This document shows positions 1-64,000 of a stretch of 64,000 nucleotides of DNA, piece by piece; the stretch's first letter is position 1; each line of letters opens with the position of its first letter. A program made the translations under genes and the position numbers. Under the pieces are notes generated by a model. That model did not search any database. It was not told where the DNA came from and worked only from the letters and a program-made list of their open reading frames with translations. This DNA comes from a virus. The stretch spans positions 62,001 through 126,000 of the IMG/VR virus record IMGVR_UViG_3300036770_005754. The stretch is one strand, 5' to 3'.

Positions 1-360
1 TAGGAACAAGATACCTGTTTTATATCTGCATTGCAAAGATCTAAATTTATCATTATATAATCTGGTATCATCGATTTTCGACAACTCTGAATTTATTGAT
101 TCAATGCTCATATTCCCGATTGGCATGTCGGCAGGCGGTAGGTAATGTGTTCTACCATCATCACCAGCTTTTGGTAGACCTCTTATGTCAGACGCTTCTA
201 ATTGAGAGCATCTTAAATCTATAAAACCCATCCCATTGTCTGATGCAAGCTGTTTAACAAGGCTGGATTTTCCGAGTCCTCTATGCCCCCATATGAACGG
301 AGTTATTCCAGCACGTCCACACAGCATGACAGCTTCTTTTATTACACTTATCTTAGCCAT
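1..360 (-). CDS. MoxR-type AAA+ ATPase, N-terminal part
   Basis: The gene starts at ATG 360 and runs off the left edge, so only 120 residues are visible. Residues about 21-33 read PFIWGHRGLGKSS, a Walker A P-loop preceded by a hydrophobic strand. It is followed by FIDLRCSQLEASDIRGLP and then LPPADMP, which is the pattern of MoxR/RavA-like AAA+ ATPases. Members of that family remodel or activate partner proteins with ATP. The Walker B and sensor motifs lie outside the window. The start abuts the stop of the upstream gene, so the two are probably cotranscribed. CobS-like chelatase ATPases are relatives and, given the B12 genes nearby, worth excluding, but the text fits generic MoxR better. Confidence 0.75.
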   Translation of the reverse strand, partial: MAKISVIKEAVMLCGRAGITPFIWGHRGLGKSSLVKQLASDNGMGFIDLRCSQLEASDIRGLPKAGDDGRTHYLPPADMPIGNMSIESINSELSKIDDTRLYNDKFRSLQCRYKTGILFL

Positions 361-801
361 TTAAATCTCTTGATTTTTAAGTTTATACAAAACCCTAACG
401 ACGCTATCTGTCGCAGTATCTGAATCGATGTTTCTGTTTTCTGGTGTCGAAGAACTCTCTCCAGTTGCTCCATTTATGTTAAAAGAATCTCTAGAATATT
501 TTCTAAGCATGGTGTATAATTTATCTGAAGCAGGAGCGGACCTAGGGCCTTTGATCTCATTTATTAGACGATTGGCGTCCAAATTATATTCTCCAAATAA
601 CGAATCACGCCATATGAATGTCCTGGTTCCCCATCTGTAATATACTCCTATCGGTTCTGACTTCGGATCTTCCAAATTTCTGTTAGACAATTCTACTATA
701 TAGAGATTACTCTTGAAATTTTTCGGCAACGATATGTTATTTATAACTAGAAATTTGGTGACTACGAAAAATTTACAATCAATATCCATGGTCGTGCTCA
801 T
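361..801 (-). CDS. Hypothetical protein upstream of the MoxR gene
   Basis: The protein is 146 residues and I do not recognise it. It has a beta-rich N-terminal half, a short motif GVYYRWGTRTFIWRDSLFGE in the middle, and a Ser/Thr/Asn-rich stretch before a charged C-terminus. Its stop codon is directly followed by the ATG of the AAA+ gene, so translation is likely coupled and it may be a partner or substrate of that ATPase. No clear Shine-Dalgarno site precedes the ATG. A TATATAAAG sequence lies 17 bases upstream of it. Confidence 0.6.
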   Translation of the reverse strand: MSTTMDIDCKFFVVTKFLVINNISLPKNFKSNLYIVELSNRNLEDPKSEPIGVYYRWGTRTFIWRDSLFGEYNLDANRLINEIKGPRSAPASDKLYTMLRKYSRDSFNINGATGESSSTPENRNIDSDTATDSVVRVLYKLKNQEI

Positions 802-857
802 ATTGGTATAAACAGCACTTTATATATTTGTTTAATCTTTGATTTCATGTGAAACAG

Positions 858-1613
858 TTATCGGTTAACCAGTGCATGCGGCTCGAACATATATGAAAAC
901 CAATGCCTATTTGCTGGCTGCGCTTCTGGAGTATGTTTTGGTTCATGTTGACAATTTGTCGCATAATCGGCCGACCAACGACTCAAGTAGTCCCTTCCTG
1001 AGACAATGACATAATTATAACAATCTGGGCACCAGCGTTCTATCGCTCGAAGTTCACCAAGATTCGCAATATTGCGTTCTACTTGGTCAACGTCTCCCGG
1101 TTCCACAATCACTCCAGCTTGATCGCCTTTGGCTACTGATGCATAACCACCAGTTTCGTAATCTTGGGACAATTTGATACCCAATCCGATTAAATGTTTA
1201 TACCAAGCTTTGCGTATGTCCATGCCTTTGTAGTACTTAAACACACTTTCTGGTTCATAGCCAAATGCTAGTCCTCGTATCAAATGCGCTTCAGCATCCG
1301 TAGTATCAACTACCAAATCAAGTATATCACGATTTTTCGGCAATGCAACCATCCATTGCTTTCCATAATCTACTACATCTAAATCATCGAAATCTGCTGA
1401 TACACAATCGGATTTCCAGGGATTTCCAACTAACCGTTTATTGTTTAATAATTCATGTCGAATAATACTACCAGTATGTAGTTCACCTGGGTCAGTAAAA
1501 TCATTACGGCTAAATGACCATCGGATCAATTTAGAAACAGGACCACTGTCGCCTAATATTCCAGATAAGATTAAAGCAAGATCTGTGCTTTCGACTATGC
1601 TTCTTAGTTTCAT
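858..1613 (-). CDS. Hypothetical protein with C-terminal Cys/His cluster
   Basis: The product is 251 residues with no recognised family. Near the C-terminus, RWCPDCYNY and later TNCQHEPKH give CxxC plus Cys/His, a possible zinc site. A longer reading with two more residues (MC) is possible, but AGGA sits one base before that ATG and seven bases before the ATG at 1613, so the start MKLRSIVE is preferred. It lies upstream of the hypothetical gene that precedes the MoxR gene and downstream of rarA, in the same direction. Confidence 0.6.
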   Translation of the reverse strand: MKLRSIVESTDLALILSGILGDSGPVSKLIRWSFSRNDFTDPGELHTGSIIRHELLNNKRLVGNPWKSDCVSADFDDLDVVDYGKQWMVALPKNRDILDLVVDTTDAEAHLIRGLAFGYEPESVFKYYKGMDIRKAWYKHLIGLGIKLSQDYETGGYASVAKGDQAGVIVEPGDVDQVERNIANLGELRAIERWCPDCYNYVIVSGRDYLSRWSADYATNCQHEPKHTPEAQPANRHWFSYMFEPHALVNR

Positions 1614-1661
1614 ACACATATCCTAACAATCGTTGTCTAACATCATTTTATGTTTGTTTAA

Positions 1662-2780
1662 TCATCTAGGCTCTACATATTGTTTGTTTATAGCTGCGAA
1701 ATAACCGCTCGTACCAGCACGCAATGAAGGCGGAACATGAATAGTTAAACCGTTCCTGACGTCGTCAATAGCAGCCATTATAGCGTTGTATGCTGTTTTG
1801 TCGCGTTTGCTACTAGCCATCTCACAAGTCGCTAAGGCCATTGGTATGACGCATTCAGGTAATCCAGTCCTTTCTGTTGTGTAAGAAGCCGCCATCGCGA
1901 TCGGACCCGCCAGAGGGTTGCTCGCACAATCTTCGAATGCAGTTATCAACATTCTTCTACATATATAGGCAGGATCTTCACCAGATTCGATCCACTTAGC
2001 CAACCAATATATAGCGGCGTTTACATCGGAATTTTGAATAGACTCTTGGTAGCAATGTGCGAGATCATAATGTTCGTTCCCACTTGCATCAAAAACCAAG
2101 TGTTTGTCGGGTATTGCTAAATTTATGTGATCTGCTGTGATATGATCATCGTCGGACAGTATTTCTATCGCAGTTTCTAGAGCTGTTATCAATTTTCTAG
2201 CATCGCCACTGCTTCGCAATATCAAAATCTTGGCCGCTTCTTTATCTATATCTATCTTCCTACCTTTGTTCTTATAATGTTCCTTAACCTTCATGATTAT
2301 TTTTATCAATGATGGAGTTTGTAGTGGTTTAAGTTCAAAGACCAGACATCTAGATAGCAATGTGCTATTAACTGCGAATTTTGGGTTCTCAGTCGTAGCA
2401 CCAAATAGTATTATTGTCCCGTCCTCCACCACTGGGAGCATTGTATCTTGTTGTGACTTATTCCAACGATGTATTTCGTCTACGAACACAATCGTTGCTT
2501 TGTCATTGTTTCTAGCTGATGAAATCATCGACCTTAGATCGCTTACCGTAGCTTTTGTGGCGTTCAGTTGACAGAAAACAGCATCGATTTCATTAGCTAA
2601 TGACCTTACTATAGATGTCTTACCAATACCAGTTGGTCCCCATAATATAGTGCTCCTCACGGTGTTCTTCAATGCCATTTTTGATAGTGGCTTGCCGTCG
2701 TCTGTAAGGTGTTCTTGGCCTATAATATCTTTTAATTTGCTTGGCCGCAATTCCACAGCCAGTGGGGTCGATTTACCCAT
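1662..2780 (-). CDS. rarA: RarA/MgsA-like AAA+ ATPase
   Basis: The protein has 372 residues. RarA (MgsA, WRNIP1 family) is a clamp-loader-like AAA+ ATPase that acts at stalled replication forks. The sequence shows the family opening LRPSKLKDIIGQEHL, Walker A WGPTGIGKTS (about 47-56), Walker B IVFVDEIHRW near residue 97, sensor 1 FGATTENP and an arginine-finger region STLLSRC. The C-terminal part carries the RarA tetramerisation region with SDVNAAIYWLAKWIESGEDP and a TAYNAIMAA motif. Bacterial RarA is usually about 440 residues, so this is a slightly shortened version. Its ATG overlaps the TAA of the upstream PLD-like gene (TAATG), so the two are translationally coupled. Confidence 0.88.
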   Translation of the reverse strand: MGKSTPLAVELRPSKLKDIIGQEHLTDDGKPLSKMALKNTVRSTILWGPTGIGKTSIVRSLANEIDAVFCQLNATKATVSDLRSMISSARNNDKATIVFVDEIHRWNKSQQDTMLPVVEDGTIILFGATTENPKFAVNSTLLSRCLVFELKPLQTPSLIKIIMKVKEHYKNKGRKIDIDKEAAKILILRSSGDARKLITALETAIEILSDDDHITADHINLAIPDKHLVFDASGNEHYDLAHCYQESIQNSDVNAAIYWLAKWIESGEDPAYICRRMLITAFEDCASNPLAGPIAMAASYTTERTGLPECVIPMALATCEMASSKRDKTAYNAIMAAIDDVRNGLTIHVPPSLRAGTSGYFAAINKQYVEPR

Positions 2781-3409
2781 TAGAATGGTGCTTCTTCTTT
2801 AGATGGTGTGATACTCTCGCCGATCAATGAATTAATACCTTTTTCAGAAATTCCTTCAATCTGTAGTAGGCTATTGATACCTTGATCATTTACCGGTGCC
2901 GAACCGTTCCAGATTGGTTTTATGTGCTTCAATATGGTCTTAATATTTCTGTCAGATAGTTCAAAAGTACAATCGAACCAAGACGAGTCTGTGAAATTTC
3001 GGCCTCCGCTGATACCTTTACATTCATTGCCGTATATGAATATACATGCTTTCATGTGTATATCCGTGGCCATCTTCCATTTAAATTCCGGAAAATGATC
3101 TACATGGTTAGATAATCTAATGAATATTTTACAATATTCCGCTTCACAGTCAACACACGCTCTTCTACCTTTACAGCTTTTATATTTCGGTACTCCTATC
3201 AAAAATTTGACATCCGGCACCGATCGCATTTTCTCCATCAGATCTCTAGTCTTTGATCTGAATTTCCAGTCGATTTGCGTCATATCATGACCGGCATAAC
3301 TTATGCCAGCATATAACCCAAATGAAGTTATGATTGCGCTCTTTGGGTTTTCATCTATTCTGTCAGACAACCATCTCACATGGTCATCGTAATTTATCAA
3401 TAATTCCAT
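2780..3409 (-). CDS. PLD-like (single HKD) protein with Cys cluster
   Basis: The product is 209 residues. Residues 117-145 contain IHMKACIFIYG, then GGRNFTDSSWFD. This matches the HxK...GGxN signature of phospholipase D-superfamily phosphodiesterases, many of which are nucleases when they carry one HKD motif and dimerise. A Cys cluster C79/C85/C88/C93 (CKGRRACVDCEAEYC) precedes it and may bind metal. The conserved Asp four residues after Lys is not obvious, so activity is uncertain. It is coupled to rarA by a TAATG overlap, which suggests a DNA-processing role, but the substrate is unknown. Confidence 0.55.
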   Translation of the reverse strand: MELLINYDDHVRWLSDRIDENPKSAIITSFGLYAGISYAGHDMTQIDWKFRSKTRDLMEKMRSVPDVKFLIGVPKYKSCKGRRACVDCEAEYCKIFIRLSNHVDHFPEFKWKMATDIHMKACIFIYGNECKGISGGRNFTDSSWFDCTFELSDRNIKTILKHIKPIWNGSAPVNDQGINSLLQIEGISEKGINSLIGESITPSKEEAPF

Positions 3410-3426
3410 AATATGTCTCGAAATAA

Positions 3427-3457
3427 GAAGACCCAGGATTTTGTATCCTGGGTCTTC
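3427..3457 (-). terminator. Hairpin terminator after gene 3473-3883
   Basis: Perfect 13-bp inverted repeat (3427-3439 with 3445-3457) around a 5-base loop. On the minus strand it is followed by TTATTTC, a weak U-rich tail. It lies just past the stop of the minus-strand gene at 3473. Confidence 0.75.
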
Positions 3458-3472
3458 GTCATGTGCTATGAA

Positions 3473-3883
3473 TTAAATTAAAACGAAGTCGTGGTTCTCT
3501 GATATCATAATACTTGCCTGCGAGGTATTACCAAGTCTGATACTATCGAGAGTTGCTAAAGCAATCTCGCTGGCCTGTTCGAATGTGATGTTTTGCTTGT
3601 TTTTTCTAGCTGCGGCTAAAGCCTGTCTGGTCATTGCTTTTACGAGATCTTTTTTATACCCTCTGTTTGAGTTCGATGCTTGTTCTTGGTTGTAACGCCT
3701 CATAACATATCTCTGAGCTTCTTGCCCATCTGTTGGGTTAAAACATGCTATGATCCTTGGTAACATCTCAATCAATATTGAGATAATGCTGCCCATCGCT
3801 AGACCAGACATATTCTGTCTATTATCCAGTGAATTTGCGATTAGGGTTGCTCGTGCGAGCGTTTGCGGCTGAGGTCGGTGCAT
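3473..3883 (-). CDS. Hypothetical protein, hydrophobic segment then basic helix
   Basis: The product is 136 residues from the preferred start MHRPQPQ, which has AGGAG six bases upstream; an in-frame ATG 36 bases earlier (3919) lacks such a site. A hydrophobic stretch MGSIISILIEMLPRIIACF occupies residues about 30-50, followed by a helical Arg/Lys/Gln/Ala-rich region. I do not recognise the family. The strong ribosome site plus the terminator behind it suggest good expression. It could be a small virion or membrane-associated protein. Confidence 0.6.
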   Translation of the reverse strand: MHRPQPQTLARATLIANSLDNRQNMSGLAMGSIISILIEMLPRIIACFNPTDGQEAQRYVMRRYNQEQASNSNRGYKKDLVKAMTRQALAAARKNKQNITFEQASEIALATLDSIRLGNTSQASIMISENHDFVLI

Positions 3884-3915
3884 TGATAACTCCTTGGTTA
3901 TGGTGAAGACTGACT

Positions 3916-4170
3916 TCATTTCAAATACGTAGCAGTGCGAGTGGTATTATCCTTCAACACCATGGTTAGAACATATCCTTTTTCAGATATTTCAAGTGTT
4001 AAAATTGACAAACTGTAATCGTCTCTCTTGGAAGTAGAATCTATGTATTTTGTCAATTTACTCACTTCTGAATCGCTGAAGCCAAGTGATAATGCTAATT
4101 CTTCGACTGACTCTTTAACATGGGCATGTACCAGACCACCAGCATCTAATATGGCTCTATATGTGATCAT
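3916..4170 (-). CDS. Small hypothetical protein (84 aa)
   Basis: The product has 84 residues, is acidic in the middle (ESVEELALSLGFSDSEVSKL) and ends in a beta-rich part (SLSILTLEISEKGYVLTMVLKD). There is no recognised family. It is the upstream neighbour of the 136-residue gene and overlaps that gene's alternative long start. Confidence 0.5.
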   Translation of the reverse strand: MITYRAILDAGGLVHAHVKESVEELALSLGFSDSEVSKLTKYIDSTSKRDDYSLSILTLEISEKGYVLTMVLKDNTTRTATYLK

Positions 4171-4217
4171 TTTTGTTCAACCCATAGTATTGATAATTAA
4201 CATACAACACGCCATTC

Positions 4218-4775
4218 TTATTTTTCCACAAATTTATCCCATGATTCAAGAAACATATTGCAGTGATATACAGGACTCCATTTTGGAATCTTAGGCTGAT
4301 TTAACAGGTTCATGCCTATTTCGTTCAATGTCCTATCGGCTTTTTTTCTATTGCAGTCTTTGCATGCTGTAACACAATTTTCAAAATCGTTCGTACCATT
4401 ACGTACTCTCGGCACCACGTGGTCAATCGTTAAATCCTTGTTACCAAATCTACCACAATATTGGCACGTATAATCGTCCCTTTTAAACAAGCTTCTTCTA
4501 CTGAATGCTATTGTGGTAGATGGTACTTTATTATAACGGTTTAGAACGATCACCTCAGGTGCGATTATGGACCTGTTAGCTAGACCTATAGTTTTGTCCG
4601 TAACCCTTGGTTCACGCAATATCCAACTGTCCCATGAGTGTTGTGAATAGTCGGAAGTATCTACAACGCTTGCTATATTGAGCCAGACCTTTGTAATGGC
4701 TTCTGCTACTGTTTGGACACCTATCGGATACCATGATTTGTTTAAGATTAAAGTTGGGTATTGTAATGTAGACAT
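4218..4775 (-). CDS. HNH endonuclease, bacterial long-form
   Basis: The protein has 185 residues. The C-terminal half holds a zinc-stabilised HNH nuclease: CQYC (104-107), the active-site IDHVVPR (117-123), then NC..AC..CNRKK (133-144). The N-terminal half (VLNKSWYPIGVQTVAEAIT type: LILNKSWYPIGVQTV) is the extension found in chromosomal HNH proteins of cyanobacteria, planctomycetes and others, not in small phage homing HNHs. It sits next to a tRNA gene. Its role may be DNA packaging support, host DNA degradation or mobility; the sequence does not decide. Confidence 0.85.
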   Translation of the reverse strand: MSTLQYPTLILNKSWYPIGVQTVAEAITKVWLNIASVVDTSDYSQHSWDSWILREPRVTDKTIGLANRSIIAPEVIVLNRYNKVPSTTIAFSRRSLFKRDDYTCQYCGRFGNKDLTIDHVVPRVRNGTNDFENCVTACKDCNRKKADRTLNEIGMNLLNQPKIPKWSPVYHCNMFLESWDKFVEK

Positions 4776-4789
4776 GCATTATCTCGAAT

Positions 4790-4860
4790 TTAGCCCGCGA
4801 AGATTCGAACTTCGACTTAGAGAACCAAAATCTCTAGTGCTACCATTACACTACGGGCTA
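4790..4860 (-). tRNA. tRNA-Gln (anticodon TTG)
   Basis: On the minus strand the 7-bp acceptor TAGCCCG/CGGGCTA closes a full cloverleaf. It has a D arm with AATGGTAGC, an anticodon stem AGAGA/TCTCT around loop TTTTGGT (anticodon TTG), and a T arm CGAAG-TTCGAAT-CTTCG. The 3' CCA is not encoded. It is the only tRNA seen in the window. Confidence 0.95.
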
Positions 4861-4863
4861 ATG

Positions 4864-5223
4864 CTACTTACTTAATCTTTCCATGATTCTTGTTTTGACT
4901 AAGTCTGTGTCTGACTGCGAAGGCGTCCAATCGACCATCAATTGTTTTGGCACATTGTCCCATGCTTTCTCATAATCACTGACATTGTAACCTCTTCTAT
5001 AACATTCATCTCTGATTTTTACGTATCTATTTTTGAGATACTGCATTTTATCATAGAAAAATGTTACGTGTCCCTTACCTAGTTTAAATGATTTAGGTAT
5101 ATTTGAGATTACAGCTTTACCAGAAGTTATCGCATTTGGTATCCTCTTAATTTCTCTATGTTCTGCCAACAAATGTTCACGTGTCAAATCAGATGGGTCT
5201 ACGCCGACATTAATGCGTGTCAC
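4864..5223 (-). CDS. denV: DenV-type pyrimidine-dimer DNA glycosylase
   Basis: The product is 119 residues and is homologous to T4 endonuclease V, which removes UV-induced cyclobutane pyrimidine dimers by glycosylase/AP-lyase chemistry. The start is GTG at 5223 giving (M)TRINVGVD. In T4 the catalytic nucleophile is the amine of Thr2, so the 22-residue longer ATG-started reading would be inactive and is rejected. Glu24 in AEHREIKRIP matches catalytic Glu23. Further matches are KSFKLGKGHVTFFYDKM and ECYRRGYNV. It is about 19 residues shorter than the T4 protein, lacking the extreme C-terminal tail. The start lies inside the end of the adenosyltransferase gene (14-base overlap). Confidence 0.9.
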   Translation of the reverse strand: MTRINVGVDPSDLTREHLLAEHREIKRIPNAITSGKAVISNIPKSFKLGKGHVTFFYDKMQYLKNRYVKIRDECYRRGYNVSDYEKAWDNVPKQLMVDWTPSQSDTDLVKTRIMERLSK

Positions 5224-5758
5224 TTTTCTTACCGTCCCAAATGTTGTCTTTTTCAGCCACAAGTCTAGCCAGAGTAAACAAGTAATCACTAAGTCTGTTC
5301 AAGTACGGGACAATCGAACTGTTTAATTCTTGTGTCGCAGATGCTTGATGTAAAAATCGCCCAACAGTTCTTTCGACCCTACGACATATAGCCCTTGCGA
5401 CATGGATGTGGTTATTTGGCAATATGAAGTTCTTTAATTCTGGTAGACTCCCCTCTATTTCATCAATTCTGTCTTCGATGAATTTAACATCCGTCTCTGT
5501 AACTCGTCTTTCGCCATTGTGTAATTCTGCACCGATATCAAACAACTTACGTTGTATCGTTTCAATACAAGAGAAAGCATTATGTCGATCACGCCCAAAC
5601 AGCAGTTGCCCATTGAATAGGGCAATATAACACAATCCGATATATGAGTTTAACTCATCGATTTGACCTTGACACTCTATCGCATCGTCGAATTTCCATA
5701 CTCTTTTACCACCATGAGATGTTCGTAAATCGTCACCTGTTCTCGTGTAAATTTTCAT
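5210..5758 (-). CDS. PduO-type cob(I)alamin adenosyltransferase
   Basis: The protein is 182 residues, full length for the PduO/MMAB family that transfers the adenosyl group of ATP to cob(I)alamin, making adenosylcobalamin. Diagnostic motifs are all present: TRTGDD (5-10) and GGKRV for ATP, DELNSYIGL (34-42), RKLFDIGAEL, FILP (111-114), the ATP/cobalamin signature HVARAICRRVER (119-130), and YLNRLSDYLFTLAR (152-165). The same genome carries an AdoCbl-dependent ribonucleotide reductase at 23173-25362, so a role in charging that enzyme's cofactor is a reasonable inference. EutT- or CobA-type enzymes have different motifs and are excluded. Confidence 0.93.
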   Translation of the reverse strand: MKIYTRTGDDLRTSHGGKRVWKFDDAIECQGQIDELNSYIGLCYIALFNGQLLFGRDRHNAFSCIETIQRKLFDIGAELHNGERRVTETDVKFIEDRIDEIEGSLPELKNFILPNNHIHVARAICRRVERTVGRFLHQASATQELNSSIVPYLNRLSDYLFTLARLVAEKDNIWDGKKSDTH

Positions 5759-5870
5759 ACCTATCCTATCGTATCGTATGTCGAAGCGATTTTCTGATCG
5801 TAGTTATCACGACCTTAAAATACATCGCCTATATTATATGGCTTCAAAAGTAATTTGACATATACAGAAA

Positions 5871-5896
5871 GGGCGGGGATGATCGTCTCCCCGCCC
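5871..5896 (-). terminator. GC-rich hairpin terminator after gene 5907-6236
   Basis: A 9-bp GC-rich inverted repeat (5871-5879 with 5888-5896) closes an 8-base loop. It is followed on the minus strand by TTTCTGTAT. It lies 11 bases past the stop of the upstream minus-strand gene. Confidence 0.75.
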
Positions 5897-5906
5897 CGTT
5901 TAGCAA

Positions 5907-6236
5907 TTACTTCATTTTGCTTTTGGCAAGTCTGAAAGCAGCCTCTACCAAACCAGGCATAATCCCATTTCTTATGAGCGGGTCCACGAGCCAATCCGGA
6001 CCAATGAGGTCAATCGGCAAAACGTACTCATCATACAACATGTTAGCGGCTTCTTTAAGATTGCCGAGATCGGTGTCGCTAACACCACCCGCTTCGGCCA
6101 GGACTGTCTGAATCGCTTCAGTAAGAGCTAACAAGAACACCCACATCTCTGAGACAGTCACTTTTCCGTCAGAGAATGCTACTAAAGCAGAATCCACTAC
6201 TACTTTCAATTTCGGGTAGAAAACATTTTGTGTCAT
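5907..6236 (-). CDS. Hypothetical helical protein (109 aa)
   Basis: The product has 109 residues from ATG 6236 (MTQNVFYPK), with AGGAGA at a proper distance upstream. The ATG 15 bases earlier overlaps that ribosome site and is not preferred. The protein is mostly amphipathic helix with acidic patches and a terminal KSKMK. A segment VTVSEMWVFLLALTEAIQTVL could be a helix pair. The family is not recognised. It has its own terminator, so it may be an independent small transcription unit. Confidence 0.6.
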   Translation of the reverse strand: MTQNVFYPKLKVVVDSALVAFSDGKVTVSEMWVFLLALTEAIQTVLAEAGGVSDTDLGNLKEAANMLYDEYVLPIDLIGPDWLVDPLIRNGIMPGLVEAAFRLAKSKMK

Positions 6237-6279
6237 CTTGGATCTCCTCATATGGTCGATAAAGTAAATCTAAACTGAC

Positions 6280-6295
6280 AATCGTAAGCATCATT
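6280..6295. repeat. 16-bp direct repeat, left copy
   Basis: The sequence aatcgtaagcatcatt occurs here and again at 7192-7207, on either side of the secreted-protein gene. In both places a related element (ggtcgat then a purine then aag) lies to the left, at 6255-6265 and near 7140-7149. The repeats may be upstream control elements of two minus-strand genes or the scar of an insertion. Confidence 0.6.
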
Positions 6296-6355
6296 TAGGG
6301 TTCCGCCACATGTTGTTGCGGAGATCGGGATGCCGATAACCAACACAAGAGTCAA

Positions 6356-7066
6356 TTACGGCGACGGTGGCTTCCGTTGCTTTAACGCAACACCATGTTT
6401 AAATTGTGTTAATGTTTCGCATTCTCCACAAATCTCCAAATTCGGATCATGAGGTTCGCAAGCGGACTTGCCATCTGTTGTTGGTGGTTGCAACGGTGGT
6501 CGGCCAGCAAGCGGAACAACGTCACTGAATGTGTCGGCATAAACATATTCAATATCTGGGTGCTCCAGTAGCTTTTGTATGGCTTCATCCTTTGTGCCTT
6601 TTCCGGACCATGCACACTGCATCTTTGATACAAATGGTGACACTCCCGTAATGTTTACCTCAGGGACATCATCTCTAACGAATTGAATAACGGTCTTGGT
6701 TGTGCCCTGTTTCAAAACGCAAATTAGCAATTCGGCATTTTGAAGCTCCTTTTTTCGGACTTCATCATACCCGACTGCGAACTTGATATCAAGCGGCTGG
6801 TATGCGTATGGAAGCCGGGTGCTTTGGTGGCCGCGAAAAAAGCAATTTCTGCTACGACATTCAAGCTTGTGGAGGTTTCTCCATTTGTTCTCCAGAACCA
6901 ACCGACAAAAGCACGGTGTTTCGTCTCCGGATAAACCTTTTCGATCGCCTCGATCTGAGTCGCGGAAGTGATCGAGTTTCGCGTCCTTTTGTGCGAACGC
7001 CGAAGCAGAAAAATCGGTTACCATTAATCCAATTAAGAGTAAAGTAATAAGGAAACTACGATTCAT
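6356..7066 (-). CDS. Secreted or periplasmic protein, possibly double-frameshifted
   Basis: The product is 236 residues. It begins with a classic signal peptide: MNRS, a hydrophobic core FLITLLLIGLMV, and an ASAFA cleavage-type motif near residue 25. A GGAGG ribosome site precedes the ATG. The C-terminal half contains Cys residues (CEPHDPNLEICGECETL) suited to an oxidising compartment. Residues about 27-95 are unusually rich in Arg, Cys and His. The +1 frame through the same DNA (about 6775-6985) reads as a more ordinary protein (e.g. IEAIEKVYPETKHRAFVGWF). The gene may therefore carry two compensating frameshifts. The family is not recognised. Confidence 0.6.
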   Translation of the reverse strand: MNRSFLITLLLIGLMVTDFSASAFAQKDAKLDHFRDSDRGDRKGLSGDETPCFCRLVLENKWRNLHKLECRSRNCFFRGHQSTRLPYAYQPLDIKFAVGYDEVRKKELQNAELLICVLKQGTTKTVIQFVRDDVPEVNITGVSPFVSKMQCAWSGKGTKDEAIQKLLEHPDIEYVYADTFSDVVPLAGRPPLQPPTTDGKSACEPHDPNLEICGECETLTQFKHGVALKQRKPPSP

Positions 7067-7191
7067 GGTTCCTCCGGTAGTGGGACAAGTGATTGAAAAA
7101 CGTGTGGATTTGGTGGTGTTAGCGAACGAACGTACACGGTCGATGAAGCTACTACTATATCTTTGCTTAGACGAACTCTATGATATTTGTA

Positions 7192-7207
7192 AATCGTAAG
7201 CATCATT
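7192..7207. repeat. 16-bp direct repeat, right copy
   Basis: Exact copy of the element at 6280-6295, 912 bases to the right. It lies in the 183-base gap between the secreted-protein gene (start 7066) and the endonuclease gene (stop 7250). No further gene is seen in that gap. Confidence 0.6.
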
Positions 7208-7249
7208 CAATTTTCACGATCTATATAATTTCATTTAAATATGGAGTAA

Positions 7250-8755
7250 TCAATACCTATCCACCATAGCTCTAGACATAGTATAGATAAATCTCAACTT
7301 CTTAGTACCATACACCTTTTTATAACCAAATTTCTCGGCATATTCAGATTCTTTAATACCCATCTTTACGGCGTGATTATATAATGTCTTCTTATGCATC
7401 ACCCAGCCTCTATCATCACTATACCAATAATCTGGACGCACCTCGGCATCTAGTCTAAAACCGACCGCCTTGTAGATAGCACCTGTATGATTAAAACTAG
7501 TGTCGCAATACGATACCACACAGTCAATACCTCGCAATAGTTTCAAGCATCTGCTCACAAACCAAGAAGCAAAATTCTTCTTCTGATATCTAGGGTTAAT
7601 ACACAATCTTGATAATTCACAAGTAGTATCACGAGTAAACCCAGTGATGATGATATTTTGCCTAACCAACGGTGAAAAGACACAGACAGCTATTAATATA
7701 TCACCAATATATGCACCATATGCTAGCCCACCTTTACCAGCATTAGGTAGATAATGATACTTGGTCAACAATTCCCTGTATTCTGCTGCTTGAGCCTTTT
7801 TAATCGTTACTTCTTCGAACCCGAAATCTACCACATCAGTTTGGGTAATACCAAGCCAATATTTCAATGATTCTACGACCTTCTCTTTACAAGCGAATTC
7901 GTGTTCCCAGATATACTTTAGTTCATATTGATCGACTAAATAGCGTTCATAATATGTGGCTTTGGCTTTATCTACTCTAATAGCCTTGTCTTGTGTATGC
8001 CAGTAGTCGCCTTGGCACTCTATTAATAACTTTCTACCTGGTCTAGGAATAACACAATCAAAATTATACGGTCCTATTATACACTCAGAGTCCGCAATGG
8101 TGTTGTCGTGCTCGCGATGGTACACAACACCTAGATCATCTAATATTGAGTACAATATTTTTTGAATGCTCGACACTTTACCTGATTGTTTAGCTCTGAA
8201 GCTGGCCAATCGCTTTTTATTGTTTTCTGTGTTCCAATATTCAGTCTGAACAGCAACCTGCTTTGCTCTGTATTCACTATCAGCCCAAAGTTCTTTTGAA
8301 TGCTTAGACAACTTTTCGCGAACGTCTTCAAATACATTCCTTGATTTAATAGACTGAGCCAATCGTTTTTCTTGTGTCCAAGCTTTAGCCATTCTTGTGG
8401 CTTGATGTTCGCTATAGGTATCATGATCCAGTTCAATTCGATGCTTAATGCACAAACGGTGTACGGCCGACGTCGAGCCACCCACTGCTGCCGCGATCTC
8501 GTTCAATGAATTGGTATTTCTCATAGATGTTATCATAGATATTGTGTCTGGGTCATCGAGCAGGCTTTTATTTTTTAACTCCGCAATTTGACTTTTAGTG
8601 CGGGTTAATCCCAAATGCTTGCAAAGCTTCATTACTGTTCTGCGTGGCTTGTTTATAGCTAGGCCAATTTCTGCGTGAGTACTACCAGCATTATACATGT
8701 CTCTTACTATTACCAACTCCTGAGATGTAAATTGATCAATAACTGGTATATTCAT
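7250..8755 (-). CDS. Homing-type endonuclease with GNAT/Mom-like C-terminus
   Basis: The product is 501 residues from MNIPVIDQF; earlier in-frame ATGs overlap the promoter proposed below. Two helix-turn-helix segments open the protein (about residues 8-52 and 75-105, e.g. NEIAAAVGGSTSAVHRLCIK). They are followed by NUMOD-like KAWTQEKRLAQS...ELWADSEYR repeats and a Vsr/EDxHD-like nuclease core (NFDCVIPRPGRKLLIECQGD, then YWHTQDKAIRVD, ending LKYIWEHEF). The last third, with CELSRLCINPRYQKKNFASW and VVSYCDTSFNHTGAIYKAVG, resembles Mom/GNAT-like acyltransferase folds. It sits immediately after the major capsid operon, a common site for homing endonucleases. Nuclease plus DNA binding is well supported; the role of the last domain is inference. 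Confidence 0.72.
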   Translation of the reverse strand: MNIPVIDQFTSQELVIVRDMYNAGSTHAEIGLAINKPRRTVMKLCKHLGLTRTKSQIAELKNKSLLDDPDTISMITSMRNTNSLNEIAAAVGGSTSAVHRLCIKHRIELDHDTYSEHQATRMAKAWTQEKRLAQSIKSRNVFEDVREKLSKHSKELWADSEYRAKQVAVQTEYWNTENNKKRLASFRAKQSGKVSSIQKILYSILDDLGVVYHREHDNTIADSECIIGPYNFDCVIPRPGRKLLIECQGDYWHTQDKAIRVDKAKATYYERYLVDQYELKYIWEHEFACKEKVVESLKYWLGITQTDVVDFGFEEVTIKKAQAAEYRELLTKYHYLPNAGKGGLAYGAYIGDILIAVCVFSPLVRQNIIITGFTRDTTCELSRLCINPRYQKKNFASWFVSRCLKLLRGIDCVVSYCDTSFNHTGAIYKAVGFRLDAEVRPDYWYSDDRGWVMHKKTLYNHAVKMGIKESEYAEKFGYKKVYGTKKLRFIYTMSRAMVDRY

Positions 8756-8782
8756 AATTAATTTTATTCCGAATCTTGTCAT

Positions 8783-8810
8783 ATTATATACACAAAAAAG
8801 CCCCTGCCAA
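8783..8810 (-). promoter_or_regulatory. Sigma70-like promoter overlapping the capsid terminator
   Basis: On the minus strand TTGGCA (8810-8805) and TATAAT (8788-8783) are separated by 16 bases. The -35 falls inside the terminator stem and the spacer is its T tract. Initiation near 8776 would leave about 20 bases before the ATG at 8755 of the endonuclease gene. Confidence 0.5.
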
Positions 8811-8828
8811 TACAAGACTGGCAGGGGC
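8800..8828 (-). terminator. Strong intrinsic terminator after the major capsid gene
   Basis: A perfect 10-bp stem (8800-8809 with 8819-8828), GC-rich with a 9-base loop, is followed on the minus strand by six T residues. It is the best canonical terminator in the window and closes the head-gene operon 26 bases after the capsid stop. Confidence 0.93.
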
Positions 8829-8854
8829 CGATTCTATACAATGGACAGGCTAGC

Positions 8855-10480
8855 TCAGAGGTTGCTTACGGTGATAACGCCGTAGTAGAGGCCGCCATCC
8901 TCGATCAGCTTCTTTCCATATCGTGTCATGATCCCTTTGTTCGGTGTGAAGCTGTTAGGATCGAGGACAGTTGGAGTGCTCAACAGAGGAATATATGGAG
9001 CGTAGAAATAACCAGCGTCTAACACTGAGTTACCCTTGAAGCCCATCAGGATCTTACAATTCGGGAAAAGAGGGTCTTTGTAGATCTTCATTTTACCCTG
9101 GATTGTTCCGATGTTCATGATACCAATATCGACACCTTCTGTCGTAAAGGCGTCGCTCGCTCTGAAATCGTTCAACTGTTCGAACTTGGAGCAGATGTCA
9201 GCAGACATAACCATCCAGTTAGCAGGGCCACGGAGAGTGGTTCTGTGGATGATGTTTGCCACTTCGAGGACCTTGTACATCAGAGCGATGTTTCGATCAG
9301 TGAAGTTCACCGATGCCCCAGCGGCAGTGGCGAAGTTGTGATTAGCACGAATAGCTGAAGCTATGATGAGGTCGTTGATGATTTCACGGTCGATTTCAGC
9401 AACCATCTCATCGGCCATCAGGTCAGTGAGGGTTGATTCTGCATCGATATTGTGAACCGACTTGAGGTCTTGTGCTGCTTCGAGCGACCAAGAAGTTTTC
9501 AATTTTCTGGTTATCGCAGCAACAGAGTCGCTATCGATACTCAGAGTAACCTCCGGTTGGAACGGATTGGACTCAAGGTCGTACTCATAGTTGATTCTAG
9601 CGACTGCTCCGACAGGGAATGATCCCGCAGAAAGAGTCACTTGCACCTGACCAGTACTATGATCAAACGATGTAGCGCCAGTGGTTGAGGTGTCGACGGC
9701 TAGAGCTGAAGTGAAACTGGTACAGTCGCCTATCAAGATTGCGTCTGCTGAGCCATCACTATCAAAGCTCACTTTCAGGCAGGGTGTTGCGTTTTCGCAA
9801 TTCGGGCTTGCATCAGCTTCGGTTTCGAAAACTTCGACGACGACTGTACCAGCAAGTACCGGGCGGTGTGCTAAGGTCGCTGATACAACTGTGTTGCCCG
9901 TGATCGTTGCGTCTTCGCCACGGACTTCCTGCGAAGAGTAGTACGGGTCGAGAGCCCAACCGTTTTGCCTTGCAAACGACTGTGCAGTATTTTGTCGCAT
10001 GATTTGTGTACCAGCGACAGTTTGACCTTTCGTAAGTGCGTATCTGTATCGAATGTAGAAAATCAAACTCGCTGGCTGGCTCATCGGCTGAACACCAACG
10101 AGATTATCAGCAATCAGCTTCGGGTACGATTTTCTGATCAGCGGCAACGCAAACCGGGTAAAGTCTGCGATGTTCGCCGTGGTCGTCTGATCTTCGAAGA
10201 TCATAGACCGGTTTGCTGGATTCCAAGCCTTGAACTGATTTTCAAGGATAGATGCCATGAGGCCGAATTTTTTGCTGCCTACTTCTCGGCATTTGCTCAA
10301 TACCGGCGACCACTTCTGCACTAGTTGATTTTTCTTCGCTTCGTGGATAATCGAAGCACGATGAAGATCTGTTTCTTCACCGATCATGCGTCTACTTGTG
10401 CTTTCAGTGAGATGCCGCTGTTGTCTGCGAGCCGGTGCAGACATTGTCTTGCTTCTTCTAGTCGGTAACATATTCTTCAA
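8855..10480 (-). CDS. Major capsid protein, gp23-like
   Basis: The protein has 541 residues, close to T4 gp23 (521). Hallmarks are NIADFTRFALPLIRKSYPKL followed by IADNLVGVQPMSQP (about residues 93-130) and SLIFYIRYRY. The conserved C-terminal shell segment includes FPNCKILMGFKG and YAPYIPLL. Residues about 190-300 form a Thr/Val/Ser-rich beta insertion corresponding to the surface insertion domain of gp23. The N-terminus is basic and contains (L/I)xE motifs (HLTE at 23-26, MIGE, IIHE) of the kind cut by gp21-type proteases, so a propeptide is probably removed. Gene order protease, scaffold, capsid supports the call. Confidence 0.95.
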   Translation of the reverse strand: MKNMLPTRRSKTMSAPARRQQRHLTESTSRRMIGEETDLHRASIIHEAKKNQLVQKWSPVLSKCREVGSKKFGLMASILENQFKAWNPANRSMIFEDQTTTANIADFTRFALPLIRKSYPKLIADNLVGVQPMSQPASLIFYIRYRYALTKGQTVAGTQIMRQNTAQSFARQNGWALDPYYSSQEVRGEDATITGNTVVSATLAHRPVLAGTVVVEVFETEADASPNCENATPCLKVSFDSDGSADAILIGDCTSFTSALAVDTSTTGATSFDHSTGQVQVTLSAGSFPVGAVARINYEYDLESNPFQPEVTLSIDSDSVAAITRKLKTSWSLEAAQDLKSVHNIDAESTLTDLMADEMVAEIDREIINDLIIASAIRANHNFATAAGASVNFTDRNIALMYKVLEVANIIHRTTLRGPANWMVMSADICSKFEQLNDFRASDAFTTEGVDIGIMNIGTIQGKMKIYKDPLFPNCKILMGFKGNSVLDAGYFYAPYIPLLSTPTVLDPNSFTPNKGIMTRYGKKLIEDGGLYYGVITVSNL

Positions 10481-10492
10481 CTCCTCGTCGGA

Positions 10493-11209
10493 TTAGATTA
10501 AATCTTCGTCAACTTGTGCTGCGATACTAGCGATATTGTATCCGGTACCAGTTCCGGTGATGTTGTTTGTGTTTCTTGGTACTGGCCGTCTGTCCTGGCT
10601 TTCAAGCATTGTTGCTCTGGTCGATCTGGCACGACCATTACCACGGTTGATGTCTATTCTACCTGTGGCGCTTTGGCGACTTTCAGTAACAGATCTGGTT
10701 CTCAACGGCCGTTGCTCTTGAAGACTTTGCAGTTGAGTCGTCAATTGTCGGTTTCGTTTGAGTGCTTTTTCGGCAATCGCATTTCTTCGATTTGCCATTT
10801 CAACAGCTCGCTTTTTCTCTTCTAGAGCAAGTGCAAGTTTTCTCTTGTACTTGGCGACTGTAACATCACCGTTAGAGTTTCCATTATGCTCAATACCATT
10901 AAGCATTCCTGCGATTTGGTTGAGTCTGGAAACTGCTGCGGATTCGTTAAGGGCCGACTGTTTGGCGATCTGTGCTTCAATTGTGGAACCCTTTGTCTCA
11001 CAGAAGATTTGCACTCTGCGAGCGAGTTCACGTTTATGTGCTTCGGTCTCTTCAACACAGACTCGTTTAGCCTGTTCAACCTTAGCAGCATAATCTCTTT
11101 GGAATTGTTCACGAACTGATTCTTTGTAAGACAACAAAGATTCAGAAATTTTCTCAGAAAGCTCAGGACTGATTCCGGCTTGTTCAAGCAATGCGACAAT
11201 CTTATCCAT
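10493..11209 (-). CDS. Prohead core scaffold protein, gp22-like
   Basis: The product is 238 residues. The sequence is almost entirely helical and highly charged: ISPELSEKISESLLSYKESV, then a long coiled coil with QAKRVCVEETEAHKRELARR and LALALEEKKRAVEMANRRNA. A basic, Asn/Arg/Gly-rich C-terminal part follows. Position between protease and major capsid protein and the composition match scaffolding proteins, which fill the prohead and are degraded by the protease. Sequence identity to gp22 is not obvious by eye, so the call rests on context. Confidence 0.78.
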   Translation of the reverse strand: MDKIVALLEQAGISPELSEKISESLLSYKESVREQFQRDYAAKVEQAKRVCVEETEAHKRELARRVQIFCETKGSTIEAQIAKQSALNESAAVSRLNQIAGMLNGIEHNGNSNGDVTVAKYKRKLALALEEKKRAVEMANRRNAIAEKALKRNRQLTTQLQSLQEQRPLRTRSVTESRQSATGRIDINRGNGRARSTRATMLESQDRRPVPRNTNNITGTGTGYNIASIAAQVDEDLI

Positions 11210-11254
11210 TTAATTCTCCTCGTATATTCTTATTTTTGCGTAAAATTGAAAATG

Positions 11255-11974
11255 CTATTTCAAACCGAAAAATTTGTTTATTTCGTTAACCAACCTGTTT
11301 TGATATACCTCAGGAGAAAACTTAGCACGTGCTTGCTTGATTGGACGCAGTCGGTTGTTAAGACTTTCTTGGATATTGAGTATCGCACCATTTACAGATG
11401 GCTCAGCGACTGCATCCCAAGTGACGAAAGCATAACCAGGCATCACTCTGTATAATTCTTTACCAGAATTTTCGACCATCTCCATGTCGCCGACGCCACG
11501 AGATGAAATACCGACTCGAACTTTATGTTCGAACAGGCCCCTGAGACATGCCCCGCAAGGTAAATTATGCAGTATCTCGGCTTCACCATATACTTTTCGA
11601 CCATCCATCCACACCTTAGTCATAAGATGACTAACGCGGTCCAAATGGATTTTAGCGTCTGGAGGGTGATCATACTCACCCATGACAGCTCTCGCTTTAA
11701 TATCCTCTTGAATGTTATTGACGGCAGGTCTCAAAACCTCGCTGGTCGAATAAAATCTACCATTCGCGTTCTCCCTGTCGCCCATTTGTATCAACCCAGA
11801 GACACGCATAGCAGGCAATTCTTTACCATCTCTGCCCTCAAGAACGACATTTTGTTTATCGATGATATCAAACGAAAATGTGTCCTGAATCAGTCTCATG
11901 CCTGGTGGTATGAGACCTGTTTCAGCAATTACACCTCTGTTCAACTGCATTCGATTATTGCGAGTCGGCATCAT
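11255..11974 (-). CDS. Prohead maturation protease, gp21-like
   Basis: The protein has 239 residues. Phage prohead proteases of the gp21 clan are serine proteases with a herpesvirus-protease fold. The catalytic His lies in GEYDHPPD (His103) and the Ser in VGISSRGVG (Ser157 or Ser158), in the correct order and spacing. RENANGRFYSTSEVL and the downstream AVAEPSVNGAIL are further family features. It would cut the scaffold, core and capsid propeptides after (L/I)xE. The helical C-terminal tail may direct its incorporation into the core. Confidence 0.9.
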   Translation of the reverse strand: MMPTRNNRMQLNRGVIAETGLIPPGMRLIQDTFSFDIIDKQNVVLEGRDGKELPAMRVSGLIQMGDRENANGRFYSTSEVLRPAVNNIQEDIKARAVMGEYDHPPDAKIHLDRVSHLMTKVWMDGRKVYGEAEILHNLPCGACLRGLFEHKVRVGISSRGVGDMEMVENSGKELYRVMPGYAFVTWDAVAEPSVNGAILNIQESLNNRLRPIKQARAKFSPEVYQNRLVNEINKFFGLK

Positions 11975-11984
11975 ATTTCGATTC

Positions 11985-14900
11985 CTAACGATGATTCATG
12001 GTTCTTGATGTCGGAGGATTGGTACCAGAACCATCATCATCCTTTACATCTGGCCCGATGCTATCCAATTTATCATCAGATGCTTTCGGCAATCTTGTTT
12101 TAGGCATTTCTCGGAGATTATCCTTAACATGCTTCGAATATTTTGAGTTCCTGGGCTCTGTTATATCCCTGTCTTCGAACATCTCCTCATCATCTTCGAG
12201 ATCGTCTAAACCGCCCATGTCCTCATCATCCATGTCCTCATCATCCATGTCCTCATCATCCATGTCCTCATCATCCATGTCCTCATCATCCATGTCCTCA
12301 TCATCCATGTCCTCATCATCCATGTCCTCATCATCCATGTCCTCATCGCCAATATCATTGTCTGATTCGAAATCAGGCATTTCGTCTTCAGACCCAACGT
12401 TGCTCATGCTGCTTGTTTCAACACTATCAACAGGGCTCATGGATTCGGCATCACTGTCTTCGTCAACTTCGTCGATTTCGTCAATTTCGTCGACTTCGAC
12501 ATCACCACTGACTTCAACTGATATTCCACCATCATCTGTCGTGGTTATTGTGGCGACCGCTTCATCAAGAAGATTATCTTCGTCGTCGCTAATCAATCTG
12601 AGCTGCTCAATAGACTCAGACAACCATCTCTTGAATTCTGCTTCATCCCCTTTAGACATGCCAACTGATGCATAAGCACTCTCATGTATATCTTTAGGGA
12701 TCGGAATCTCGACAGAGCCATCTTCACTCAAAACCACCGGCGGCATACCAGAATCACCACCATGGTCGAGAATGAATTTAACGCCTTTTAAGCTACCCAT
12801 GACGGCGTCATCTTGACGCTGGTGCCATTGAATTGATTCATTCTTTGTCTCTCTTGGTGCATGGCTATTTCTCTTCAGACCACGCCCACGAATTCTTGGG
12901 CCTTTGAATTGATCTTCTACGAAATCTTCGTCATCTTCGTCCATATCTCTCCAAGATGTGTCAAAACTCTTCGGTAACTTATCGGAAGAATTGCGTTTGG
13001 CCCACGGTTGGAAACTAGCATCTCTCTTCTTTTTATGAGTCTGATACTTATTCCTTCTATCAAGATACTTAGCCTTACCTTGTTTAATCAGACCACGATC
13101 ACTCTTAGTCTCAGAAATAAATGATTCGACACATTCTTCAATCGCATTATTAATTCTGCCATCATGAATTCTAAGGCCAACAGCTTTAATAGCGGCTTTA
13201 GCCATGTCCACTAGATTCTCATTTAAACGCTCACCTTTCAAGTTGTGCTCGAGAGCCAAACGTTTCATTATCGTTACGACCTTCTGAACAGTACCCTTAT
13301 CAGATATCGCTGGTGCCCCATAATCTGATATTAAAGCACTATTTCCGGCATTTACCAATGGTGCATAGGCATATGGGTCATGGCTCTCGTCAATCCCATA
13401 GTCGTCGTCATCATCCCCAAACCCATCGTCATCATCGTCATCACGCATTTCATAATGGACAGGACGAGACTCACTTAGAGGTCTACGACGTCTTAGGCTC
13501 TCCATGCGTGGTTGACCACCAAGGGGAGCCTGACCGCCAGCGGGTGCCTGACCGCCAGCGGGTGCCTGACCGCCAGCAGCAGGTGGAGCTTGAGCAGTTC
13601 CAGCACCACCAGTTGGCGGTGTACCCTGAGAGTCTTCATCACCGAGTAGATCTGACAATGCACCTTCTTCATCACCAAGACCAAGATCATCGAGTTCATC
13701 ATCCTCGCCGGAAGCAGAACTCTTACCACCTATTTGAATCAGGGGACTATTTATATTGATGACAGGCTGACCACCGCCGCCATTACCTTTCGACGATACT
13801 CCGCTGTCTGCCATCTTACTATCACCGGGCATAGTGTCGAAGTTGCTAAGCGTATCTGTCGCAGCAAGTTCTTCCTGAATAGTGGCAATCAAATCTTCTG
13901 CTTCGTAGATTGCAGCATCATCGAAGTCTTTAGTCTGAAGTCGAGCTATTAAATTGTCTAATTTGCTAGACAGATCATGAGACTCTCTGATCTTTGGCGT
14001 TCGGTTCCTAAGATCGCCGAGCGCTGTTGCCAACGTTGAAGCAGCCACCTGCTTATTACTGAACGCTTCGAATATAAGCTCTAAGAATCTATCGTAAGCT
14101 TCTTCGAAGTTTTTAGAACTCTCCAATATCTGGACATTCTCGTTCAAAGTAAACTGTTCTGATTTCCTAGCGATATTACGCCATTCGCTCACGATCTTAC
14201 CACGATTTACTTTGATATTCGTTCTGTGGAACAAAGTAGCAACATCTTTAATCAATTGATCATTGAAGATCGCTGAAGCAGCTAAAGAATTTTCGATCAG
14301 CGTTTTAACCTGCTTTCTGGAAAGAAGAGTGAATTCTTCATTCTCATCTAGAAATCCAGAAACCAATCTCACAGCTTCGCTAATCTTACCTTCAGAGACC
14401 AACCCAGCGAGACCGTTGATTCTGCGCTGGAAGCCCTCTGACCAATAAGCATTGGCAGCGACGTCACGCATGCGTCGAGCAACGAGCTTTCTGGAGGCCC
14501 ATTTTGTAACTGGTAGTCTTACATTGTAGCCATCAGTAAATGTGCCGGAGACCACTTCGCCATTCTCTACTATAACCCTATCTCTTAGGCCTTCAACAAT
14601 TGTAGTAACAAGTCTGGATTTTATACTCTCATCAATCGATGCACCATTAGAAATAGCGATATGACGAGTAACATTATCGCGACCACGAATAACACCAGAA
14701 TGCGGTACGACCCTACCAGAAAATCTTTGTGCTTGCATTCTCTTAAAAGCACCATTCATGTCACGCTGATTGTTCTCTTCTATGGCGTTCACCAATCTAA
14801 GGCAAGAATCGCTGAATAAACCATGCTTTTCTTCCTCGACTATTTGAACTTGTCTGATATTGGAAACGTTAATTTTGCCACCCTTATCGCGGGAGTGTTC

Positions 14901-15095
14901 GGCGATATAATATTCATTCCTATCAACATCTTCAAAATAAAGATTCTTAGGATGAAGAGCGACCAATTTATAATTCTTATTAGCATGTCTACCCATGCTA
15001 GCTATACGTTCTTCGAAAAACGCTACCTGAGCCTGCGAAGAATCATTAATAGCATTTAAAAACTTGCGGCTGTCAATTTTTACAGCAGTTGGCAT
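11985..15095 (-). CDS. Giant acidic prohead core or internal head protein
   Basis: The product is 1036 residues and has no recognised catalytic motif. The N-terminal 400 residues are mostly helical and Arg/Glu-rich. A low-complexity linker follows with GGQAPAGGQAPAGG repeats, then very acidic patches (MRDDDDDDGFGDDDDDYGID). A basic segment GLIKQGKAKYLDRRNKYQTH, an 8.5-fold DMDDE tandem repeat (about residues 916-960) and an acidic tail come last. Location between portal and prohead protease and the charge pattern suggest a core or internal protein, analogous in position to T4 gp67/gp68 but far larger. LSES-type sites (PLSESRP) could be protease cut sites. The function is inferred from context only. 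Confidence 0.6.
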   Translation of the reverse strand: MPTAVKIDSRKFLNAINDSSQAQVAFFEERIASMGRHANKNYKLVALHPKNLYFEDVDRNEYYIAEHSRDKGGKINVSNIRQVQIVEEEKHGLFSDSCLRLVNAIEENNQRDMNGAFKRMQAQRFSGRVVPHSGVIRGRDNVTRHIAISNGASIDESIKSRLVTTIVEGLRDRVIVENGEVVSGTFTDGYNVRLPVTKWASRKLVARRMRDVAANAYWSEGFQRRINGLAGLVSEGKISEAVRLVSGFLDENEEFTLLSRKQVKTLIENSLAASAIFNDQLIKDVATLFHRTNIKVNRGKIVSEWRNIARKSEQFTLNENVQILESSKNFEEAYDRFLELIFEAFSNKQVAASTLATALGDLRNRTPKIRESHDLSSKLDNLIARLQTKDFDDAAIYEAEDLIATIQEELAATDTLSNFDTMPGDSKMADSGVSSKGNGGGGQPVININSPLIQIGGKSSASGEDDELDDLGLGDEEGALSDLLGDEDSQGTPPTGGAGTAQAPPAAGGQAPAGGQAPAGGQAPLGGQPRMESLRRRRPLSESRPVHYEMRDDDDDDGFGDDDDDYGIDESHDPYAYAPLVNAGNSALISDYGAPAISDKGTVQKVVTIMKRLALEHNLKGERLNENLVDMAKAAIKAVGLRIHDGRINNAIEECVESFISETKSDRGLIKQGKAKYLDRRNKYQTHKKKRDASFQPWAKRNSSDKLPKSFDTSWRDMDEDDEDFVEDQFKGPRIRGRGLKRNSHAPRETKNESIQWHQRQDDAVMGSLKGVKFILDHGGDSGMPPVVLSEDGSVEIPIPKDIHESAYASVGMSKGDEAEFKRWLSESIEQLRLISDDEDNLLDEAVATITTTDDGGISVEVSGDVEVDEIDEIDEVDEDSDAESMSPVDSVETSSMSNVGSEDEMPDFESDNDIGDEDMDDEDMDDEDMDDEDMDDEDMDDEDMDDEDMDDEDMDDEDMGGLDDLEDDEEMFEDRDITEPRNSKYSKHVKDNLREMPKTRLPKASDDKLDSIGPDVKDDDGSGTNPPTSRTMNHR
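12216..12350. repeat. 15-bp tandem repeat, 8 perfect copies plus one variant
   Basis: Eight exact copies of catgtcctcatcatc run from 12216 to 12335, with a ninth ending cgcc. They encode DDEDM units in the giant core protein. Perfect identity at the DNA level, including third positions, points to recent slippage expansion. They are contiguous with no spacers, so this is not a CRISPR array. Confidence 0.95.
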
Positions 15096-15187
15096 TATCA
15101 GCTCCAGTGTGCATTTACAGCGAATATCATCGAACTCAACGCTGTCAACATTCTAATTTTGCATCGGAAACCGAAGATTTAAAGTAG

Positions 15188-17146
15188 TTACAAATCACTA
15201 GTCGTAAAAACCAGATCGTCTTCGGTTATCAAACCATCGTCACCGTTAACAGAAAAATCGCCGTCTGAAACCGTACCATGTGTTAGGACCTTATATACTT
15301 CAGATATTACAGCATCACGGTCTGATTTATTGACAGACCATTCTACCAGCAAACCACTATCGTTATTAGGATCATATATGCCATCAGTGTTTTTTGGCCT
15401 ACTTCTGGACAATCCATCCAACTCTTTAGATTCAATCATATGATCGAAACCATTATAAATTGGATTATCATCTCTAGAAAATGATTTCCCCAACCTCGAA
15501 GCCCATTTCTTTAAAAGACGCATCGACTCTTTAGATCTACTCTGCTTATGCATTTCAGAAATTACATTCTTCTCCGACTTATAATCATAACCCTCAATAG
15601 GCCCACCACTAGGCCCACCAGGTTCGCCAATTGGTGAACTACCAGCACCCTGTTCTGAGTCAAGATCCCCTCCCAAATCATCCAAATCCAATCCACCAGG
15701 ACCTTCATCTAAGTCCATGCTAGGAGAACCAAGACCACCAGGTTTACCACCACCGGGGCCGCCGTTACTCTCAGTGTCTTCCATGTTCTTTATTTCTTCG
15801 ATCTCATCTGGCGACAGATCTGTAAAGTGCGTCACTATCCATTCTTTTGGGAACCAACCAAGATCACGCAAATCATTCATCACTCCAGCTCTAGTCTGCC
15901 ACGTTTCGATTCTGTATAACTCTTCCATTGCAGATGTAGCAGTCAATGCTATTTCGAACCCTTTTAAATCTTCAACGCTATATCCACGGAGTGCAAGATG
16001 TACAATAGCGACCTTAGTTAGACCAGTAGCCACCTCCCTTTGAATCCACTGTACAGCTTTAGCGAATTCTGAATGCGATTGCGACAATGACTTCTCGCTA
16101 GCCTCACCGCCACCCTCACCTATGCCGACTCTGGAAAACGGTATTTTAGTTGGCGCTATCATCTTCTTCTTAAAGTATTCTATATCCTTGATCTGATCAA
16201 GATTCTCAGCACCTGGCAATGTCTCTATATCAGGACCAGTACCATCTGGACGACGAGGTAAGAAAAAGTCGTCTTCTTGAATCAGCGGCGAATATCTTTC
16301 ATCAAAAGTCCCAGATGTCGGATTGTAAAAACGCTGCCTTTTGAAATTCCTAGCAATCATCTGCATATATTCCGGAACTTCTTTGGGCGGTATCATACCG
16401 ACGGGAATAGTGAACTTTCTTTTCTCTGGTGCTCGCGTAATGCGATATATTAAAGCGGCATCTTCCATTAAACGCAATTGTTTATACGCTTTCCTGCCAC
16501 CATCCAATATAGATCTACCATAAGGATGGAATATGTTCTCGAAACTGGTTAATCTACAGTGCATTACTTGCCATGGATGGAAAAACTGCGGTTGTGAATA
16601 GACAGCATCCATATGAAAGAAACCAACAAGATCTCCGAACCTAGTCTCAATTCTAGTGAAATTATAAACATTCATAAATCTTAAGGACGAAACTCCATCA
16701 CGCGAATTGTTCAAAACTATCTCATATGGCATGTCACCATACTTGCATAAATATCTAATAGTTGGTCTACAATAGCTGTCCCATTGTAATGTGTTGAACA
16801 TCAGCTCTTCAAGTTCACGCTTTAGACGTTTATTCCTAGCACGAATTACTAATGTGTGCTTCTTCTCGGGATCTACAAGACTAGCTTCATCAGCATAAAG
16901 ATCAAGTGCTAAGCTCACCTCACCAGTTTGATCCATCTGTTCGTAATCTTTATATCTTTCCAAGCGATTAATCTGTAAGTTAGTTTGGTCTAATATTGTG
17001 GCCTGTTGGTTGAAATCTAGAAATTCACCGCCGGCCGTCAACTTATCGAGACTGGATTGGTCTTGTAAGGCACGCTCTGCCTGGAATATGCTATGCTGCC
17101 TAGCAATAGCTCTTATTCTATCAAATGCTAACCACGAACTAGGCAT
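15188..17146 (-). CDS. Portal protein, gp20-like
   Basis: The protein has 652 residues, larger than T4 gp20 (524). The portal forms the dodecameric head vertex through which DNA is pumped. Matching features are the N-terminal NRLERYKDYEQMDQTGEVSL followed by ALDLYADEAS, ELEELMFNTLQWDSYCRPTI, YLCKYGDMPYEI, PWQVMHCRL and GRSILDGGRKAYKQLRLMED. Near residue 320 ENLDQIKDIEYFKKKM leads to the stem region. The C-terminal 150 residues are Gly/Pro/Asp-rich (GGPGGGKPGGLGSPSM) and extend beyond the usual length. It lies one small gene downstream of terminase, the common order. Confidence 0.93.
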   Translation of the reverse strand: MPSSWLAFDRIRAIARQHSIFQAERALQDQSSLDKLTAGGEFLDFNQQATILDQTNLQINRLERYKDYEQMDQTGEVSLALDLYADEASLVDPEKKHTLVIRARNKRLKRELEELMFNTLQWDSYCRPTIRYLCKYGDMPYEIVLNNSRDGVSSLRFMNVYNFTRIETRFGDLVGFFHMDAVYSQPQFFHPWQVMHCRLTSFENIFHPYGRSILDGGRKAYKQLRLMEDAALIYRITRAPEKRKFTIPVGMIPPKEVPEYMQMIARNFKRQRFYNPTSGTFDERYSPLIQEDDFFLPRRPDGTGPDIETLPGAENLDQIKDIEYFKKKMIAPTKIPFSRVGIGEGGGEASEKSLSQSHSEFAKAVQWIQREVATGLTKVAIVHLALRGYSVEDLKGFEIALTATSAMEELYRIETWQTRAGVMNDLRDLGWFPKEWIVTHFTDLSPDEIEEIKNMEDTESNGGPGGGKPGGLGSPSMDLDEGPGGLDLDDLGGDLDSEQGAGSSPIGEPGGPSGGPIEGYDYKSEKNVISEMHKQSRSKESMRLLKKWASRLGKSFSRDDNPIYNGFDHMIESKELDGLSRSRPKNTDGIYDPNNDSGLLVEWSVNKSDRDAVISEVYKVLTHGTVSDGDFSVNGDDGLITEDDLVFTTSDL

Positions 17147-17193
17147 ATAATATCCTCTTTGGAGTATATTTACTTGAAATAATCAAGCGTCTA

Positions 17194-17430
17194 TCAAGAA
17201 CCTTCTTCAGAGATAGCTGAAAAATTAACTACCTCATCTGGCCTATATCTAAGCTTGAATATCTTAAAAACCGTCCTGCAAATAATATATGACACAGCAG
17301 TAATTGTCAAACAAATCATTAAACAAGAGGTTACAGAATCACCTGCAGTTGAACCGAGAATCGTATTGACTACTCCAACTATTGCTGTTAACCACAGCTC
17401 AGTAGCCTTCCAGTTTTCAGAACTGCTCAT
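17194..17430 (-). CDS. Small two-helix membrane protein (holin-like)
   Basis: The product has 78 residues with two predicted transmembrane helices: LWLTAIVGVVNTIL (about 13-26) and VTSCLMICLTITAVSYIICR (about 33-52). A charged C-terminus follows. Size and topology resemble small phage holins, but lysis genes are not adjacent and it lies between terminase and portal. Membrane location is supported; the holin role is only a possibility. Confidence 0.6.
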   Translation of the reverse strand: MSSSENWKATELWLTAIVGVVNTILGSTAGDSVTSCLMICLTITAVSYIICRTVFKIFKLRYRPDEVVNFSAISEEGS

Positions 17431-17432
17431 TA

Positions 17433-19400
17433 TTATTCCCTTGTATAGAAGTACTTTGAAGGAGTAACCAAAGGTTTGCCTTGGCTGATTGGTATACCAC
17501 CAAGTTGCATTGTGTAATTGTCTATATGCCTTTGGACCGAAATCTCAGGGATCTCATCAGGCGCTAATGTCATTGGCATCAATAAAGACTGACCGCCATG
17601 ATCGGTGAAAGATTTCTGGCGATCTACCTGTGTATCATCAGAGAAAATACTAGGACCAACCATAGATTTAAAATCACCGCCACCGCTTCCGACAGGCATC
17701 AAATTCCCAGGATCGGAAACAAACCCATCGGATGTCCCTAATAAAGCTAAAGCAGTAGCTATAACAAGGTCGTCATAATTACCGGAGCCGTCTTCAGCCT
17801 CTGTTCGATTAGTATCACGTCCGGTTCTGTCCCTTTTCCTAACATATGTCTGCAATTGTTTTAATAACCTGGTGCTGTATACTTTATAACCATCTTCATT
17901 ATCTCTTATAAAGTCTATCAAAAACTTGTTGAGCGTAGGTTTACTAGCAACGCTGGTTGAAAAACCGTAGTGAGCTACCTTCATAGCCCTCTGAGTCGTG
18001 GAACCCTGGGGACGCGGCTTATCATTAATATCTTTCTTCCTCCAAATCCTCGGGTACATTATATCGTACCTCATACTATCTATCAATGTGTCGCCACCAT
18101 TATTCCTTTCAATAACAGCCAATGCACAATTATACCATCTGCCTATTCTATCAATGTACTTGACTAATTCTCTGGGAAGACACCTGGCCATAAACTCTGC
18201 TACTTGCTCCATAGTGTTTATATCAAACACTTGGATTGCGCTATAATCTCTTCCCTTACCAGTTGCTATGTCGACGCCCATTACATAAGAATGTGCCGAA
18301 GAACCTTGATCGACCACCAAACCGCCTCTGCTCTTAACCGGTTTGGCTACGACTGGTTTTTTCCAAACCCAAAGCCCCTCATCATCTGGGAAATCGAAGT
18401 TAATCTCTTCAGTACTACCATTGACAGGGTGGACATATGTCTGATAACCAGATACTTTCTGAATAGGATCTTTCATAGTGGTCTGAACGTGAGCCAAAAC
18501 ATCTTTCGATAATATCGTATTACCCGAACCAACGAATAACGCCAATATCTCCTGGTCGAATTTCCAGGCCTCGCCTTGATCCTGCAAAGCCCTATACTGC
18601 TTCTCGAGCCATGGCGACCAGTATGGTCCGTACTTACTAATCTCATTCTTGTCCACACATTTTCTTATACCGTCACACGGCGCTATTCTCTTCCAATCGC
18701 CAGACAATGGGTCTTTATATTCAATAGCCCAATCCATATCCCACCAATTAACCAAAATCGGATTAAAGTCATTCTGACCAGCCTCCGCATCAGTCCAAGT
18801 CGACCAATACCATCCACCTATACCATTGGTCGTGCTGATGACTATAACACTACCGCCGTGCTGAAGAGTTGGCCAACCAGCGGCCCACATCGTGTCCATA
18901 CCCTGGATAAACGCAGATTCGTCTATAATGTTCAGTGATGCCGCATTACCACGGAGAACTTCTGGGTGTGATGTCAGTGACTGGATTCTAGATCCATTTG
19001 GAAATATTATTTCGTGCTCATTCTGTTTTTTGGGCTTCCAGACTTCCTTCATCCATGGTGGCAAGTGTTCAAATAAGAATACTATATGGTCTCTCAAGAA
19101 CCCCATAGCATCTTCATTTCGGCGTGAAACGATCAAGATCGTCTTATGAGGATGGAACATAGCGAACCAAGTAGCGAATGCACCAGATATCTTAGATATA
19201 CCAGATTGCCTACACTTCCTGAATATGTTTAAACGATTCTTTCTGAAACATTTTATCGCATTTTTCTGATAGCTAAATGGTCTAAACGGCAAGATACCAG
19301 CTGAAGTGTGCTTGATTCTTCCGAAATTACTCAAAAACCAAGAAACTGACTCCTGAGATCTCTTAATGACCTCGCGTTGCTTAGTGTTCAGACTTACCAT
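17433..19400 (-). CDS. Terminase large subunit, gp17-like
   Basis: The product is 655 residues. This is the ATP-driven DNA packaging motor with a headful nuclease. The N-terminal ATPase shows an adenine-binding FSYQKNAIK (about 42-50), a variant Walker A CRQSGISK (63-70), Walker B LNIIDESAF near residue 160, and a coupling motif VISTTNG. The C-terminal RNase H-like nuclease has VMGVDIATGKGRDYSAIQVF and VIERNNGG, plus the last acidic pair in SGNYDDLVIATA. The motif set is that of T4-type terminases. The C-terminal 90 residues are extra and unassigned. Confidence 0.95.
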   Translation of the reverse strand: MVSLNTKQREVIKRSQESVSWFLSNFGRIKHTSAGILPFRPFSYQKNAIKCFRKNRLNIFRKCRQSGISKISGAFATWFAMFHPHKTILIVSRRNEDAMGFLRDHIVFLFEHLPPWMKEVWKPKKQNEHEIIFPNGSRIQSLTSHPEVLRGNAASLNIIDESAFIQGMDTMWAAGWPTLQHGGSVIVISTTNGIGGWYWSTWTDAEAGQNDFNPILVNWWDMDWAIEYKDPLSGDWKRIAPCDGIRKCVDKNEISKYGPYWSPWLEKQYRALQDQGEAWKFDQEILALFVGSGNTILSKDVLAHVQTTMKDPIQKVSGYQTYVHPVNGSTEEINFDFPDDEGLWVWKKPVVAKPVKSRGGLVVDQGSSAHSYVMGVDIATGKGRDYSAIQVFDINTMEQVAEFMARCLPRELVKYIDRIGRWYNCALAVIERNNGGDTLIDSMRYDIMYPRIWRKKDINDKPRPQGSTTQRAMKVAHYGFSTSVASKPTLNKFLIDFIRDNEDGYKVYSTRLLKQLQTYVRKRDRTGRDTNRTEAEDGSGNYDDLVIATALALLGTSDGFVSDPGNLMPVGSGGGDFKSMVGPSIFSDDTQVDRQKSFTDHGGQSLLMPMTLAPDEIPEISVQRHIDNYTMQLGGIPISQGKPLVTPSKYFYTRE

Positions 19401-19408
19401 TTCACACC

Positions 19409-20020
19409 TTAATCCAGATCACCGGATGGTTGATGGCTGAGAATCTCATCGAGTTCGAAACTCGACACATTGACATTATTGTTATTAACCGATATGCCAG
19501 CTTTAGTGGCTGCTATCATCTTGGCGACCGCCTCCATTGATTTAACCGCGTTAGTGTTAATATTAGCTTTAACTTCTACGGCCTTAACTAGACCGTCAAT
19601 ATACATTCTGGCCGGTATCGTATTTCTATTATGGGCATCATCACACTGCTTCCGCAACATGTTAATTACGTCTTGAGCCTCTTGACGATCGGCTCTACAT
19701 GCCTGCAATACCTCATCTGCTACAGAATCTATCTTCTCTAAATAGATATTCACCGATTGAACCGATTCGTCCGGGACCTCTGAATGCATCATCGATTCTG
19801 TTCCATCGAATCGACGCTGGTCTTTAATCTCCGCAAGTTCATCTATAGGCCTTAACGCAGTTGCCTGACCAGCACGAGCGGCTATCTTCTCTAGTTCGTC
19901 ATCAGATTCACTGCGCTCGGGTTTCGTATCATCTTGCGTGTCTACTTGCACATCTGCTTGCGCGTCTACTTTTTCAAGCTCTGATATTAGGTCTTGTAAT
20001 TCTTCATCTATTTCTGACAT
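19409..20020 (-). CDS. Candidate terminase small subunit
   Basis: The product is 203 residues. The N-terminus is strongly acidic (MSEIDEELQDLISELEKVDA). The middle is helical, with VQSVNIYLEKIDSVADEVLQ and EAQDVINMLRKQCDDAHNRN, and the C-terminal half holds VKAVEVKANINTNAVKSMEA before a tail. There is no recognised motif. It lies directly upstream of the large terminase, where TerS usually sits, and a helical oligomerising protein of this size would suit that role. The call is positional. Confidence 0.45.
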   Translation of the reverse strand: MSEIDEELQDLISELEKVDAQADVQVDTQDDTKPERSESDDELEKIAARAGQATALRPIDELAEIKDQRRFDGTESMMHSEVPDESVQSVNIYLEKIDSVADEVLQACRADRQEAQDVINMLRKQCDDAHNRNTIPARMYIDGLVKAVEVKANINTNAVKSMEAVAKMIAATKAGISVNNNNVNVSSFELDEILSHQPSGDLD

Positions 20021-20598
20021 ATGTCACCAATCGTTTCTCTAAGCTCAAACAACCAATCCCTATTTATACCAGGTTTAGACATCAACTTCCTAGCTAAATC
20101 ATCTACTAACTTCAAATCCAAACTTTCCAGAGCTTCCTCGTTTATGTCTCTACCTATGTAGTTCGCGACGAAATTCACGGCTTCTTTCAAGCTTCTGCGC
20201 ATTGTTCTCTTTTGAGTTCTTGCACTATGTCTATGGCCCATCCGCCCGCCATGTTGCATTTGCGTATTATTTGATCTATTGCGTTTTGGATTAATTCTAG
20301 CACGTATCTTAGGCAGTGATAACGAAGAATGTCCGTGTTCGTCATGATGACTACGAGCAGTGCGATTATTATGGTTCATTCTGCGACGGACTCTATCTCT
20401 CGTTGACTCTGGCGTCGCTTCTATTATTAATTCATTAAAATCAGATGCAGTAATAGTTTTAGAAGTTATTTTGTCAAGAATCCTACTGAAAGACTCCTTC
20501 ATTTCATCATCTTTTCGTATCAAAACCATGTTCTGATGGCAACCCTGACAGTCATCTATGGGTTTTGAACAGCAACTTGTTATGAACTTTGGTTTCAT
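20008..20598 (-). CDS. Basic protein with N-terminal Cys cluster
   Basis: The product has 196 residues. It opens with TSCCSKPIDDCQGCHQ, a potential zinc-binding CC...CxxC cluster. A very basic, His/Arg-rich middle follows (RVRRRMNHNNRTARSHHDEH, QHGGRMGHRHSARTQKRT), then a helical C-terminus. The family is not recognised. The basic part suggests nucleic-acid contact. It overlaps the next gene by 13 bases and belongs to the sigma-terminase operon. Confidence 0.55.
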   Translation of the reverse strand: MKPKFITSCCSKPIDDCQGCHQNMVLIRKDDEMKESFSRILDKITSKTITASDFNELIIEATPESTRDRVRRRMNHNNRTARSHHDEHGHSSLSLPKIRARINPKRNRSNNTQMQHGGRMGHRHSARTQKRTMRRSLKEAVNFVANYIGRDINEEALESLDLKLVDDLARKLMSKPGINRDWLFELRETIGDICQK

Positions 20599-20607
20599 AT
20601 ATCATAC

Positions 20608-21561
20608 TTAATCATTATCTTCTTCTTCTGAATCGCCCCCTTTATTTTTAAGCTCAGGTGCATTTCTATTTATTGGAGAATCTGTGAATTCGTGGCTTCT
20701 GAGCTTTATTACCTTCATGAAATTGGTGACAATCGATCTAGACAATCCAGATTTCTCTACTAATTTGCCTATCATACCATCGTGTGGCCTATCATCATTA
20801 TGGATAATCCATTCTAGCGCATCGATTATTATTATATAATCATTATTATGCTGGAATATGTCTCTCGCTTCTTGTAGAAATCTAGGGGCCATATCGCCTG
20901 TTGGCTTGGATTTATTATCCAAATATGATGTATAAGAATTAGAATTCTTCCTGTCTCTACCTTCCTTTTTAATATATGCCAATATCACGGTTCTAGCTAT
21001 CTGCGACCACATATTGAATACTTTAGATGTTCCTCTATACAATATTGATTTGGAACCACCATATAGGTCTTGCAACGGATCGATTATAGGAAATTCTGCA
21101 AGTTTTGAACCACAATGAGGACATTCATGATTGTTTGAGTCTATTACCTCTTGCATCGTCTTGATACCGTATTCTATTTCTCCTGGATTGTATAATAAAG
21201 ACTTAGCTGGATTATCTGGATTATAACAGGATCTGCAATGTGGCCTTGCTCTATACTTGTATAGCGTTCTCTCTATCTGAACCCACGCGGTCTGTAATAG
21301 GTCACCAAATGCCGATTCTTCTTGACCTGGGTATATTGTGTGTAGACCCTGTTTCCTAATTATTTGTCTAATGAGTTCTGCAGCATTAGACATTATTGTG
21401 TCTCTTAGTTCTATCTTAGTACAGCCGGTCCAAATATATTGCGTTAGCTGCCATTCTACTATTTCATTTATGAAGTATAATTTACGTTGTGGTGGGTTAA
21501 TCGGAGCTTCGCTTGAGCCAGTCTTTGCTGACTCGGAAGTTTCTTCTGATGAGTTCTTCAC
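20608..21561 (-). CDS. Sigma70-like late transcription factor with zinc-ribbon insertion
   Basis: The protein has 317 residues from a GTG start, with GGAG eight bases upstream. Sigma region 2 is visible in two parts: ESAFGDLLQTAWVQIERTLY (82-101) and SKVFNMWSQIARTVILAYIK (179-198) followed by KEGRDRKN, like region 2.3/2.4 of gp55-type phage sigmas. Between them lies a putative zinc ribbon, C109xxC112 and C147xxC150 (HCRSC, ECPHCGSK). A C-terminal helix-turn-helix candidate is MIGKLVEKSGLSRSIVTNFM. It probably redirects host RNA polymerase to late promoters. The gene begins inside the end of the helicase gene (65-base overlap). Confidence 0.8.
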   Translation of the reverse strand: MKNSSEETSESAKTGSSEAPINPPQRKLYFINEIVEWQLTQYIWTGCTKIELRDTIMSNAAELIRQIIRKQGLHTIYPGQEESAFGDLLQTAWVQIERTLYKYRARPHCRSCYNPDNPAKSLLYNPGEIEYGIKTMQEVIDSNNHECPHCGSKLAEFPIIDPLQDLYGGSKSILYRGTSKVFNMWSQIARTVILAYIKKEGRDRKNSNSYTSYLDNKSKPTGDMAPRFLQEARDIFQHNNDYIIIIDALEWIIHNDDRPHDGMIGKLVEKSGLSRSIVTNFMKVIKLRSHEFTDSPINRNAPELKNKGGDSEEEDND

Positions 21562-23095
21562 CTTTAATACTCCGACCTGGGAACACTACGGTTGTGTCAC
21601 ATCCCGCATTGACTATCAGTTTTAGTCTAGCGCGTGAGTGTTCGTAGAGATACTTGTTGCAATAGAAATAGAAATCAAAGATTCGGCTACTCCCTCGTTT
21701 ATTATGCCTGACAGCACGCCCGACCTTTTGTATAAGATCTGACCTTAGCTTACCGCCGGTCGCAATAATGAGATTTTCGCACCCTCCACTGAGATCCAAT
21801 CCTCTATTTATTATCTTACCACCGATAAGTACATCGAACTCACGTCTTTCAAATTCACGTAATTTCTCGTTACGGCGGCGTTTGTCAGTCTTGCCACAAA
21901 TGAAATGGGCAGTCAAGCCACATTCTCTAATGGCATTTTCAAGGTTATCACCTAACCTCTCCCTATCGACAAGCACCAAAGTACCATCTCCCTTAAATTT
22001 TTTACAGATATTGGCTACTAAAGAATGAAACTCATTACTATCAACAATCCATTCATTGTATGCTATGTCGTATGCCGATCTGTCATCCTTACGACCATTC
22101 AAACCGAAAGCTAACATATGATAATGAACAGGTATGATTCGACCGATTCTCTGCAACTCCTGCCGAGTTTCTCTAGCTATAACAGATCCAAGGTGCTCCT
22201 GCATCACCAGCCCTTCTACGGGTTTAGCAGGATCAAACGGAGTGCCAGAAAGGCCATATCTTCGCCTACCATTGAACCAATACTTGAACATATTCTTGAA
22301 AGGATCAGAAGTAGCTTTGTCACATTCATCAACTATAATCATCTCAGCGTCTTTAACGTATTCTTGCAACCTTTTAGAATTAGTTCGTCTAGTCTTATAG
22401 CCCCCGACTGCAAGCAACCATTTATCCAACTTAGCATGATACTTCTCATCAGAATCACTTTTATCCCTACTTGGTTTCTCAGGAGGCTTTGATGGGCATG
22501 TCAAAGACTGAATGGTACCAACAACTATTTGTTCGCCATTTGGTTTTTGCCCGGCATAAAACACACCTACTTCATCTATTACATCTCTAAGCTCCAACCT
22601 AGACTTTAACTGCTCAACAACGATCCTCTGATCAGCAACTATAACCGTCGGACAACTGATAGCTTTACATATACCAGCAATTATCTCACCTTTACCGCCA
22701 CCGGTTGGAACATCTACTATACCACATTCTATCCTACATGCAGCCTGAATACTACGAATCTGATGAGGATCAAGAGTGATGCCTGGCAAGAAATCCGATC
22801 CAACTTTATCGGGATCAACGACTATATGAGACCACTCTTTCCTATTGTCAACAATAGACAGAGGCAGATTATGCTTACTACACACTTTCCGCAGCATACC
22901 AAGTAGCGGTCTCGCTATTCTCTTCTTCGCACGATTATACTTTCTAAACACTCCGTCCCATTGGATACTTTGATCTGGGTCAACATATCTTCTACCAGGA
23001 ATAGATACACTAAACTCCGTCCACAATATCTGCTCTTCCGCTTCAGTTATATTATCGAACCATATCCACTTATTGTCTTCAAGTATCGCACGCAT
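21497..23095 (-). CDS. UvsW-like superfamily 2 DNA helicase
   Basis: The product is 532 residues. SF2 motifs appear in order: LDPHQIRSIQAAC (Q-like/Ia), Walker A PTGGGKGE (130-137), VADQRIVVEQ, Walker B VDECDK (255-260, a DECD rather than DEAH box), GLSGTPFD (281-288), LVLVDRERLG and the motif VI arginines QKVGRAVRHNK. T4 UvsW unwinds branched DNA and R-loops and helps the switch to recombination-driven replication; that role is inferred here. The start has GGAG seven bases upstream. Confidence 0.9.
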   Translation of the reverse strand: MRAILEDNKWIWFDNITEAEEQILWTEFSVSIPGRRYVDPDQSIQWDGVFRKYNRAKKRIARPLLGMLRKVCSKHNLPLSIVDNRKEWSHIVVDPDKVGSDFLPGITLDPHQIRSIQAACRIECGIVDVPTGGGKGEIIAGICKAISCPTVIVADQRIVVEQLKSRLELRDVIDEVGVFYAGQKPNGEQIVVGTIQSLTCPSKPPEKPSRDKSDSDEKYHAKLDKWLLAVGGYKTRRTNSKRLQEYVKDAEMIIVDECDKATSDPFKNMFKYWFNGRRRYGLSGTPFDPAKPVEGLVMQEHLGSVIARETRQELQRIGRIIPVHYHMLAFGLNGRKDDRSAYDIAYNEWIVDSNEFHSLVANICKKFKGDGTLVLVDRERLGDNLENAIRECGLTAHFICGKTDKRRRNEKLREFERREFDVLIGGKIINRGLDLSGGCENLIIATGGKLRSDLIQKVGRAVRHNKRGSSRIFDFYFYCNKYLYEHSRARLKLIVNAGCDTTVVFPGRSIKGEELIRRNFRVSKDWLKRSSD

Positions 23096-23126
23096 TACCT
23101 AACTCCGAAAATATTTTCTTATATAG

Positions 23127-23153
23127 TTGAAGCCGGGGATTCCCCGGCTTCAA
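23127..23153 (-). terminator. 12-bp hairpin after the ribonucleotide reductase gene
   Basis: A perfect 12-bp stem (23127-23138 with 23142-23153) with a 3-base loop lies 20 bases past the reductase stop. There is no T run on the minus strand; the following bases are CTATATAAG. It may be a terminator, an RNA-stabilising hairpin, or a hairpin paired with a promoter. Confidence 0.65.
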
Positions 23154-23172
23154 TCTCAAATACCAATACTCA

Positions 23173-25362
23173 TCAAACTATTACACACTTATCAGAATCA
23201 CAGAATTTCGAACCTTCTGCATCATGGCCTATGAAATTCGTATAATCTGCGTCCGTAATTTTTCTATTATACTCTGTGACTTCTGAAGCATCACAAGCTT
23301 CATATGGTGCCTGAGCATAACCATGATCATATAACGGCAAGAAACTTATTCCTTTCAATTGGTCCTCAAATGTCTCAAGGACCCTGAAAATCTGATCGGT
23401 GTCCTCTGGTTTGAATTTAACAGTACACGACACCTGGTTATCGGCCCAGTATCTCTGATAATCAACGACATTTGCGACCTGTTCCCAAACTGAAACCTGG
23501 GAAACTGGTCTGACTCGCTCATCGCTGATGCCGAACCGCACGACTAACGTCCTATCTGCATCCTTTACATCCGGTTCAATATGAAACCCAGCGTCAGACA
23601 AGATCTGAACCAACGGACTATCCTTGGCCAGCCTAACCCTTCTCCAATAAGTACTTGCCTCTGGATAATGGATACCTGGGGTAGCACCGGCGACTAATGA
23701 TACAGTACCGCTCGGCTTCACAGAAGTGACCTTTATAGAATTCTGGACGCATAACCATTCTGAGTAAATGTTATCCCATCTTTTTATCTCATTGTACCCT
23801 GCATCACAAAAGTCTTTAAGCATGGACCTCCTACCGAACTTCACAAATGCTTGTACTATACCGCTTTGTGAAAGACCTATCCTCCTATTCCTAAGAGTAA
23901 CTTGATTAGTCCTCGGATTATGCGTAGGTAAAAGAGTGACAGTCTTCGCATAGAGATATGCGAACTTCAAAGTTCGCATATAATCGTCAGCATCTACATG
24001 ATTAGCAGGAAAAGACTCAACGAGATTGCATAGCTCGTATGACTCTAAGGACTGTTCCAAGCACGGATTTCCGCCCTTGACCCTGCCATCTATGCCTGGC
24101 TGTCTGCCGTCCACCAGTCTACCATAATCACGCATATTATCGAGCCACATCAAACCAGGTTCGCCATTTGAAGCGATTTGTTGCCCGACATATCTGTAGT
24201 CCATCCCGACATAAGCGAAGATTGAATTATTCGACGCCCACCTATGATGGTTCAGAGCATTCCATGTTTTGATAGCTGGTGCCAATCTCTCTTCGGGAAT
24301 TAACAGAGAACCGTCACTATCTGTAAAGTCTTCGATAGAAACCTCACTAGAGCCCCTGGCATATATCTTGCCTGTGACTTCATAGAACGCCTTGTGATCT
24401 GAATCCATTAATGTTGCCAGCGGATTCTTCATTGAACAATATGATTCATCGTGAGGTTCGCCAAAAGCAATCTCAGCGGTCCTCCTGACATTACCAGCAA
24501 CCACGCATCTTCCGATATAATTCATCAAATCTGTAATGTCGACACTTGATAAGGTCTCGCCTATCTTTCTCTCAAAATGATCTCTTATTAGAGAATGTAG
24601 ATCTCTTAGTATCGCAGGACCAGATGCCTTACCACCAAAGCCTTTGATATCTGAACCTGCTTGACGTATGCTGTCATAATTAAATCTAACACGACCCATG
24701 CCTGGGGTTTTAGTATATGACCAAATCAACAGCCTTACAGAATTCACCCACCCCTCTCTTGAATCTTCTACAACGTGATCATAAACATTGTCCTCCGGCA
24801 TGTAGACAGAAATCTTTCCAGCACCTTTAGTGTCAAAGCCAACGCCGACTCCGAGCATTGACATATCCATCAGGAAACAGAATGGCTCTGCTGGATCCGA
24901 CTCAATACGATCATCAGTAGAAACAAACGCACAATTATTTAAAGCAGCGCTCCCTCTTTCCCACATGAAGTCTGTGCCCATCATCCACAAACCACGGCCA
25001 GGAGGTAGGAATTTAAAATCCCACATCCTGCTGAACATTTCTTGTGCTGATCTCTGAGCTTTATTATAATCCCACGGAACATGGATCTTACGGCAATGTC
25101 GGCGCTGAATCTCGTAACAGCCTTCTACGACCCGTCTGATAGTATCGAGAAAACTCTCCTTTGTACCGTCATCCTTTACCCTAGAGTAGGTGCGATAGAA
25201 AACGAATTCTCCGAGACCGTTGAACCCAAAGTCTGGCCGTTTTTTGCTGTATGAAGCCAAAAAATTGGCGTCCAGTCTGAAATTATGCTCTCCACTGTCA
25301 TATTTGATGTTTCCAAAATATTGTTCAGAAATATTTCCCACGTCTTCTATCACTGTCGACAT
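23173..25362 (-). CDS. nrdJ: Adenosylcobalamin-dependent ribonucleoside-triphosphate reductase (class II)
   Basis: The protein is 729 residues from ATG 25362, which has GGAG just upstream; a TTG 12 bases earlier is rejected. It resembles the monomeric class II RTPR of Lactobacillus leichmannii, which makes dNTPs with a cobalamin-generated thiyl radical. Active-site residues are in place: Cys144 (ALNNCAF), radical Cys434 with Glu436 (GNPCLEQ) and Cys445 exactly 11 residues later, as in C408/E410/C419. The C-terminal CDSDKC (721-726) keeps the CxxxxC redox pair of C731/C736. VKPSGTVSLVAGATPGIHYP is the conserved loop. The phage also encodes the adenosyltransferase that would make its cofactor. 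Confidence 0.95.
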   Translation of the reverse strand: MSTVIEDVGNISEQYFGNIKYDSGEHNFRLDANFLASYSKKRPDFGFNGLGEFVFYRTYSRVKDDGTKESFLDTIRRVVEGCYEIQRRHCRKIHVPWDYNKAQRSAQEMFSRMWDFKFLPPGRGLWMMGTDFMWERGSAALNNCAFVSTDDRIESDPAEPFCFLMDMSMLGVGVGFDTKGAGKISVYMPEDNVYDHVVEDSREGWVNSVRLLIWSYTKTPGMGRVRFNYDSIRQAGSDIKGFGGKASGPAILRDLHSLIRDHFERKIGETLSSVDITDLMNYIGRCVVAGNVRRTAEIAFGEPHDESYCSMKNPLATLMDSDHKAFYEVTGKIYARGSSEVSIEDFTDSDGSLLIPEERLAPAIKTWNALNHHRWASNNSIFAYVGMDYRYVGQQIASNGEPGLMWLDNMRDYGRLVDGRQPGIDGRVKGGNPCLEQSLESYELCNLVESFPANHVDADDYMRTLKFAYLYAKTVTLLPTHNPRTNQVTLRNRRIGLSQSGIVQAFVKFGRRSMLKDFCDAGYNEIKRWDNIYSEWLCVQNSIKVTSVKPSGTVSLVAGATPGIHYPEASTYWRRVRLAKDSPLVQILSDAGFHIEPDVKDADRTLVVRFGISDERVRPVSQVSVWEQVANVVDYQRYWADNQVSCTVKFKPEDTDQIFRVLETFEDQLKGISFLPLYDHGYAQAPYEACDASEVTEYNRKITDADYTNFIGHDAEGSKFCDSDKCVIV

Positions 25363-25364
25363 AA

Positions 25365-26012
25365 CTATCTCCAATCTTCACCAAGAATCGATTTAACACC
25401 AGAAACATCCAAATGGTCTTTCAAGAATTCAGACCTTAACATGTACAAAACTGTAGTTTTAGGCAGCATCTCTCTTTCTTCCGGATTATTCCTACTCAGG
25501 CGAGCCAAAGCCACACCACAAGATTTTGATAATGCTAAATACAGCCTCGGAATACGTGACGACTGAAACCATTTAGTCAAATTACAAAACTCATCAGGAT
25601 CAGACCGACGGAGCAGAGTCCTAACTATATCTCCGTTCGATTTCCCTTCCAACCACGCATGTGCTGTTGATATCAATGCAATACTATCAGATCTTTCTTC
25701 AGAATTCTTTGATAGCTCATCATAGCACAATCGCATAATGTTGGATTGGTGTAAAGAAGCCAGACCTTTATGTAATATACCAGCCCTTTTGCAATGTTTC
25801 ACAGCAGTTCTGATGAATTGTTTAGAGGTCTGCTCATCGAACCCCCACTCAGAGAATTTGGACGCTATGGAACTTAAATACCGCCATTGATAAGTCTTAG
25901 TGCGATCTGTATTGGCAGGAAACGCTAAATTGTAACCAAGTTGTAAATAGATTTCATGACACCATCCCCAAACAGCCATTATCGAATCTTCTGATGTTTC
26001 TAACGTATTCAT
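25365..26012 (-). CDS. Hypothetical helical protein upstream of nrdJ
   Basis: The product has 215 residues from MNTLETSED; the longer reading would run across the start of the divergent plus-strand gene. It is rich in helices with paired Trp/Tyr residues (WGWCHEIYLQLGYNLAFP, TYQWRYLSSIASKFSEWGF) and ends GVKSILGEDWR. The family is not recognised. Its stop is two bases from the reductase start, so it is cotranscribed with nrdJ. Confidence 0.6.
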   Translation of the reverse strand: MNTLETSEDSIMAVWGWCHEIYLQLGYNLAFPANTDRTKTYQWRYLSSIASKFSEWGFDEQTSKQFIRTAVKHCKRAGILHKGLASLHQSNIMRLCYDELSKNSEERSDSIALISTAHAWLEGKSNGDIVRTLLRRSDPDEFCNLTKWFQSSRIPRLYLALSKSCGVALARLSRNNPEEREMLPKTTVLYMLRSEFLKDHLDVSGVKSILGEDWR

Positions 26013-26037
26013 ATAATATTCAATGTAGGAAACAAGA

Positions 26038-26298
26038 ATGACACAAGATGTAGACCAAGAGTCAGATCGCCAAGCCATCTTTGATGAAACATTCTCAAAA
26101 CTGATGGATAGATTTGGCGAAGCATGTCAAGAGCTGGGAATTAAGAATGCTATTGCAATAGCAAAAGCAGATAATTTCGATGAGCCAATGGTGTTCTACG
26201 TCGCCCCGCACATAGTTGACGCGGCAGCATTGATGGCAAAAGTCTTGCGTCAAGTGAAGACTGAAATCAACAATAACTTGAATACAGAAGCAGAATAA
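26038..26298 (+). CDS. Small hypothetical protein (86 aa), plus strand
   Basis: The product is 86 residues, with AGGAAAC just before the ATG. Helix (RQAIFDETFSKLMDRFGEAC), then a short beta part NAIAIAKADNFDEPMVFYVA, then helix. The family is not recognised. It is the first gene of a two-gene plus-strand island and starts only 25 bases from the divergent minus-strand start, leaving no separate promoter space. Confidence 0.6.
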   Translation: MTQDVDQESDRQAIFDETFSKLMDRFGEACQELGIKNAIAIAKADNFDEPMVFYVAPHIVDAAALMAKVLRQVKTEINNNLNTEAE

Positions 26299-26330
26299 GC
26301 ATCGATTATCACCACAATTGGTACAACAAC

Positions 26331-26714
26331 ATGTCTAAAAAACCAAAATGGGTTGAAAAAGCATGGGGCAAAGTATGGAACAAGTTCGCAGACGACATAA
26401 CGAACGAAAGCTTACTATACGTAAAAGCCGACCACCAATCATCCATACACTTCCATAATGAAAAATGGAACTGCTTTATATGTATGGATGCCACAATAGT
26501 GGTAGAAGAATTCATAACAGAAGCTGGGGAGAACAAAGTAGCATCCAGCACACTAATGAACCCTGGAGATAGTCACGTAGTACCACCAAAGAAACTACAT
26601 AGATTCTACGTCGTGAAATCAGGTAGAGTATTAGAAATATATTGGTCTTTAGATGATCATAAATGTGACCCAAACGACATAGTCAGGATATATGACGGAG
26701 GAAGAAGATATTAG
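26331..26714 (+). CDS. Cupin-fold protein
   Basis: The product has 127 residues and a single cupin barrel: SSIHFHNEKWNCFI (38-51, His40 and His42) for metal motif 1, NPGDSHVVPPKKLHRFYVV (77-95, His90) for motif 2, and a closing EIYWSLDDHKCDPNDIVRIY typical of phosphomannose isomerase-like cupins that end in DxxRxxDxxGR. The usual motif-1 Glu is not obvious. Such small cupins bind a metal and a small ligand, often a sugar; the substrate here is unknown. It converges on the J-like baseplate gene with one base between stops. Confidence 0.82.
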   Translation: MSKKPKWVEKAWGKVWNKFADDITNESLLYVKADHQSSIHFHNEKWNCFICMDATIVVEEFITEAGENKVASSTLMNPGDSHVVPPKKLHRFYVVKSGRVLEIYWSLDDHKCDPNDIVRIYDGGRRY

Positions 26715-26715
26715 G

Positions 26716-28308
26716 CTATTTCCTAGTCTCTGATAATGGTAGTGTAGCATAATAATAAGAAGTCCTCCTCTTACCTTGCACTATCAATTCGTTGAATCTG
26801 ACGCCATCGTCTTCGGAAGTAGGAAGTACATTGTTAGACGGCTCAAATAGGTCAACGTATGCGATGCCATCTATAGCTTCTACTGCCTCAATTATGTTTG
26901 ATATATATAGCCCCTGCCCCATTTCCCAATTTGAGGTATCGAAAAACTCATTGATAGCGGACTCGACTCTCGACTTGACAACAGAAGCATCCGCATTTCT
27001 ATCGACAATAACATTCATATTTATGTCCACTGGCTTGATTTTCCCATCTAAAACTCTGACATGATCTGTCATTACATTTAAAGTACTAAAATATGTTTCC
27101 AACCCAGCTTTCAATCCAGCGTTTGGTATGACCGGAGTATTATCTGGACCAGTTGAAAGAGCATATATCTCTACAAGATTGGCATTTAAACCTGTTCGAA
27201 TTGTAGCGACAGATTTTGAAATAGCGCCGTAAACAGGATGTGAGAAACTATTAGCCGCCTGGGCATAGTCATTAGCTGTTACTATACTTCTTTGAATAGC
27301 GAAGTCTCGCGGTGCCCTTCTTTTTGCAGCAGCGACACTCTCTCTATCAGTACCGCCACTAGATGGCGATACATTCCTAAATCTCACAGAAACAGCAGCA
27401 TTCGAAGGAGGGTTAGGAGATATCTGAAGTTGCGAGTCTATCTGACCGGTACTGATCCTACCCCTAACACCACCGCCAACCCTGTACCTAAATGATATAA
27501 TTGATCCAGATTTCGGTGAAGCTCCAGTCACATCATCGCCGAACCTGAATACCGCAACATCTTCGAAAAAGTTTACTTCAACAACCTTATCATTTGGGCC
27601 ATACCGCTCGATTGGTTCAGTAATCACCAACCATTCTTCACTGGAATTGCCATATCTAACATCGACGAACATTGGACTCTCTAAAATATTCACATCAGAT
27701 ATTTCGAAGGTCTGACCAGGCCCACCTGAACTAGTGACATTAACAGGACCAGAAAGTGTGCCCTCGACACCCCAAGCTATAACACCACGTTTACCTGCTG
27801 GTATGATTATCTTACTAGTCCAATCACCAGGAGCCCTAAAGACCTCGTAAGTAATAGGCTGACCATCCGGCCCATTCGTAGTTGAAAAAGAAAAACCTGG
27901 GTCAATCTCTATATCCGATCCGACAGATAAATCAACAGATATCTCAATATCAGTTACTGCTGGTGTTTGCCTTCTGATCCTCTGATTTATCAAAGCCAAA
28001 TGATTAATCACCGCCCTCTCAGTGCTTGCTGTGGGTAATGTCGCTTCATTCGCTAAAACATCAGCTCTTAACGATAGCTTAGCCACAACTGAAGCGACTA
28101 TCTCTGTCAACATCATTATGCCATTGCTGGCTACAAAATCATTGAACTTGTCCGGAAAATATGTCTGAATATACTCTATTATAGCACGCCTAGCCGTATC
28201 AAAATCCAAGCCACTAAAATCAATCCTACGAAGCCTAGACGGTTGTAAAACAATACCGAATGCTTCTGGTGCATTAGGTAAATCAAATAATGTTTCTTGA
28301 TCAGCCAT
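26716..28308 (-). CDS. Baseplate wedge protein, gp6/J-like
   Basis: The product is 530 residues from MADQETLFD, whose ATG has GGAG six bases upstream; the ATG 12 bases earlier contains that site. Baseplate J features are present: FNDFVASNGIMMLTEIVASV followed by VAKLSLRADVLANEA (N-terminal), GTDRESVAAAKRRAPRDFAI then IVTANDYAQAANSF (middle), and VNMNVIVDRNAD plus GQGLYISNIIEAVEAIDGI near the end. This protein forms the ring of the baseplate wedge. It follows the gp25-like gene directly, the usual order. Confidence 0.92.
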   Translation of the reverse strand: MADQETLFDLPNAPEAFGIVLQPSRLRRIDFSGLDFDTARRAIIEYIQTYFPDKFNDFVASNGIMMLTEIVASVVAKLSLRADVLANEATLPTASTERAVINHLALINQRIRRQTPAVTDIEISVDLSVGSDIEIDPGFSFSTTNGPDGQPITYEVFRAPGDWTSKIIIPAGKRGVIAWGVEGTLSGPVNVTSSGGPGQTFEISDVNILESPMFVDVRYGNSSEEWLVITEPIERYGPNDKVVEVNFFEDVAVFRFGDDVTGASPKSGSIISFRYRVGGGVRGRISTGQIDSQLQISPNPPSNAAVSVRFRNVSPSSGGTDRESVAAAKRRAPRDFAIQRSIVTANDYAQAANSFSHPVYGAISKSVATIRTGLNANLVEIYALSTGPDNTPVIPNAGLKAGLETYFSTLNVMTDHVRVLDGKIKPVDINMNVIVDRNADASVVKSRVESAINEFFDTSNWEMGQGLYISNIIEAVEAIDGIAYVDLFEPSNNVLPTSEDDGVRFNELIVQGKRRTSYYYATLPLSETRK

Positions 28309-28309
28309 A

Positions 28310-28696
28310 TCAAACTCCATTGATCGTGTTTATGAATCTCTCGATTGTCAATTGTCTCCTTGGGTCCTTCTTCAGCGAGAGCGATATCTTTATCATAATA
28401 CCATTATTATCGAAATTTGGCTCGATATCTACAAAATTTATCAGCACCCTTGGTTCTTGAGCTTCAATCTGATTAATTATTTCTGATCTCAATATTTGAA
28501 CATCGGCCTCTGTACCCTGCTCGAACACATGGTTCCTAAGATTGACACCAAAATCAGGACGCATCACACGTTCACCAGGAACAGTTAGCAAAAGCTGTAA
28601 TATATCATTCTTAATTAGGCGATCATCCTCCTGTCTTGACAAAACGCCCTCAGGACCGCCTAAGAACGGTGGATTAAATCCGTAGTATGTTGCCAT
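28310..28696 (-). CDS. Baseplate wedge protein, gp25/W-like
   Basis: The product has 128 residues, the full family length. It contains DILQLLLTVPGERVMRPDFG (about 31-50) with the conserved EPR-like GERVMRP motif, NHVFEQ, and EPRVLINFVDIEPNF. gp25-like proteins clamp the wedge to the sheath initiator. It starts one base from the stop of the coiled-coil gene upstream. Confidence 0.93.
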   Translation of the reverse strand: MATYYGFNPPFLGGPEGVLSRQEDDRLIKNDILQLLLTVPGERVMRPDFGVNLRNHVFEQGTEADVQILRSEIINQIEAQEPRVLINFVDIEPNFDNNGIMIKISLSLKKDPRRQLTIERFINTINGV

Positions 28697-29424
28697 TATT
28701 TTAACACCGCAGAAATTGTTCTTAATTTATCAGACATTTGTACTGACTCTGCGGCAGCGTCGTTCGCCGACATTATCGCCACATCTCTGTCTCTAAAAGC
28801 ATCATCTCTTCTAGTTTCCAATTTTGATATTATCACATGTAAATCATTAGCTGTCGCATCACCCTGATCCACCATAATCTTTAAAGCCTCGATGGCCCTA
28901 GTCGAATCATTTATAACCTTCTGATATTCTACGACCAACTGTTCTGCATCCTTTCGCCTCTGTATAGCTTCATTTAGTTTCGTCTGAAGCGATCTATACG
29001 CAACCAATGAAGCGGAATTAATCGCTTGCTCGTCTGCGTCGTCCACATTTAGTGAATTATAATTAATCCTATTTATATCATGTTGTGTTGTGGTAACTAA
29101 TCCTATGAGCATTGGGTCCACTGTCTTTGATATACTATCACCAAATTCCAACACTTGGCCTATCTCGAAAACCTTATTATTACTACCTTCAACAGTTCTG
29201 GTAGATGACGAAACACTAAACACCAAATCACTGACCGTCTCTCTTCTCCAAGATATTCCGTCTTTCCTAGTTATTCTTTTCCTAGCGATTCCGCTGGGAA
29301 GCTTAGGGAAAAGTAGATTGGTCCTTGGCGGTGGATTGTTGCTTATTACGAATGTAACATTGCCTGGTTCCGTACCTTTCGGTATGGAGTTGTAGTATAA
29401 GCCAGTTGGATATTTTATTATCAT
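28696..29424 (-). CDS. Coiled-coil baseplate-region protein
   Basis: The product is 242 residues. The first 100 residues are beta-rich with basic RKRITRKDGISWRRETVSDL. The rest is a long coiled coil (LQTKLNEAIQRRKDAEQLVV, ISKLETRRDDAFRDRDVAIM). The family is not recognised. It overlaps the hub/spike gene by an ATGA and precedes gp25, so a baseplate structural role is likely. Confidence 0.6.
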   Translation of the reverse strand: MIIKYPTGLYYNSIPKGTEPGNVTFVISNNPPPRTNLLFPKLPSGIARKRITRKDGISWRRETVSDLVFSVSSSTRTVEGSNNKVFEIGQVLEFGDSISKTVDPMLIGLVTTTQHDINRINYNSLNVDDADEQAINSASLVAYRSLQTKLNEAIQRRKDAEQLVVEYQKVINDSTRAIEALKIMVDQGDATANDLHVIISKLETRRDDAFRDRDVAIMSANDAAAESVQMSDKLRTISAVLK

Positions 29425-31580
29425 TTTATCGGTTCGGCTTTATCGAATGGTTTATTATATGTTTTACCTCTATCGGATGGCTCTATATTCTCTGGAAGTT
29501 CGGGGCGCTTCAATCTCTGGACAACTCTTCCACCAGGGTTTGGTCTGTTAGTAATGACCGCATTTACACGAGTCCCATTATATCTAGCATTAGTTTGGAT
29601 ATTACCATTGAAAATAGTGAATCTTGATCCGGCCGCTTGCATCCTTATGGACCTACCGGCACGCATGAAAATATTCCTATCGGCTCTGAGGTTTATGTCT
29701 CCGTTAGAAATCACGTTCACGTTCCTGTTCGAGTATATTTCAATAGTACCATTTCTCTCATTATTGTAAATTACTATTTTTCTATCCTTCTCATCGAACC
29801 ACTGGTACATCTTTCTCTTTCTGCGAGCACGCCATATGCCGATTCTATGCTTCTTGGAAAACCATATACCGCGATGTTGGCAATCTACTAGTTCTACCCA
29901 TGGACCGTCTCCTTTTCTACCATCTCTCGCCTCTAATCCTTGGTGTATTTCCTTCTTACCAACCCCCGATGGGTTCGCTGGATCTCTCGGCCTAGCTCCT
30001 TTGTTGGCTCTCGTTTTGAGCCTGATATATTCATTATCATGGTCTAATTTAAGATGATGAGATCGTATTTCTGGATTCTTTAACATGGTTGGCTTCATTA
30101 AGAACTCATTGTCCTTAATATGTCTCCACTTCGGCACCCATTTCTTACCAAGTGCTGCTGTCAGCATCATGTACTGGAATCTATCATTCAGTTCAATAGA
30201 TTGACCAAGTGGGGTTGACCATGACGTATGGTTCGCGTCGTCTCTCTCATTGAATTCCCATTGGAAACCACGCGGGTTTCCTTTGGCCTCTTTCTTCTTA
30301 GCAGAAGGGGTTCTCCTGCCTTTTAAAAGGGTCCCAACGCCTCTTGGTATTTCTTGACGTCTAGCATCCTTATCGTCGCTTCCGCGGTCGTCCAAAACTA
30401 ATTTGACACCGTACCTTGTGACCATTCTCATCCAACGGGCATCACGCTTGCCCCAATACTTGTCTTCACGCTCACTCTTAGAACCGGATTCTTCTAGCAA
30501 TTTCCTTTTCACAAACAAATCGTCTTGTGGATGAAAACCCTTATCATAACATTGAAATAGCATCCCGCCTTTAGTTCTTATTTTTATCCAGCGAAAATCA
30601 TCTATCTGTTCTCTAGATAAAAATCTAGAATCACCAAATTCTCCACCACGAGACATTGAAGGGACAGGCCCACATTGTGCCCATCCAGTGTCTCTCATCT
30701 CTATCCTAGAACCGTATCTGGTTAACTGAATGATCTTGCGTTGATCGCCATTTTTCTGACCAACCGCTTTCGGCACATTATCATTGAGCAATCTCTGTAG
30801 ATACTTCCACCTCTTGATCTCAAATTGTTCATCCTTCTTGAAGTCGCCATGAAATTCACCTAGCGGATTATCTTCGTCTGGACAACTTTCTTTCTTCCAA
30901 TGATAACCCTGATCAGACATTAAGAAAATATTGCCATATTTCGTGACACGAGCCATATACTTTCTATCAGGATCATTTACTAATGGCGACCGTCTCTTTT
31001 GTTGGAAATTAGTATTCGCAACAGCATCAAAATCCGGCGGCGGAGGCGGATCTGCATGTTCAGACGGATAGAAACCGACAGCAGAGTGTACTTCTAAATT
31101 ACCATACCTATCTTGCCACCCATGCCCCATGGGTCGACCATCTTTTGGTAAATATGGTTCGAGATAATCCTTCGGCCTATCAGCTGGTCTACCACTATCA
31201 TTAACGCTCAATGGTGTTATCTGGAATACCTGAGGGTATGTGTAAAACTTCTTCCTAGTAGGATTAGCGAAGCCAGTCCATATTGGGCCATATGGGTGTT
31301 GTCTTTCGAACGTCACCCAAACCCAATCGCCTATAACTGGTGCTACGAATCTGCCTGCTCTTTTACCACCGAGATCAAAAGATGGGACTGCCCATGGACA
31401 ATCATCTGGTTCTAAGTCGAAATCATGAAGATCAGGACATTTGAACCTAACTCTATACATGTTTAAAGGGTCATTGGTCTCAACGACTAGTGACCTGTAA
31501 GACCCAGGGAACCTGTCCCAAAGAGTCCTGGTCCTATGATTGAAGAATTTAGACCAAACTATATCAATGTTGTCGCTCAA
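29421..31580 (-). CDS. Baseplate hub/spike protein, gp5-like
   Basis: The product has 719 residues. An OB-fold typical of gp5/VgrG spikes opens it: YRSLVVETNDPLNMYRVRFK (about 28-47), PSFDLGGKRAGRFVAPVIGD and WVWVTFERQHPYGPIWTG. The centre is a long Trp/Arg/Lys-rich region with repeated YGxxxxMxDxG units (LTRYGSRIEMRDTGW, VTRYGVKLVLDDRGS). The end has a repetitive beta section, GTIEIYSNRNVNVISNGDIN, as in spike helices. No lysozyme domain was recognised. It would form the central spike under the tube. Confidence 0.82.
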   Translation of the reverse strand: MSDNIDIVWSKFFNHRTRTLWDRFPGSYRSLVVETNDPLNMYRVRFKCPDLHDFDLEPDDCPWAVPSFDLGGKRAGRFVAPVIGDWVWVTFERQHPYGPIWTGFANPTRKKFYTYPQVFQITPLSVNDSGRPADRPKDYLEPYLPKDGRPMGHGWQDRYGNLEVHSAVGFYPSEHADPPPPPDFDAVANTNFQQKRRSPLVNDPDRKYMARVTKYGNIFLMSDQGYHWKKESCPDEDNPLGEFHGDFKKDEQFEIKRWKYLQRLLNDNVPKAVGQKNGDQRKIIQLTRYGSRIEMRDTGWAQCGPVPSMSRGGEFGDSRFLSREQIDDFRWIKIRTKGGMLFQCYDKGFHPQDDLFVKRKLLEESGSKSEREDKYWGKRDARWMRMVTRYGVKLVLDDRGSDDKDARRQEIPRGVGTLLKGRRTPSAKKKEAKGNPRGFQWEFNERDDANHTSWSTPLGQSIELNDRFQYMMLTAALGKKWVPKWRHIKDNEFLMKPTMLKNPEIRSHHLKLDHDNEYIRLKTRANKGARPRDPANPSGVGKKEIHQGLEARDGRKGDGPWVELVDCQHRGIWFSKKHRIGIWRARRKRKMYQWFDEKDRKIVIYNNERNGTIEIYSNRNVNVISNGDINLRADRNIFMRAGRSIRMQAAGSRFTIFNGNIQTNARYNGTRVNAVITNRPNPGGRVVQRLKRPELPENIEPSDRGKTYNKPFDKAEPIK

Positions 31581-31894
31581 CCTAGTAACTCCGGCAATAC
31601 GACACTCACGAGCGGATACTCAATAGAATCCCCGGCCCTCGGCCAATTCATAGTATCTGAGACGCCATTGAAAGATATTATCACCCAATCTAACAATGGC
31701 GTACCATATAACCTATTTGAAATTAAATCTGGCCGCCCCTCAGTCGCAGAGGTTACCCTAAATACTCCGATTTTATCATCAGGTGGACGTTTGGTCAAAA
31801 AAGACGGGGGGCTCCATGTGCCGAATGTTTCGGCCCCATCCGTTATAACACGTTCTGTTTTATAAAACCTAGAGAATTGGCCTAATTCAGACAT
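31577..31894 (-). CDS. Baseplate wedge protein, gp53-like
   Basis: The product is 105 residues. RPDLISNRLYGTPLLDWVII followed by SFNGVSDTMNWPRAGDSIEY is the gp53/LysM-like pattern (RPDlIAyxxYGdxxLwWvI..N.I.dP..l..Gd.I..P). In T4, gp53 connects wedges around the hub. The gene overlaps the spike gene by ATGA. Confidence 0.75.
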   Translation of the reverse strand: MSELGQFSRFYKTERVITDGAETFGTWSPPSFLTKRPPDDKIGVFRVTSATEGRPDLISNRLYGTPLLDWVIISFNGVSDTMNWPRAGDSIEYPLVSVVLPELLG

Positions 31895-31895
31895 A

Positions 31896-32477
31896 TCAAT
31901 ACCACTCGAACACTTCGTTCGGCTTCAAAGGTTGTAAATCTTGCGTCTTCTCGTCAGCACCGCCTTTTGTCCACAATCTAAGATCCACTGTGATATCGGT
32001 TCTTAAAGGGAATGAGGCATCTGCACGAAAAGCTCTATCACCAATTTCAGTAACTATCGTATCGCCATGTTTCACATCAATAGAATTAATCCTAGCAGTC
32101 CACGAGTTCTGACTACCAAAAAGAATATACTTAAAATAACACACTAAATTACGTTGTCTCTCTTTCCTGTCACGAACAGATGCAAAATAACCCCTGATAT
32201 AATGCACCTCATTTGCTATGACAGTAGGAGTGAACTCACCTCCAGCTGCTATATACGTCCAACTTAATGTGATTTCTCTTGGTCCGGAAGTCTTAAAAAC
32301 AGCTATCGGTTCGGTACCCTGCTGCTCACCTTCGCCCCAAGTACCTCTACGATTATCACTCAATATTCTAGGTGGGAACTGAAATTTAACAGCATGATCT
32401 CCCTGGCCAAGCACAGGTATAATGAGAGTACAAGCTCTTCGTAAAGCTATATCGTGACCAGTATAAACTTGTGGCAT
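31896..32477 (-). CDS. Baseplate or tail-completion protein
   Basis: The product is 193 residues, beta-rich: CTLIIPVLGQGDHAVKFQFP, PREITLSWTYIAAGG, RNLVCYFKYILFGSQNSWTA. The wording FQFPPRI...EISDN-type followed by ITLSWTYI resembles tube-end or LysM-bearing baseplate proteins of other myophages, but I cannot name the family. It lies directly after the tape measure, before gp53. Confidence 0.6.
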   Translation of the reverse strand: MPQVYTGHDIALRRACTLIIPVLGQGDHAVKFQFPPRILSDNRRGTWGEGEQQGTEPIAVFKTSGPREITLSWTYIAAGGEFTPTVIANEVHYIRGYFASVRDRKERQRNLVCYFKYILFGSQNSWTARINSIDVKHGDTIVTEIGDRAFRADASFPLRTDITVDLRLWTKGGADEKTQDLQPLKPNEVFEWY

Positions 32478-35400
32478 TTACTTCATCCATTGATTGAATT
32501 CAGTTGACAACCCGGTGTCCGTGGAAGTCATAGCTGGCAAATGAGTCTGCAGCAGCTCGATGACCTGTTGGATATCATTGCCTTCACCACCAAGTAATTT
32601 TAACAGCCCTTCACTTATTCCCCTCAATAATTCAGTCTGCTCTTGCAACAATAATGTATTATCATCGACGAGGTCGGCACCACCTTCAGTCTCGGTAGTC
32701 ACGACGACATCACTTATAGGCTCAGATCTTACGGTGTCGTCGACGCCAGCTGCCTTTGCATCAGCCATAGCCGGTATCGCCTTAGTAGCCACCGCAATCT
32801 CAATCCTCTGGGCAGCACCCTCGAACAGTTGCGAATACTTATCAAGCATCGCACCTATTCTGTCCATATCGGCTTGGAAATTCAGGCCTTGAGCACCAAC
32901 TTGAGCAAGAGCAGCACCTAGCCTGTTCAAACTATTTGAAATCCTGTCTACCGGTCCTACGAACTTATCAGCCGCTTTCGAAAACGCATCCGCCGAACTA
33001 CCGATTTCAGCAGCCAACTTATTAAGGCCTGGCATAGAATCAATACCAGCTTTCACTGCATCATCGATAGAATCAATTGGTGCATCAGATATTGTCTTAA
33101 AAGCACTAGCCAAATCCTTCATTCCACTGCCTATCTTTTCAATATCATCAGCAGACCTCTTAAATCTTGAAAAGGCCATCTCCAACCAAGACATACCAAG
33201 AAATATGCCGAAAGCGGCTGGCAAGAGATCTTCGGCAACATCTGATAAAACCTGGACAGCAGATCTTAACGACAAAGACGCATCAATAAGAGGATCAACA
33301 GAACCGTTTATACTTATCACAGCCGCAATTAATAATTGACCAGACTCATATAGCATCGAAGCCGAACTTAACATATTAACAGAACCAACATACAATAAAC
33401 CAGACACCTCATTATATGACATAGCGACAGATGATAATGAAGATACCATTAGCTCTAACTTAACCACAGCGCCAGAAACAGCAGCTACACCGGCAGTAAG
33501 AAATTCACCAAGAGCCGCCATATTATTACTAGATGCTTCAAGCGCATTAGAAATACTTGCCATACCAATTACAATAGACTCACCAGCCGCGACCATATTA
33601 CTACCAGCTAGTAAGAAATATCCAGACGCTTCATATAGACCACTCGCTATCGATAACAAATTCTCAGAAGAAATGGTTTTCAACGCCTCTGATAATTTAG
33701 CAGCGCTCTCACCGAGCGATTGCATCGGAGATATTAAGAAACGCAAAGAGATGCCAAGTGCAACAAGACCTATGGACCCAAGAATACCTATTGACGCTAG
33801 TAAACCTATGCCATGTGCAAGATTTGGAAGAATACTAGCGACCTTCGAGCCATTAACGGCAAATGACTCCATCGACTCGCCTAAAAGCCGCATGCCGTTA
33901 CCGACCAAATAGACGGCACCACCCAGAATTAACAATACCGCAGAAAGAGCAAGCATGGATGGTATGGCCGGGGTCACTAGCATAGCTAGCCCTGCGAAAC
34001 TTAGAACAAAATCAGAAATCGCAACTATCAATACTGGCGTAATTTCTGACAATTTCATTATCGTAGAACGCAGACCATCAATAATACCAGACAGATTCTT
34101 GACATATTCAATAGTATCGATGAACGTTCTGAGGCCACTGGCAATAGCTTCAATAGGAGCTGCCAACAATCTCAAAGAGAGACCGAGCGCAGCCAAACCA
34201 AGCATACTTGTAAACCCGACAGCCCCCAGAAGAGCGATACCATACGCTAGATCTGGTATAATAGCAGCAGCATTTGCGCCATTAGTGGCAAAAGACTCGA
34301 CAGCTTGGCCGATCATTTGGAAGCCGTAACCTGCGACAACGACAGCAGCACCAAGTGTCAGAACAGCAAGCGATAGAGCAATCATGAACGGCACTGCTGG
34401 CGCTAGTGCCACAGAGACTAAAGCGAATCCAAACATAGCTTTAACAAATGTTTCGAACAACTGACTCGTGACAGCAGTCAGATCTGAAAATGCTCCTTTC
34501 AATTCGCCAGAAAGCCCTGAGACGCTTTTTAGCGTGTCAATCAGCTTATTCAACCCATCGACACTACTAACCATCAATCGCAACGGAACGATCAATAGAG
34601 TAAGTGCCAAGCCTAAGGCAGTGATACCGATGGAAGCGGACAAACCAGCGGCAGCTAAAAGCAACACTCCGGCCGCCAATTCAGGCATGATACCAGCAGC
34701 AATAGCACCATAATCTGCGAAATTCTTGACTGATAAACCTACCAAGTACATGCTAGTACCGACAAGTGCCGCGGCAGCACCAAATATGACCATAACACCA
34801 GCCAAAGCCAACATCGCTGGAATCACTGGTGCTACTACCGTTGACAATGCGGCCAAAGCAGCCACGACCAGCAACATGACCACAGAAAGTGCTGATAGCA
34901 TGCCGACAGCATTCCAACCGCTATCGGCAGCATAATACAGACCGAGACCCATAAAGAAGAACCCAGCACCTACCATCATTACCGTCAAACCGAGTTTCAT
35001 TAATGGTACGGTTACCGGGGCAATCGCAGCACCTAGTGCAGCAAAACCATTGCCAATACCACTCAAAATCGTTGTAATTGCTGACGCTATGTTCGTCGCT
35101 AGAGATAATACGGATCTTATAACAGCATTCATAATATCAATAGCACCACTGACAGCTCTAGAGGCCATACCAAATGTGAAAGCAAAAGATGTCAATGACG
35201 CGACAGCAATTGTGGCAGCCAGCCCTATGCCGAGAATAGCACCTGCTACATATTTTAAAGTCGAGACTAGCAAGCTGAAGCCGGGTATCCATTTCTCTAG
35301 AAATTGTATCAGCGATCCGACCCATGATATAATCTCAACCACACCCGATATTACAAAATTCAGAGCTTTTATGAGTGGTAATATGGCGTCGGCTATCAGT

Positions 35401-36938
35401 TGCAATACAACACCAGATATCGCTTGCCAACTACTATATAATATATTCAGCTGTGCGGTTAGTGTATTGTTCGACTCTGACAACGGATCAATGCCGTTAT
35501 CAATCAATTTCTGCATTGCTTTCTCAAAATCTTGGGCATTTTCAAGATTCAGGCCCATCTCCTGAGCTACTTCTTCGAGGCTCGCTGCCATTTGCATAGC
35601 TTCAACACTACCAAAGCCATAAGCTTCTGCTAGGACCTCCATTTGTATTTGCGCTTCTTGGCTTGTCATAGTGCCATTCTCGATGGCTTCGCTCATATCA
35701 TCTAATTCTGACTTGATCCTTTTACCTGCTTTGGCGATTGCTATCTGCATATCTTCGACACTGTTGATCGTTTGTCCTGCGTAGCTTTCAAACATAGCGC
35801 GCTTGATAGGGTCTTCAATATTCTTGAAGAACTGCTCAGACACCTCGGCCGAGTAACCCATCGTTTTTCCTAAACCGGCTATACTCATTCTTAGTCTATC
35901 ATATTTTGCGGACTGATCTTCTCCTCTAAAAATGGTCTCCAGAGAAGATGCTGACAATCCGGTCGAAGACAATATCTTATTGACATCGCTAGTCGACAAA
36001 CCGAATTTTCGCATTGCTTCAGCTATGAATCTTAATTGTTTCTCCATCATGCTAGCGTCGAATCTAATCTGTCTCATTCTGAATGCATATTGTGCCAATT
36101 GGTCTATTCCAACTCCCGTATATCTTGAAGCACCAGCTATGGATTTTGCTAACTTGTCAATCTCATCTCTCGGTGCTTTAACATTACCGAGTGCTGCATA
36201 TGCTTCTATTGCTTTATCTCTCAATATTCCATATCTTGCAGCGACAAACCTAGCACTGTTTAATATCTCTTGCTGAGATCCGTATAGTCTATAGTTGGCT
36301 GTTGTGAATTTCTCAGTTTCTTCGGCGTATTTCTTCACATATGACCATATTTGTGCTGTTGTTGCCCTTATTGCTCTGTATATTCTGTGTATTGTTAGGT
36401 TTTGCTCTCTTATTCCTCTATAACTTTTTTCTATGCCTTGGACCATGTTGCCTTCGGCTTTTACTAATCTTCCTTCTTCTCTGTGAACGTCGTTCTTTCC
36501 CTCCAATGTAGAGACCCACTGTTGCAATAATCCAAGATATTCTGTCCCTATCTTCTGCTCGTTTTCTAGTACTTTTTGCGTTTCCTCTTGAAGCTTGTCG
36601 ATCTCTTCAAAAGCTCTCAACTTTTCTTGCAAATTTTCTAGATTCTCGTCATCGTTCGCAGCATTTTCGACCGAAGTTTTGAAAGAAGTGCTGAGTACGG
36701 CCGAAATATTCTCGCTGACAGCATTAAATTCACTTAGTATTGTAATAGACTGTTGCAATTGACTGTTGAGAGAATCCACCATGCCTGTTATAGAATCAAT
36801 TGAATTCTTAGCTGCTTCAGATACACTCTCCTCTAAGTTAGTTGCTTTCGTTCCGAACTCGTCCAGAGATGCAAATGCACTTGTGGTATCCAATGACAGT
36901 TGGATAGATAATGCATAAACGTTGGGGTCTACTGCCAT
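32478..36938 (-). CDS. Tail tape measure protein with three ~144-residue repeats
   Basis: The product is 1486 residues. The tape measure sets tail length and is ejected with DNA. At about 0.15 nm per residue, a rule of thumb, the tail would be near 220 nm. The N-terminus is coiled coil. Residues about 500-1130 are highly hydrophobic. Three homologous units begin near residues 699, 843 and 987, with APVIPAMLALAG, APAVPFMIALSL and TPAIPSMLALSA. Each has a G(L/Y)-rich helix pair and a PLRLM-like end. A partial fourth unit precedes them near 650. The C-terminal part is helical with an acidic tail. No peptidase or lysozyme domain was seen. Confidence 0.93.
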   Translation of the reverse strand: MAVDPNVYALSIQLSLDTTSAFASLDEFGTKATNLEESVSEAAKNSIDSITGMVDSLNSQLQQSITILSEFNAVSENISAVLSTSFKTSVENAANDDENLENLQEKLRAFEEIDKLQEETQKVLENEQKIGTEYLGLLQQWVSTLEGKNDVHREEGRLVKAEGNMVQGIEKSYRGIREQNLTIHRIYRAIRATTAQIWSYVKKYAEETEKFTTANYRLYGSQQEILNSARFVAARYGILRDKAIEAYAALGNVKAPRDEIDKLAKSIAGASRYTGVGIDQLAQYAFRMRQIRFDASMMEKQLRFIAEAMRKFGLSTSDVNKILSSTGLSASSLETIFRGEDQSAKYDRLRMSIAGLGKTMGYSAEVSEQFFKNIEDPIKRAMFESYAGQTINSVEDMQIAIAKAGKRIKSELDDMSEAIENGTMTSQEAQIQMEVLAEAYGFGSVEAMQMAASLEEVAQEMGLNLENAQDFEKAMQKLIDNGIDPLSESNNTLTAQLNILYSSWQAISGVVLQLIADAILPLIKALNFVISGVVEIISWVGSLIQFLEKWIPGFSLLVSTLKYVAGAILGIGLAATIAVASLTSFAFTFGMASRAVSGAIDIMNAVIRSVLSLATNIASAITTILSGIGNGFAALGAAIAPVTVPLMKLGLTVMMVGAGFFFMGLGLYYAADSGWNAVGMLSALSVVMLLVVAALAALSTVVAPVIPAMLALAGVMVIFGAAAALVGTSMYLVGLSVKNFADYGAIAAGIMPELAAGVLLLAAAGLSASIGITALGLALTLLIVPLRLMVSSVDGLNKLIDTLKSVSGLSGELKGAFSDLTAVTSQLFETFVKAMFGFALVSVALAPAVPFMIALSLAVLTLGAAVVVAGYGFQMIGQAVESFATNGANAAAIIPDLAYGIALLGAVGFTSMLGLAALGLSLRLLAAPIEAIASGLRTFIDTIEYVKNLSGIIDGLRSTIMKLSEITPVLIVAISDFVLSFAGLAMLVTPAIPSMLALSAVLLILGGAVYLVGNGMRLLGESMESFAVNGSKVASILPNLAHGIGLLASIGILGSIGLVALGISLRFLISPMQSLGESAAKLSEALKTISSENLLSIASGLYEASGYFLLAGSNMVAAGESIVIGMASISNALEASSNNMAALGEFLTAGVAAVSGAVVKLELMVSSLSSVAMSYNEVSGLLYVGSVNMLSSASMLYESGQLLIAAVISINGSVDPLIDASLSLRSAVQVLSDVAEDLLPAAFGIFLGMSWLEMAFSRFKRSADDIEKIGSGMKDLASAFKTISDAPIDSIDDAVKAGIDSMPGLNKLAAEIGSSADAFSKAADKFVGPVDRISNSLNRLGAALAQVGAQGLNFQADMDRIGAMLDKYSQLFEGAAQRIEIAVATKAIPAMADAKAAGVDDTVRSEPISDVVVTTETEGGADLVDDNTLLLQEQTELLRGISEGLLKLLGGEGNDIQQVIELLQTHLPAMTSTDTGLSTEFNQWMK

Positions 36939-37020
36939 TTTTATTCTCTGAACGGAAATTTGGACTTATCATTTATATTCGCCCAGAAATATCTACCGAA
37001 CAATATTTGGAGTATTTAGA

Positions 37021-37410
37021 ATTACGATTTCGAGCAATGACATAGAGATACTTATTAAATGTGACTGTCATATCATAGATGTCACAGAGATCGAACAATA
37101 TACTATAACGCTCATAAAAGCGCCGAACAACGAATATCATCTGGGGCTCTCTAAGGACGGCATAAGCTTCATGGACAACGTCCAACAGCCGTCTAGTGGT
37201 ATCGATATGACATGCTTGCCTACCATAATATCACAGATTAAGGAGTGGACTAACAGGTATGGCCAAATAATAATATCTTCGAACTCTCCAAAGAAGATGC
37301 AAACATACTATAAGATATTTGCGAAATTCGGTTTTTCAATATCTGATATGACGCCGAGGTTTGATCATACCAGAAAATTTTGTAGCATATTTGCAATCGA
37401 GTCAGGGTAG
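37021..37410 (+). CDS. Hypothetical protein with apparent ATT start
   Basis: The reading frame is open from 36952 but has no ATG, GTG or TTG before ATG 37171. The upstream codons nevertheless read as protein (SSNDIEILIKCDCHIIDVTE, TITLIKAPNNEYHLGLSKDG). GGAG at 37009-37012 lies eight bases before ATT 37021, an ideal distance, so translation probably begins at that ATT and gives 129 residues. A shorter version from ATG 37171 would have 79. The C-terminal PKKMQTYYKIFAKFGFSIS is faintly like the end of a GNAT fold. The family is not recognised. The next gene starts two bases after its stop. Confidence 0.6.
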   Translation: MTISSNDIEILIKCDCHIIDVTEIEQYTITLIKAPNNEYHLGLSKDGISFMDNVQQPSSGIDMTCLPTIISQIKEWTNRYGQIIISSNSPKKMQTYYKIFAKFGFSISDMTPRFDHTRKFCSIFAIESG

Positions 37411-37412
37411 AA

Positions 37413-37703
37413 ATGAAAGCATATACTGAAGAATATGAAGCCATGGCTGAGGGCGTTGCCAAAAAATATCAAAACCCAGAAGGTGGTTTAAACGCTAAAG
37501 GGAGAGCCCATTTCAAAAGGACTGAGGGCGCTAACTTAAAGCCGCCGGTGAGTGCTAAAGAAGCGAAGAAATCACCGGCTAAAGCGAAAAGAAGAAAATC
37601 ATTCTGCAGCAGGATGACAGGTCAGAAAAAGATGCATAATATCGACTGTAGCAAAACACCAGAGAAAGACATATGCAAAGCGTTGCGTAAATGGGATTGT
37701 TAG
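37413..37703 (+). CDS. Small basic protein, DUF6321-like
   Basis: The product has 96 residues. GGLNAKGRAHFKRTEGANLK followed by PPV, then AKRRKSFCSRMTGQKK and CKALRKWDC, match the short basic phage family with the pattern GGLsakGRk.yn...G.nLKpPV...RRkSFC.RM.g. The arrangement of Lys/Arg and Cys suggests nucleic-acid or metal binding; the function is unknown. It forms a two-gene plus-strand unit with the ATT-start gene and converges on the minus-strand neighbour (4-base overlap). Confidence 0.75.
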   Translation: MKAYTEEYEAMAEGVAKKYQNPEGGLNAKGRAHFKRTEGANLKPPVSAKEAKKSPAKAKRRKSFCSRMTGQKKMHNIDCSKTPEKDICKALRKWDC

Positions 37704-38050
37704 TCATCACCGCCAGTTAACCATCTTGTTCTCTCAACATATTCATCTCCTATTATGATTCCCTCTATAACAGCCCCCATTACCTCTAATAATGATATTG
37801 GCTCGACATTCACGAGTGTTTCGCCGCGTTTTTTAGCACGGTGAACAGCATTCATCAACGTTTTACCTATGACTATACCCTCATAAGTTTCGCTATACCC
37901 TGTATCAAGCTGATCTCTGAGAATGTAGTCATCTTTTCGATCCACAAGCTGATTGATATTCATTTTGTAGATCTTTTCGATTTCGTTATGTAATTGTTCG
38001 TAGTCGATCCATTCATATATCCGCGAGTCGTAGTATCTTTCGAATGCCAT
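37700..38050 (-). CDS. Hypothetical acidic protein (116 aa)
   Basis: The product is 116 residues: an acidic Tyr-rich N-terminus (RYYDSRIYEWIDYEQLHNEI) and a mixed C-terminal half with ISLLEVMGAVIEGIIIGDEY. The family is not recognised. It overlaps the end of the plus-strand basic protein gene by four bases. Confidence 0.5.
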   Translation of the reverse strand: MAFERYYDSRIYEWIDYEQLHNEIEKIYKMNINQLVDRKDDYILRDQLDTGYSETYEGIVIGKTLMNAVHRAKKRGETLVNVEPISLLEVMGAVIEGIIIGDEYVERTRWLTGGDD

Positions 38051-38071
38051 CGTTTATCCTTTGTAGTGCGG

Positions 38072-38350
38072 TTAATTAATCTTGTGTTTACTCAATACGG
38101 AGTAATTGGCGTGATTTATTTCTCTATAAGAATTGTTATATGCGAATGGGCAATGCGTTTTTAACCACCTAATGTTTCCCTCCAAAGATATAGCAGATGA
38201 TTCTTTCATTCTTGATCTTATCATCTCTATCTCTTCCTTTGGAGTCCCAGTCGTCAATATACAACACAATTTGCCATTCCTATCCCCAAGTGGATAGATA
38301 AGCTTGTATGTTGGCTGCTTTCCCTTGTACAGAATATACCACAATTCCAT
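38072..38350 (-). CDS. Hypothetical protein (92 aa)
   Basis: The product has 92 residues from MELWYILYKGKQPTYK. A longer reading to 38398 would run into the divergent hub gene and is rejected. GGTGA from a shared palindrome provides its ribosome site. It is a mixed alpha/beta small protein ending in YSVLSKHKIN. The family is not recognised. Confidence 0.5.
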   Translation of the reverse strand: MELWYILYKGKQPTYKLIYPLGDRNGKLCCILTTGTPKEEIEMIRSRMKESSAISLEGNIRWLKTHCPFAYNNSYREINHANYSVLSKHKIN

Positions 38351-38355
38351 ATAAT

Positions 38356-38363
38356 CACCGGTG
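38356..38363. promoter_or_regulatory. Palindromic ribosome site shared by divergent genes
   Basis: CACCGGTG is a perfect 8-bp palindrome in the 17-base gap between divergent starts. It gives GGTGA upstream of ATG 38368 on the plus strand and GGTGA upstream of ATG 38350 on the minus strand. There is no room for promoters, so both genes must be read from overlapping transcripts. Confidence 0.6.
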
Positions 38364-38367
38364 AAAA

Positions 38368-39681
38368 ATGTCAGTACCAAAAGCGTTAGCGAAACCACAA
38401 GTCAAGCTTATATTTGAAATGCCAGCACCTGGCTTGGAGGAGATCGATGTCGGTGTGTTCATGAGGAAATTTGAGTTTAAAGGAATGGTTAATGGTGGGT
38501 ATATCATAAAAGGCAAGTTATTCGATGCTCATTTTAACATGCTGAACAGGCTAGTCGATAGTGGTTATTTTAAATTGACAAGAACGAAACCTGTAAAAGT
38601 AAGATTTAAAATAATGTGGGGACCAGAGCCCGAATCGCCATACCCTGAAAAAGCCACGAAGGAACAAGTAGCCTATCTCCTGTCTATGAAAGCCGTCGGT
38701 GAGACATCTGGTGACCAGGCATTAATAGAATTCATAGCAATGGACCCTCCATCATGGTTGTTAAACATGGGAGATGGTAGTGGTAAAGTTTACAATGGTA
38801 GTGTCAGCACTGCCATTAAGAAAGTAGTTGAGGAGTACGCGCCTGGCATCTTACTAGACATAAGTAAGACTGTAGATTCACCAAGAGGCAAATGGTGGAT
38901 GATGCGGCAAGATCCGAAAACATTCATATCATCACTGTTCGACTGGTCGTCATCGGTTACAAGGAAGAAAACTCAATGGGTGTTTGAACCAGACGGAAAT
39001 AATTTAGTAATAAAGGAGCAAGGAGAACTAATATCAACCCAAAGAGCATTCTATAGGTTCCTAGACGGAGAGTCACATGACACAATACGAAATTGGGAAT
39101 TCTTAGCCGATAATGCTCTATCAGTTGTGCAAACCAAACTGATTACGCAAGGAATTAGTGCGATATCTGGGCAATATCTTGATAGAATAACAGACAAGAA
39201 AGAACAAGTCGTGTTCGTGAAGGATAGCAGAACACCGAATAAGCAAATAGCCAGAATTAAAGATGATGAGGGTTTTACAAAGCCACCAGAGACTAAGCCA
39301 CAACAAGTTGGGTGGTCATCAATAGCCACAATACCAGAAGTATATTCAGCAGGCGAGATTGGCATACCATATGACCAATACATCGACGGTAGACCTAGAG
39401 CGATGTGGTTAAACCTTGTTAACGCATTGATGAGAGTTAAGCTAGAGTGCGTCGGTCACGGAGAATGGTCTAGTTGTAAAGGCCTAGGTGTCGATACAGC
39501 ATTCATAGCGTGGACAAGTGGGAGAAAAGGTGGGTTTGACAAACCATATTGGTGGATGACAGGTAATTGGATAGTATACGGATTTCATCACAGAGTGGAT
39601 AGGGGGTTCTGGTATACCGATCTGTACTTGGCTAGGTTTGATCACGATTCGATAGCTAAAAAGGTTGGAGGTGGTGGTTAG
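38368..39681 (+). CDS. Baseplate hub protein, gp27/gpD-like, inverted
   Basis: The product is 437 residues. The pattern FEFKGMVNGGYIIKGKLFDA, TAIKKVVEEYAPGILLDISK, MMRQDPKTFISSLFDWSSSV and WVFEPDGNNLVIKEQGELIS is that of hub proteins (T4 gp27, P2 gpD) whose tube-like domains join tail tube to spike. The C-terminal part has WWMTGNWIVYGFHHRVDRGF, like the closing strands of these proteins. It is the only recognised structural gene on the plus strand, surrounded by minus-strand genes. The call is by pattern and context, not by a named motif. Confidence 0.68.
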   Translation: MSVPKALAKPQVKLIFEMPAPGLEEIDVGVFMRKFEFKGMVNGGYIIKGKLFDAHFNMLNRLVDSGYFKLTRTKPVKVRFKIMWGPEPESPYPEKATKEQVAYLLSMKAVGETSGDQALIEFIAMDPPSWLLNMGDGSGKVYNGSVSTAIKKVVEEYAPGILLDISKTVDSPRGKWWMMRQDPKTFISSLFDWSSSVTRKKTQWVFEPDGNNLVIKEQGELISTQRAFYRFLDGESHDTIRNWEFLADNALSVVQTKLITQGISAISGQYLDRITDKKEQVVFVKDSRTPNKQIARIKDDEGFTKPPETKPQQVGWSSIATIPEVYSAGEIGIPYDQYIDGRPRAMWLNLVNALMRVKLECVGHGEWSSCKGLGVDTAFIAWTSGRKGGFDKPYWWMTGNWIVYGFHHRVDRGFWYTDLYLARFDHDSIAKKVGGGG

Positions 39682-39950
39682 CTCTTCCAATCTTCATAAT
39701 CATCGTCATCGTCATCGTCATATTGAGCGTCGTCATATTGAGTGTTATCTGGCCCGTAAAAGCCATCGATTTTATCTTCCCAAGCGAATATCAATTTATC
39801 ACCTTCGACTTTTGCACCTTGCACAAACGTTAGTGTTGGTTGCATAGAACCGACGATCACCATCACCATACAACCGACGTTTGGTATCTCCATCGCTAGA
39901 GTAGTTATCGAAGAGTCATTGATATTCTGGTTGCTGATTAGCTGCCACAT
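39678..39950 (-). CDS. Small protein with acidic tail (90 aa)
   Basis: The product has 90 residues: a beta-rich body (MEIPNVGCMVMVIVGSMQPT) and a C-terminal YDDDDDDDYEDW tail. The DNA of the tail is a run of GAT/GAC repeats. The family is not recognised. It overlaps the end of the plus-strand hub gene by four bases. Confidence 0.5.
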   Translation of the reverse strand: MWQLISNQNINDSSITTLAMEIPNVGCMVMVIVGSMQPTLTFVQGAKVEGDKLIFAWEDKIDGFYGPDNTQYDDAQYDDDDDDDYEDWKS

Positions 39951-39959
39951 CGAAAATTC

Positions 39960-41069
39960 TCACTTAAGATTAGAGTTAAGAAAGCTCTTTAACCTAATTA
40001 CCTCTTGTGGTGTTATCTTCTTGATATTCGAATCGTGGATCTCTCTTACCTTATCAAATCCAGATACTTTTTGGCCTATTTCATTCCAGTCTTTCGTATA
40101 TTTTATTTCTCCTCCTTCTTTATATTCCAATTTTGGCGGCATCGAATAATACAATGGGCAATTAAGCTGTTGTAACGCTTGTCTATTATTTATTATGCTG
40201 ATGACACCAGCCTTGTCATTGTCAGGAGATAATATTATTCCCTTCTTCGGACCCAATAATTTTAATTTTTTAATCTGGTTGTGTGTTAAGTCAGCACCAC
40301 CAGAAGCTAAACATTGCTCATATAATGTATTCTGGTCGAATATTGCTTCAGTTATTATTAAATATGAAGCTGGTTCGACACAATCGAAACCATAAAAGAA
40401 ATCCCCTTTAGATCCATTAGTCTTGCCGATCACCTGGCCTTGTTTGTCATATATCTCTTTAGCCGGGAATTCAAACCGCTTATTGAGTCTCGATCGAGAC
40501 TGCCAATACACTAAAGTATCGAATTCAAAATATGGCCAATATACGCTCATACCAAGATAGGCTAGTTCGGATTTTTCTATTCGTTCGTCTGTATAGCCTC
40601 TAGATTTTAACCATTTTTTGAGCGAGGAAGGCTGAGTTCCGTCAGATGTCGATAATGGTTCCACTCCATCTGGTAAAGAGACAGCTATCTCTTTTGGTGT
40701 ATCCTCAGGAATCCTGCTGGTGTATAGGTATGATGATAATCCTTCAGTAGTCCCCAACAATTCTTCTAATGCTTCTCTATACGAGCATTTGCGATAGGCT
40801 TTGACGAATTTTACTACCGAACAGTTTCTTTTTCCTGTTTTTGGGTTTATCGGGCCAGCCCATTCATCACCATGCCATGAATGACATATGCCGTTTTCTG
40901 GGTTGATTCCGAATCTGAATTTTGTGTCGGCGTCAAATGGGTCACATATTTGGTATTCTAATCCATTGTTTCTGGTTTTATAAGTGAAGTTCTTTTCTAT
41001 CCAGGCTATTATTTTGCCTGGTGGTATTTTCTTATATGTGGTCTTGTTTTTAAAGGCTTCGTATTTCAT
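39960..41069 (-). CDS. DNA primase with Toprim domain
   Basis: The product has 369 residues. The N-terminus resembles a CHC2-type zinc domain: YQICDPF, FRFGINPENGICHSWHG, NCSVVKFVKAYRKCSYREAL. The Toprim core is YLIITEAIFDQNTLYEQCLA (metal Glu in TEA), ASGGADLTHNQIKKLKLLGP and ILSPDNDKAG (DxD motif). It would synthesise RNA primers for lagging-strand replication. No helicase domain is fused. The AGGA before ATG supports the start. It lies downstream of the repeat-protein cluster. Confidence 0.85.
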   Translation of the reverse strand: MKYEAFKNKTTYKKIPPGKIIAWIEKNFTYKTRNNGLEYQICDPFDADTKFRFGINPENGICHSWHGDEWAGPINPKTGKRNCSVVKFVKAYRKCSYREALEELLGTTEGLSSYLYTSRIPEDTPKEIAVSLPDGVEPLSTSDGTQPSSLKKWLKSRGYTDERIEKSELAYLGMSVYWPYFEFDTLVYWQSRSRLNKRFEFPAKEIYDKQGQVIGKTNGSKGDFFYGFDCVEPASYLIITEAIFDQNTLYEQCLASGGADLTHNQIKKLKLLGPKKGIILSPDNDKAGVISIINNRQALQQLNCPLYYSMPPKLEYKEGGEIKYTKDWNEIGQKVSGFDKVREIHDSNIKKITPQEVIRLKSFLNSNLK

Positions 41070-41122
41070 TTTCCTAAAATACGATTGAAAGTATTGTTAG
41101 TTTCTCTAGCCATTCTCTATAT

Positions 41123-42208
41123 CTAATATATATGCGGACGAATGAATAATCTTGTATATTTACCTACTAAGTCACTTTTCATTATGTTTTGTTCTGCTTC
41201 TGGCCACCTTCGTTCTAGAATATATATAGCATAGCGCACAGCAGACCAAGGGTCCTTCATTATTGTTGGCTCTGCCTCTGGCCATCTACGTTTAAGAACA
41301 TAAATAGCGTAATCAAGGGCCAAAGCAGGGTTTTTCATTATTGTTGGTTCTGCTTCTGGCCATTCACGTTTAAGAACATGAATAGCATACCAGGCAGCGA
41401 CATTAGGGTGCTTCATTATTGTTGGTTCTGCTTCAGGCCATTCACGTCCGAGAACAGAACGGGCATAATTATAAGCAACCCAAGGGTGCTTTATAGCAGC
41501 ATTCTTATAAATCTCACTATACTTATCCTTCATGAATAGACCAATATCAGGGACATAATCTGATAGTAAATGGTAAACCTCCTCAGAAATCCTAAAAGAC
41601 TTATTCCTAAAATCCATTAGCTGGTCAGACTCAACATGACACAAGTACTTCTCCCCATTAAGTAGGATGAAGTGCAAATCATCCTTACCAAGGTAATAAT
41701 CTGCTTTCTCGACATTGACTGTACACCATTCTGATTTGTGGCTCATGTCACTGGCTATTTTAGCCGCTTTCCCAGTATCATCGATTCTCTTGACTTTTAT
41801 TATTCTTAGTCCATTGTTATTGACTAGTATTTCTGAGTATGGTGGTTCTTCGATGCTCCAGTTCCTGCGGGATTCTTGGAGTTTGCGATTGCTGGGTTTT
41901 GATGCCCTTAGCTCTTCAAATTCTATGAGGGCACTGTGTATTATCCTGGAGGTGTAGTTGAATATGTTCTTATAGTTGGGGTTGTGTCTAGCTAGGATAC
42001 TACTGTATCTGTTGTCTCTTATGTTATTATTGTAGATTTCTATTGAGTCTAGGATGTTGTTGATGTTTTCTCCGTTGTGGTATTCTTTGATTCCCCATTC
42101 TTGTTCGTGTGGTTTTAGTGGTTTTAGTCTGTTGGCTATTTCTGGGGGTATGTTGGTGTAGTCGATTTCTTCGGTGAGGGTTTTGGTTAGTATTTGGCAG
42201 AGCTTCAT
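41123..42208 (-). CDS. WCT-domain/WPEAEP-repeat protein, copy A (4 repeats)
   Basis: The product is 361 residues. It starts MKLCQILTKTLTEEIDYTNI like its two paralogs and is nearly identical to them over about 235 residues. The N-domain contains SDMSHKSEWCTVNVEKADYY followed by YLGKDDLHFILLNGEKYLCH, the WCT...LYFILxxGEKY pattern seen in several phage repeat proteins. Then come four 26-residue repeats of the form WPEAEPxIMKxPxxAxxYAxxVLKRR, predicted as helical pairs forming a solenoid. The C-terminus diverges (YTRLFIRPHIY). The function is unknown. Solenoids usually bind protein partners. Its ATG overlaps the stop of a remnant of copy B (ATGA). Confidence 0.8.
   Translation of the reverse strand: MKLCQILTKTLTEEIDYTNIPPEIANRLKPLKPHEQEWGIKEYHNGENINNILDSIEIYNNNIRDNRYSSILARHNPNYKNIFNYTSRIIHSALIEFEELRASKPSNRKLQESRRNWSIEEPPYSEILVNNNGLRIIKVKRIDDTGKAAKIASDMSHKSEWCTVNVEKADYYLGKDDLHFILLNGEKYLCHVESDQLMDFRNKSFRISEEVYHLLSDYVPDIGLFMKDKYSEIYKNAAIKHPWVAYNYARSVLGREWPEAEPTIMKHPNVAAWYAIHVLKREWPEAEPTIMKNPALALDYAIYVLKRRWPEAEPTIMKDPWSAVRYAIYILERRWPEAEQNIMKSDLVGKYTRLFIRPHIY
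41180..41470. repeat. WPEAEP repeat array of copy A
   Basis: Four 78-bp units, each containing a ttctgc(t/c)tc.ggcca core that encodes WPEAEP on the minus strand. Unit boundaries are approximate. Confidence 0.85.
41500..42208. repeat. Triplicated ~700-bp segment, copy 1
   Basis: The N-terminal domain DNA of copy A is nearly identical to 42830-43541 and 44140-44848, including long exact runs and the shared start region. This is a recent tandem triplication. Confidence 0.9.
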
Positions 42209-42437
42209 ATGTTGAAGTGTTTCTTGTACGTGTTTGCGGCGTTATAGTCTCTCATTATGTTGGTTCTGCTTCCAGTTCTATCTTTGTTCAGTGACTTAGT
42301 CAGCATACCTTTACTTTCTATCTGTTGGGAGATCCAGTAGTTGATACGCCAGAGCATCTAACATATCAACTACCGGATAAGCCTTGGTCAGAGCGGTGGA
42401 ACACCAGCACTCACGTGCTCTGGCTGACAAAGAATAT
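42205..42437 (-). pseudogene. Remnant of the copy B C-terminus
   Basis: A 50-codon frame (42205-42357) ends in NIMRDYNAANTYKKHFNI, almost the C-terminus of copy C (NIMKDPNAAITYKKHFNI). Its TGA overlaps the ATG of copy A exactly as copy C overlaps copy B (ATGA). Just after the stop of copy B another frame reads YAIDIL, like the repeat motif YAIHVL. Copy B therefore seems to have lost its end through a deletion and frameshift, with debris left here. An imperfect stem (arms 42337-42346 and 42364-42373) lies inside. Confidence 0.7.
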
Positions 42438-43541
42438 CTATGGCGTATTTGCTTCAGGCCGCCTACGTTTAAGGACATGCATAGTATAATAGATAGCGGC
42501 CCCAGCGTTCTTCATTATGATTGGTTCTGCCTCGGGCCATCTACGTTTAAGAACGTGATGAGCATAATGGACAGCGGCCCGGACGTCCTTCATTATGATT
42601 GGCTCTGCCTCGGGCCATTCACGTTCTAGAACGTGCTGAGCATAATAAACAGCGACCCGGACGTCCTTCATTATGTTTGGTTCTGCCTCGGGCCATCTAC
42701 GTTTAAGAACGTACTGAGCATAATAGACAGCAGCCCAAGGGTGCTTCATTATGATTGGCTCTGCTTCAGGCCATTCACGTTTAAGAACAGAATGGGCATA
42801 ATTATAAGCAACCCAAGGATGCTTTATAGCAGCATTCTTATAAATCTCACTATACTTATCCTTCATGAATAAACCAATATCAGGGACATAATCTGATAGT
42901 AAATGGTAAACCTCCTCAGAAATCCTAAAAGACTCATTCCAGAAATCCATTAGTTGGTCAGACTCAGCATGACATAAATACTTCTCACCATTAAGTAGGA
43001 TGAAGTACAAATCATCCTTGCCAAGGTAATAATCTGCTTTCTCGACATTGACTGTACACCATTCGGTTTTGTGGCTCATGTCACTGGCTATTTTAGCAGC
43101 TTTACCAGTATCATCGATTCTCTTGACTTTTATTATTCTTAGTCTATTGTTATTGACTAGTATTTCTGAGTATGGTGGTTCCTCGATACTCCAGTTCCTG
43201 CGGGATTCTTGGAGTTTGCGATTGCTGGGCTTTGGGGCTTTTAGTTCTTCAAATTCTATGAGGGCGCTGTGTATTATTCTGGAGGTGTAGTTGAATATGT
43301 TTTTATAGTTGGGGTTGTGTCTGACTAGGATTTTGCTGTATCTGTTGTCTCTGATGTTATCATTGTATATTTGTATTGAGTCTAGGATGTTGTTGATGTT
43401 TTCTCCGTTGTGGTATTCTTTGATTCCCCATTCTTGTTCGTGTTGTTTGAGTGGTTTTAGTCTTTCTACTATTTCTGGGGGTATATTGGTGTAGTCGATT
43501 TCTTCGGTGAGGGTTTTGGTTAGTATTTGGCACAGTTTCAT
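42438..43541 (-). CDS. WCT-domain/WPEAEP-repeat protein, copy B (truncated)
   Basis: The product has 367 residues, paralogous to copies A and C. The N-domain has MSHKTEWCTVNVEKADYYLG and the linker SEIYKNAAIKHPWVAYNYAH. Four full WPEAEP repeats follow, then a fifth that breaks off as VLKRRRPEANTP and stops. The missing end is found downstream as a remnant. The start codon overlaps the stop of copy C (ATGA). The truncated protein may still be functional because repeat number differs among all three copies. Confidence 0.8.
   Translation of the reverse strand: MKLCQILTKTLTEEIDYTNIPPEIVERLKPLKQHEQEWGIKEYHNGENINNILDSIQIYNDNIRDNRYSKILVRHNPNYKNIFNYTSRIIHSALIEFEELKAPKPSNRKLQESRRNWSIEEPPYSEILVNNNRLRIIKVKRIDDTGKAAKIASDMSHKTEWCTVNVEKADYYLGKDDLYFILLNGEKYLCHAESDQLMDFWNESFRISEEVYHLLSDYVPDIGLFMKDKYSEIYKNAAIKHPWVAYNYAHSVLKREWPEAEPIIMKHPWAAVYYAQYVLKRRWPEAEPNIMKDVRVAVYYAQHVLEREWPEAEPIIMKDVRAAVHYAHHVLKRRWPEAEPIIMKNAGAAIYYTMHVLKRRRPEANTP
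42460..42800. repeat. WPEAEP repeat array of copy B
   Basis: Four complete 78-bp units and a broken fifth at the low-coordinate end. Individual units share long exact runs with units in copies A and C. Boundaries are approximate. Confidence 0.85.
42830..43541. repeat. Triplicated ~700-bp segment, copy 2
   Basis: N-terminal domain DNA of copy B; near-identical to 41500-42208 and 44140-44848. Confidence 0.9.
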
Positions 43542-44848
43542 ATGTTGAAGTGTTTCTTGTACGTGATTGCGGCGTTAGGGTCTTTCATTATGTTTGGTTC
43601 TGCTTCTGGCCATCTACGTTTAAGAACATGTATAGCGTAATCAAGGGCCCCTCCAGGGTTTTTTATTATGTTTGACTCTGCTTCTGGCCATCTACGTTTA
43701 AGAACATAAATAGCATAATTGGCAGCAACTGGAGGGTCCTTCATTATGATTGGCTCTGCTTCTGGCCACCCACGTTCTAGAACATGAACAGCGTAATAAT
43801 AGGCCGCCCCAGGGTCCTTCATTATGTATGGTTCTGCTTCTGGCCATTCACGTTTAAGAACATGATGGGCATAATGGACAGCGACATTGTGATCCTTCAT
43901 TATAATTGGCTCTGCTTCAGGCCATTCACGTCCTAGAATGCTATAAGCATAATCGCAAGCAGCCCCAGCGTCCTTCATTATGATTGGCTCGGCTTCTGGC
44001 CATTCACGTTCAAGAACATGAATAGCATAGATACTAGCGGCATTAGGTTCCTTAATTATTGTCGGTTCTGCTTCTGGCCATCTACGTTTAAGAACGTCAG
44101 CAGCATAATTGGCAGCGTCGATAGGATATTTAATCACAGTATTCTTATATATCTCGCTGCGATTATCCTCCATGAAGAAACCAACATCAGGAACATAATC
44201 TGATAGTAGATGGTAAACCTCCTCAGAAATCCTAAAAGACTCATTCCAGAAATCCATTAGCTGGCCAGACAAAACATGACATAAATATTTCTCACCATCA
44301 AGCAGAATGAAGTACAGGTCATCCTTGCCAAGGTAGAAATTTGCTTTTTCGACATTGACTGTGCACCATTCTGACTTGTTGCTCATATCGCTGGCTATTT
44401 TAGCAGCTTTGCCAGTATCGTCGACTCTCTGTACTTTTATTATTCTTAACCTATCATTGTTGACTAGGATTTCTGAGTATGGTGGTTCTTCGATGCTCCA
44501 GTTCCTGCGGGATTCTTGGAGTTTGCGATTGCTGGGTTTTGGGGCCCTTAGCTCTTCAAATTCTGTGAGGGCACTGTGTATTATTCTGGAGGTGTAGTTG
44601 AATATGTTTTTATAGTTGGGGTTGTGTCTAGCTAGGATTTTGCTGTATCTATTGTCTCTGATATTATCATTATATATGGCGATTGAGTCTAGGATGTTGT
44701 TGATTGTTTCTCCGTTGTGGTATTCTTTGATCCCCCATTCTTGTTCGTGTGGTTTGAGTGGTTTTAGTCTGTCTGCTATTTCGGGGGGTATGTTGGTGTA
44801 GTCAATTCCTTCGGTGAGGGTTCTGGTTAGTATTTGGCAGAGTTTCAT
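43538..44848 (-). CDS. WCT-domain/WPEAEP-repeat protein, copy C (7 repeats)
   Basis: The product is 436 residues from MKLCQILTRTLTEG, aligned with the starts of copies A and B. The longer reading to 44944 adds 32 residues that are antisense to the coiled-coil gene and is rejected. It has the same N-domain (MSNKSEWCTVNVEKANFYLG) and seven WPEAEP units, the most of the three. One unit is varied to WPEAESNIIKNP. It ends in YKKHFNI, probably the ancestral C-terminus. It is the first of the triplet and follows the PAS/coiled-coil pair, with 14 bases between genes. Confidence 0.82.
   Translation of the reverse strand: MKLCQILTRTLTEGIDYTNIPPEIADRLKPLKPHEQEWGIKEYHNGETINNILDSIAIYNDNIRDNRYSKILARHNPNYKNIFNYTSRIIHSALTEFEELRAPKPSNRKLQESRRNWSIEEPPYSEILVNNDRLRIIKVQRVDDTGKAAKIASDMSNKSEWCTVNVEKANFYLGKDDLYFILLDGEKYLCHVLSGQLMDFWNESFRISEEVYHLLSDYVPDVGFFMEDNRSEIYKNTVIKYPIDAANYAADVLKRRWPEAEPTIIKEPNAASIYAIHVLEREWPEAEPIIMKDAGAACDYAYSILGREWPEAEPIIMKDHNVAVHYAHHVLKREWPEAEPYIMKDPGAAYYYAVHVLERGWPEAEPIIMKDPPVAANYAIYVLKRRWPEAESNIIKNPGGALDYAIHVLKRRWPEAEPNIMKDPNAAITYKKHFNI
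43590..44110. repeat. WPEAEP repeat array of copy C
   Basis: Seven 78-bp units, each encoding a 26-residue helical repeat. It is the longest of the three arrays. Boundaries are approximate. Confidence 0.88.
44140..44848. repeat. Triplicated ~700-bp segment, copy 3
   Basis: N-terminal domain DNA of copy C; near-identical to 41500-42208 and 42830-43541, slightly more diverged than those two are from each other. Confidence 0.88.
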
Positions 44849-44862
44849 ATGTTTAAGGACTT

Positions 44863-45234
44863 CTATCTGAGAGAGACGGCCAAGCTTATAATAGAGACGA
44901 TTAACGACCCAATTATTGATATGACCGCACTCCAGAACCCCCATTTACTGGAGATAGTTGAATCGTGTTCTTGTTCTCTTCTATATGCTGCGAATTCAGC
45001 ATCTAGTGAATTGATATCTCTGATTATATTATTAAATTGTTCGTTATTTGGGTGGTATCTTAGTCTATCGTTGATCGTATCTCTTGTATTGCTTATTTCA
45101 TCTTGTATGTATGATTGTATTTCTACACATCTGTCTTTCAACCTCTCGACAGCCATATTTAGACGCTCGAGTTCAGACAGTACTAGTCTTCTGTACTCGG
45201 CCCAATCATCAGTAGTTTCGTCTTTTCGGGTCAT
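44863..45234 (-). CDS. Coiled-coil protein with C-terminal membrane anchor
   Basis: The product has 123 residues. Residues 10-95 form a charged coiled coil (LVLSELERLNMAVERLKDRC, ...EFAAYRREQEHDS). A single transmembrane helix closes it: WGFWSAVISIIGSLIVSIIS, then LAVSLR. The topology is tail-anchored, with the coil in the cytoplasm. The gene overlaps the end of the PAS gene by 26 bases, which argues for joint expression. The family is not recognised; a small lysis or membrane-scaffold role is possible. Confidence 0.65.
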   Translation of the reverse strand: MTRKDETTDDWAEYRRLVLSELERLNMAVERLKDRCVEIQSYIQDEISNTRDTINDRLRYHPNNEQFNNIIRDINSLDAEFAAYRREQEHDSTISSKWGFWSAVISIIGSLIVSIISLAVSLR

Positions 45235-45703
45235 GTCTGTTCCCGCTTCTATACACCGAACTGAACCTGCTTTCAGCGTCTTTACACTTTGAACAGCTCA
45301 ATGGTACCTGTCTTCCGATGGCATATGTTAATCCGTTTCTCCAAGATGTCGCGTTCCACTCTAACACTATAAAATCGTCTTCTCCAATGTTTGATTTAAT
45401 GCGATATCTATTGTGAAAACGCACGATATCATGTTCTGACATGTATTCGAGAATGTCTCTTGTCTTTTCAACGTCGTCCGGATGAACAAAGTCTATGAAT
45501 GGTACGGATAGGAGTTCATCTTCCGACCATCCGAGAATTTTCTCCCATGATTTGTTGATCTTTTTAAGATAGCCGAGCCTATCTGCCACACAGCATAGAT
45601 CAGGTGCAAAGTCGAAAAATTCGTCCTTTGTATTGTCCAATTCTACCGTCAAACGTCTTATTCTGTCCATCTGAGTTGGCGGAAATTCGATCGATTTCAT
45701 CAT
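45209..45703 (-). CDS. Stand-alone PAS domain protein
   Basis: The product is 164 residues. Residues about 28-135 form one PAS fold: FFDFAPDLCCVADRLGYLKK, INKSWEKILGWSEDELLSVP followed by FIDFVHPDDVEKT, then FHNRYRIKSN and WNATSWRNGLTYAIGRQV. The order FxxxPDLxxxxDxxGxxxxxN and the GWSEDELLG-like helix are typical of PAS sensor domains in histidine kinases and diguanylate cyclases. No output domain is attached. The C-terminus has CSKC and a basic tail. The sensed ligand is unknown; it may act through the coiled-coil protein encoded next. Confidence 0.85.
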   Translation of the reverse strand: MMKSIEFPPTQMDRIRRLTVELDNTKDEFFDFAPDLCCVADRLGYLKKINKSWEKILGWSEDELLSVPFIDFVHPDDVEKTRDILEYMSEHDIVRFHNRYRIKSNIGEDDFIVLEWNATSWRNGLTYAIGRQVPLSCSKCKDAESRFSSVYRSGNRHDPKRRNY

Positions 45704-45709
45704 TGTTCC

Positions 45710-46510
45710 TCATGAGATCGTGAAGATGAATTTTCTACTGACTCTCATAGAGCCATCCGGTAGAATTAGCTTTAACCAATATCTATATGTTCCCTTTAAA
45801 AATTTGTAAGTATCAAGGTCATACTGTATAACCCAAGGGTTCGATCTATATGACCCATGTCTAATTCCTATTCTAGCCGGATTATCATTAACGAGTAGTT
45901 CACAGTGCTGTGTCTCTATGGAAATGTATGGTTTCAAGAATGGTATCATCGGATTGACTAAGTTGAAATTATAATCATATAATGGGAGAGGCATTAAGCC
46001 CACCTCTAGTGGTCTAACTTCTGGAGAGTGAAATCTCTGATCTAGCGGTTCAAATGCGAATTTTATAGTCTGTAATGAATCGCTACAGAACCAACTATCA
46101 GGGTAGATCCAAAACCTGTGGCAACATTTTAATAATAACGGACTATTGGCTATATCATCTATATCGCAGCTCGTGTCTTCACATGGGTTGACGGCGAAAT
46201 AGTACCAAAGATCGAAATAAACATCAGGTGCAGAGAAATCACTTGGTACGTGGTATAATAAATGATACTTGCCTGGTATAGTGTCTGAGTTAGTACCGTC
46301 GGACTCTTGGTACAATGGCAGCGGATAAGACTGGTCTTCGGGTGAAACGACCGGCACAGTCGACACCAAATTATGAGGTGCAACGGATGTTTTGTATATT
46401 TCTACATATCGGATTGCGAATGGGTCTGATAAGACACCATTGTTATAAAAATCGACATTCAAGTCGACGACATTACCAAGGCGAGCAGATATTCGTGGGA
46501 ATGTGTTCAT
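45710..46510 (-). CDS. Virion-associated protein, unassigned
   Basis: The product has 266 residues, almost all beta: ISARLGNVVDLNVDFYNNGV, GKYHLLYHVPSDFSAPDVYF, GTYRYWLKLILPDGSMRVSR. Paired Cys residues (NPCEDTSCDID, LLKCCHRF) may bind metal or form disulphides. The Ig-like strand pattern suggests a structural or fibre-associated protein, but I do not recognise it. Its GAGG ribosome site is part of a hairpin at 46518-46550. Confidence 0.55.
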   Translation of the reverse strand: MNTFPRISARLGNVVDLNVDFYNNGVLSDPFAIRYVEIYKTSVAPHNLVSTVPVVSPEDQSYPLPLYQESDGTNSDTIPGKYHLLYHVPSDFSAPDVYFDLWYYFAVNPCEDTSCDIDDIANSPLLLKCCHRFWIYPDSWFCSDSLQTIKFAFEPLDQRFHSPEVRPLEVGLMPLPLYDYNFNLVNPMIPFLKPYISIETQHCELLVNDNPARIGIRHGSYRSNPWVIQYDLDTYKFLKGTYRYWLKLILPDGSMRVSRKFIFTIS

Positions 46511-46517
46511 TAGAAAT

Positions 46518-46550
46518 CCTCAGCCGGTGTTATTCTATATTTGGCTGAGG
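46518..46550 (-). promoter_or_regulatory. Hairpin containing the ribosome site of gene 45710-46510
   Basis: An 8-bp perfect stem (46518-46525 with 46543-46550) has a 17-base loop. On the minus strand its 3' arm GGCTGAGG contains the GAGG ribosome site seven bases before the ATG. Folding would hide that site. It could also act as a terminator for the upstream chaperone genes, followed by ATTTCT. Confidence 0.5.
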
Positions 46551-46586
46551 GGGCGATAATAGACCTCGTCTACGAAATAGGCCGTG

Positions 46587-46871
46587 TTACTTTCTAGGCC
46601 CTCTCCTTGACATCGACCTTGATTGTTTTTCCTCTCTTTCTTTATTCTCCTGAATCTCTTTATTTAATCTCTTCATAAACCAGGCACGTTCTTCAGATGT
46701 CATTTGATTCTGTTCAAACAAACTCAGTTTACAATGGTACTTTAATTGGAACTGTTGCTCCATTAAAGAATTCCACGCACGCTCGTATTCATGATCGCTT
46801 TGACGGGCGAAAAAAGTTTTCCGTAATCGGAAGCTCCACTGTATGTTCGCGATTGCAATCTGGACATTCAA
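46587..46871 (-). CDS. Tail assembly chaperone partner frame (probable frameshift product)
   Basis: The frame encodes up to 94 residues, but the first 27 overlap the gp26-like gene and look like its shadow. The convincing part is AWNSLMEQQFQLKYHCKLSL, then EERAWFMKRLNKEIQENKER, typical of small tail-chaperone extensions near baseplate genes. It lies in the +1 frame relative to the upstream gene, and a T6 run followed by C sits in the overlap. Expression as a frameshifted C-terminal extension of the upstream protein is the best explanation. Internal initiation cannot be excluded. Confidence 0.6.
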   Translation of the reverse strand: MNVQIAIANIQWSFRLRKTFFARQSDHEYERAWNSLMEQQFQLKYHCKLSLFEQNQMTSEERAWFMKRLNKEIQENKEREEKQSRSMSRRGPRK

Positions 46872-47829
46872 CTATCACAGAATTGTCAATGCCTGGTGTA
46901 TGTTCACGTAACCATTCACGAACTGTAGCAGTATCTTTAGCATGCATTTGCTGGACGAATTGTCTAATTTTGAAAGGATCAGTAGACCCCATCACACTAA
47001 CTATAACCTTCTCCAGATTTTCGGTAACTGTATCGTCCAATTGCTGTGTCTGCTGTCTCTGAGCATTAATGTCAAGAGATCTCTGTTGGCCACGTGTTTT
47101 TACGCTACCACCAGGTCGAACTTTCAACTTCTCTTTCGTTTTCCTCTTTGCGAGCATGGCGTTCGCATCATATGCTCTCAAGAATCGAACGGAAACCCAG
47201 ACATCATTTTTCACGGCAGCACTTAAGTACGGCAAATTAACTCGAAATGGTTCTTGACCAAGGGACGCCTTAGCCCAATTCACAGTCTTTGCCAGATCAT
47301 TTAAATCATAAGCGTGTGTTGAGACAGCTTGGCATTCTTGGTTTGGGCAAGTAAATGCGAACTCGTAAACATTACCATGCGTTATACCACGCAAGAAGTA
47401 TAGTAAGAAAACGCGGTCGCCGAGCAGAAGATTAATAGGATCAAAACCATCCGGGAATTTGCAGCATTCTCTGAATAAGTAATCTATAGACTGTCCTGAT
47501 TGGGCTAAACGTTGGGTCGCAAGAATCTTTTCAGCATTCAGATTCATGGCGCGAACTTTGACTAGCCCATCGTCCCACGCCCCGTCATAATAATAACCCT
47601 TACTCGGGAGATAACAATCTTCCCATGGTATCAACTGATCAGCTGGAAGCTGCAGAATCTTATCCAAAAATTCTTCTGGGTTCTCACCCGGCGTTCTTAT
47701 ACCAGAGATATCGCCATAGTGCTCGGAGATATGATTAATATGTTTCTCTTGATTGTTCGTCGTTCGTGTGTCATCGCCGATGACTACTTCTTCGTTCAAA
47801 TCTTCTGGAACCGTACCATCTGCGCTCAT
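46789..47829 (-). CDS. gp26-like baseplate/tail assembly protein
   Basis: The product is 346 residues. Motifs LPSKGYYYDG, VKVRAMNLNAEKILATQRLA, FDPINLLLGDRVFLLYFLRG and ITHGNVYEFAFTCPNQEC match the gp26-type proteins of T4-like phages (LPSkGkxY... LlxGDRxFLLxxLRxxxYGxxY...CPxC). Two CxxC pairs (CPNQEC and CPDCNREH) suggest zinc binding. It lies between the tube genes and, further on, the tape measure, where tail assembly chaperones are found. The downstream overlapping frame is probably a frameshifted extension. Confidence 0.78.
   Translation of the reverse strand: MSADGTVPEDLNEEVVIGDDTRTTNNQEKHINHISEHYGDISGIRTPGENPEEFLDKILQLPADQLIPWEDCYLPSKGYYYDGAWDDGLVKVRAMNLNAEKILATQRLAQSGQSIDYLFRECCKFPDGFDPINLLLGDRVFLLYFLRGITHGNVYEFAFTCPNQECQAVSTHAYDLNDLAKTVNWAKASLGQEPFRVNLPYLSAAVKNDVWVSVRFLRAYDANAMLAKRKTKEKLKVRPGGSVKTRGQQRSLDINAQRQQTQQLDDTVTENLEKVIVSVMGSTDPFKIRQFVQQMHAKDTATVREWLREHTPGIDNSVIVECPDCNREHTVELPITENFFRPSKRS
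46810..46815 (-). other. Candidate programmed frameshift site
   Basis: On the minus strand GAA AAC TTT TTT CGC occurs near the end of the gp26-like gene. The T6 run followed by C lets the Phe-tRNA slip from TTT to TTC, which enters the +1 frame of the partner ORF (TTC GCC CGT). Stop codon TGA of the upstream frame comes 15 bases later. No experimental support; a -2 shift would give the same frame. Confidence 0.45.
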
Positions 47830-47882
47830 TTTATTTCCTATTTTGGTGGTTGTCGACTAGTGTAATCTATATACTTATTAAA

Positions 47883-48413
47883 CTACTCAACACTAGTCGT
47901 CTCTTCTGCCCAATCATATGTAACTGTTACTTCTACGACTTTAACATCACTAGATGTGTAGGTTAAATCACCATGCCGTATTACCGATGGCCATGACCCT
48001 TTTAATATCCAGCTATAACCATCTTTTGGTTCCCATGTCGGTGAATATATGTTTATCCTTGATTCTTTCTTGTAGTCATTGGCCAATTTTAGACCTGTCC
48101 CTGGTGTCCATACCGTTTCTCTCCACCGTTTTACTATTTTTATTAATCCGACAACATCATAGAATACTATTTTGACATCGTCGTATGAAACACTCTTTGC
48201 GAATTTGTATCTTAACGCAGAACCTTGCTGATTCTCAATATCGACTGTAAATGCTGGCGGTGTTATGTCTTTAGCATTTACTAGCAGTGTTTGGCTATCG
48301 CCGAATAATTGAAACACCTCCCATGTATAATTATGCAGATATTCTTGGAAAGACGAAGGCCCCCTCATAGACCCTGCTTGACCGCCCACTTTCATGACCG
48401 AAAAACCCGGCAT
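47883..48413 (-). CDS. Tail tube protein paralog 1, gp19-like
   Basis: The product has 176 residues, close to T4 gp19 (163). It starts MPGFSVMKVGG like its two neighbours. The family pattern is an N-terminal YTWEVFQLFG strand, YDDVKIVFYD in the middle, and ISPTWEP...WPSVIRHGDLTYTSSDV with closing VVEVTVTYDWAEE. One of three tandem homologs. It could be a tube-terminator or tube-initiator variant rather than the main tube subunit. Confidence 0.82.
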   Translation of the reverse strand: MPGFSVMKVGGQAGSMRGPSSFQEYLHNYTWEVFQLFGDSQTLLVNAKDITPPAFTVDIENQQGSALRYKFAKSVSYDDVKIVFYDVVGLIKIVKRWRETVWTPGTGLKLANDYKKESRINIYSPTWEPKDGYSWILKGSWPSVIRHGDLTYTSSDVKVVEVTVTYDWAEETTSVE

Positions 48414-48414
48414 T

Positions 48415-48999
48415 TTAAGCCTCTTCTGCCTTATTGTATCTTAAAATAACAGATATCGTTGATATCTCAGATTCTCTGTAAGATATCTGCGAAGGAGTTA
48501 TTTTCTGCGGCCAACAATCATAGATCTTGTACGTCCATACTGGGTTACCAACGCCATCTAGCATTTGTAAAAAAGCATTTTTGTAGTAGTCTCTTGGTTT
48601 ACCTTGTTTAGAATCTTGTAGTATTATCATTGATTTAGCCCACCAGTTATACAAATTTTCGGCAGCGGCGTTTTTAAAACTGCCGGGTGCATTGCCTCTC
48701 AATTTCTCATAGAACGTGAATTCTATTGGGGTCCACTTATTCTTACCAGGCCTATATATCTCATCTTGCCCAGAATGGATTGTAATTTCATCTATTTCAA
48801 CAGTGGGTCTAGTGCATTTTTCAAGGTACATTAGTAAGTTCGAGTCCTTCCCTTTTCCTTCCATCGGCTCGAACACTTCTAACAAATATCTATGGTTGCG
48901 TGCTGTTTCCGATAAGTTATTTGATCCAGAGTATATCGAATCTTCCTGAAATGCGTCTTCGTCCAAACAGCTCTCTGCTGGTATGTTAAAACCTGGCAT
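48415..48999 (-). CDS. Tail tube protein paralog 2, gp19-like
   Basis: The product is 194 residues, beginning MPGFNIPAESC. It keeps RNHRYLLEVFEP, PTVEIDEITIHSGQDEIYRP and the closing CWPQKITPSQISYRESEIST followed by VILRYNKAEE of gp19-like tube proteins. AAGGA precedes the start. A strong hairpin separates it from paralog 3. Confidence 0.85.
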   Translation of the reverse strand: MPGFNIPAESCLDEDAFQEDSIYSGSNNLSETARNHRYLLEVFEPMEGKGKDSNLLMYLEKCTRPTVEIDEITIHSGQDEIYRPGKNKWTPIEFTFYEKLRGNAPGSFKNAAAENLYNWWAKSMIILQDSKQGKPRDYYKNAFLQMLDGVGNPVWTYKIYDCWPQKITPSQISYRESEISTISVILRYNKAEEA

Positions 49000-49018
49000 T
49001 CATTCGTTCCTTTATATA

Positions 49019-49046
49019 GCGAAGGCCCGGTGAACCGGGCCTTCGC
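49019..49046 (-). terminator. 12-bp hairpin between tube genes
   Basis: A perfect 12-bp GC-rich stem (49019-49030 with 49035-49046) with a 4-base loop lies after the stop of tube paralog 3. The minus strand continues TATATAAAGG with no T run. It may terminate or attenuate transcription, or stabilise the upstream tube mRNA. A second small stem (49051-49068) is beside it. Confidence 0.6.
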
Positions 49047-49072
49047 TTGAGTCGGCGACACAGCCGACATCA

Positions 49073-49651
49073 TTATGGACAGCTTGGAGAGACCGGAGAA
49101 GCACCGGGAGCAGAAGTACATGTTCTAACAGCACGATCGTACCTCATAGTCGCTTCACATGTCATTAAGTCAGTAGAAGCGTAATCAAGTTCTTGCCAAT
49201 TAATGGCCTGAGGCCAAGTACCAAGCATTTGCCATTGCTCATTAGTCTGACCAGCACCATCAAGCATCACCAGAGAAGCAGTTCTCTTATAATACCTAGG
49301 ATGCGCAACAGACAGCTGCTGCATATTCACAACAGTCTCGAGCCAGTGGTATAAACCGCGTGAGATATCAGGGTTCTGCTCAGAGTCATACCATATCATC
49401 GTAACAGGGTCCCAGTCTTGCTTACCAGCAAAACGTGCGACTTCCTGATTATGATGCATTTCCGGCTCTTCAAACTTGAAGCTGGGCCTATTTGCTTTCT
49501 CTAGTACAAGCAATTCAGCTTGCGAGAAAGTGCCTGTGCCTCGGCCCAACGTCTCAAAAACCCAACGATGCTTTCGCCGGATCTCTAGAGTATTAGAAGG
49601 GCCTTGAGAAGAATAGCCGCCACCAAATGGTTGAATGTTAAATCCTGGCAC
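49073..49651 (-). CDS. Tail tube protein paralog 3, gp19-like (GTG start)
   Basis: The product has 192 residues. The GTG at 49651 gives (M)PGFNIQPFGGG, matching the MPGF start of the other two, and has AGGAGA seven bases upstream; the ATG 33 bases earlier lies inside the end of the sheath gene. Family features are RRKHRWVFETLG, FEEPEMHHNQEVARFAGKQD, VTMIWYDSEQ and NWQELDYASTDLMTCEATMR. It directly follows the sheath gene and is followed by a hairpin, so it is the best candidate for the abundant tube subunit. Confidence 0.88.
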   Translation of the reverse strand: MPGFNIQPFGGGYSSQGPSNTLEIRRKHRWVFETLGRGTGTFSQAELLVLEKANRPSFKFEEPEMHHNQEVARFAGKQDWDPVTMIWYDSEQNPDISRGLYHWLETVVNMQQLSVAHPRYYKRTASLVMLDGAGQTNEQWQMLGTWPQAINWQELDYASTDLMTCEATMRYDRAVRTCTSAPGASPVSPSCP

Positions 49652-49676
49652 TGACGTTCTCCTGGTGAATGACCAA

Positions 49677-52547
49677 TTATCCAACTGCTGTTGCGGCCGT
49701 CACGATACCACCAGCAGCAAGCACCTCTTCAGCAGAGAAGCTAGCACCAGTTCGCAACACAACAAGATTTAAAACGATAAATTCGACAGCACGCGTGGGT
49801 TTCAAGAAGACAGAAACCCAAAGCTCATTTCTGTCGATTCTCTCAGGCGTATTGTTCGTCTCGTCGACAATCACTCTGAATGCTGTTAAACCACGACGAG
49901 CTTGGATATCGGCGAGGAATGGGTCGATCGTGGCAACTACCTGCTTCCAGAGGATCTTATCATTAGGCTCGAAGATAAAGTTACGCAACGTCCTAACAAG
50001 ATTCTTCTTTATGAAAATCAGTAGCATTCTGACATTAACACGATCAAGAGCAGACTGCGTTCTCTGCAAAGTCCTCTGACCATAAACTACGATACCGTCT
50101 TGAGGGAACTTCACAATAGGATTAACAGCATTACCAGAACCGTAAAGAAGGTCCCTTTCGCCTTGGGACGGAGTATATTCGACATCCAAAGCTGTCAGCA
50201 ATCGGCCACGACGGAGACCAGCCGGTGCGAACCACTGTTCAGCATCACGGGCAGTCCTACTGAAAACAGCAGAAACATGGCCAGACGGCGGAATCCAAAT
50301 CTCATTAGCCGAAAACTGATCGAAAACTCTCAACCAGCCCCAGTAAAGAGCACCATAACTACTATTGACAGCAGCGCGAAGGTCTGAAATCAGCATACCA
50401 TTATGCCAATCGACAACCTGCTGAGGACGAAGACCGAAAGGAGGATCAACGATGTATAACACATCACCGCGACTCTCACACATCTGAAGTGCTGTACCAA
50501 TCACAGCACCAGTGGAAAAGCCCGGAGTGACAAGCAGATTTATGTCAATAGTCTCAGGATTCTGGAAAGCATAAATACCACCAGAAGTCGCTGGATTACC
50601 AATTACCGCCGCATCAAGTTCACTCGAAAAAGCAGGATCTAACGGAATACCATTAGCCATCCCGCGAAAATGTTTCGTGTTGACCTGAGAGGGCAATCTA
50701 ACAGCGAAAGTAGAAGGATCATTGATGTTGTTGTTCAAGAACGCAGGGCGTTCTTCCCAATTCACATAGGCATTTCCATTCATCCCACCAAGAGAGGTCC
50801 CGGGATTGATGAGATTCGCAATGTATCGAGCCTGCCTCTTATCGAAACTGACATCGTCAATAGCTTCGACAGGTTGATTATTCTTATCCAAAACAGTCAA
50901 ACGATAGCGACCAGCGGAATCGCCAACACCGTCGGTAAACAGTTCGAGAGTAACACTGAAACCAGAAAGCCAAGTCCCAGCAGAGGGCGCGACAAGCCAC
51001 CCAACCACGTTCTGGAAGTAAGCGGCATCAGCAGCACAATCCGGGCCAAACGGATCGGTCTCGCAAGACAGAGGAGTGGAAGCAGTGATCTCACCAGAAT
51101 CTGGTAAAACCAGCCTATTGTCGTCGAACCCGCGATACGCTCTCTTATACGGGTAAACAATATTCAATTCTTCGGCAAACCGCAAGGTCTTCAGATTCGA
51201 ATAGTTAGCCATTATCTGTAGAGTATCTAATTGACGCCCAACAGATGTTTCAATAACAACGTGAGTATCCCCACTAGGAACAGTAATAGCATAAGAATTC
51301 CATAGCACGCCACCAGCGACCACACCAGCTGCATCTATTACCGCAGCAATAGACTCAGTAGACTGGTTCAAGCCAATGGGAACGTTGAACGAAGCTTCCG
51401 TCGTGTTAGACTCGCCAATCAAGTTGATTTTAACACGATTGTTCTGAGTCGTGATATTGTAAGGGCCAGGATCAAGACCGAGCAAGTAAGATCTTGGAAT
51501 ATCCCAAGCGTATTGCTCAGTACCACACTCAAGAGCCCAGCCTTGAGTAGACATCAACTGAATACGCTCGCCTGCGACAGTACTTCTGATCTGCGGGATC
51601 GTTGAACCATCTTCCATGGTATATTCGATGAAGATATAATCTTCACTACCAAGAAGCGCATTGGCCGCAGTGATGAAAGAATCGACCGTCGTATATGTCG
51701 CGAGCGGCATCGTATAAGTCGTCGGAGACAGATTACCATCAACAGCGATCGAGAACGAACGATTATTCGGAGCAGCACTCCAAATGAACGTATCATTCTC
51801 ATCGATCTCACCTGAAGAAACAGAGATCTCCAGAGTTAGACCATCACCAATGGAAATCGCATCAGAGGTCCCGTCTCCGTTACTATCTGCAAAATAGCCC
51901 TCGGCGACTATTGAACCGTCACTATTTCTAACGACCTGATAACCAGCGCCCACAAATTGAGCATCTTCTGACAAATTGGGTGCCGATGTGATAACCATCA
52001 CCCACGACTCGTCGGCGGAACCAGTGTAAACGCCAGTCAAAGTCCCAGAGGCGGATGTTGGACCATCTGTAGATGAAAGGTCAGCATCGCTATATTCCAC
52101 AACACTTGTTGATGCATTATGGAAAGTGAGTGGTGTTGGGTTATTGTCGACACCGTCCCCAACAGCACGCAAATTGATTCTACCATAATCAATGCCCGTA
52201 AAGAGAGGAACTCGGCCCCACCCTTTACCACGACCACCAGATGTGTCAATACAGATATCAGACAATTCCTGAGGCTGACCATCTTCGCATTCGACGCCCA
52301 CTCTCATAACATATGCCGCGTTGCCTTCTTCAAGGTATGACAACACAGCATACATCAGATAGCTCTCAGGGAATGGCTCCCCAAAAGTCTCTATGGCTTG
52401 CGTGGAGTTCGTGATTAAAATCGGAGTGTTCAGAGGGCCTTTCTTAGCGGTCCCAATAAACCCGGGCCGAAGCGGGCCAACGGCTGTTGGCAGTACGCTG
52501 ATGTCAATTTCTCTTGGGAAAACGCCGGGGCTTAAGAACACTGTCAT
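49677..52547 (-). CDS. Tail sheath protein
   Basis: The product is 956 residues, longer than T4 gp18 (659). The N-terminus FLSPGVFPREIDISVLPTAV and GFIGTAKKGPLNTPILIT with the NAAYVMRVG strand are characteristic. The C-terminal core contains VYGQRTLQRTQSALDRVNVR, MLLIFIKKNLVRTLRNFIFE followed by PNDKILWKQV and the closing EFIVLNLVVLRTGASFSAEE, which form the contractile sheath handshake. The extra 300 residues are beta-rich middle domains (about 150-520), presumably on the sheath exterior. It is directly upstream of the tube genes, the usual order. Confidence 0.95.
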   Translation of the reverse strand: MTVFLSPGVFPREIDISVLPTAVGPLRPGFIGTAKKGPLNTPILITNSTQAIETFGEPFPESYLMYAVLSYLEEGNAAYVMRVGVECEDGQPQELSDICIDTSGGRGKGWGRVPLFTGIDYGRINLRAVGDGVDNNPTPLTFHNASTSVVEYSDADLSSTDGPTSASGTLTGVYTGSADESWVMVITSAPNLSEDAQFVGAGYQVVRNSDGSIVAEGYFADSNGDGTSDAISIGDGLTLEISVSSGEIDENDTFIWSAAPNNRSFSIAVDGNLSPTTYTMPLATYTTVDSFITAANALLGSEDYIFIEYTMEDGSTIPQIRSTVAGERIQLMSTQGWALECGTEQYAWDIPRSYLLGLDPGPYNITTQNNRVKINLIGESNTTEASFNVPIGLNQSTESIAAVIDAAGVVAGGVLWNSYAITVPSGDTHVVIETSVGRQLDTLQIMANYSNLKTLRFAEELNIVYPYKRAYRGFDDNRLVLPDSGEITASTPLSCETDPFGPDCAADAAYFQNVVGWLVAPSAGTWLSGFSVTLELFTDGVGDSAGRYRLTVLDKNNQPVEAIDDVSFDKRQARYIANLINPGTSLGGMNGNAYVNWEERPAFLNNNINDPSTFAVRLPSQVNTKHFRGMANGIPLDPAFSSELDAAVIGNPATSGGIYAFQNPETIDINLLVTPGFSTGAVIGTALQMCESRGDVLYIVDPPFGLRPQQVVDWHNGMLISDLRAAVNSSYGALYWGWLRVFDQFSANEIWIPPSGHVSAVFSRTARDAEQWFAPAGLRRGRLLTALDVEYTPSQGERDLLYGSGNAVNPIVKFPQDGIVVYGQRTLQRTQSALDRVNVRMLLIFIKKNLVRTLRNFIFEPNDKILWKQVVATIDPFLADIQARRGLTAFRVIVDETNNTPERIDRNELWVSVFLKPTRAVEFIVLNLVVLRTGASFSAEEVLAAGGIVTAATAVG

Positions 52548-52604
52548 CGCTTCTACTCCATCGCCAATACTGGTGTGTTAAAATTATCTTTGACGGTTAA
52601 ACTA

Positions 52605-52859
52605 CTAACTCATCATCGCTTCTTGTCTCTCTGCGACTAGTTCACTATCGTGCAGAATTTTAATGAAGCCTTTCTTCTTAAGATTCTCCAACTGATCTTG
52701 CCGTAAATGCGCCTTAGGTAAAAGGACATCATGGCCGGGCTGTATTCTGATCTGTGATTCATTCATATAGAAATTACCACCAGGCGGCCTAGCTTGAAGC
52801 TGAATGAGCTGGCGGCTGTTGTTGTAGACTCTTATCACATGTGATCTGTTCTTCTTCAT
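52605..52859 (-). CDS. Small hypothetical protein (84 aa)
   Basis: The product has 84 residues, basic at the N-terminus, with HVIRVYNNSRQLIQLQARPP, then RIQPGHDVLLPKAHL and a helical tail LENLKKKGFIKILHDSELVA. The beta-hairpin plus QPGHDVLLP pattern occurs in small neck or sheath-adjacent proteins, but I cannot name a family. Its start overlaps the stop of the upstream gene by ATGA. Confidence 0.55.
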   Translation of the reverse strand: MKKNRSHVIRVYNNSRQLIQLQARPPGGNFYMNESQIRIQPGHDVLLPKAHLRQDQLENLKKKGFIKILHDSELVAERQEAMMS

Positions 52860-53743
52860 CTGTTAACCTTTTCTGCAGCTTTTTTAGGATCATTGATCGG
52901 CTCAAACCAGAGCTGACCACCAGGAGCACCAGTAGCCTGAGATTTTGAGGCCACCAAAATCTCTCCAAGTTTCTCTTTCAGATTCGCGACAGTACCAAGG
53001 ACAGTTTTAACAATTTTCTCGGGAAGAGGCAACCATGCTTCTGCCGCACAAGATACTTCATACCGTACATTTGCGTGTTGATCAAATCCAGTTTCTTTAT
53101 CACTAGCGTCATTGTAACCGCCAAACCTCAGCTGAACAGCACCGGCTATCTTACCATCAAACATTCTAAATTCAGCTAATGGGTTAAAACGATTTAAAAC
53201 CTGGAATAAAATGTATTCAGCATCTCTCTTCCGCTCAGCCCATATCACGAGTTTGTAATCCACTAACCACGGGGTCGGTCTGAATACCTTAGCGGCCTGA
53301 TCAGCCCTCCTGCTGAGGTATCTGACAGTCATCGCGTGATATGGCGGGCTGAATTTTTCAGGATTAAATTCAGCAGACTCCCGGCTAATTGCCGCGAGTG
53401 GTAATCTAGCACGACCCTCTTTTAAATCATCATTCCAAATCAGCAGGCTCTTATCACCACCAGAGATCTTGACTCTCATAAAACGATAAGAATCTTTAGT
53501 CGGGACTCTTATGCCGGACCAATATTGTTTCATCGCCTCATCAAGAGAACGGAAACCAGGTTGTAAAAACTCTTCCAAATGGTGTGGATAAGCTAGAAAA
53601 TCAGTGCCGTCGAAAGGGTTTCTACCGCCCTCGGCATGACTCAATTGCCTAATGGATGGAATATCTTTTAGCCCATCAGGTATATTTGGACTGTTTACAT
53701 AACCATTCGCAGAAAAATCAGAATTCCAATTATAAGTCGGCAT
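52856..53743 (-). CDS. Virion structural protein near the neck/tail junction
   Basis: The product is 295 residues from MPTYNWNSD, with GGGAGG six bases upstream; the TTG reading eight codons longer is rejected. A beta-sandwich-like part contains WLVDYKLVIWAERKRDAEYI followed by LFQVLNRFNPLAEFRMFDGK, and later VRYEVSCAAEAWLP. These resemble tail terminator or neck proteins of myophages (a DYxLxIWxxxxxDxxxxLxxxxxxFNP pattern). The C-terminus is helical. The exact T4 equivalent is not certain. Confidence 0.6.
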   Translation of the reverse strand: MPTYNWNSDFSANGYVNSPNIPDGLKDIPSIRQLSHAEGGRNPFDGTDFLAYPHHLEEFLQPGFRSLDEAMKQYWSGIRVPTKDSYRFMRVKISGGDKSLLIWNDDLKEGRARLPLAAISRESAEFNPEKFSPPYHAMTVRYLSRRADQAAKVFRPTPWLVDYKLVIWAERKRDAEYILFQVLNRFNPLAEFRMFDGKIAGAVQLRFGGYNDASDKETGFDQHANVRYEVSCAAEAWLPLPEKIVKTVLGTVANLKEKLGEILVASKSQATGAPGGQLWFEPINDPKKAAEKVNR

Positions 53744-53763
53744 ATTGTCCTCCCGATGGAGGT

Positions 53764-54054
53764 TCAACTATCTATTAACGGTATAAAATTTGCCGGATTG
53801 CGAATAGAATCCATAAACTGTCTGACCTTAGTATCAATATCATGTAACTCATCGGTATTATTAACAATTATTTGACCGGACAGTGTTAAGTTTATCTTTG
53901 GACCACTTACACTTTTACCAGATGGTACAAGTTCCAACTCAGGAGATATATCAGCGATCTTACCTATTAAGCCATTACTAATGGTATTTAAAAAAGAATG
54001 GTTCGAAGTATCGAAGCCGTCTTTATAATTAACTAGATTCTCTATATTGCCCAC
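53764..54054 (-). CDS. Small hypothetical protein (96 aa)
   Basis: The product has 96 residues with beta strands (LELVPSGKSVSGPKINLTLS, GQIIVNNTDELHDIDTKVRQ) and an N-terminal helix. The family is not recognised. It overlaps the upstream gene by 26 bases and sits in the neck/connector block. Confidence 0.5.
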   Translation of the reverse strand: MGNIENLVNYKDGFDTSNHSFLNTISNGLIGKIADISPELELVPSGKSVSGPKINLTLSGQIIVNNTDELHDIDTKVRQFMDSIRNPANFIPLIDS

Positions 54055-54661
54055 CTGTCACCACCTGTTCGTCGTCTTGAAGATCTTCTTCCGGCCTCAC
54101 AGTAATATCAGCAGTCAGAGTCTCCATCTGGCATGTCAAGTACAGCCATGTGTATCTAAAATTCCCGCTCGGAGTAGTATTCAATATTCTATAGTTTCTG
54201 GGACTTATCGCGACGGTCGCTGCATTATATGGCAACTGCACAACATCGCCTGCCCTGAGCATTCTTTCACCAACAAGATTGTTTATTTCGTGGTGGTCAA
54301 ATATTACTTCTGTCTTATTAATTATCTCCGCCCCCCAGACCTTTAATTCAGCTTCCAAAGGTTGTGGCTTAAAGTAACCTTTGATTTTAATTGGGTTCCA
54401 GTATGTCGGGTCTGCATCCTCATCCCATACGCTATCGAAATCTGCATTGTCAGTTCTCAAATAGATCGTCACTTCAGCACCAGATACTTGTATCATCTCC
54501 CTAACTTGGGACCTAGCCATGCGTATGTCGGCTGACTGGTTGTCATGTATGGCTACTGGCGTATGTCGTTGTTCGACATCTGACCTATTAGTCGCCAGAA
54601 TCGTATTAAAGGTATCTGGGTCAACTTGCCCAGTATTGATTGCGAATCTGTGTATTGTCAT
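54029..54661 (-). CDS. Neck/connector-type protein
   Basis: The product is 210 residues. YWNPIKIKGYFKPQPLEAEL followed by WGAEIINKTEVIFDHHEINN, GERMLRAGDVVQLPYNA and FRYTWLYLTCQMETLTADIT form a beta-rich body resembling head-tail connector or adaptor proteins of large myophages. No catalytic motif is present. The assignment is by pattern and location only. Confidence 0.5.
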   Translation of the reverse strand: MTIHRFAINTGQVDPDTFNTILATNRSDVEQRHTPVAIHDNQSADIRMARSQVREMIQVSGAEVTIYLRTDNADFDSVWDEDADPTYWNPIKIKGYFKPQPLEAELKVWGAEIINKTEVIFDHHEINNLVGERMLRAGDVVQLPYNAATVAISPRNYRILNTTPSGNFRYTWLYLTCQMETLTADITVRPEEDLQDDEQVVTGGQYRESS

Positions 54662-54664
54662 ACA

Positions 54665-55297
54665 TTATTTTTGAGCATCAACGCCCCAAGGCGGAACCCT
54701 AGGTAGTACACCGACCCCCGGCGGAAATCCGCCCTCTTCTCTATATGGATCATTCACTGGGGCAGGTATATCCTTAAAATCGGGCGATGGGCAGTACCCC
54801 ATGCCTATAATATCACATGCGTCATAATTTTCTTCGAGTGGTAGTTCGTCATTAGCTAACTTACGCAATTCCTCATACCAGTCGACATATCTATCACATG
54901 GGCAATTTATATTAACTGGTGGTAATACTAGCCATTTTTGCCTTCTGTTGCCTCTATTGAAGTTATTTCCGAACTTAACGTACGATCCAGGTATATGTTG
55001 TAGAGCGTCATCAAGATCTACCAATGAATTCCCGCATCTGTTTTTGGACAGATATATTGATAATGTGGCTGATGATAATGAAGAAGTTGGTTCGCAACCG
55101 GGGACTAAGATCTTGTTATTAGCCAGGACTTCTAATTGTAGGCTGTATTGTATCTTATCTTGCTGTGGCGATGTTAGATAATAGCAATGTAAAAGATTAA
55201 ATCTATCGACTGAGCTACTTAAATTGTCTGGCGGTGTTACCATTACTGTGAATGGTCTTCCCCACTGGAGCATACTGCTCCGTTGTGCCGCTGTCAT
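54665..55297 (-). CDS. Hypothetical structural protein (210 aa)
   Basis: The product has 210 residues. It starts with beta strands (WGRPFTVMVTPPDNLSSSVD), contains Cys pairs (VNINCPCDRYVDW), and ends in a Pro/Gly-rich tail (EEGGFPPGVGVLPRVPPWGV). The family is not recognised. Its start overlaps the stop of the fibre gene by ATGA. Confidence 0.5.
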   Translation of the reverse strand: MTAAQRSSMLQWGRPFTVMVTPPDNLSSSVDRFNLLHCYYLTSPQQDKIQYSLQLEVLANNKILVPGCEPTSSLSSATLSIYLSKNRCGNSLVDLDDALQHIPGSYVKFGNNFNRGNRRQKWLVLPPVNINCPCDRYVDWYEELRKLANDELPLEENYDACDIIGMGYCPSPDFKDIPAPVNDPYREEGGFPPGVGVLPRVPPWGVDAQK

Positions 55298-56472
55298 TGG
55301 AATTTGCCTCTGGTTGCTGTTGTGCCATCATCACTTACATTAGCTGTCGCCACTGATGTTACCGCATCATCTCTAAAGACAGTTTGTGTGTTCGAGGTCT
55401 GTGTTAGCCGATTCTTAGCGAGCATGAATAACCAGCTAATTTTATCTTTCAAGCTACTATTTGATGCTGGGACAGATGTTGGTTCGGCACAATCATCAAT
55501 TGCTATGGCACTAACAATTTGGTCTTTGACCTGTTCTGGAGTGATGGTTGCCAGTCCGAATCGAATTGCGCTTATAATGTCTGTATTGATCTCTTGAACA
55601 TTGCTATCCATTCGTCCATCTATTAGAGAATCTGGTAGACGCGATTGTATATTCTGTGTGTCTTCCTCAATATCGTTCACTTGTAGTGTCGTTGCTAGAC
55701 CGGCCTGAATGTCTGTGATTGTATGGACATGGCTCTGTGGCAAGATCAAAACAACATCGCCAGCCTGCGGAGCGGATGTCAGAGGATCTTCAAGTACAAC
55801 GGTGACTGTCATGTCTCCGTTGTTGGTCCACGTGAGGATTGGGCTGTTCTGAAGCGCTATGTTCGCTGTACCTTCCTCGAAGTACAAAACAGAATGCTTC
55901 ATCGCACCTGTCGGGTAGTCCACTCCTGTGAGATTGAAAGTAGTTACGGTCGGTGCCGGTGAAGCAGCAACCGTACCGTCGATAGTGGCACTGGCCTTCC
56001 TAATATGATTTATCGTCCATCCGAGACTACCCGGTATCAGGTGCTGACTGATCATTTCGTCTGAAACAGCGTCGGCTATTTCGGCTGCGGTTGGTGCCCC
56101 AAATCGTGCGGTCTGATAATCGACTGCATCGAGAGCAATCAGCAAATTCACGACGGCCATATTTGTCGCACCGCGGAATTGAAGTGCCACTTCGTTGCCA
56201 CCGTCAAGTGCTGCATCCGGAATGCCGATCTCATACCAACCTGGCATGTTGGTATTATCGACCGCGACGAACCCGCCGCTGGTCCATGTGCCGAGCGTTG
56301 CGGTTGCCAGTGTGATCTGCACCTCGTTGTTGAGGTCTCCGGCGTAGTAATAGGCCACAAGTCCGCTGGAGTTGTACACCAGATTTGCCAGCCCGCTGCC
56401 GTCTGTTTTGCTCGTGTCGGCAATGAATATCAGCCGCCGCACTGATGTTGATCCGCGTTTGATTGGCCTCAC
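55294..56472 (-). CDS. Tail fibre or baseplate appendage protein, mosaic
   Basis: The product has 392 residues. The N-terminal third is a beta-sandwich (RLIFIADTSKTDGSGLANLV, TNMPGWYEIGIPDAALDGGN followed by EVALQFRGATNMAVVNLLIA) of the BppU-like kind found at fibre N-termini. The helical C-terminal part has HTITDIQAGLATTLQVNDIE and PEQVKDQIVSAIAIDD. The DNA of the N-terminal part is GC-rich (about 55% in a hand-counted line) and the C-terminal part AT-richer, so the gene looks like a recombinant of two sources. Confidence 0.6.
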   Translation of the reverse strand: MRPIKRGSTSVRRLIFIADTSKTDGSGLANLVYNSSGLVAYYYAGDLNNEVQITLATATLGTWTSGGFVAVDNTNMPGWYEIGIPDAALDGGNEVALQFRGATNMAVVNLLIALDAVDYQTARFGAPTAAEIADAVSDEMISQHLIPGSLGWTINHIRKASATIDGTVAASPAPTVTTFNLTGVDYPTGAMKHSVLYFEEGTANIALQNSPILTWTNNGDMTVTVVLEDPLTSAPQAGDVVLILPQSHVHTITDIQAGLATTLQVNDIEEDTQNIQSRLPDSLIDGRMDSNVQEINTDIISAIRFGLATITPEQVKDQIVSAIAIDDCAEPTSVPASNSSLKDKISWLFMLAKNRLTQTSNTQTVFRDDAVTSVATANVSDDGTTATRGKFQ

Positions 56473-57143
56473 TGATCTACTCCTCCGCGGATGTTCACGG
56501 GGCGGAATCCGCCGCCGGATGATTTTGCGATGCCTGTGTCTTGGATTGAGCCGATAGCCCCTAGATTGCTGCTGCCGGTCGTGTAGGTTTGGCTCACGGC
56601 AGAAACAGACGCGACAGCCGCGTTTGTGTCGTGCAAGACGATTTTTGTGGCCGATGTGCCCGCTTGCACTGCCCGATTCGTGTAGCCGCTTGGGGCTGAA
56701 TCAATTGTACTTGCAGGCTGATTTGTCATTGCAGCCGCCACAACCCACTGATCTGGCGTCAAAATCCCGGCAGTATCTCCCGTTGCCGGCATTGCTGGCC
56801 AACTCAGCGTCGTCCCTCCTGTTGAAGACACGCCAGTGAATCTTGCTGGTCCCATGAGGATATAATTTGCATCATCCCGATACACACCGCAAATTATAGT
56901 AACGGCGTTTGTCCACGTGCCGCTTGTTTCGGATGCCGATGCTGCAATCTTATAGGCAACCGTCAACGATCGTCCGTTGCCGTCGAATGCATATCGGACA
57001 TGCAATCTAAGCCAGCCTGTAGGTGGCGTGATTTGTGCCGTCGTGCTGGCGCAAACCATCACCAGCAAATCGCCGGCCTGATGCGTGGGCAGCGTCAAAC
57101 TGTTCGCCTCTGCAGATGCTGCACCAACGAAAGAGATCGTCAT
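56469..57143 (-). CDS. Jelly-roll/Ig-like appendage protein in GC-rich cassette
   Basis: The product has 224 residues, Ala/Thr/Ser-rich and beta. FVGAASAEANSLTLPTHQAG followed by DLLVMVCAST and PTGWLRLHV is a common opening of small phage and environmental beta-sandwich proteins. No signal peptide was seen. It is joined to both neighbours by ATGA overlaps and its codons are GC-rich, unlike the flanking genes. A fibre-tip or decoration role is likely. Confidence 0.55.
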   Translation of the reverse strand: MTISFVGAASAEANSLTLPTHQAGDLLVMVCASTTAQITPPTGWLRLHVRYAFDGNGRSLTVAYKIAASASETSGTWTNAVTIICGVYRDDANYILMGPARFTGVSSTGGTTLSWPAMPATGDTAGILTPDQWVVAAAMTNQPASTIDSAPSGYTNRAVQAGTSATKIVLHDTNAAVASVSAVSQTYTTGSSNLGAIGSIQDTGIAKSSGGGFRPVNIRGGVDQ

Positions 57144-57715
57144 TGCGTCACCGTAGCCGCTGCCAGAAACGCGGCTTTAACCGTGTCTATGGTGCGATCC
57201 GGATTAGAGAGAGCAGGCTGAATCGTCTCGTTGAGAGCGTTTGCTGCCCATGCGTCGGCCGCTGATGTGCGGGCTGCGTCCGATTTCTGCTGTGCAAACT
57301 GCTCCGCTGTCAGGTCTTTGAACGGCCGTCCGCCGTCAAGCCGGTAAAACGAATCAATCGTCTCCGACTGATCGCCACCGAGGATCTGGGCGATGCCAGT
57401 GATCACAGCATGCACTCTACCTGCAGGTCCTGGCTGTGTGGTGCGAAGGTCGCCGCCTTCCAGCATAAGGGCTTTAAGGTCTCTCAATCCCGCCTGCATA
57501 GCACTAGACAACTGCCCAGCCTGCAGCATCTCCTGCAATGTGCCGAACCAAGCCGATCCGTCGTAGGCAAGTAGAGCGGGGTCACGATCTTGCCGCAGCC
57601 ACCGCCGGACAGAGGGCGCCGCGATGTTCGAGCGGCTGAGCGTCTGCAATGTTGCGACGATCTCAGCGTCTGTTCCTGTCAGCCCAAAGGATTGTGCGGC
57701 TTCAATGGCGTTCAT
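57140..57715 (-). CDS. Helical protein in GC-rich fibre cassette
   Basis: The product has 191 residues, Ala-rich and helical (LSSAMQAGLRDLKALMLEGG, KSDAARTSAADAWAANALNE). The family is not recognised. Its DNA is about 60% GC in a hand-counted line, against about 40% for typical genes of this phage. It may be a fibre assembly or linker protein that moved in with its two downstream neighbours. Confidence 0.5.
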   Translation of the reverse strand: MNAIEAAQSFGLTGTDAEIVATLQTLSRSNIAAPSVRRWLRQDRDPALLAYDGSAWFGTLQEMLQAGQLSSAMQAGLRDLKALMLEGGDLRTTQPGPAGRVHAVITGIAQILGGDQSETIDSFYRLDGGRPFKDLTAEQFAQQKSDAARTSAADAWAANALNETIQPALSNPDRTIDTVKAAFLAAATVTQ

Positions 57716-57848
57716 GCGGCGGATTCCTCACTGCGGTCACTACAGACTTGTTTCACGATGCTCGTGTTGATGACGATTGACAACAGAGTTTTGTCAAGAG
57801 TCTTGCCCATTTCAACGATCATTCCTGAATTATTGGTTCAAACACAAT

Positions 57849-58631
57849 TCACCATAACCATAGTCCCATTGGTTCACCTAGTTTCAGTGCGTTCTCAACA
57901 AGCTCCGCTTTCATTTTCTCGCCCTCCTGGACTAGATCGGAACCATCATAACTAATCGAACCACCATCTGGAGTTGGCATTCCTTGTATTTTTCTGCGAG
58001 AATGCCCAAGGACACATTTTGCTTCAGCCAACATCATGTCATAACAGATTTTTCTTGCCTGAGGACTTCGAAAATGATCGATAACAGGCACATACATTAC
58101 CACCACCGGGAACGCGCCCTTTGGAGTCGGATACAATCTAATCATCTGATCCTTAGCACTGAGAGAATCACCTTGAGCATTACTGACACCCTCATTGATG
58201 ACTTCCCAATGTCCTTCTGTGCCAAGGATTTTCTGGGAGAATTTTCTATAAGCCTGCAATAAATGGTAATCAGTCAGTATATTCTGTATACCAGATATAT
58301 TGCCGATATTGAACAGAAATGATTCAGCACCGAAAACATCATCAATCCTGGTGGTGACTGGGTCCCAGCTGACTTGTTGAATCCAGTAAGCATCGTGTGG
58401 TAGTGGGTATGTCGATTGTAATGGGCTGGTATAGAACAAGCCCAGTTTCTGTTCTCTCGGGAAGTATCCAGCTATGAAATCCCCAGACACTTTCCAGATA
58501 GTTTCCCACTGGTCTTCTGTTATTTCTACTTCGACTACTGGATGTCCTAGTTGTGTCAGGACATATTTTTTCATCGGCTCGCTACGCAGCTTTAGGACTG
58601 ATGGTAGGTCTGCTGGTGCTATTATTGCCAT
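57849..58631 (-). CDS. Neck protein, gp13-like
   Basis: The product has 260 residues. ITEDQWETIWKVSGDFIAGY, TYPLPHDAYWIQQVSWDP and the central FGAESFLFNIGNISGIQN followed by YRKFSQKILGTEGHWEVINE resemble head-completion/neck proteins of the gp13 group, with the yxLPxdxxxVxxV signature. The C-terminal RKICYDMMLAEAKCVLGHSR helix is also typical. It would seal the portal after packaging. No close identity was checked. Confidence 0.62.
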   Translation of the reverse strand: MAIIAPADLPSVLKLRSEPMKKYVLTQLGHPVVEVEITEDQWETIWKVSGDFIAGYFPREQKLGLFYTSPLQSTYPLPHDAYWIQQVSWDPVTTRIDDVFGAESFLFNIGNISGIQNILTDYHLLQAYRKFSQKILGTEGHWEVINEGVSNAQGDSLSAKDQMIRLYPTPKGAFPVVVMYVPVIDHFRSPQARKICYDMMLAEAKCVLGHSRRKIQGMPTPDGGSISYDGSDLVQEGEKMKAELVENALKLGEPMGLWLW

Positions 58632-58643
58632 TTTCGATCGTTT

Positions 58644-59180
58644 TCACAGAGGAAAGTGGTATCCCTTGTCCCCATATGTAACACCAGAATATTCTATTCT
58701 AAATATTGAATAGATTATGTCTGGTGGTAATGTGCTGAGTTCTGTCTCTATGGTTGTCTTCAGGTTCTTGACTCCGCTGTCTATCGTTGACACTGGGCCT
58801 GTTAAACATGGTGAAGAACCTGGACCGTCGAGTGTTTCTCCGGCGTGTATTAGTTGTTTGTCCGGATGTGGCTGTGTATTATTGGCTCCGGCATTGTAGA
58901 AACCGGTTATCATTGTTTGGGCAGGTACTTCACCGATTTGTGGTTTTACTGCTAGTCCTGCTGACATTCCTCCAAAGCCGCTGCTTGTACTTTGTGATAA
59001 TTGTTGACCACCGCCTGGCGTCGCTAGATTCAGTGATGTGTTTTGACTAAGTGCTTCGTACATGTAACTGGCTATTTTTTGCATGTCTCGCCAGTTTTCG
59101 AATTTTTTACTCTTTCTTAAGCCAGATCCATGGTTTGGTACTATGCGGATATGTGCTGTAAACGGTACCCATCTTGCCAT
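58644..59180 (-). CDS. Hypothetical virion protein (178 aa)
   Basis: The product is 178 residues. It starts with a beta strand ARWVPFTAHIRIVPN, has a Ser/Gly/Gln-rich middle (GGGQQLSQSTSSGFGGMSAG) and ends IIYSIFRIEYSGVTYGDKGY. The family is not recognised. Its location next to the neck gene suggests a head-tail joining role. Confidence 0.5.
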   Translation of the reverse strand: MARWVPFTAHIRIVPNHGSGLRKSKKFENWRDMQKIASYMYEALSQNTSLNLATPGGGQQLSQSTSSGFGGMSAGLAVKPQIGEVPAQTMITGFYNAGANNTQPHPDKQLIHAGETLDGPGSSPCLTGPVSTIDSGVKNLKTTIETELSTLPPDIIYSIFRIEYSGVTYGDKGYHFPL

Positions 59181-59223
59181 TTTATCACCTCATTTTGGAA
59201 TATACGGTATTTTTGATTTATTT

Positions 59224-59895
59224 TCATTGGCGATATAATGGGTGTACGTTGCTTTCGCATGGTCCTAGGATTATTCTGTCTCTGGAGCTTATTAGGGTGT
59301 TGATTAAGTTGACTATCTCGGATTGATCTGCTGGGTCGTTTGGTATGTTGTCGGTTTTTTCTTTTATTAGTAGCAATGTTTCTTGTAGTGCTTTGTCGTT
59401 TGTGGCCGTATCGACTATCGTTGATATTAGCTCTTTCAGGTCGGTGCTTATTACGCGTTCTGATACTGCACCGGTTTGGAATGCTTCTTCTGATATGCTG
59501 TCTTTTTGGGTTGTGTACAGTGTTGATGCGACGTAGTTCTCGTTTGTGACTTTTACTGTTCTGTTTTCATCTTCTGCTATTAGAACTTGGTCTAATATTT
59601 GTGCTCTTTCTTCTGTCCATGATTGTGCGTCTGGTATTTCATATGCTTGGTATACTGCTTCTTCTGATTTTATCCTGACATACCATTGTGCTAGGCAGGT
59701 TTCTTCTGAGTCTGTAGCTATTATTTGGTATATTCCTGGTGCGTGATCTATGAATTGACATGTCCACATTGCTGCTGCGTTTGTGGCTTTGGTTATGTTG
59801 ATCCCAGTCCCAACCACTGTGTCAGTTCCTATTTGGAATGTTTTCACAGTGGTTGGTGTTCCTTGGGCTCCGAACCGCACTGTTTGCGTTGTCAT
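59224..59895 (-). CDS. Fibre-type appendage protein (BppU-like)
   Basis: The product has 223 residues. The N-terminal beta domain (TVKTFQIGTDTVVGTGINIT, MWTCQFIDHAPGIYQIIATD) is analogous to the one in the mosaic fibre gene at 55294-56472. A helical C-terminal part with LKELISTIVDTATNDKALQE and EIVNLINTLISSRD follows. It is probably a tail appendage or its adaptor. It is coupled to the next upstream gene by an ATGA overlap. Confidence 0.5.
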   Translation of the reverse strand: MTTQTVRFGAQGTPTTVKTFQIGTDTVVGTGINITKATNAAAMWTCQFIDHAPGIYQIIATDSEETCLAQWYVRIKSEEAVYQAYEIPDAQSWTEERAQILDQVLIAEDENRTVKVTNENYVASTLYTTQKDSISEEAFQTGAVSERVISTDLKELISTIVDTATNDKALQETLLLIKEKTDNIPNDPADQSEIVNLINTLISSRDRIILGPCESNVHPLYRQ

Positions 59896-60116
59896 TTTTC
59901 TACTTGTTGTTTTAGACGGTTAAGCAGATCTGTGCATGTTGATAGGACGTTTGATGCTTTGACCATGGATTCTTGGCCAGCTGTTGCTAGTTGTGCGTTT
60001 GCTATTTGTTTTGCTCCTGTTTCCATTAGCACCATTATGTTCATGTAGTCGTTTTTGGTGATTCCTACTTGGATGATTTCGGGTTGTTCTGTTGAATCTG
60101 CTTGCGAGTTTTGCAT
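59892..60116 (-). CDS. Small helical protein (74 aa)
   Basis: The product has 74 residues, mostly one amphipathic helix (MNIMVLMETGAKQIANAQLA, VLSTCTDLLNRLKQQVEK). The family is not recognised. It is coupled to the fibre-type gene downstream and could be a chaperone or trimerisation partner for it. Confidence 0.5.
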   Translation of the reverse strand: MQNSQADSTEQPEIIQVGITKNDYMNIMVLMETGAKQIANAQLATAGQESMVKASNVLSTCTDLLNRLKQQVEK

Positions 60117-60173
60117 TGTGGCTTCTCTTAATGTTTATGAATTTTGACCGTTGTTTGATTATTTACTGATTGA

Positions 60174-60893
60174 TTATACCGGTTCTGTCGGCTGTTCAAC
60201 TGGTACTATTGGTTCTACTGGCGGTTCTGGCGGTTCTGGCGGCTGTTCAACTGGTGCTATTGGTTCTACTGGCGGTCCTGTCGGCTCTGTCGGCTCTGTC
60301 GGCTCTGTCGGCTGTTCAACTGGTGCTATTGGTTCTACTGGCGGTCCTGTCGGCTCTGTCGGCGGTTCAACTGGTGCTATTGATTCGACTGGCTGCTCTG
60401 TCGGCGATTCAACTGGTACCACTGGCTCTGCTGGCAGCTCTGTCGGTTCTGTCGGCGGTTCACCTGGCTCTCCTGACTCTCCTGGCTCCATTGGCTCTAT
60501 TGGCGGTTCAATTGGTTCTGTTGGATATCTATCTCCAGTTAAAACAATTGACCCACCAACTAACTCATATGGTACTGGGGATGAGACTTCTTCAGCTTTT
60601 ATGATTCCAACAGAAGCTAAAAAGGTTCCCAAAGACCCATGATATTTAAATAATTCAACGTCTCCGCCAAGATGGACAATGCCGTCATAAATGCCTGGTG
60701 GTGCTAAGAGCCTTAGTTCATTCAATATTTTTTGGGCGTCTTCGACTTTATATCCGGGAACGTTCCACATCATTTCCCGGCCCATGTCATATAGTCGTTT
60801 GATTTCTTCTGAAACTTGATTTGCGAACAATAGCATTGCTCTTGCTCGTTCGCGATGTTCATTCTTTTGTTCTTCTACTTGAAATAGTGACAT
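60174..60893 (-). CDS. Protein with long Pro/Glu/Val/Thr repeat tail
   Basis: The product has 239 residues from MSLFQVEEQ, with GGAG six bases upstream. The N-terminal 115 residues are helical then globular (ARAMLLFANQVSEEIKRLYD, LLAPPGIYDGIVHLGGDVEL). From about residue 125 the chain is almost only Pro, Glu, Thr and Val, with repeats such as PTGPPVEPIAPVEQPTEPTE. Such tails are extended and stiff and often project from surfaces. Its place among fibre genes suggests a spacer or a decoration arm. The family of the N-terminal part is not recognised. Confidence 0.6.
   Translation of the reverse strand: MSLFQVEEQKNEHRERARAMLLFANQVSEEIKRLYDMGREMMWNVPGYKVEDAQKILNELRLLAPPGIYDGIVHLGGDVELFKYHGSLGTFLASVGIIKAEEVSSPVPYELVGGSIVLTGDRYPTEPIEPPIEPMEPGESGEPGEPPTEPTELPAEPVVPVESPTEQPVESIAPVEPPTEPTGPPVEPIAPVEQPTEPTEPTEPTGPPVEPIAPVEQPPEPPEPPVEPIVPVEQPTEPV
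60180..60530. repeat. Low-complexity tandem repeat encoding the Pro/Glu tail
   Basis: Repeats built on ggctctgtc and ggttctactggcggtcctgt, with one block of about 60 bases present twice nearly exactly (near 60240-60300 and 60310-60360). Likely prone to slippage and length variation. Confidence 0.8.
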
Positions 60894-60895
60894 AT

Positions 60896-62542
60896 TTATC
60901 TCCAATTGTTAGATTTTATAAATGGATTGGTTGGCACCCAGACACCGTTTTGTTTTATGTAATGACCTTCAGTTTGTTTCCATTCTCCGTTATTTTTGAC
61001 CCATGTCTGGGAAAGCTCCGATGTTGTTTTCGGTGACTGTTGACGCATCGCGAACATTCCGCCGCGACCCAGTTGGTACAGGCTTCGCACCTCATTTGCC
61101 GACAGGGCGCGATTCCAAACTCCATAATCCGCGCCTAGTCCATTCAACTGCTGAAATGTGTTTTGCCCACCTGAAAACCACAGCGCGTTAGTCGAATTAC
61201 CAAATACGCCAGTTGCTGACACCGTACTGCCGATCTGTAATCCATTTAAATAAACACGCATGGACGATCCATCCCAAGTAGCCACCAAATGCTGCCATCC
61301 CGCTGAAATCAAAACCCCTGTACTGAGCGTTCTTAAAGTGCCGCCGGTTGTTAGATAAAATGTGATTGCTGATGCTTCGTGCATTAAAATGAACCCGGAA
61401 CCGCTCCATTTTGACATGTATCGCCGTTGCCCTGATACAGCGCGATCCGATATCCAGCAGGCGAGCGACAGCGATGAAAGTCCGGCGTATAGCGCAGGAT
61501 TCCCACAGTTAACAATGTCATTTGAACCATCAAAATCCAATGCGTATTTCCCACCACTCACCACCCAATCCGTCGCCGCGTCCATGTTTGTGAGCGTGCC
61601 GTGGTTTTTATATGGTCCGTGATCTATTAATCTAGTTCCTGTTGGGCCCAAACTAGGACTCCATGCTCCGACTACACCTTTCCATAAATTTGGATATAAT
61701 GGCTCCCCATCTCTTGGGGCGAAGCCATTGTGATAGCTAGGTTCGATTGGTGGTCTATTAATTAAAGACGCTCTATCTCGGCGTATTATTGTTGTTGGTT
61801 GTGTGAATGAATATATTCGTCTTCGCGGTTTACGTTGCAACATTCCACCGCGACCAAGTTGATAAATATTCGTTATCTCATTAGCGGTTAAACCTCGATC
61901 CCATAAGATAGCATCAGATACTAAGCCATCAAACGAATATGTTATATTAAGCACAGGTAATCTAGCACTATTTCTACCTATGAAAAAATTATTTGTTCCA
62001 ATCGCTGTAGACTCTGAGTCATGAATTCGAATATTGTTTTGGTAAAGTTGATATCGAGAGCCATTATTCACAATAGTAAAAAGATGCCATGAAGCACGAT
62101 TAACAAGCGGCGAAGGAGTGGCTGTAGCTCGACCTGTTCGCAACACCTCCATATAAATCATACCATCAGTCCAAACATAATGAGACCCAAAATTCGAGCT
62201 ATCTTGAGCAAATGGAGGAGATGTCCTAGATTGACTTGTTGGTGTTGCCAGCCTTAATTTACACCAGCACGACATTGTAGCTGCATTAAGAGGTTGTACC
62301 GACCCAAGACTGCAAAAATCATCAACTCCATCAAATTCTAGTGCATATTGCCCATCGCTAATAATCCAGTCATTGGCCACGTCCATATTAGTAAGTGAAC
62401 CCCAATTATTGCTGCGACTGACATCATATAATCTCGACCCAGTCGGACCAAGAGATGGCGACCAATATCCAACTACACCATCCCATAATTCTGGATTGTT
62501 AGATTCATCGTAAGTGCCATAATTACTCCAATCTGGTCTCAT
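60896..62542 (-). CDS. Adhesin with two LamG-like domains
   Basis: The product has 548 residues. Two concanavalin/LamG jelly-roll domains are present, each introduced by a near-identical lead: VVGYWSPSLGPTGSRLYDVS (about 23-42) and VVGAWSPSLGPTGTRLIDHG (about 290-310). Each contains ALEFDGVDDF or ALDFDGSNDI and ends with NEITNIYQLGRGGM or NEVRSLYQLGRGGM. Such domains bind glycans or host surface polymers. The C-terminus WKQTEGHYIKQNGVWVPTNP resembles a short fibre cap. DNA of the second domain is much more GC-rich than the first, so the two copies came from different sources. Confidence 0.85.
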   Translation of the reverse strand: MRPDWSNYGTYDESNNPELWDGVVGYWSPSLGPTGSRLYDVSRSNNWGSLTNMDVANDWIISDGQYALEFDGVDDFCSLGSVQPLNAATMSCWCKLRLATPTSQSRTSPPFAQDSSNFGSHYVWTDGMIYMEVLRTGRATATPSPLVNRASWHLFTIVNNGSRYQLYQNNIRIHDSESTAIGTNNFFIGRNSARLPVLNITYSFDGLVSDAILWDRGLTANEITNIYQLGRGGMLQRKPRRRIYSFTQPTTIIRRDRASLINRPPIEPSYHNGFAPRDGEPLYPNLWKGVVGAWSPSLGPTGTRLIDHGPYKNHGTLTNMDAATDWVVSGGKYALDFDGSNDIVNCGNPALYAGLSSLSLACWISDRAVSGQRRYMSKWSGSGFILMHEASAITFYLTTGGTLRTLSTGVLISAGWQHLVATWDGSSMRVYLNGLQIGSTVSATGVFGNSTNALWFSGGQNTFQQLNGLGADYGVWNRALSANEVRSLYQLGRGGMFAMRQQSPKTTSELSQTWVKNNGEWKQTEGHYIKQNGVWVPTNPFIKSNNWR

Positions 62543-63096
62543 GATAAAGTGTCCACTATTGCAGGGTATATCGGCACAACAATTAATCGAGAATCATTAT
62601 CAATTGGTGTCGTTTCATTCCGAATAGCCTGCCCGAGATTATTATCGACGATCGGAGCAACATACCTCCCGCGAGGATACCATACAGACGGGTCTTGTGT
62701 TAGAACAGTATTGCCATCTGGTGTTGCGATAAGAGTAACCACTGGTCGTGGGGCTTGTCGCAGGTTCGCATCTAGCGTACCTAGTGTATACGCCCCATCT
62801 GAACCAGTTACTTTTGCTGGCCATAAGGTGTTATTATATGATGATACCAAATATGCTTCCACAGTCAAGCCAGCAGTAGGTGCCGTACCAGTTTCAATCG
62901 AGAGATAAACTAGACAGAATTCGGGAAGTAGGAAGATATTACCAACGCTCAACGCTAGGTCCGCAGATTGCCCTTGTTGTGCCGACCCATTAGCGAGGTT
63001 GTTGAATGACAACTCCCTAGTGACCCCAGTTGCTCCGGGTTGCCCCCAAACAATTGCTGTGCCTTGTACGGTGCCAGAGAAATCAGGTAATGCCAT
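62539..63096 (-). CDS. MALPD-type virion protein, paralog 1
   Basis: The product is 185 residues starting MALPDFSGTVQ. Shared features with its neighbour are LANGSAQQGQ, TGTAPTAGLTVEAYLVSS, GSDGAYTLG and YPRGRYVAPIVDNNLGQAIR. A single beta-sandwich is likely. It is coupled to the adhesin gene by ATGA, so it may be a fibre-associated cap or collar protein. The family is not named. Confidence 0.62.
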   Translation of the reverse strand: MALPDFSGTVQGTAIVWGQPGATGVTRELSFNNLANGSAQQGQSADLALSVGNIFLLPEFCLVYLSIETGTAPTAGLTVEAYLVSSYNNTLWPAKVTGSDGAYTLGTLDANLRQAPRPVVTLIATPDGNTVLTQDPSVWYPRGRYVAPIVDNNLGQAIRNETTPIDNDSRLIVVPIYPAIVDTLS

Positions 63097-63128
63097 TTGT
63101 TATACCCTCTCTATTTTGTATATTAAAC

Positions 63129-63665
63129 TCATAAACTATCCTCAACAGATTCTTCTAATGGAGTTAATCGAATTACCATATTTTCCGCACTAGAATGAAA
63201 AGCCGCCCCACTGCGATTATCGATTACCAAATTAACATATGGGCCTTTTGGAAACATTAATCCGACAAGAGATTTTTGAATCGTTGGGGTTGCTATAGCT
63301 GAACATATGTGAGCCCCAAGAAATTCCAATTGGCGAATAGCCACATCAATGTCATTATTATATCCAGTATATGGGGCGTCATTTCCGCTGGTATTGCCTT
63401 GCCCAGCACCGTTTTCATTAGTATATGATGCGTAAAAGTTTACAGAATTCCCTGCCGTAGGGGTTGCCGCCATTTCTAGTTCTACGTCAACTTTCCATCT
63501 TTGGGCCCATTTTGGACCAAGGAATAGGGTTTGAGTCTGTCTAGCACCCGCACTAGTGCCGTTGCCATTAGCAAGGCTGGTGAGTGTTACTACGGCATCA
63601 CCGCCTGATGTTTTAATTGTTTTCGGGGTGCCCGATTGTGTTTTTGAATAGTCTGGTAAAGCCAT
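63129..63665 (-). CDS. MALPD-type virion protein, paralog 2
   Basis: The product is 178 residues starting MALPDYSKTQ. It shares LANGNGTSAGARQ, AATPTAGNSVNFYASYTN, GNDAPYTG and FPKGPYVNLVIDNRSGAAFH with paralog 1, at moderate identity. A tandem duplication followed by divergence is likely. Confidence 0.62.
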   Translation of the reverse strand: MALPDYSKTQSGTPKTIKTSGGDAVVTLTSLANGNGTSAGARQTQTLFLGPKWAQRWKVDVELEMAATPTAGNSVNFYASYTNENGAGQGNTSGNDAPYTGYNNDIDVAIRQLEFLGAHICSAIATPTIQKSLVGLMFPKGPYVNLVIDNRSGAAFHSSAENMVIRLTPLEESVEDSL

Positions 63666-63670
63666 AATAA

Positions 63671-63823
63671 TTATCCTACTAAGTTAAATTTGTATAAATT
63701 TGAGTGGTGACAGTTTGCCCTGTGGTCGATCTCCGAACGCACTTTGCAGAGCAGTTCATCGGCTGCCATTTGAGCCTGAGTTGCCTGCGGGATTGGATTG
63801 GTTGCAAAAATGCCGTCTGTCAT
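63671..63823 (-). CDS. Small protein (50 aa) between fibre genes
   Basis: A 50-residue frame starts MTDGIFATNPIPQATQAQMA, continues with ADELLCKVRSEIDHRA and ends FNLVG. It starts five bases after the stop of the upstream partial gene and ends five bases before the next start codon, so it fits the operon without gaps. The helix with Cys and charged residues looks like a genuine small protein. The family is not recognised. Confidence 0.55.
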   Translation of the reverse strand: MTDGIFATNPIPQATQAQMAADELLCKVRSEIDHRANCHHSNLYKFNLVG

Positions 63824-63828
63824 GTTGA

Positions 63829-64000
63829 TTATGTTCCGTATGCGAGATCTGCTATCTCAATAATTACAACCCATCGCCATATTTCCGATGCAATTCCAGT
63901 CACAGAAAACTGTACTGCTTCATTTGTATCGTCCGCAGTAACGGCGAGATCAGTGCTCGCATTGTCTTCGTGGTCTGTGCCAATCGTTTCCACATACACC
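63829..64000 (-). CDS. Partial virion protein, C-terminal end
   Basis: Only the last 56 codons are in the window; the gene continues beyond the right edge. The visible part, VYVETIGTDHEDNASTDLAV to EIWRWVVIIEIADLAYGT, is beta-rich and ends in TAA at 63829. It resembles the C-terminus of small jelly-roll proteins like its neighbours. Confidence 0.6.
   Translation of the reverse strand, partial: VYVETIGTDHEDNASTDLAVTADDTNEAVQFSVTGIASEIWRWVVIIEIADLAYGT

Follow-up and report, generated by a model that had tools for sequence, protein, structure and literature searches.

Multicopy genes with a constant WCT domain and variable WPEAEP solenoids in a large T4-like phage, and their possible packaging in the head

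Results

Three tandem genes with a common N-domain and a repeat array

The DNA analyzed here (the window) is a stretch of 64,000 nucleotides from the virus record IMGVR_UViG_3300036770_005754. Between 41123 and 44848, its minus strand carries three complete tandem genes, transcribed in the order W3, W2, W1. Each starts with MKLCQILT[RK]TLTE, followed by an N-domain of ~230 residues, an N-cap half-unit (SEIYKN...), and 26-residue (78-bp) units of the type RWPEAEPIIMKDPxxAxxYAxxVLKR. The features of this cluster, all on the minus strand, are as follows.

43538..44848, minus strand: W3, 436 aa, with N-domain, seven WPEAEP units, and intact C-cap (open reading frame, units, AlphaFold2 model of pLDDT 89); length counted from the ATG common to the other copies, the mechanical open reading frame extending to 44944
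44810..44848, minus strand: capsid-targeting-like propeptide of W3, MKLCQILTRTLTE, with a predicted cut after Glu13; the same in W1 and W2
44153..44497, minus strand: WCT domain of W3, residues 118–232 (alignment with 35 other sequences; model pLDDT 93)
43538..44158, minus strand: alpha-solenoid of W3, comprising N-cap half-unit, 78-bp units, and C-cap (TRF, units, model)
43538..43541, minus strand: ATGA stop/start overlap between W3 and W2
42438..43541, minus strand: W2, 367 aa, truncated at the tail, with N-domain, four units, and a broken anchor in fifth place
42273..42449, minus strand: insert of ~177 bp in the W2 tail, boundaries approximate, with a 22-bp hairpin at 42332–42378
42209..42272, minus strand: out-of-frame remnant of the old W2 C-cap, up to and including the ATATGA junction with W1
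41123..42208, minus strand: W1, 361 aa, with N-domain and four units, the last one degenerate

The first-pass annotation had described three tandem genes with four, five, and seven repeats of 26 residues, and both the open reading frames and the anchor counts agree with that description. When all WPEAEP-type anchors are counted, W3 has seven, W2 five, and W1 four, the last anchors being degenerate in W1 (WPEAEQ) and W2 (RRPEAN); the 78-bp arrays were also detected by TRF. Structure prediction, proposed for all three proteins, was obtained for W3, whose model (pLDDT 89) has two-helix repeats stacked as a solenoid. The tail of W2 is broken, and its former C-terminus (NIMRDYNAANTYKKHFNI and stop) persists out of frame immediately before W1. 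The insert found in this tail folds unusually well (z −3.8), is unlike any other sequence of the record, and matches no Rfam family at gathering score; it is possibly a small mobile element. Just upstream of the W array lies a gene for a PAS-domain protein (45209–45703, minus strand; PF08447, E 1.2e-8), which is odd within a structural gene block.

Seven old copies under purifying selection

A search of the 176,558-bp virus record with W3 revealed four further copies outside the window, for a total of seven in three clusters. The phage that carries them is large and T4-like. The two additional clusters, in the coordinates of that search, are given below.

22877–25482, plus strand: X1/X2
43439–41128, minus strand: Y2/Y1

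Within clusters, head-to-tail copies are linked by the same ...ATATGA... junction, in which stop and start overlap by four bases, and N-domains are most alike between tandem neighbours, W1 with W2 and Y1 with Y2. Across the seven copies, N-domains show a DNA identity of 82–93% and a dS of 0.23–0.88, with dN/dS at 0.08–0.17 (about 0.12). The duplication is old and has been maintained, and the N-domain is under purifying selection. Even in the window trio, N-domain DNA identity is 89.5–93.2% and dS 0.25–0.44, so that the recent triplication proposed earlier is overstated; the N-domains are near-identical, as had been reported, in protein but not in DNA.

These values also bear on whether the copies are an assembly artefact, an error that the first-pass annotation had allowed for. 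Short-read assembly struggles with repeats, but copies that are only 82–93% identical, with dS up to 0.88, and that occupy three genomic contexts, each flanked by unique sequence, make this explanation extremely improbable, as does the same organisation in independent contigs; misassembly could still affect the unit number of single copies.

Solenoid units vary along one predicted helix face

When W1 and W2 were compared per 25 codons, identity was 0.88–0.97 along the N-domain and dropped to 0.64–0.72 in the units, and other paralog pairs show a like drop at the N-domain/solenoid boundary. Unit similarity was 0.70 for the same index across paralogs, 0.71 for different indices, and 0.71 within one gene. 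Because same-index units are no more alike than others, the solenoid arrays are not co-linear between paralogs. The earlier statement that the arrays vary among copies is borne out by this lack of positional homology and by the differing unit numbers.

Variation within the unit is unevenly distributed. W2, E6, and I9 are invariant, and E4, A16, and Y19 almost invariant, whereas entropy is above 3 bits at positions 14, 17, 18, and 21. Positions 13–24 form the second helix (helix B) of the unit in the AlphaFold2 model, and judging from helix periodicity the variable positions would lie together on one of its faces. The comparison of solenoid residues between units, which had been suggested as a check, accordingly finds variation concentrated on what is probably one face of the second helix. 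An independent array of related genes (contig L036, described below) has a variability profile that correlates with that of the window family (rho 0.68, p 1.5e-4). At variable positions picked from the L036 array, pN/pS in the window family is 0.76–0.82, compared with 0.28 for the framework; values above 1 arise only when the variable positions are picked from the same data. Since independently picked positions give pN/pS below 1, no claim of positive selection is made for the variable face. The proposal of a constant domain joined to diversifying solenoids is supported by the fixed framework, by variable positions that appear to share one helix face, by the drop in identity at the domain boundary, and by the lack of co-linearity; the binding of host partners that was proposed with it would be a further step.

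The predicted two-helix units, stacked as a solenoid, are like the DUF4116, TPR, and HEAT alpha-solenoids, and the window repeat presumably resembles DUF4116. The Pfam models for DUF4116, TPR, and HEAT gave no match in the window proteins; a marginal TPR_7 match was seen once, in a relative. No fold match was found in the PDB at E ≤ 0.001. Pfam matches to DUF982, HTH_35, FF, and others were rejected as short periodic-sequence matches.

The WCT domain accompanies two types of solenoid

The conserved half of the N-domain reads GTKWCTA...Y...GPLYI...KYQFH..S.QFMD..D in relatives. This WCT domain is widespread in large phages, and W-C-T is invariant in 36 aligned sequences, which were collected with a pattern itself containing WCT. 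No Pfam family matches the domain; its relatives match only PHROGs of unknown function (phrog_28193 / phrog_17056), and for the window proteins themselves any PHROG match lies below the detection level. Profile searches gave no PDB relative, and comparison of the WCT fold with the PDB gave no match at E ≤ 0.001, weak GNAT and proteasome-like fold matches being judged chance. The best predicted-structure match of W3 was to its homologue in phage PA5oct, described below (E 1.7e-7). The W3 model (43538–44848) also matches BFVD entries A0A481Z016 and A0A481YW50 from Marseillevirus-like metagenomic giant viruses (E 1e-5 to 1e-4), which may point to a relative in eukaryotic viruses or to a binning error.

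Searching with the WCT pattern alone gave 42 loci, and in about half of them repeat genes adjoin the WCT gene or are fused to it. Some of these repeats are alpha-solenoids, and others are of leucine-rich type, in tandem with constant N-caps (L077, L094). The occurrence of one WCT module with solenoids of two unrelated types suggests a platform role for WCT, with the repeats as exchangeable parts for recognition. Loci at which leucine-rich-type tandem arrays with constant N-caps adjoin WCT genes are L077 (6191–7653), L094, L069, and L093.

Parallel arrays and unit turnover in other phages

A repeat-only scan returned 49 viral loci. Such repeat-only alignment was required, as full-length protein scans of viral_contigs and INPHARED gave no relatives; the viral scans exclude records very close to the window's own record, and the contigs compared are metagenomic. 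In genome_contigs, 169 pattern matches included no relative, so a cellular origin was dropped.

The largest array, on contig 3300035181_001867 (L036), comprises 27 tandem genes between 359 and 18651, counted as matches starting at residue 1. Its genes have a common start (MKLRDLFEAMDLYKYHSNPEKLHGYDKKH), a variable body, and a common end, and 13 of the 14 junctions in the stretch read have 4-nt overlaps. Units at least 96% identical are found in different genes and at different positions, which is evidence for unit exchange. One gene of this array (L036:7235–7928) is frameshifted and keeps its tail in another frame, much like W2. On contig 3300045016_000121 (L066), seven WCT-solenoid copies form two opposed clusters, with N-domains far from those of the window family and an in-frame TAG in one copy; a further contig, L101, has three copies.

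Near-identical contigs (98.5–99.9%) differ by one 78-bp unit in two cases, L028/L029 and L101/L102. L028 and L029 are 99.9% identical in their left part, the difference being exactly one 78-bp unit, whereas the additional unit of L101/L102 is not an exact copy of a neighbour, a difference that simple assembly collapse would not readily explain. The phages that carry these parallel arrays are unrelated, and the arrays were built independently. The first-pass annotation had asked for repeat counts in related phages. Copy numbers are 7 in this phage and 7, 3, and 27 in others, and unit numbers differ by one between near-identical contigs; in place of the single invariant copy that would have spoken against its reading, multicopy arrays were found.

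The same data weigh on the view that T4-like recombination on repeats has produced the arrays as a largely neutral by-product. Broken copies such as the W2 tail, the frameshifted L036 gene, and the L066 copy with its TAG codon would fit, but neutrality is very unlikely given an N-domain dN/dS of about 0.12 in all pairs, framework residues that are fixed while variation is confined to one face, and independent expansions in unrelated phages. The constant scaffold with variable positions is also like that of diversity-generating retroelement targets. Such an element was rejected, as no reverse transcriptase (PF00078) was detected in the 176.6-kb record, which may be incomplete, although controls were; variation in the window family, unlike that of retroelement targets, goes with unit exchange and copy number.

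Indirect evidence for packaging

The window encodes T4-type head functions, among them a major head protein, which indicates a T4-type head, and a protease.

8855..10480, minus strand: T4-type major head protein (phrog_138, E 1e-81)
11255..11974, minus strand: T4 gp21-type prohead protease (Peptidase_S77; PF03420, E 6.3e-18), the predicted processing enzyme

The phage also encodes a T4-type portal, and a prohead protease of the Peptidase_S77 type is encoded in 15 of 25 records with WCT-family genes, PA5oct and SCTP-2 among them. T4 gp21 cleaves after L/I-x-E, and T4 capsid-targeting sequences are 10–19 residues long (PMC9026906). The 13-residue start MKLCQILTRTLTE, followed by G, fits both this motif and this length, and residues 1–15 of the W3 model have low pLDDT. 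Cleavage would be expected after Glu13 in W1, W2, and W3. L/I-x-E was found at residues 7–19 in 22 of 32 WCT N-termini and in 86 of 384 other genes (p 1.4e-7), a comparison in which the rows are partly interdependent, alignment guided the choice of some starts, and the result depends on start-codon choice. The motif is short, with a background of 22%, and the 10 of 32 WCT proteins that lack it mostly belong to the L066 family or are larger proteins with several domains.

The second line of evidence comes from PA5oct, whose protein EST35_0205 (QCG76086.1) has the same N-domain with a WCT core. It starts with a sequence like a capsid-targeting sequence (MKLFEVFTLYE, followed by D), is annotated "structural protein, ESI-MS/MS", and adjoins a gene reading as the large terminase. 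Unlike the window family, it shows no WPEAEP solenoid and is single-copy in the stretch examined. Indirectly, these observations support the packaging of the window-family proteins, which are probably present in the virion.

Gene order points elsewhere, as the W cluster is set among tail and primase genes, away from the head genes. The proteins might instead be intracellular decoys or effectors that are not packaged, with solenoids that sequester variable host or competitor-phage proteins and an N-terminal motif that is incidental. The primase-like neighbour of the W cluster and the dUTPase-like gene (an identity read from sequence) near the X cluster, both outside the head module, would suit such proteins, as would the third or so of WCT proteins without the L/I-x-E motif, and an arms race would explain diversification equally well. 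The detection of the PA5oct homologue in virions by ESI-MS/MS and the motif enrichment count against it, and we regard it as unlikely. Lower still, and quite improbable, stands the proposal that the proteins are tail- or surface-associated in the virion, with solenoids varying for host attachment. Baseplate-hub, tail-tube, and sheath genes do adjoin the W cluster and variable repeats are suitable for adhesion, but the N-termini are of the head-targeting type, the PA5oct homologue adjoins the terminase gene, and the proteins gave no match to a tail or fibre family.

L009:3171–4190 and L065:4105–5292 (both minus strand), two related genes distant from each other in one genome, also have starts like capsid-targeting sequences (MKISNILIEEGFSRSDFF and MRLSSINEAFSRRDFF). 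They match no Pfam family and are candidates for another packaged paralog pair.

Discussion

Relation to known packaged proteins

The giant phages SPN3US and phiKZ have multicopy families of head proteins, with 2 to 20 members depending on the phage, and some members of head paralog families A and B are ejected and are cut after Glu by a gp21-like protease (PMC5694885). The window family is likewise multicopy with a number that varies between phages, but Pfam scans gave no match to PF12699 or to another family of this kind, and no variable solenoid appears to be described for the SPN3US/phiKZ paralogs. T4 packages IPI, an anti-restriction protein (PMC9026906). Like T4 IPI-III and Alt, the window proteins have a short N-terminal propeptide ending in L/I-x-E in a phage with a gp21-type protease; they match no PHROG or Pfam family of the T4 IPs or Alt, and whereas the T4 IPs are small, the window family combines a constant module with a repeat array in seven copies. 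In outline, the window family resembles the SPN3US/phiKZ paralogs and the T4 IPs; by sequence, it belongs to neither.

A tentative explanation

The best explanation, which we advance tentatively, is that these are head-internal proteins that are packaged by a propeptide and delivered to the host, where their solenoids bind variable partners. Each of the seven proteins combines a short propeptide-like start and a constant module, helical plus WCT, with an alpha-solenoid that differs from copy to copy in unit number and in exposed residues. The propeptide of capsid-targeting type would bring the proteins into the prohead core, the gp21-type protease of the phage would cleave after L/I-x-E, and the mature proteins would reside in the head and enter the cell together with the DNA. 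The constant WCT module would do an identical job in each copy, and each solenoid would bind a partner of its own, probably a host or defence protein that varies. Tandem duplication with ATGA junctions could create new specificities, as could the gain or loss of whole units, the exchange of units between copies, and substitutions on one face of helix B.

A wider reading, which we consider doubtful, is that large phages have a general system of WCT plus variable solenoid, in which a conserved, packaged module and recombining arrays of up to ~27 genes would supply a repertoire of injected binders against variable host defences. The arrays of such a system would have constant caps and hypervariable bodies of alpha-solenoid or leucine-rich-repeat type, a logic comparable to that of variable lymphocyte receptors.

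If packaging and binding hold, phages would maintain diversified recognition proteins as a gene-family repertoire that enters the cell with the genome. Repertoires are a known strategy of cellular immune systems; for phage heads, no description was found in the literature searched, and nothing on point was found on the repeat motif or on phage solenoid arrays. New here are the design of a constant module with a variable solenoid, the array sizes, the evidence for ongoing unit turnover, and the occurrence of one domain with two solenoid types. Under the same proviso, a widespread uncharacterised phage domain would gain a function class, and anti-defence candidates could be predicted for testing. 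The arrays would also serve as a natural library of 26-residue helical repeats in which framework and variable positions are clearly distinguished.

Tandem repeats were also noted in the window apart from the W cluster. The ORFs between 60151 and 60905 have no Pfam match, overlap on both strands, and contain dense 9-bp and longer tandem repeats at 60180–60487. In the head region, the protein encoded at 11985–15095 (minus strand) includes 8.9 perfect copies of a 15-bp repeat (12215–12347), which give an acidic DEDMD run.
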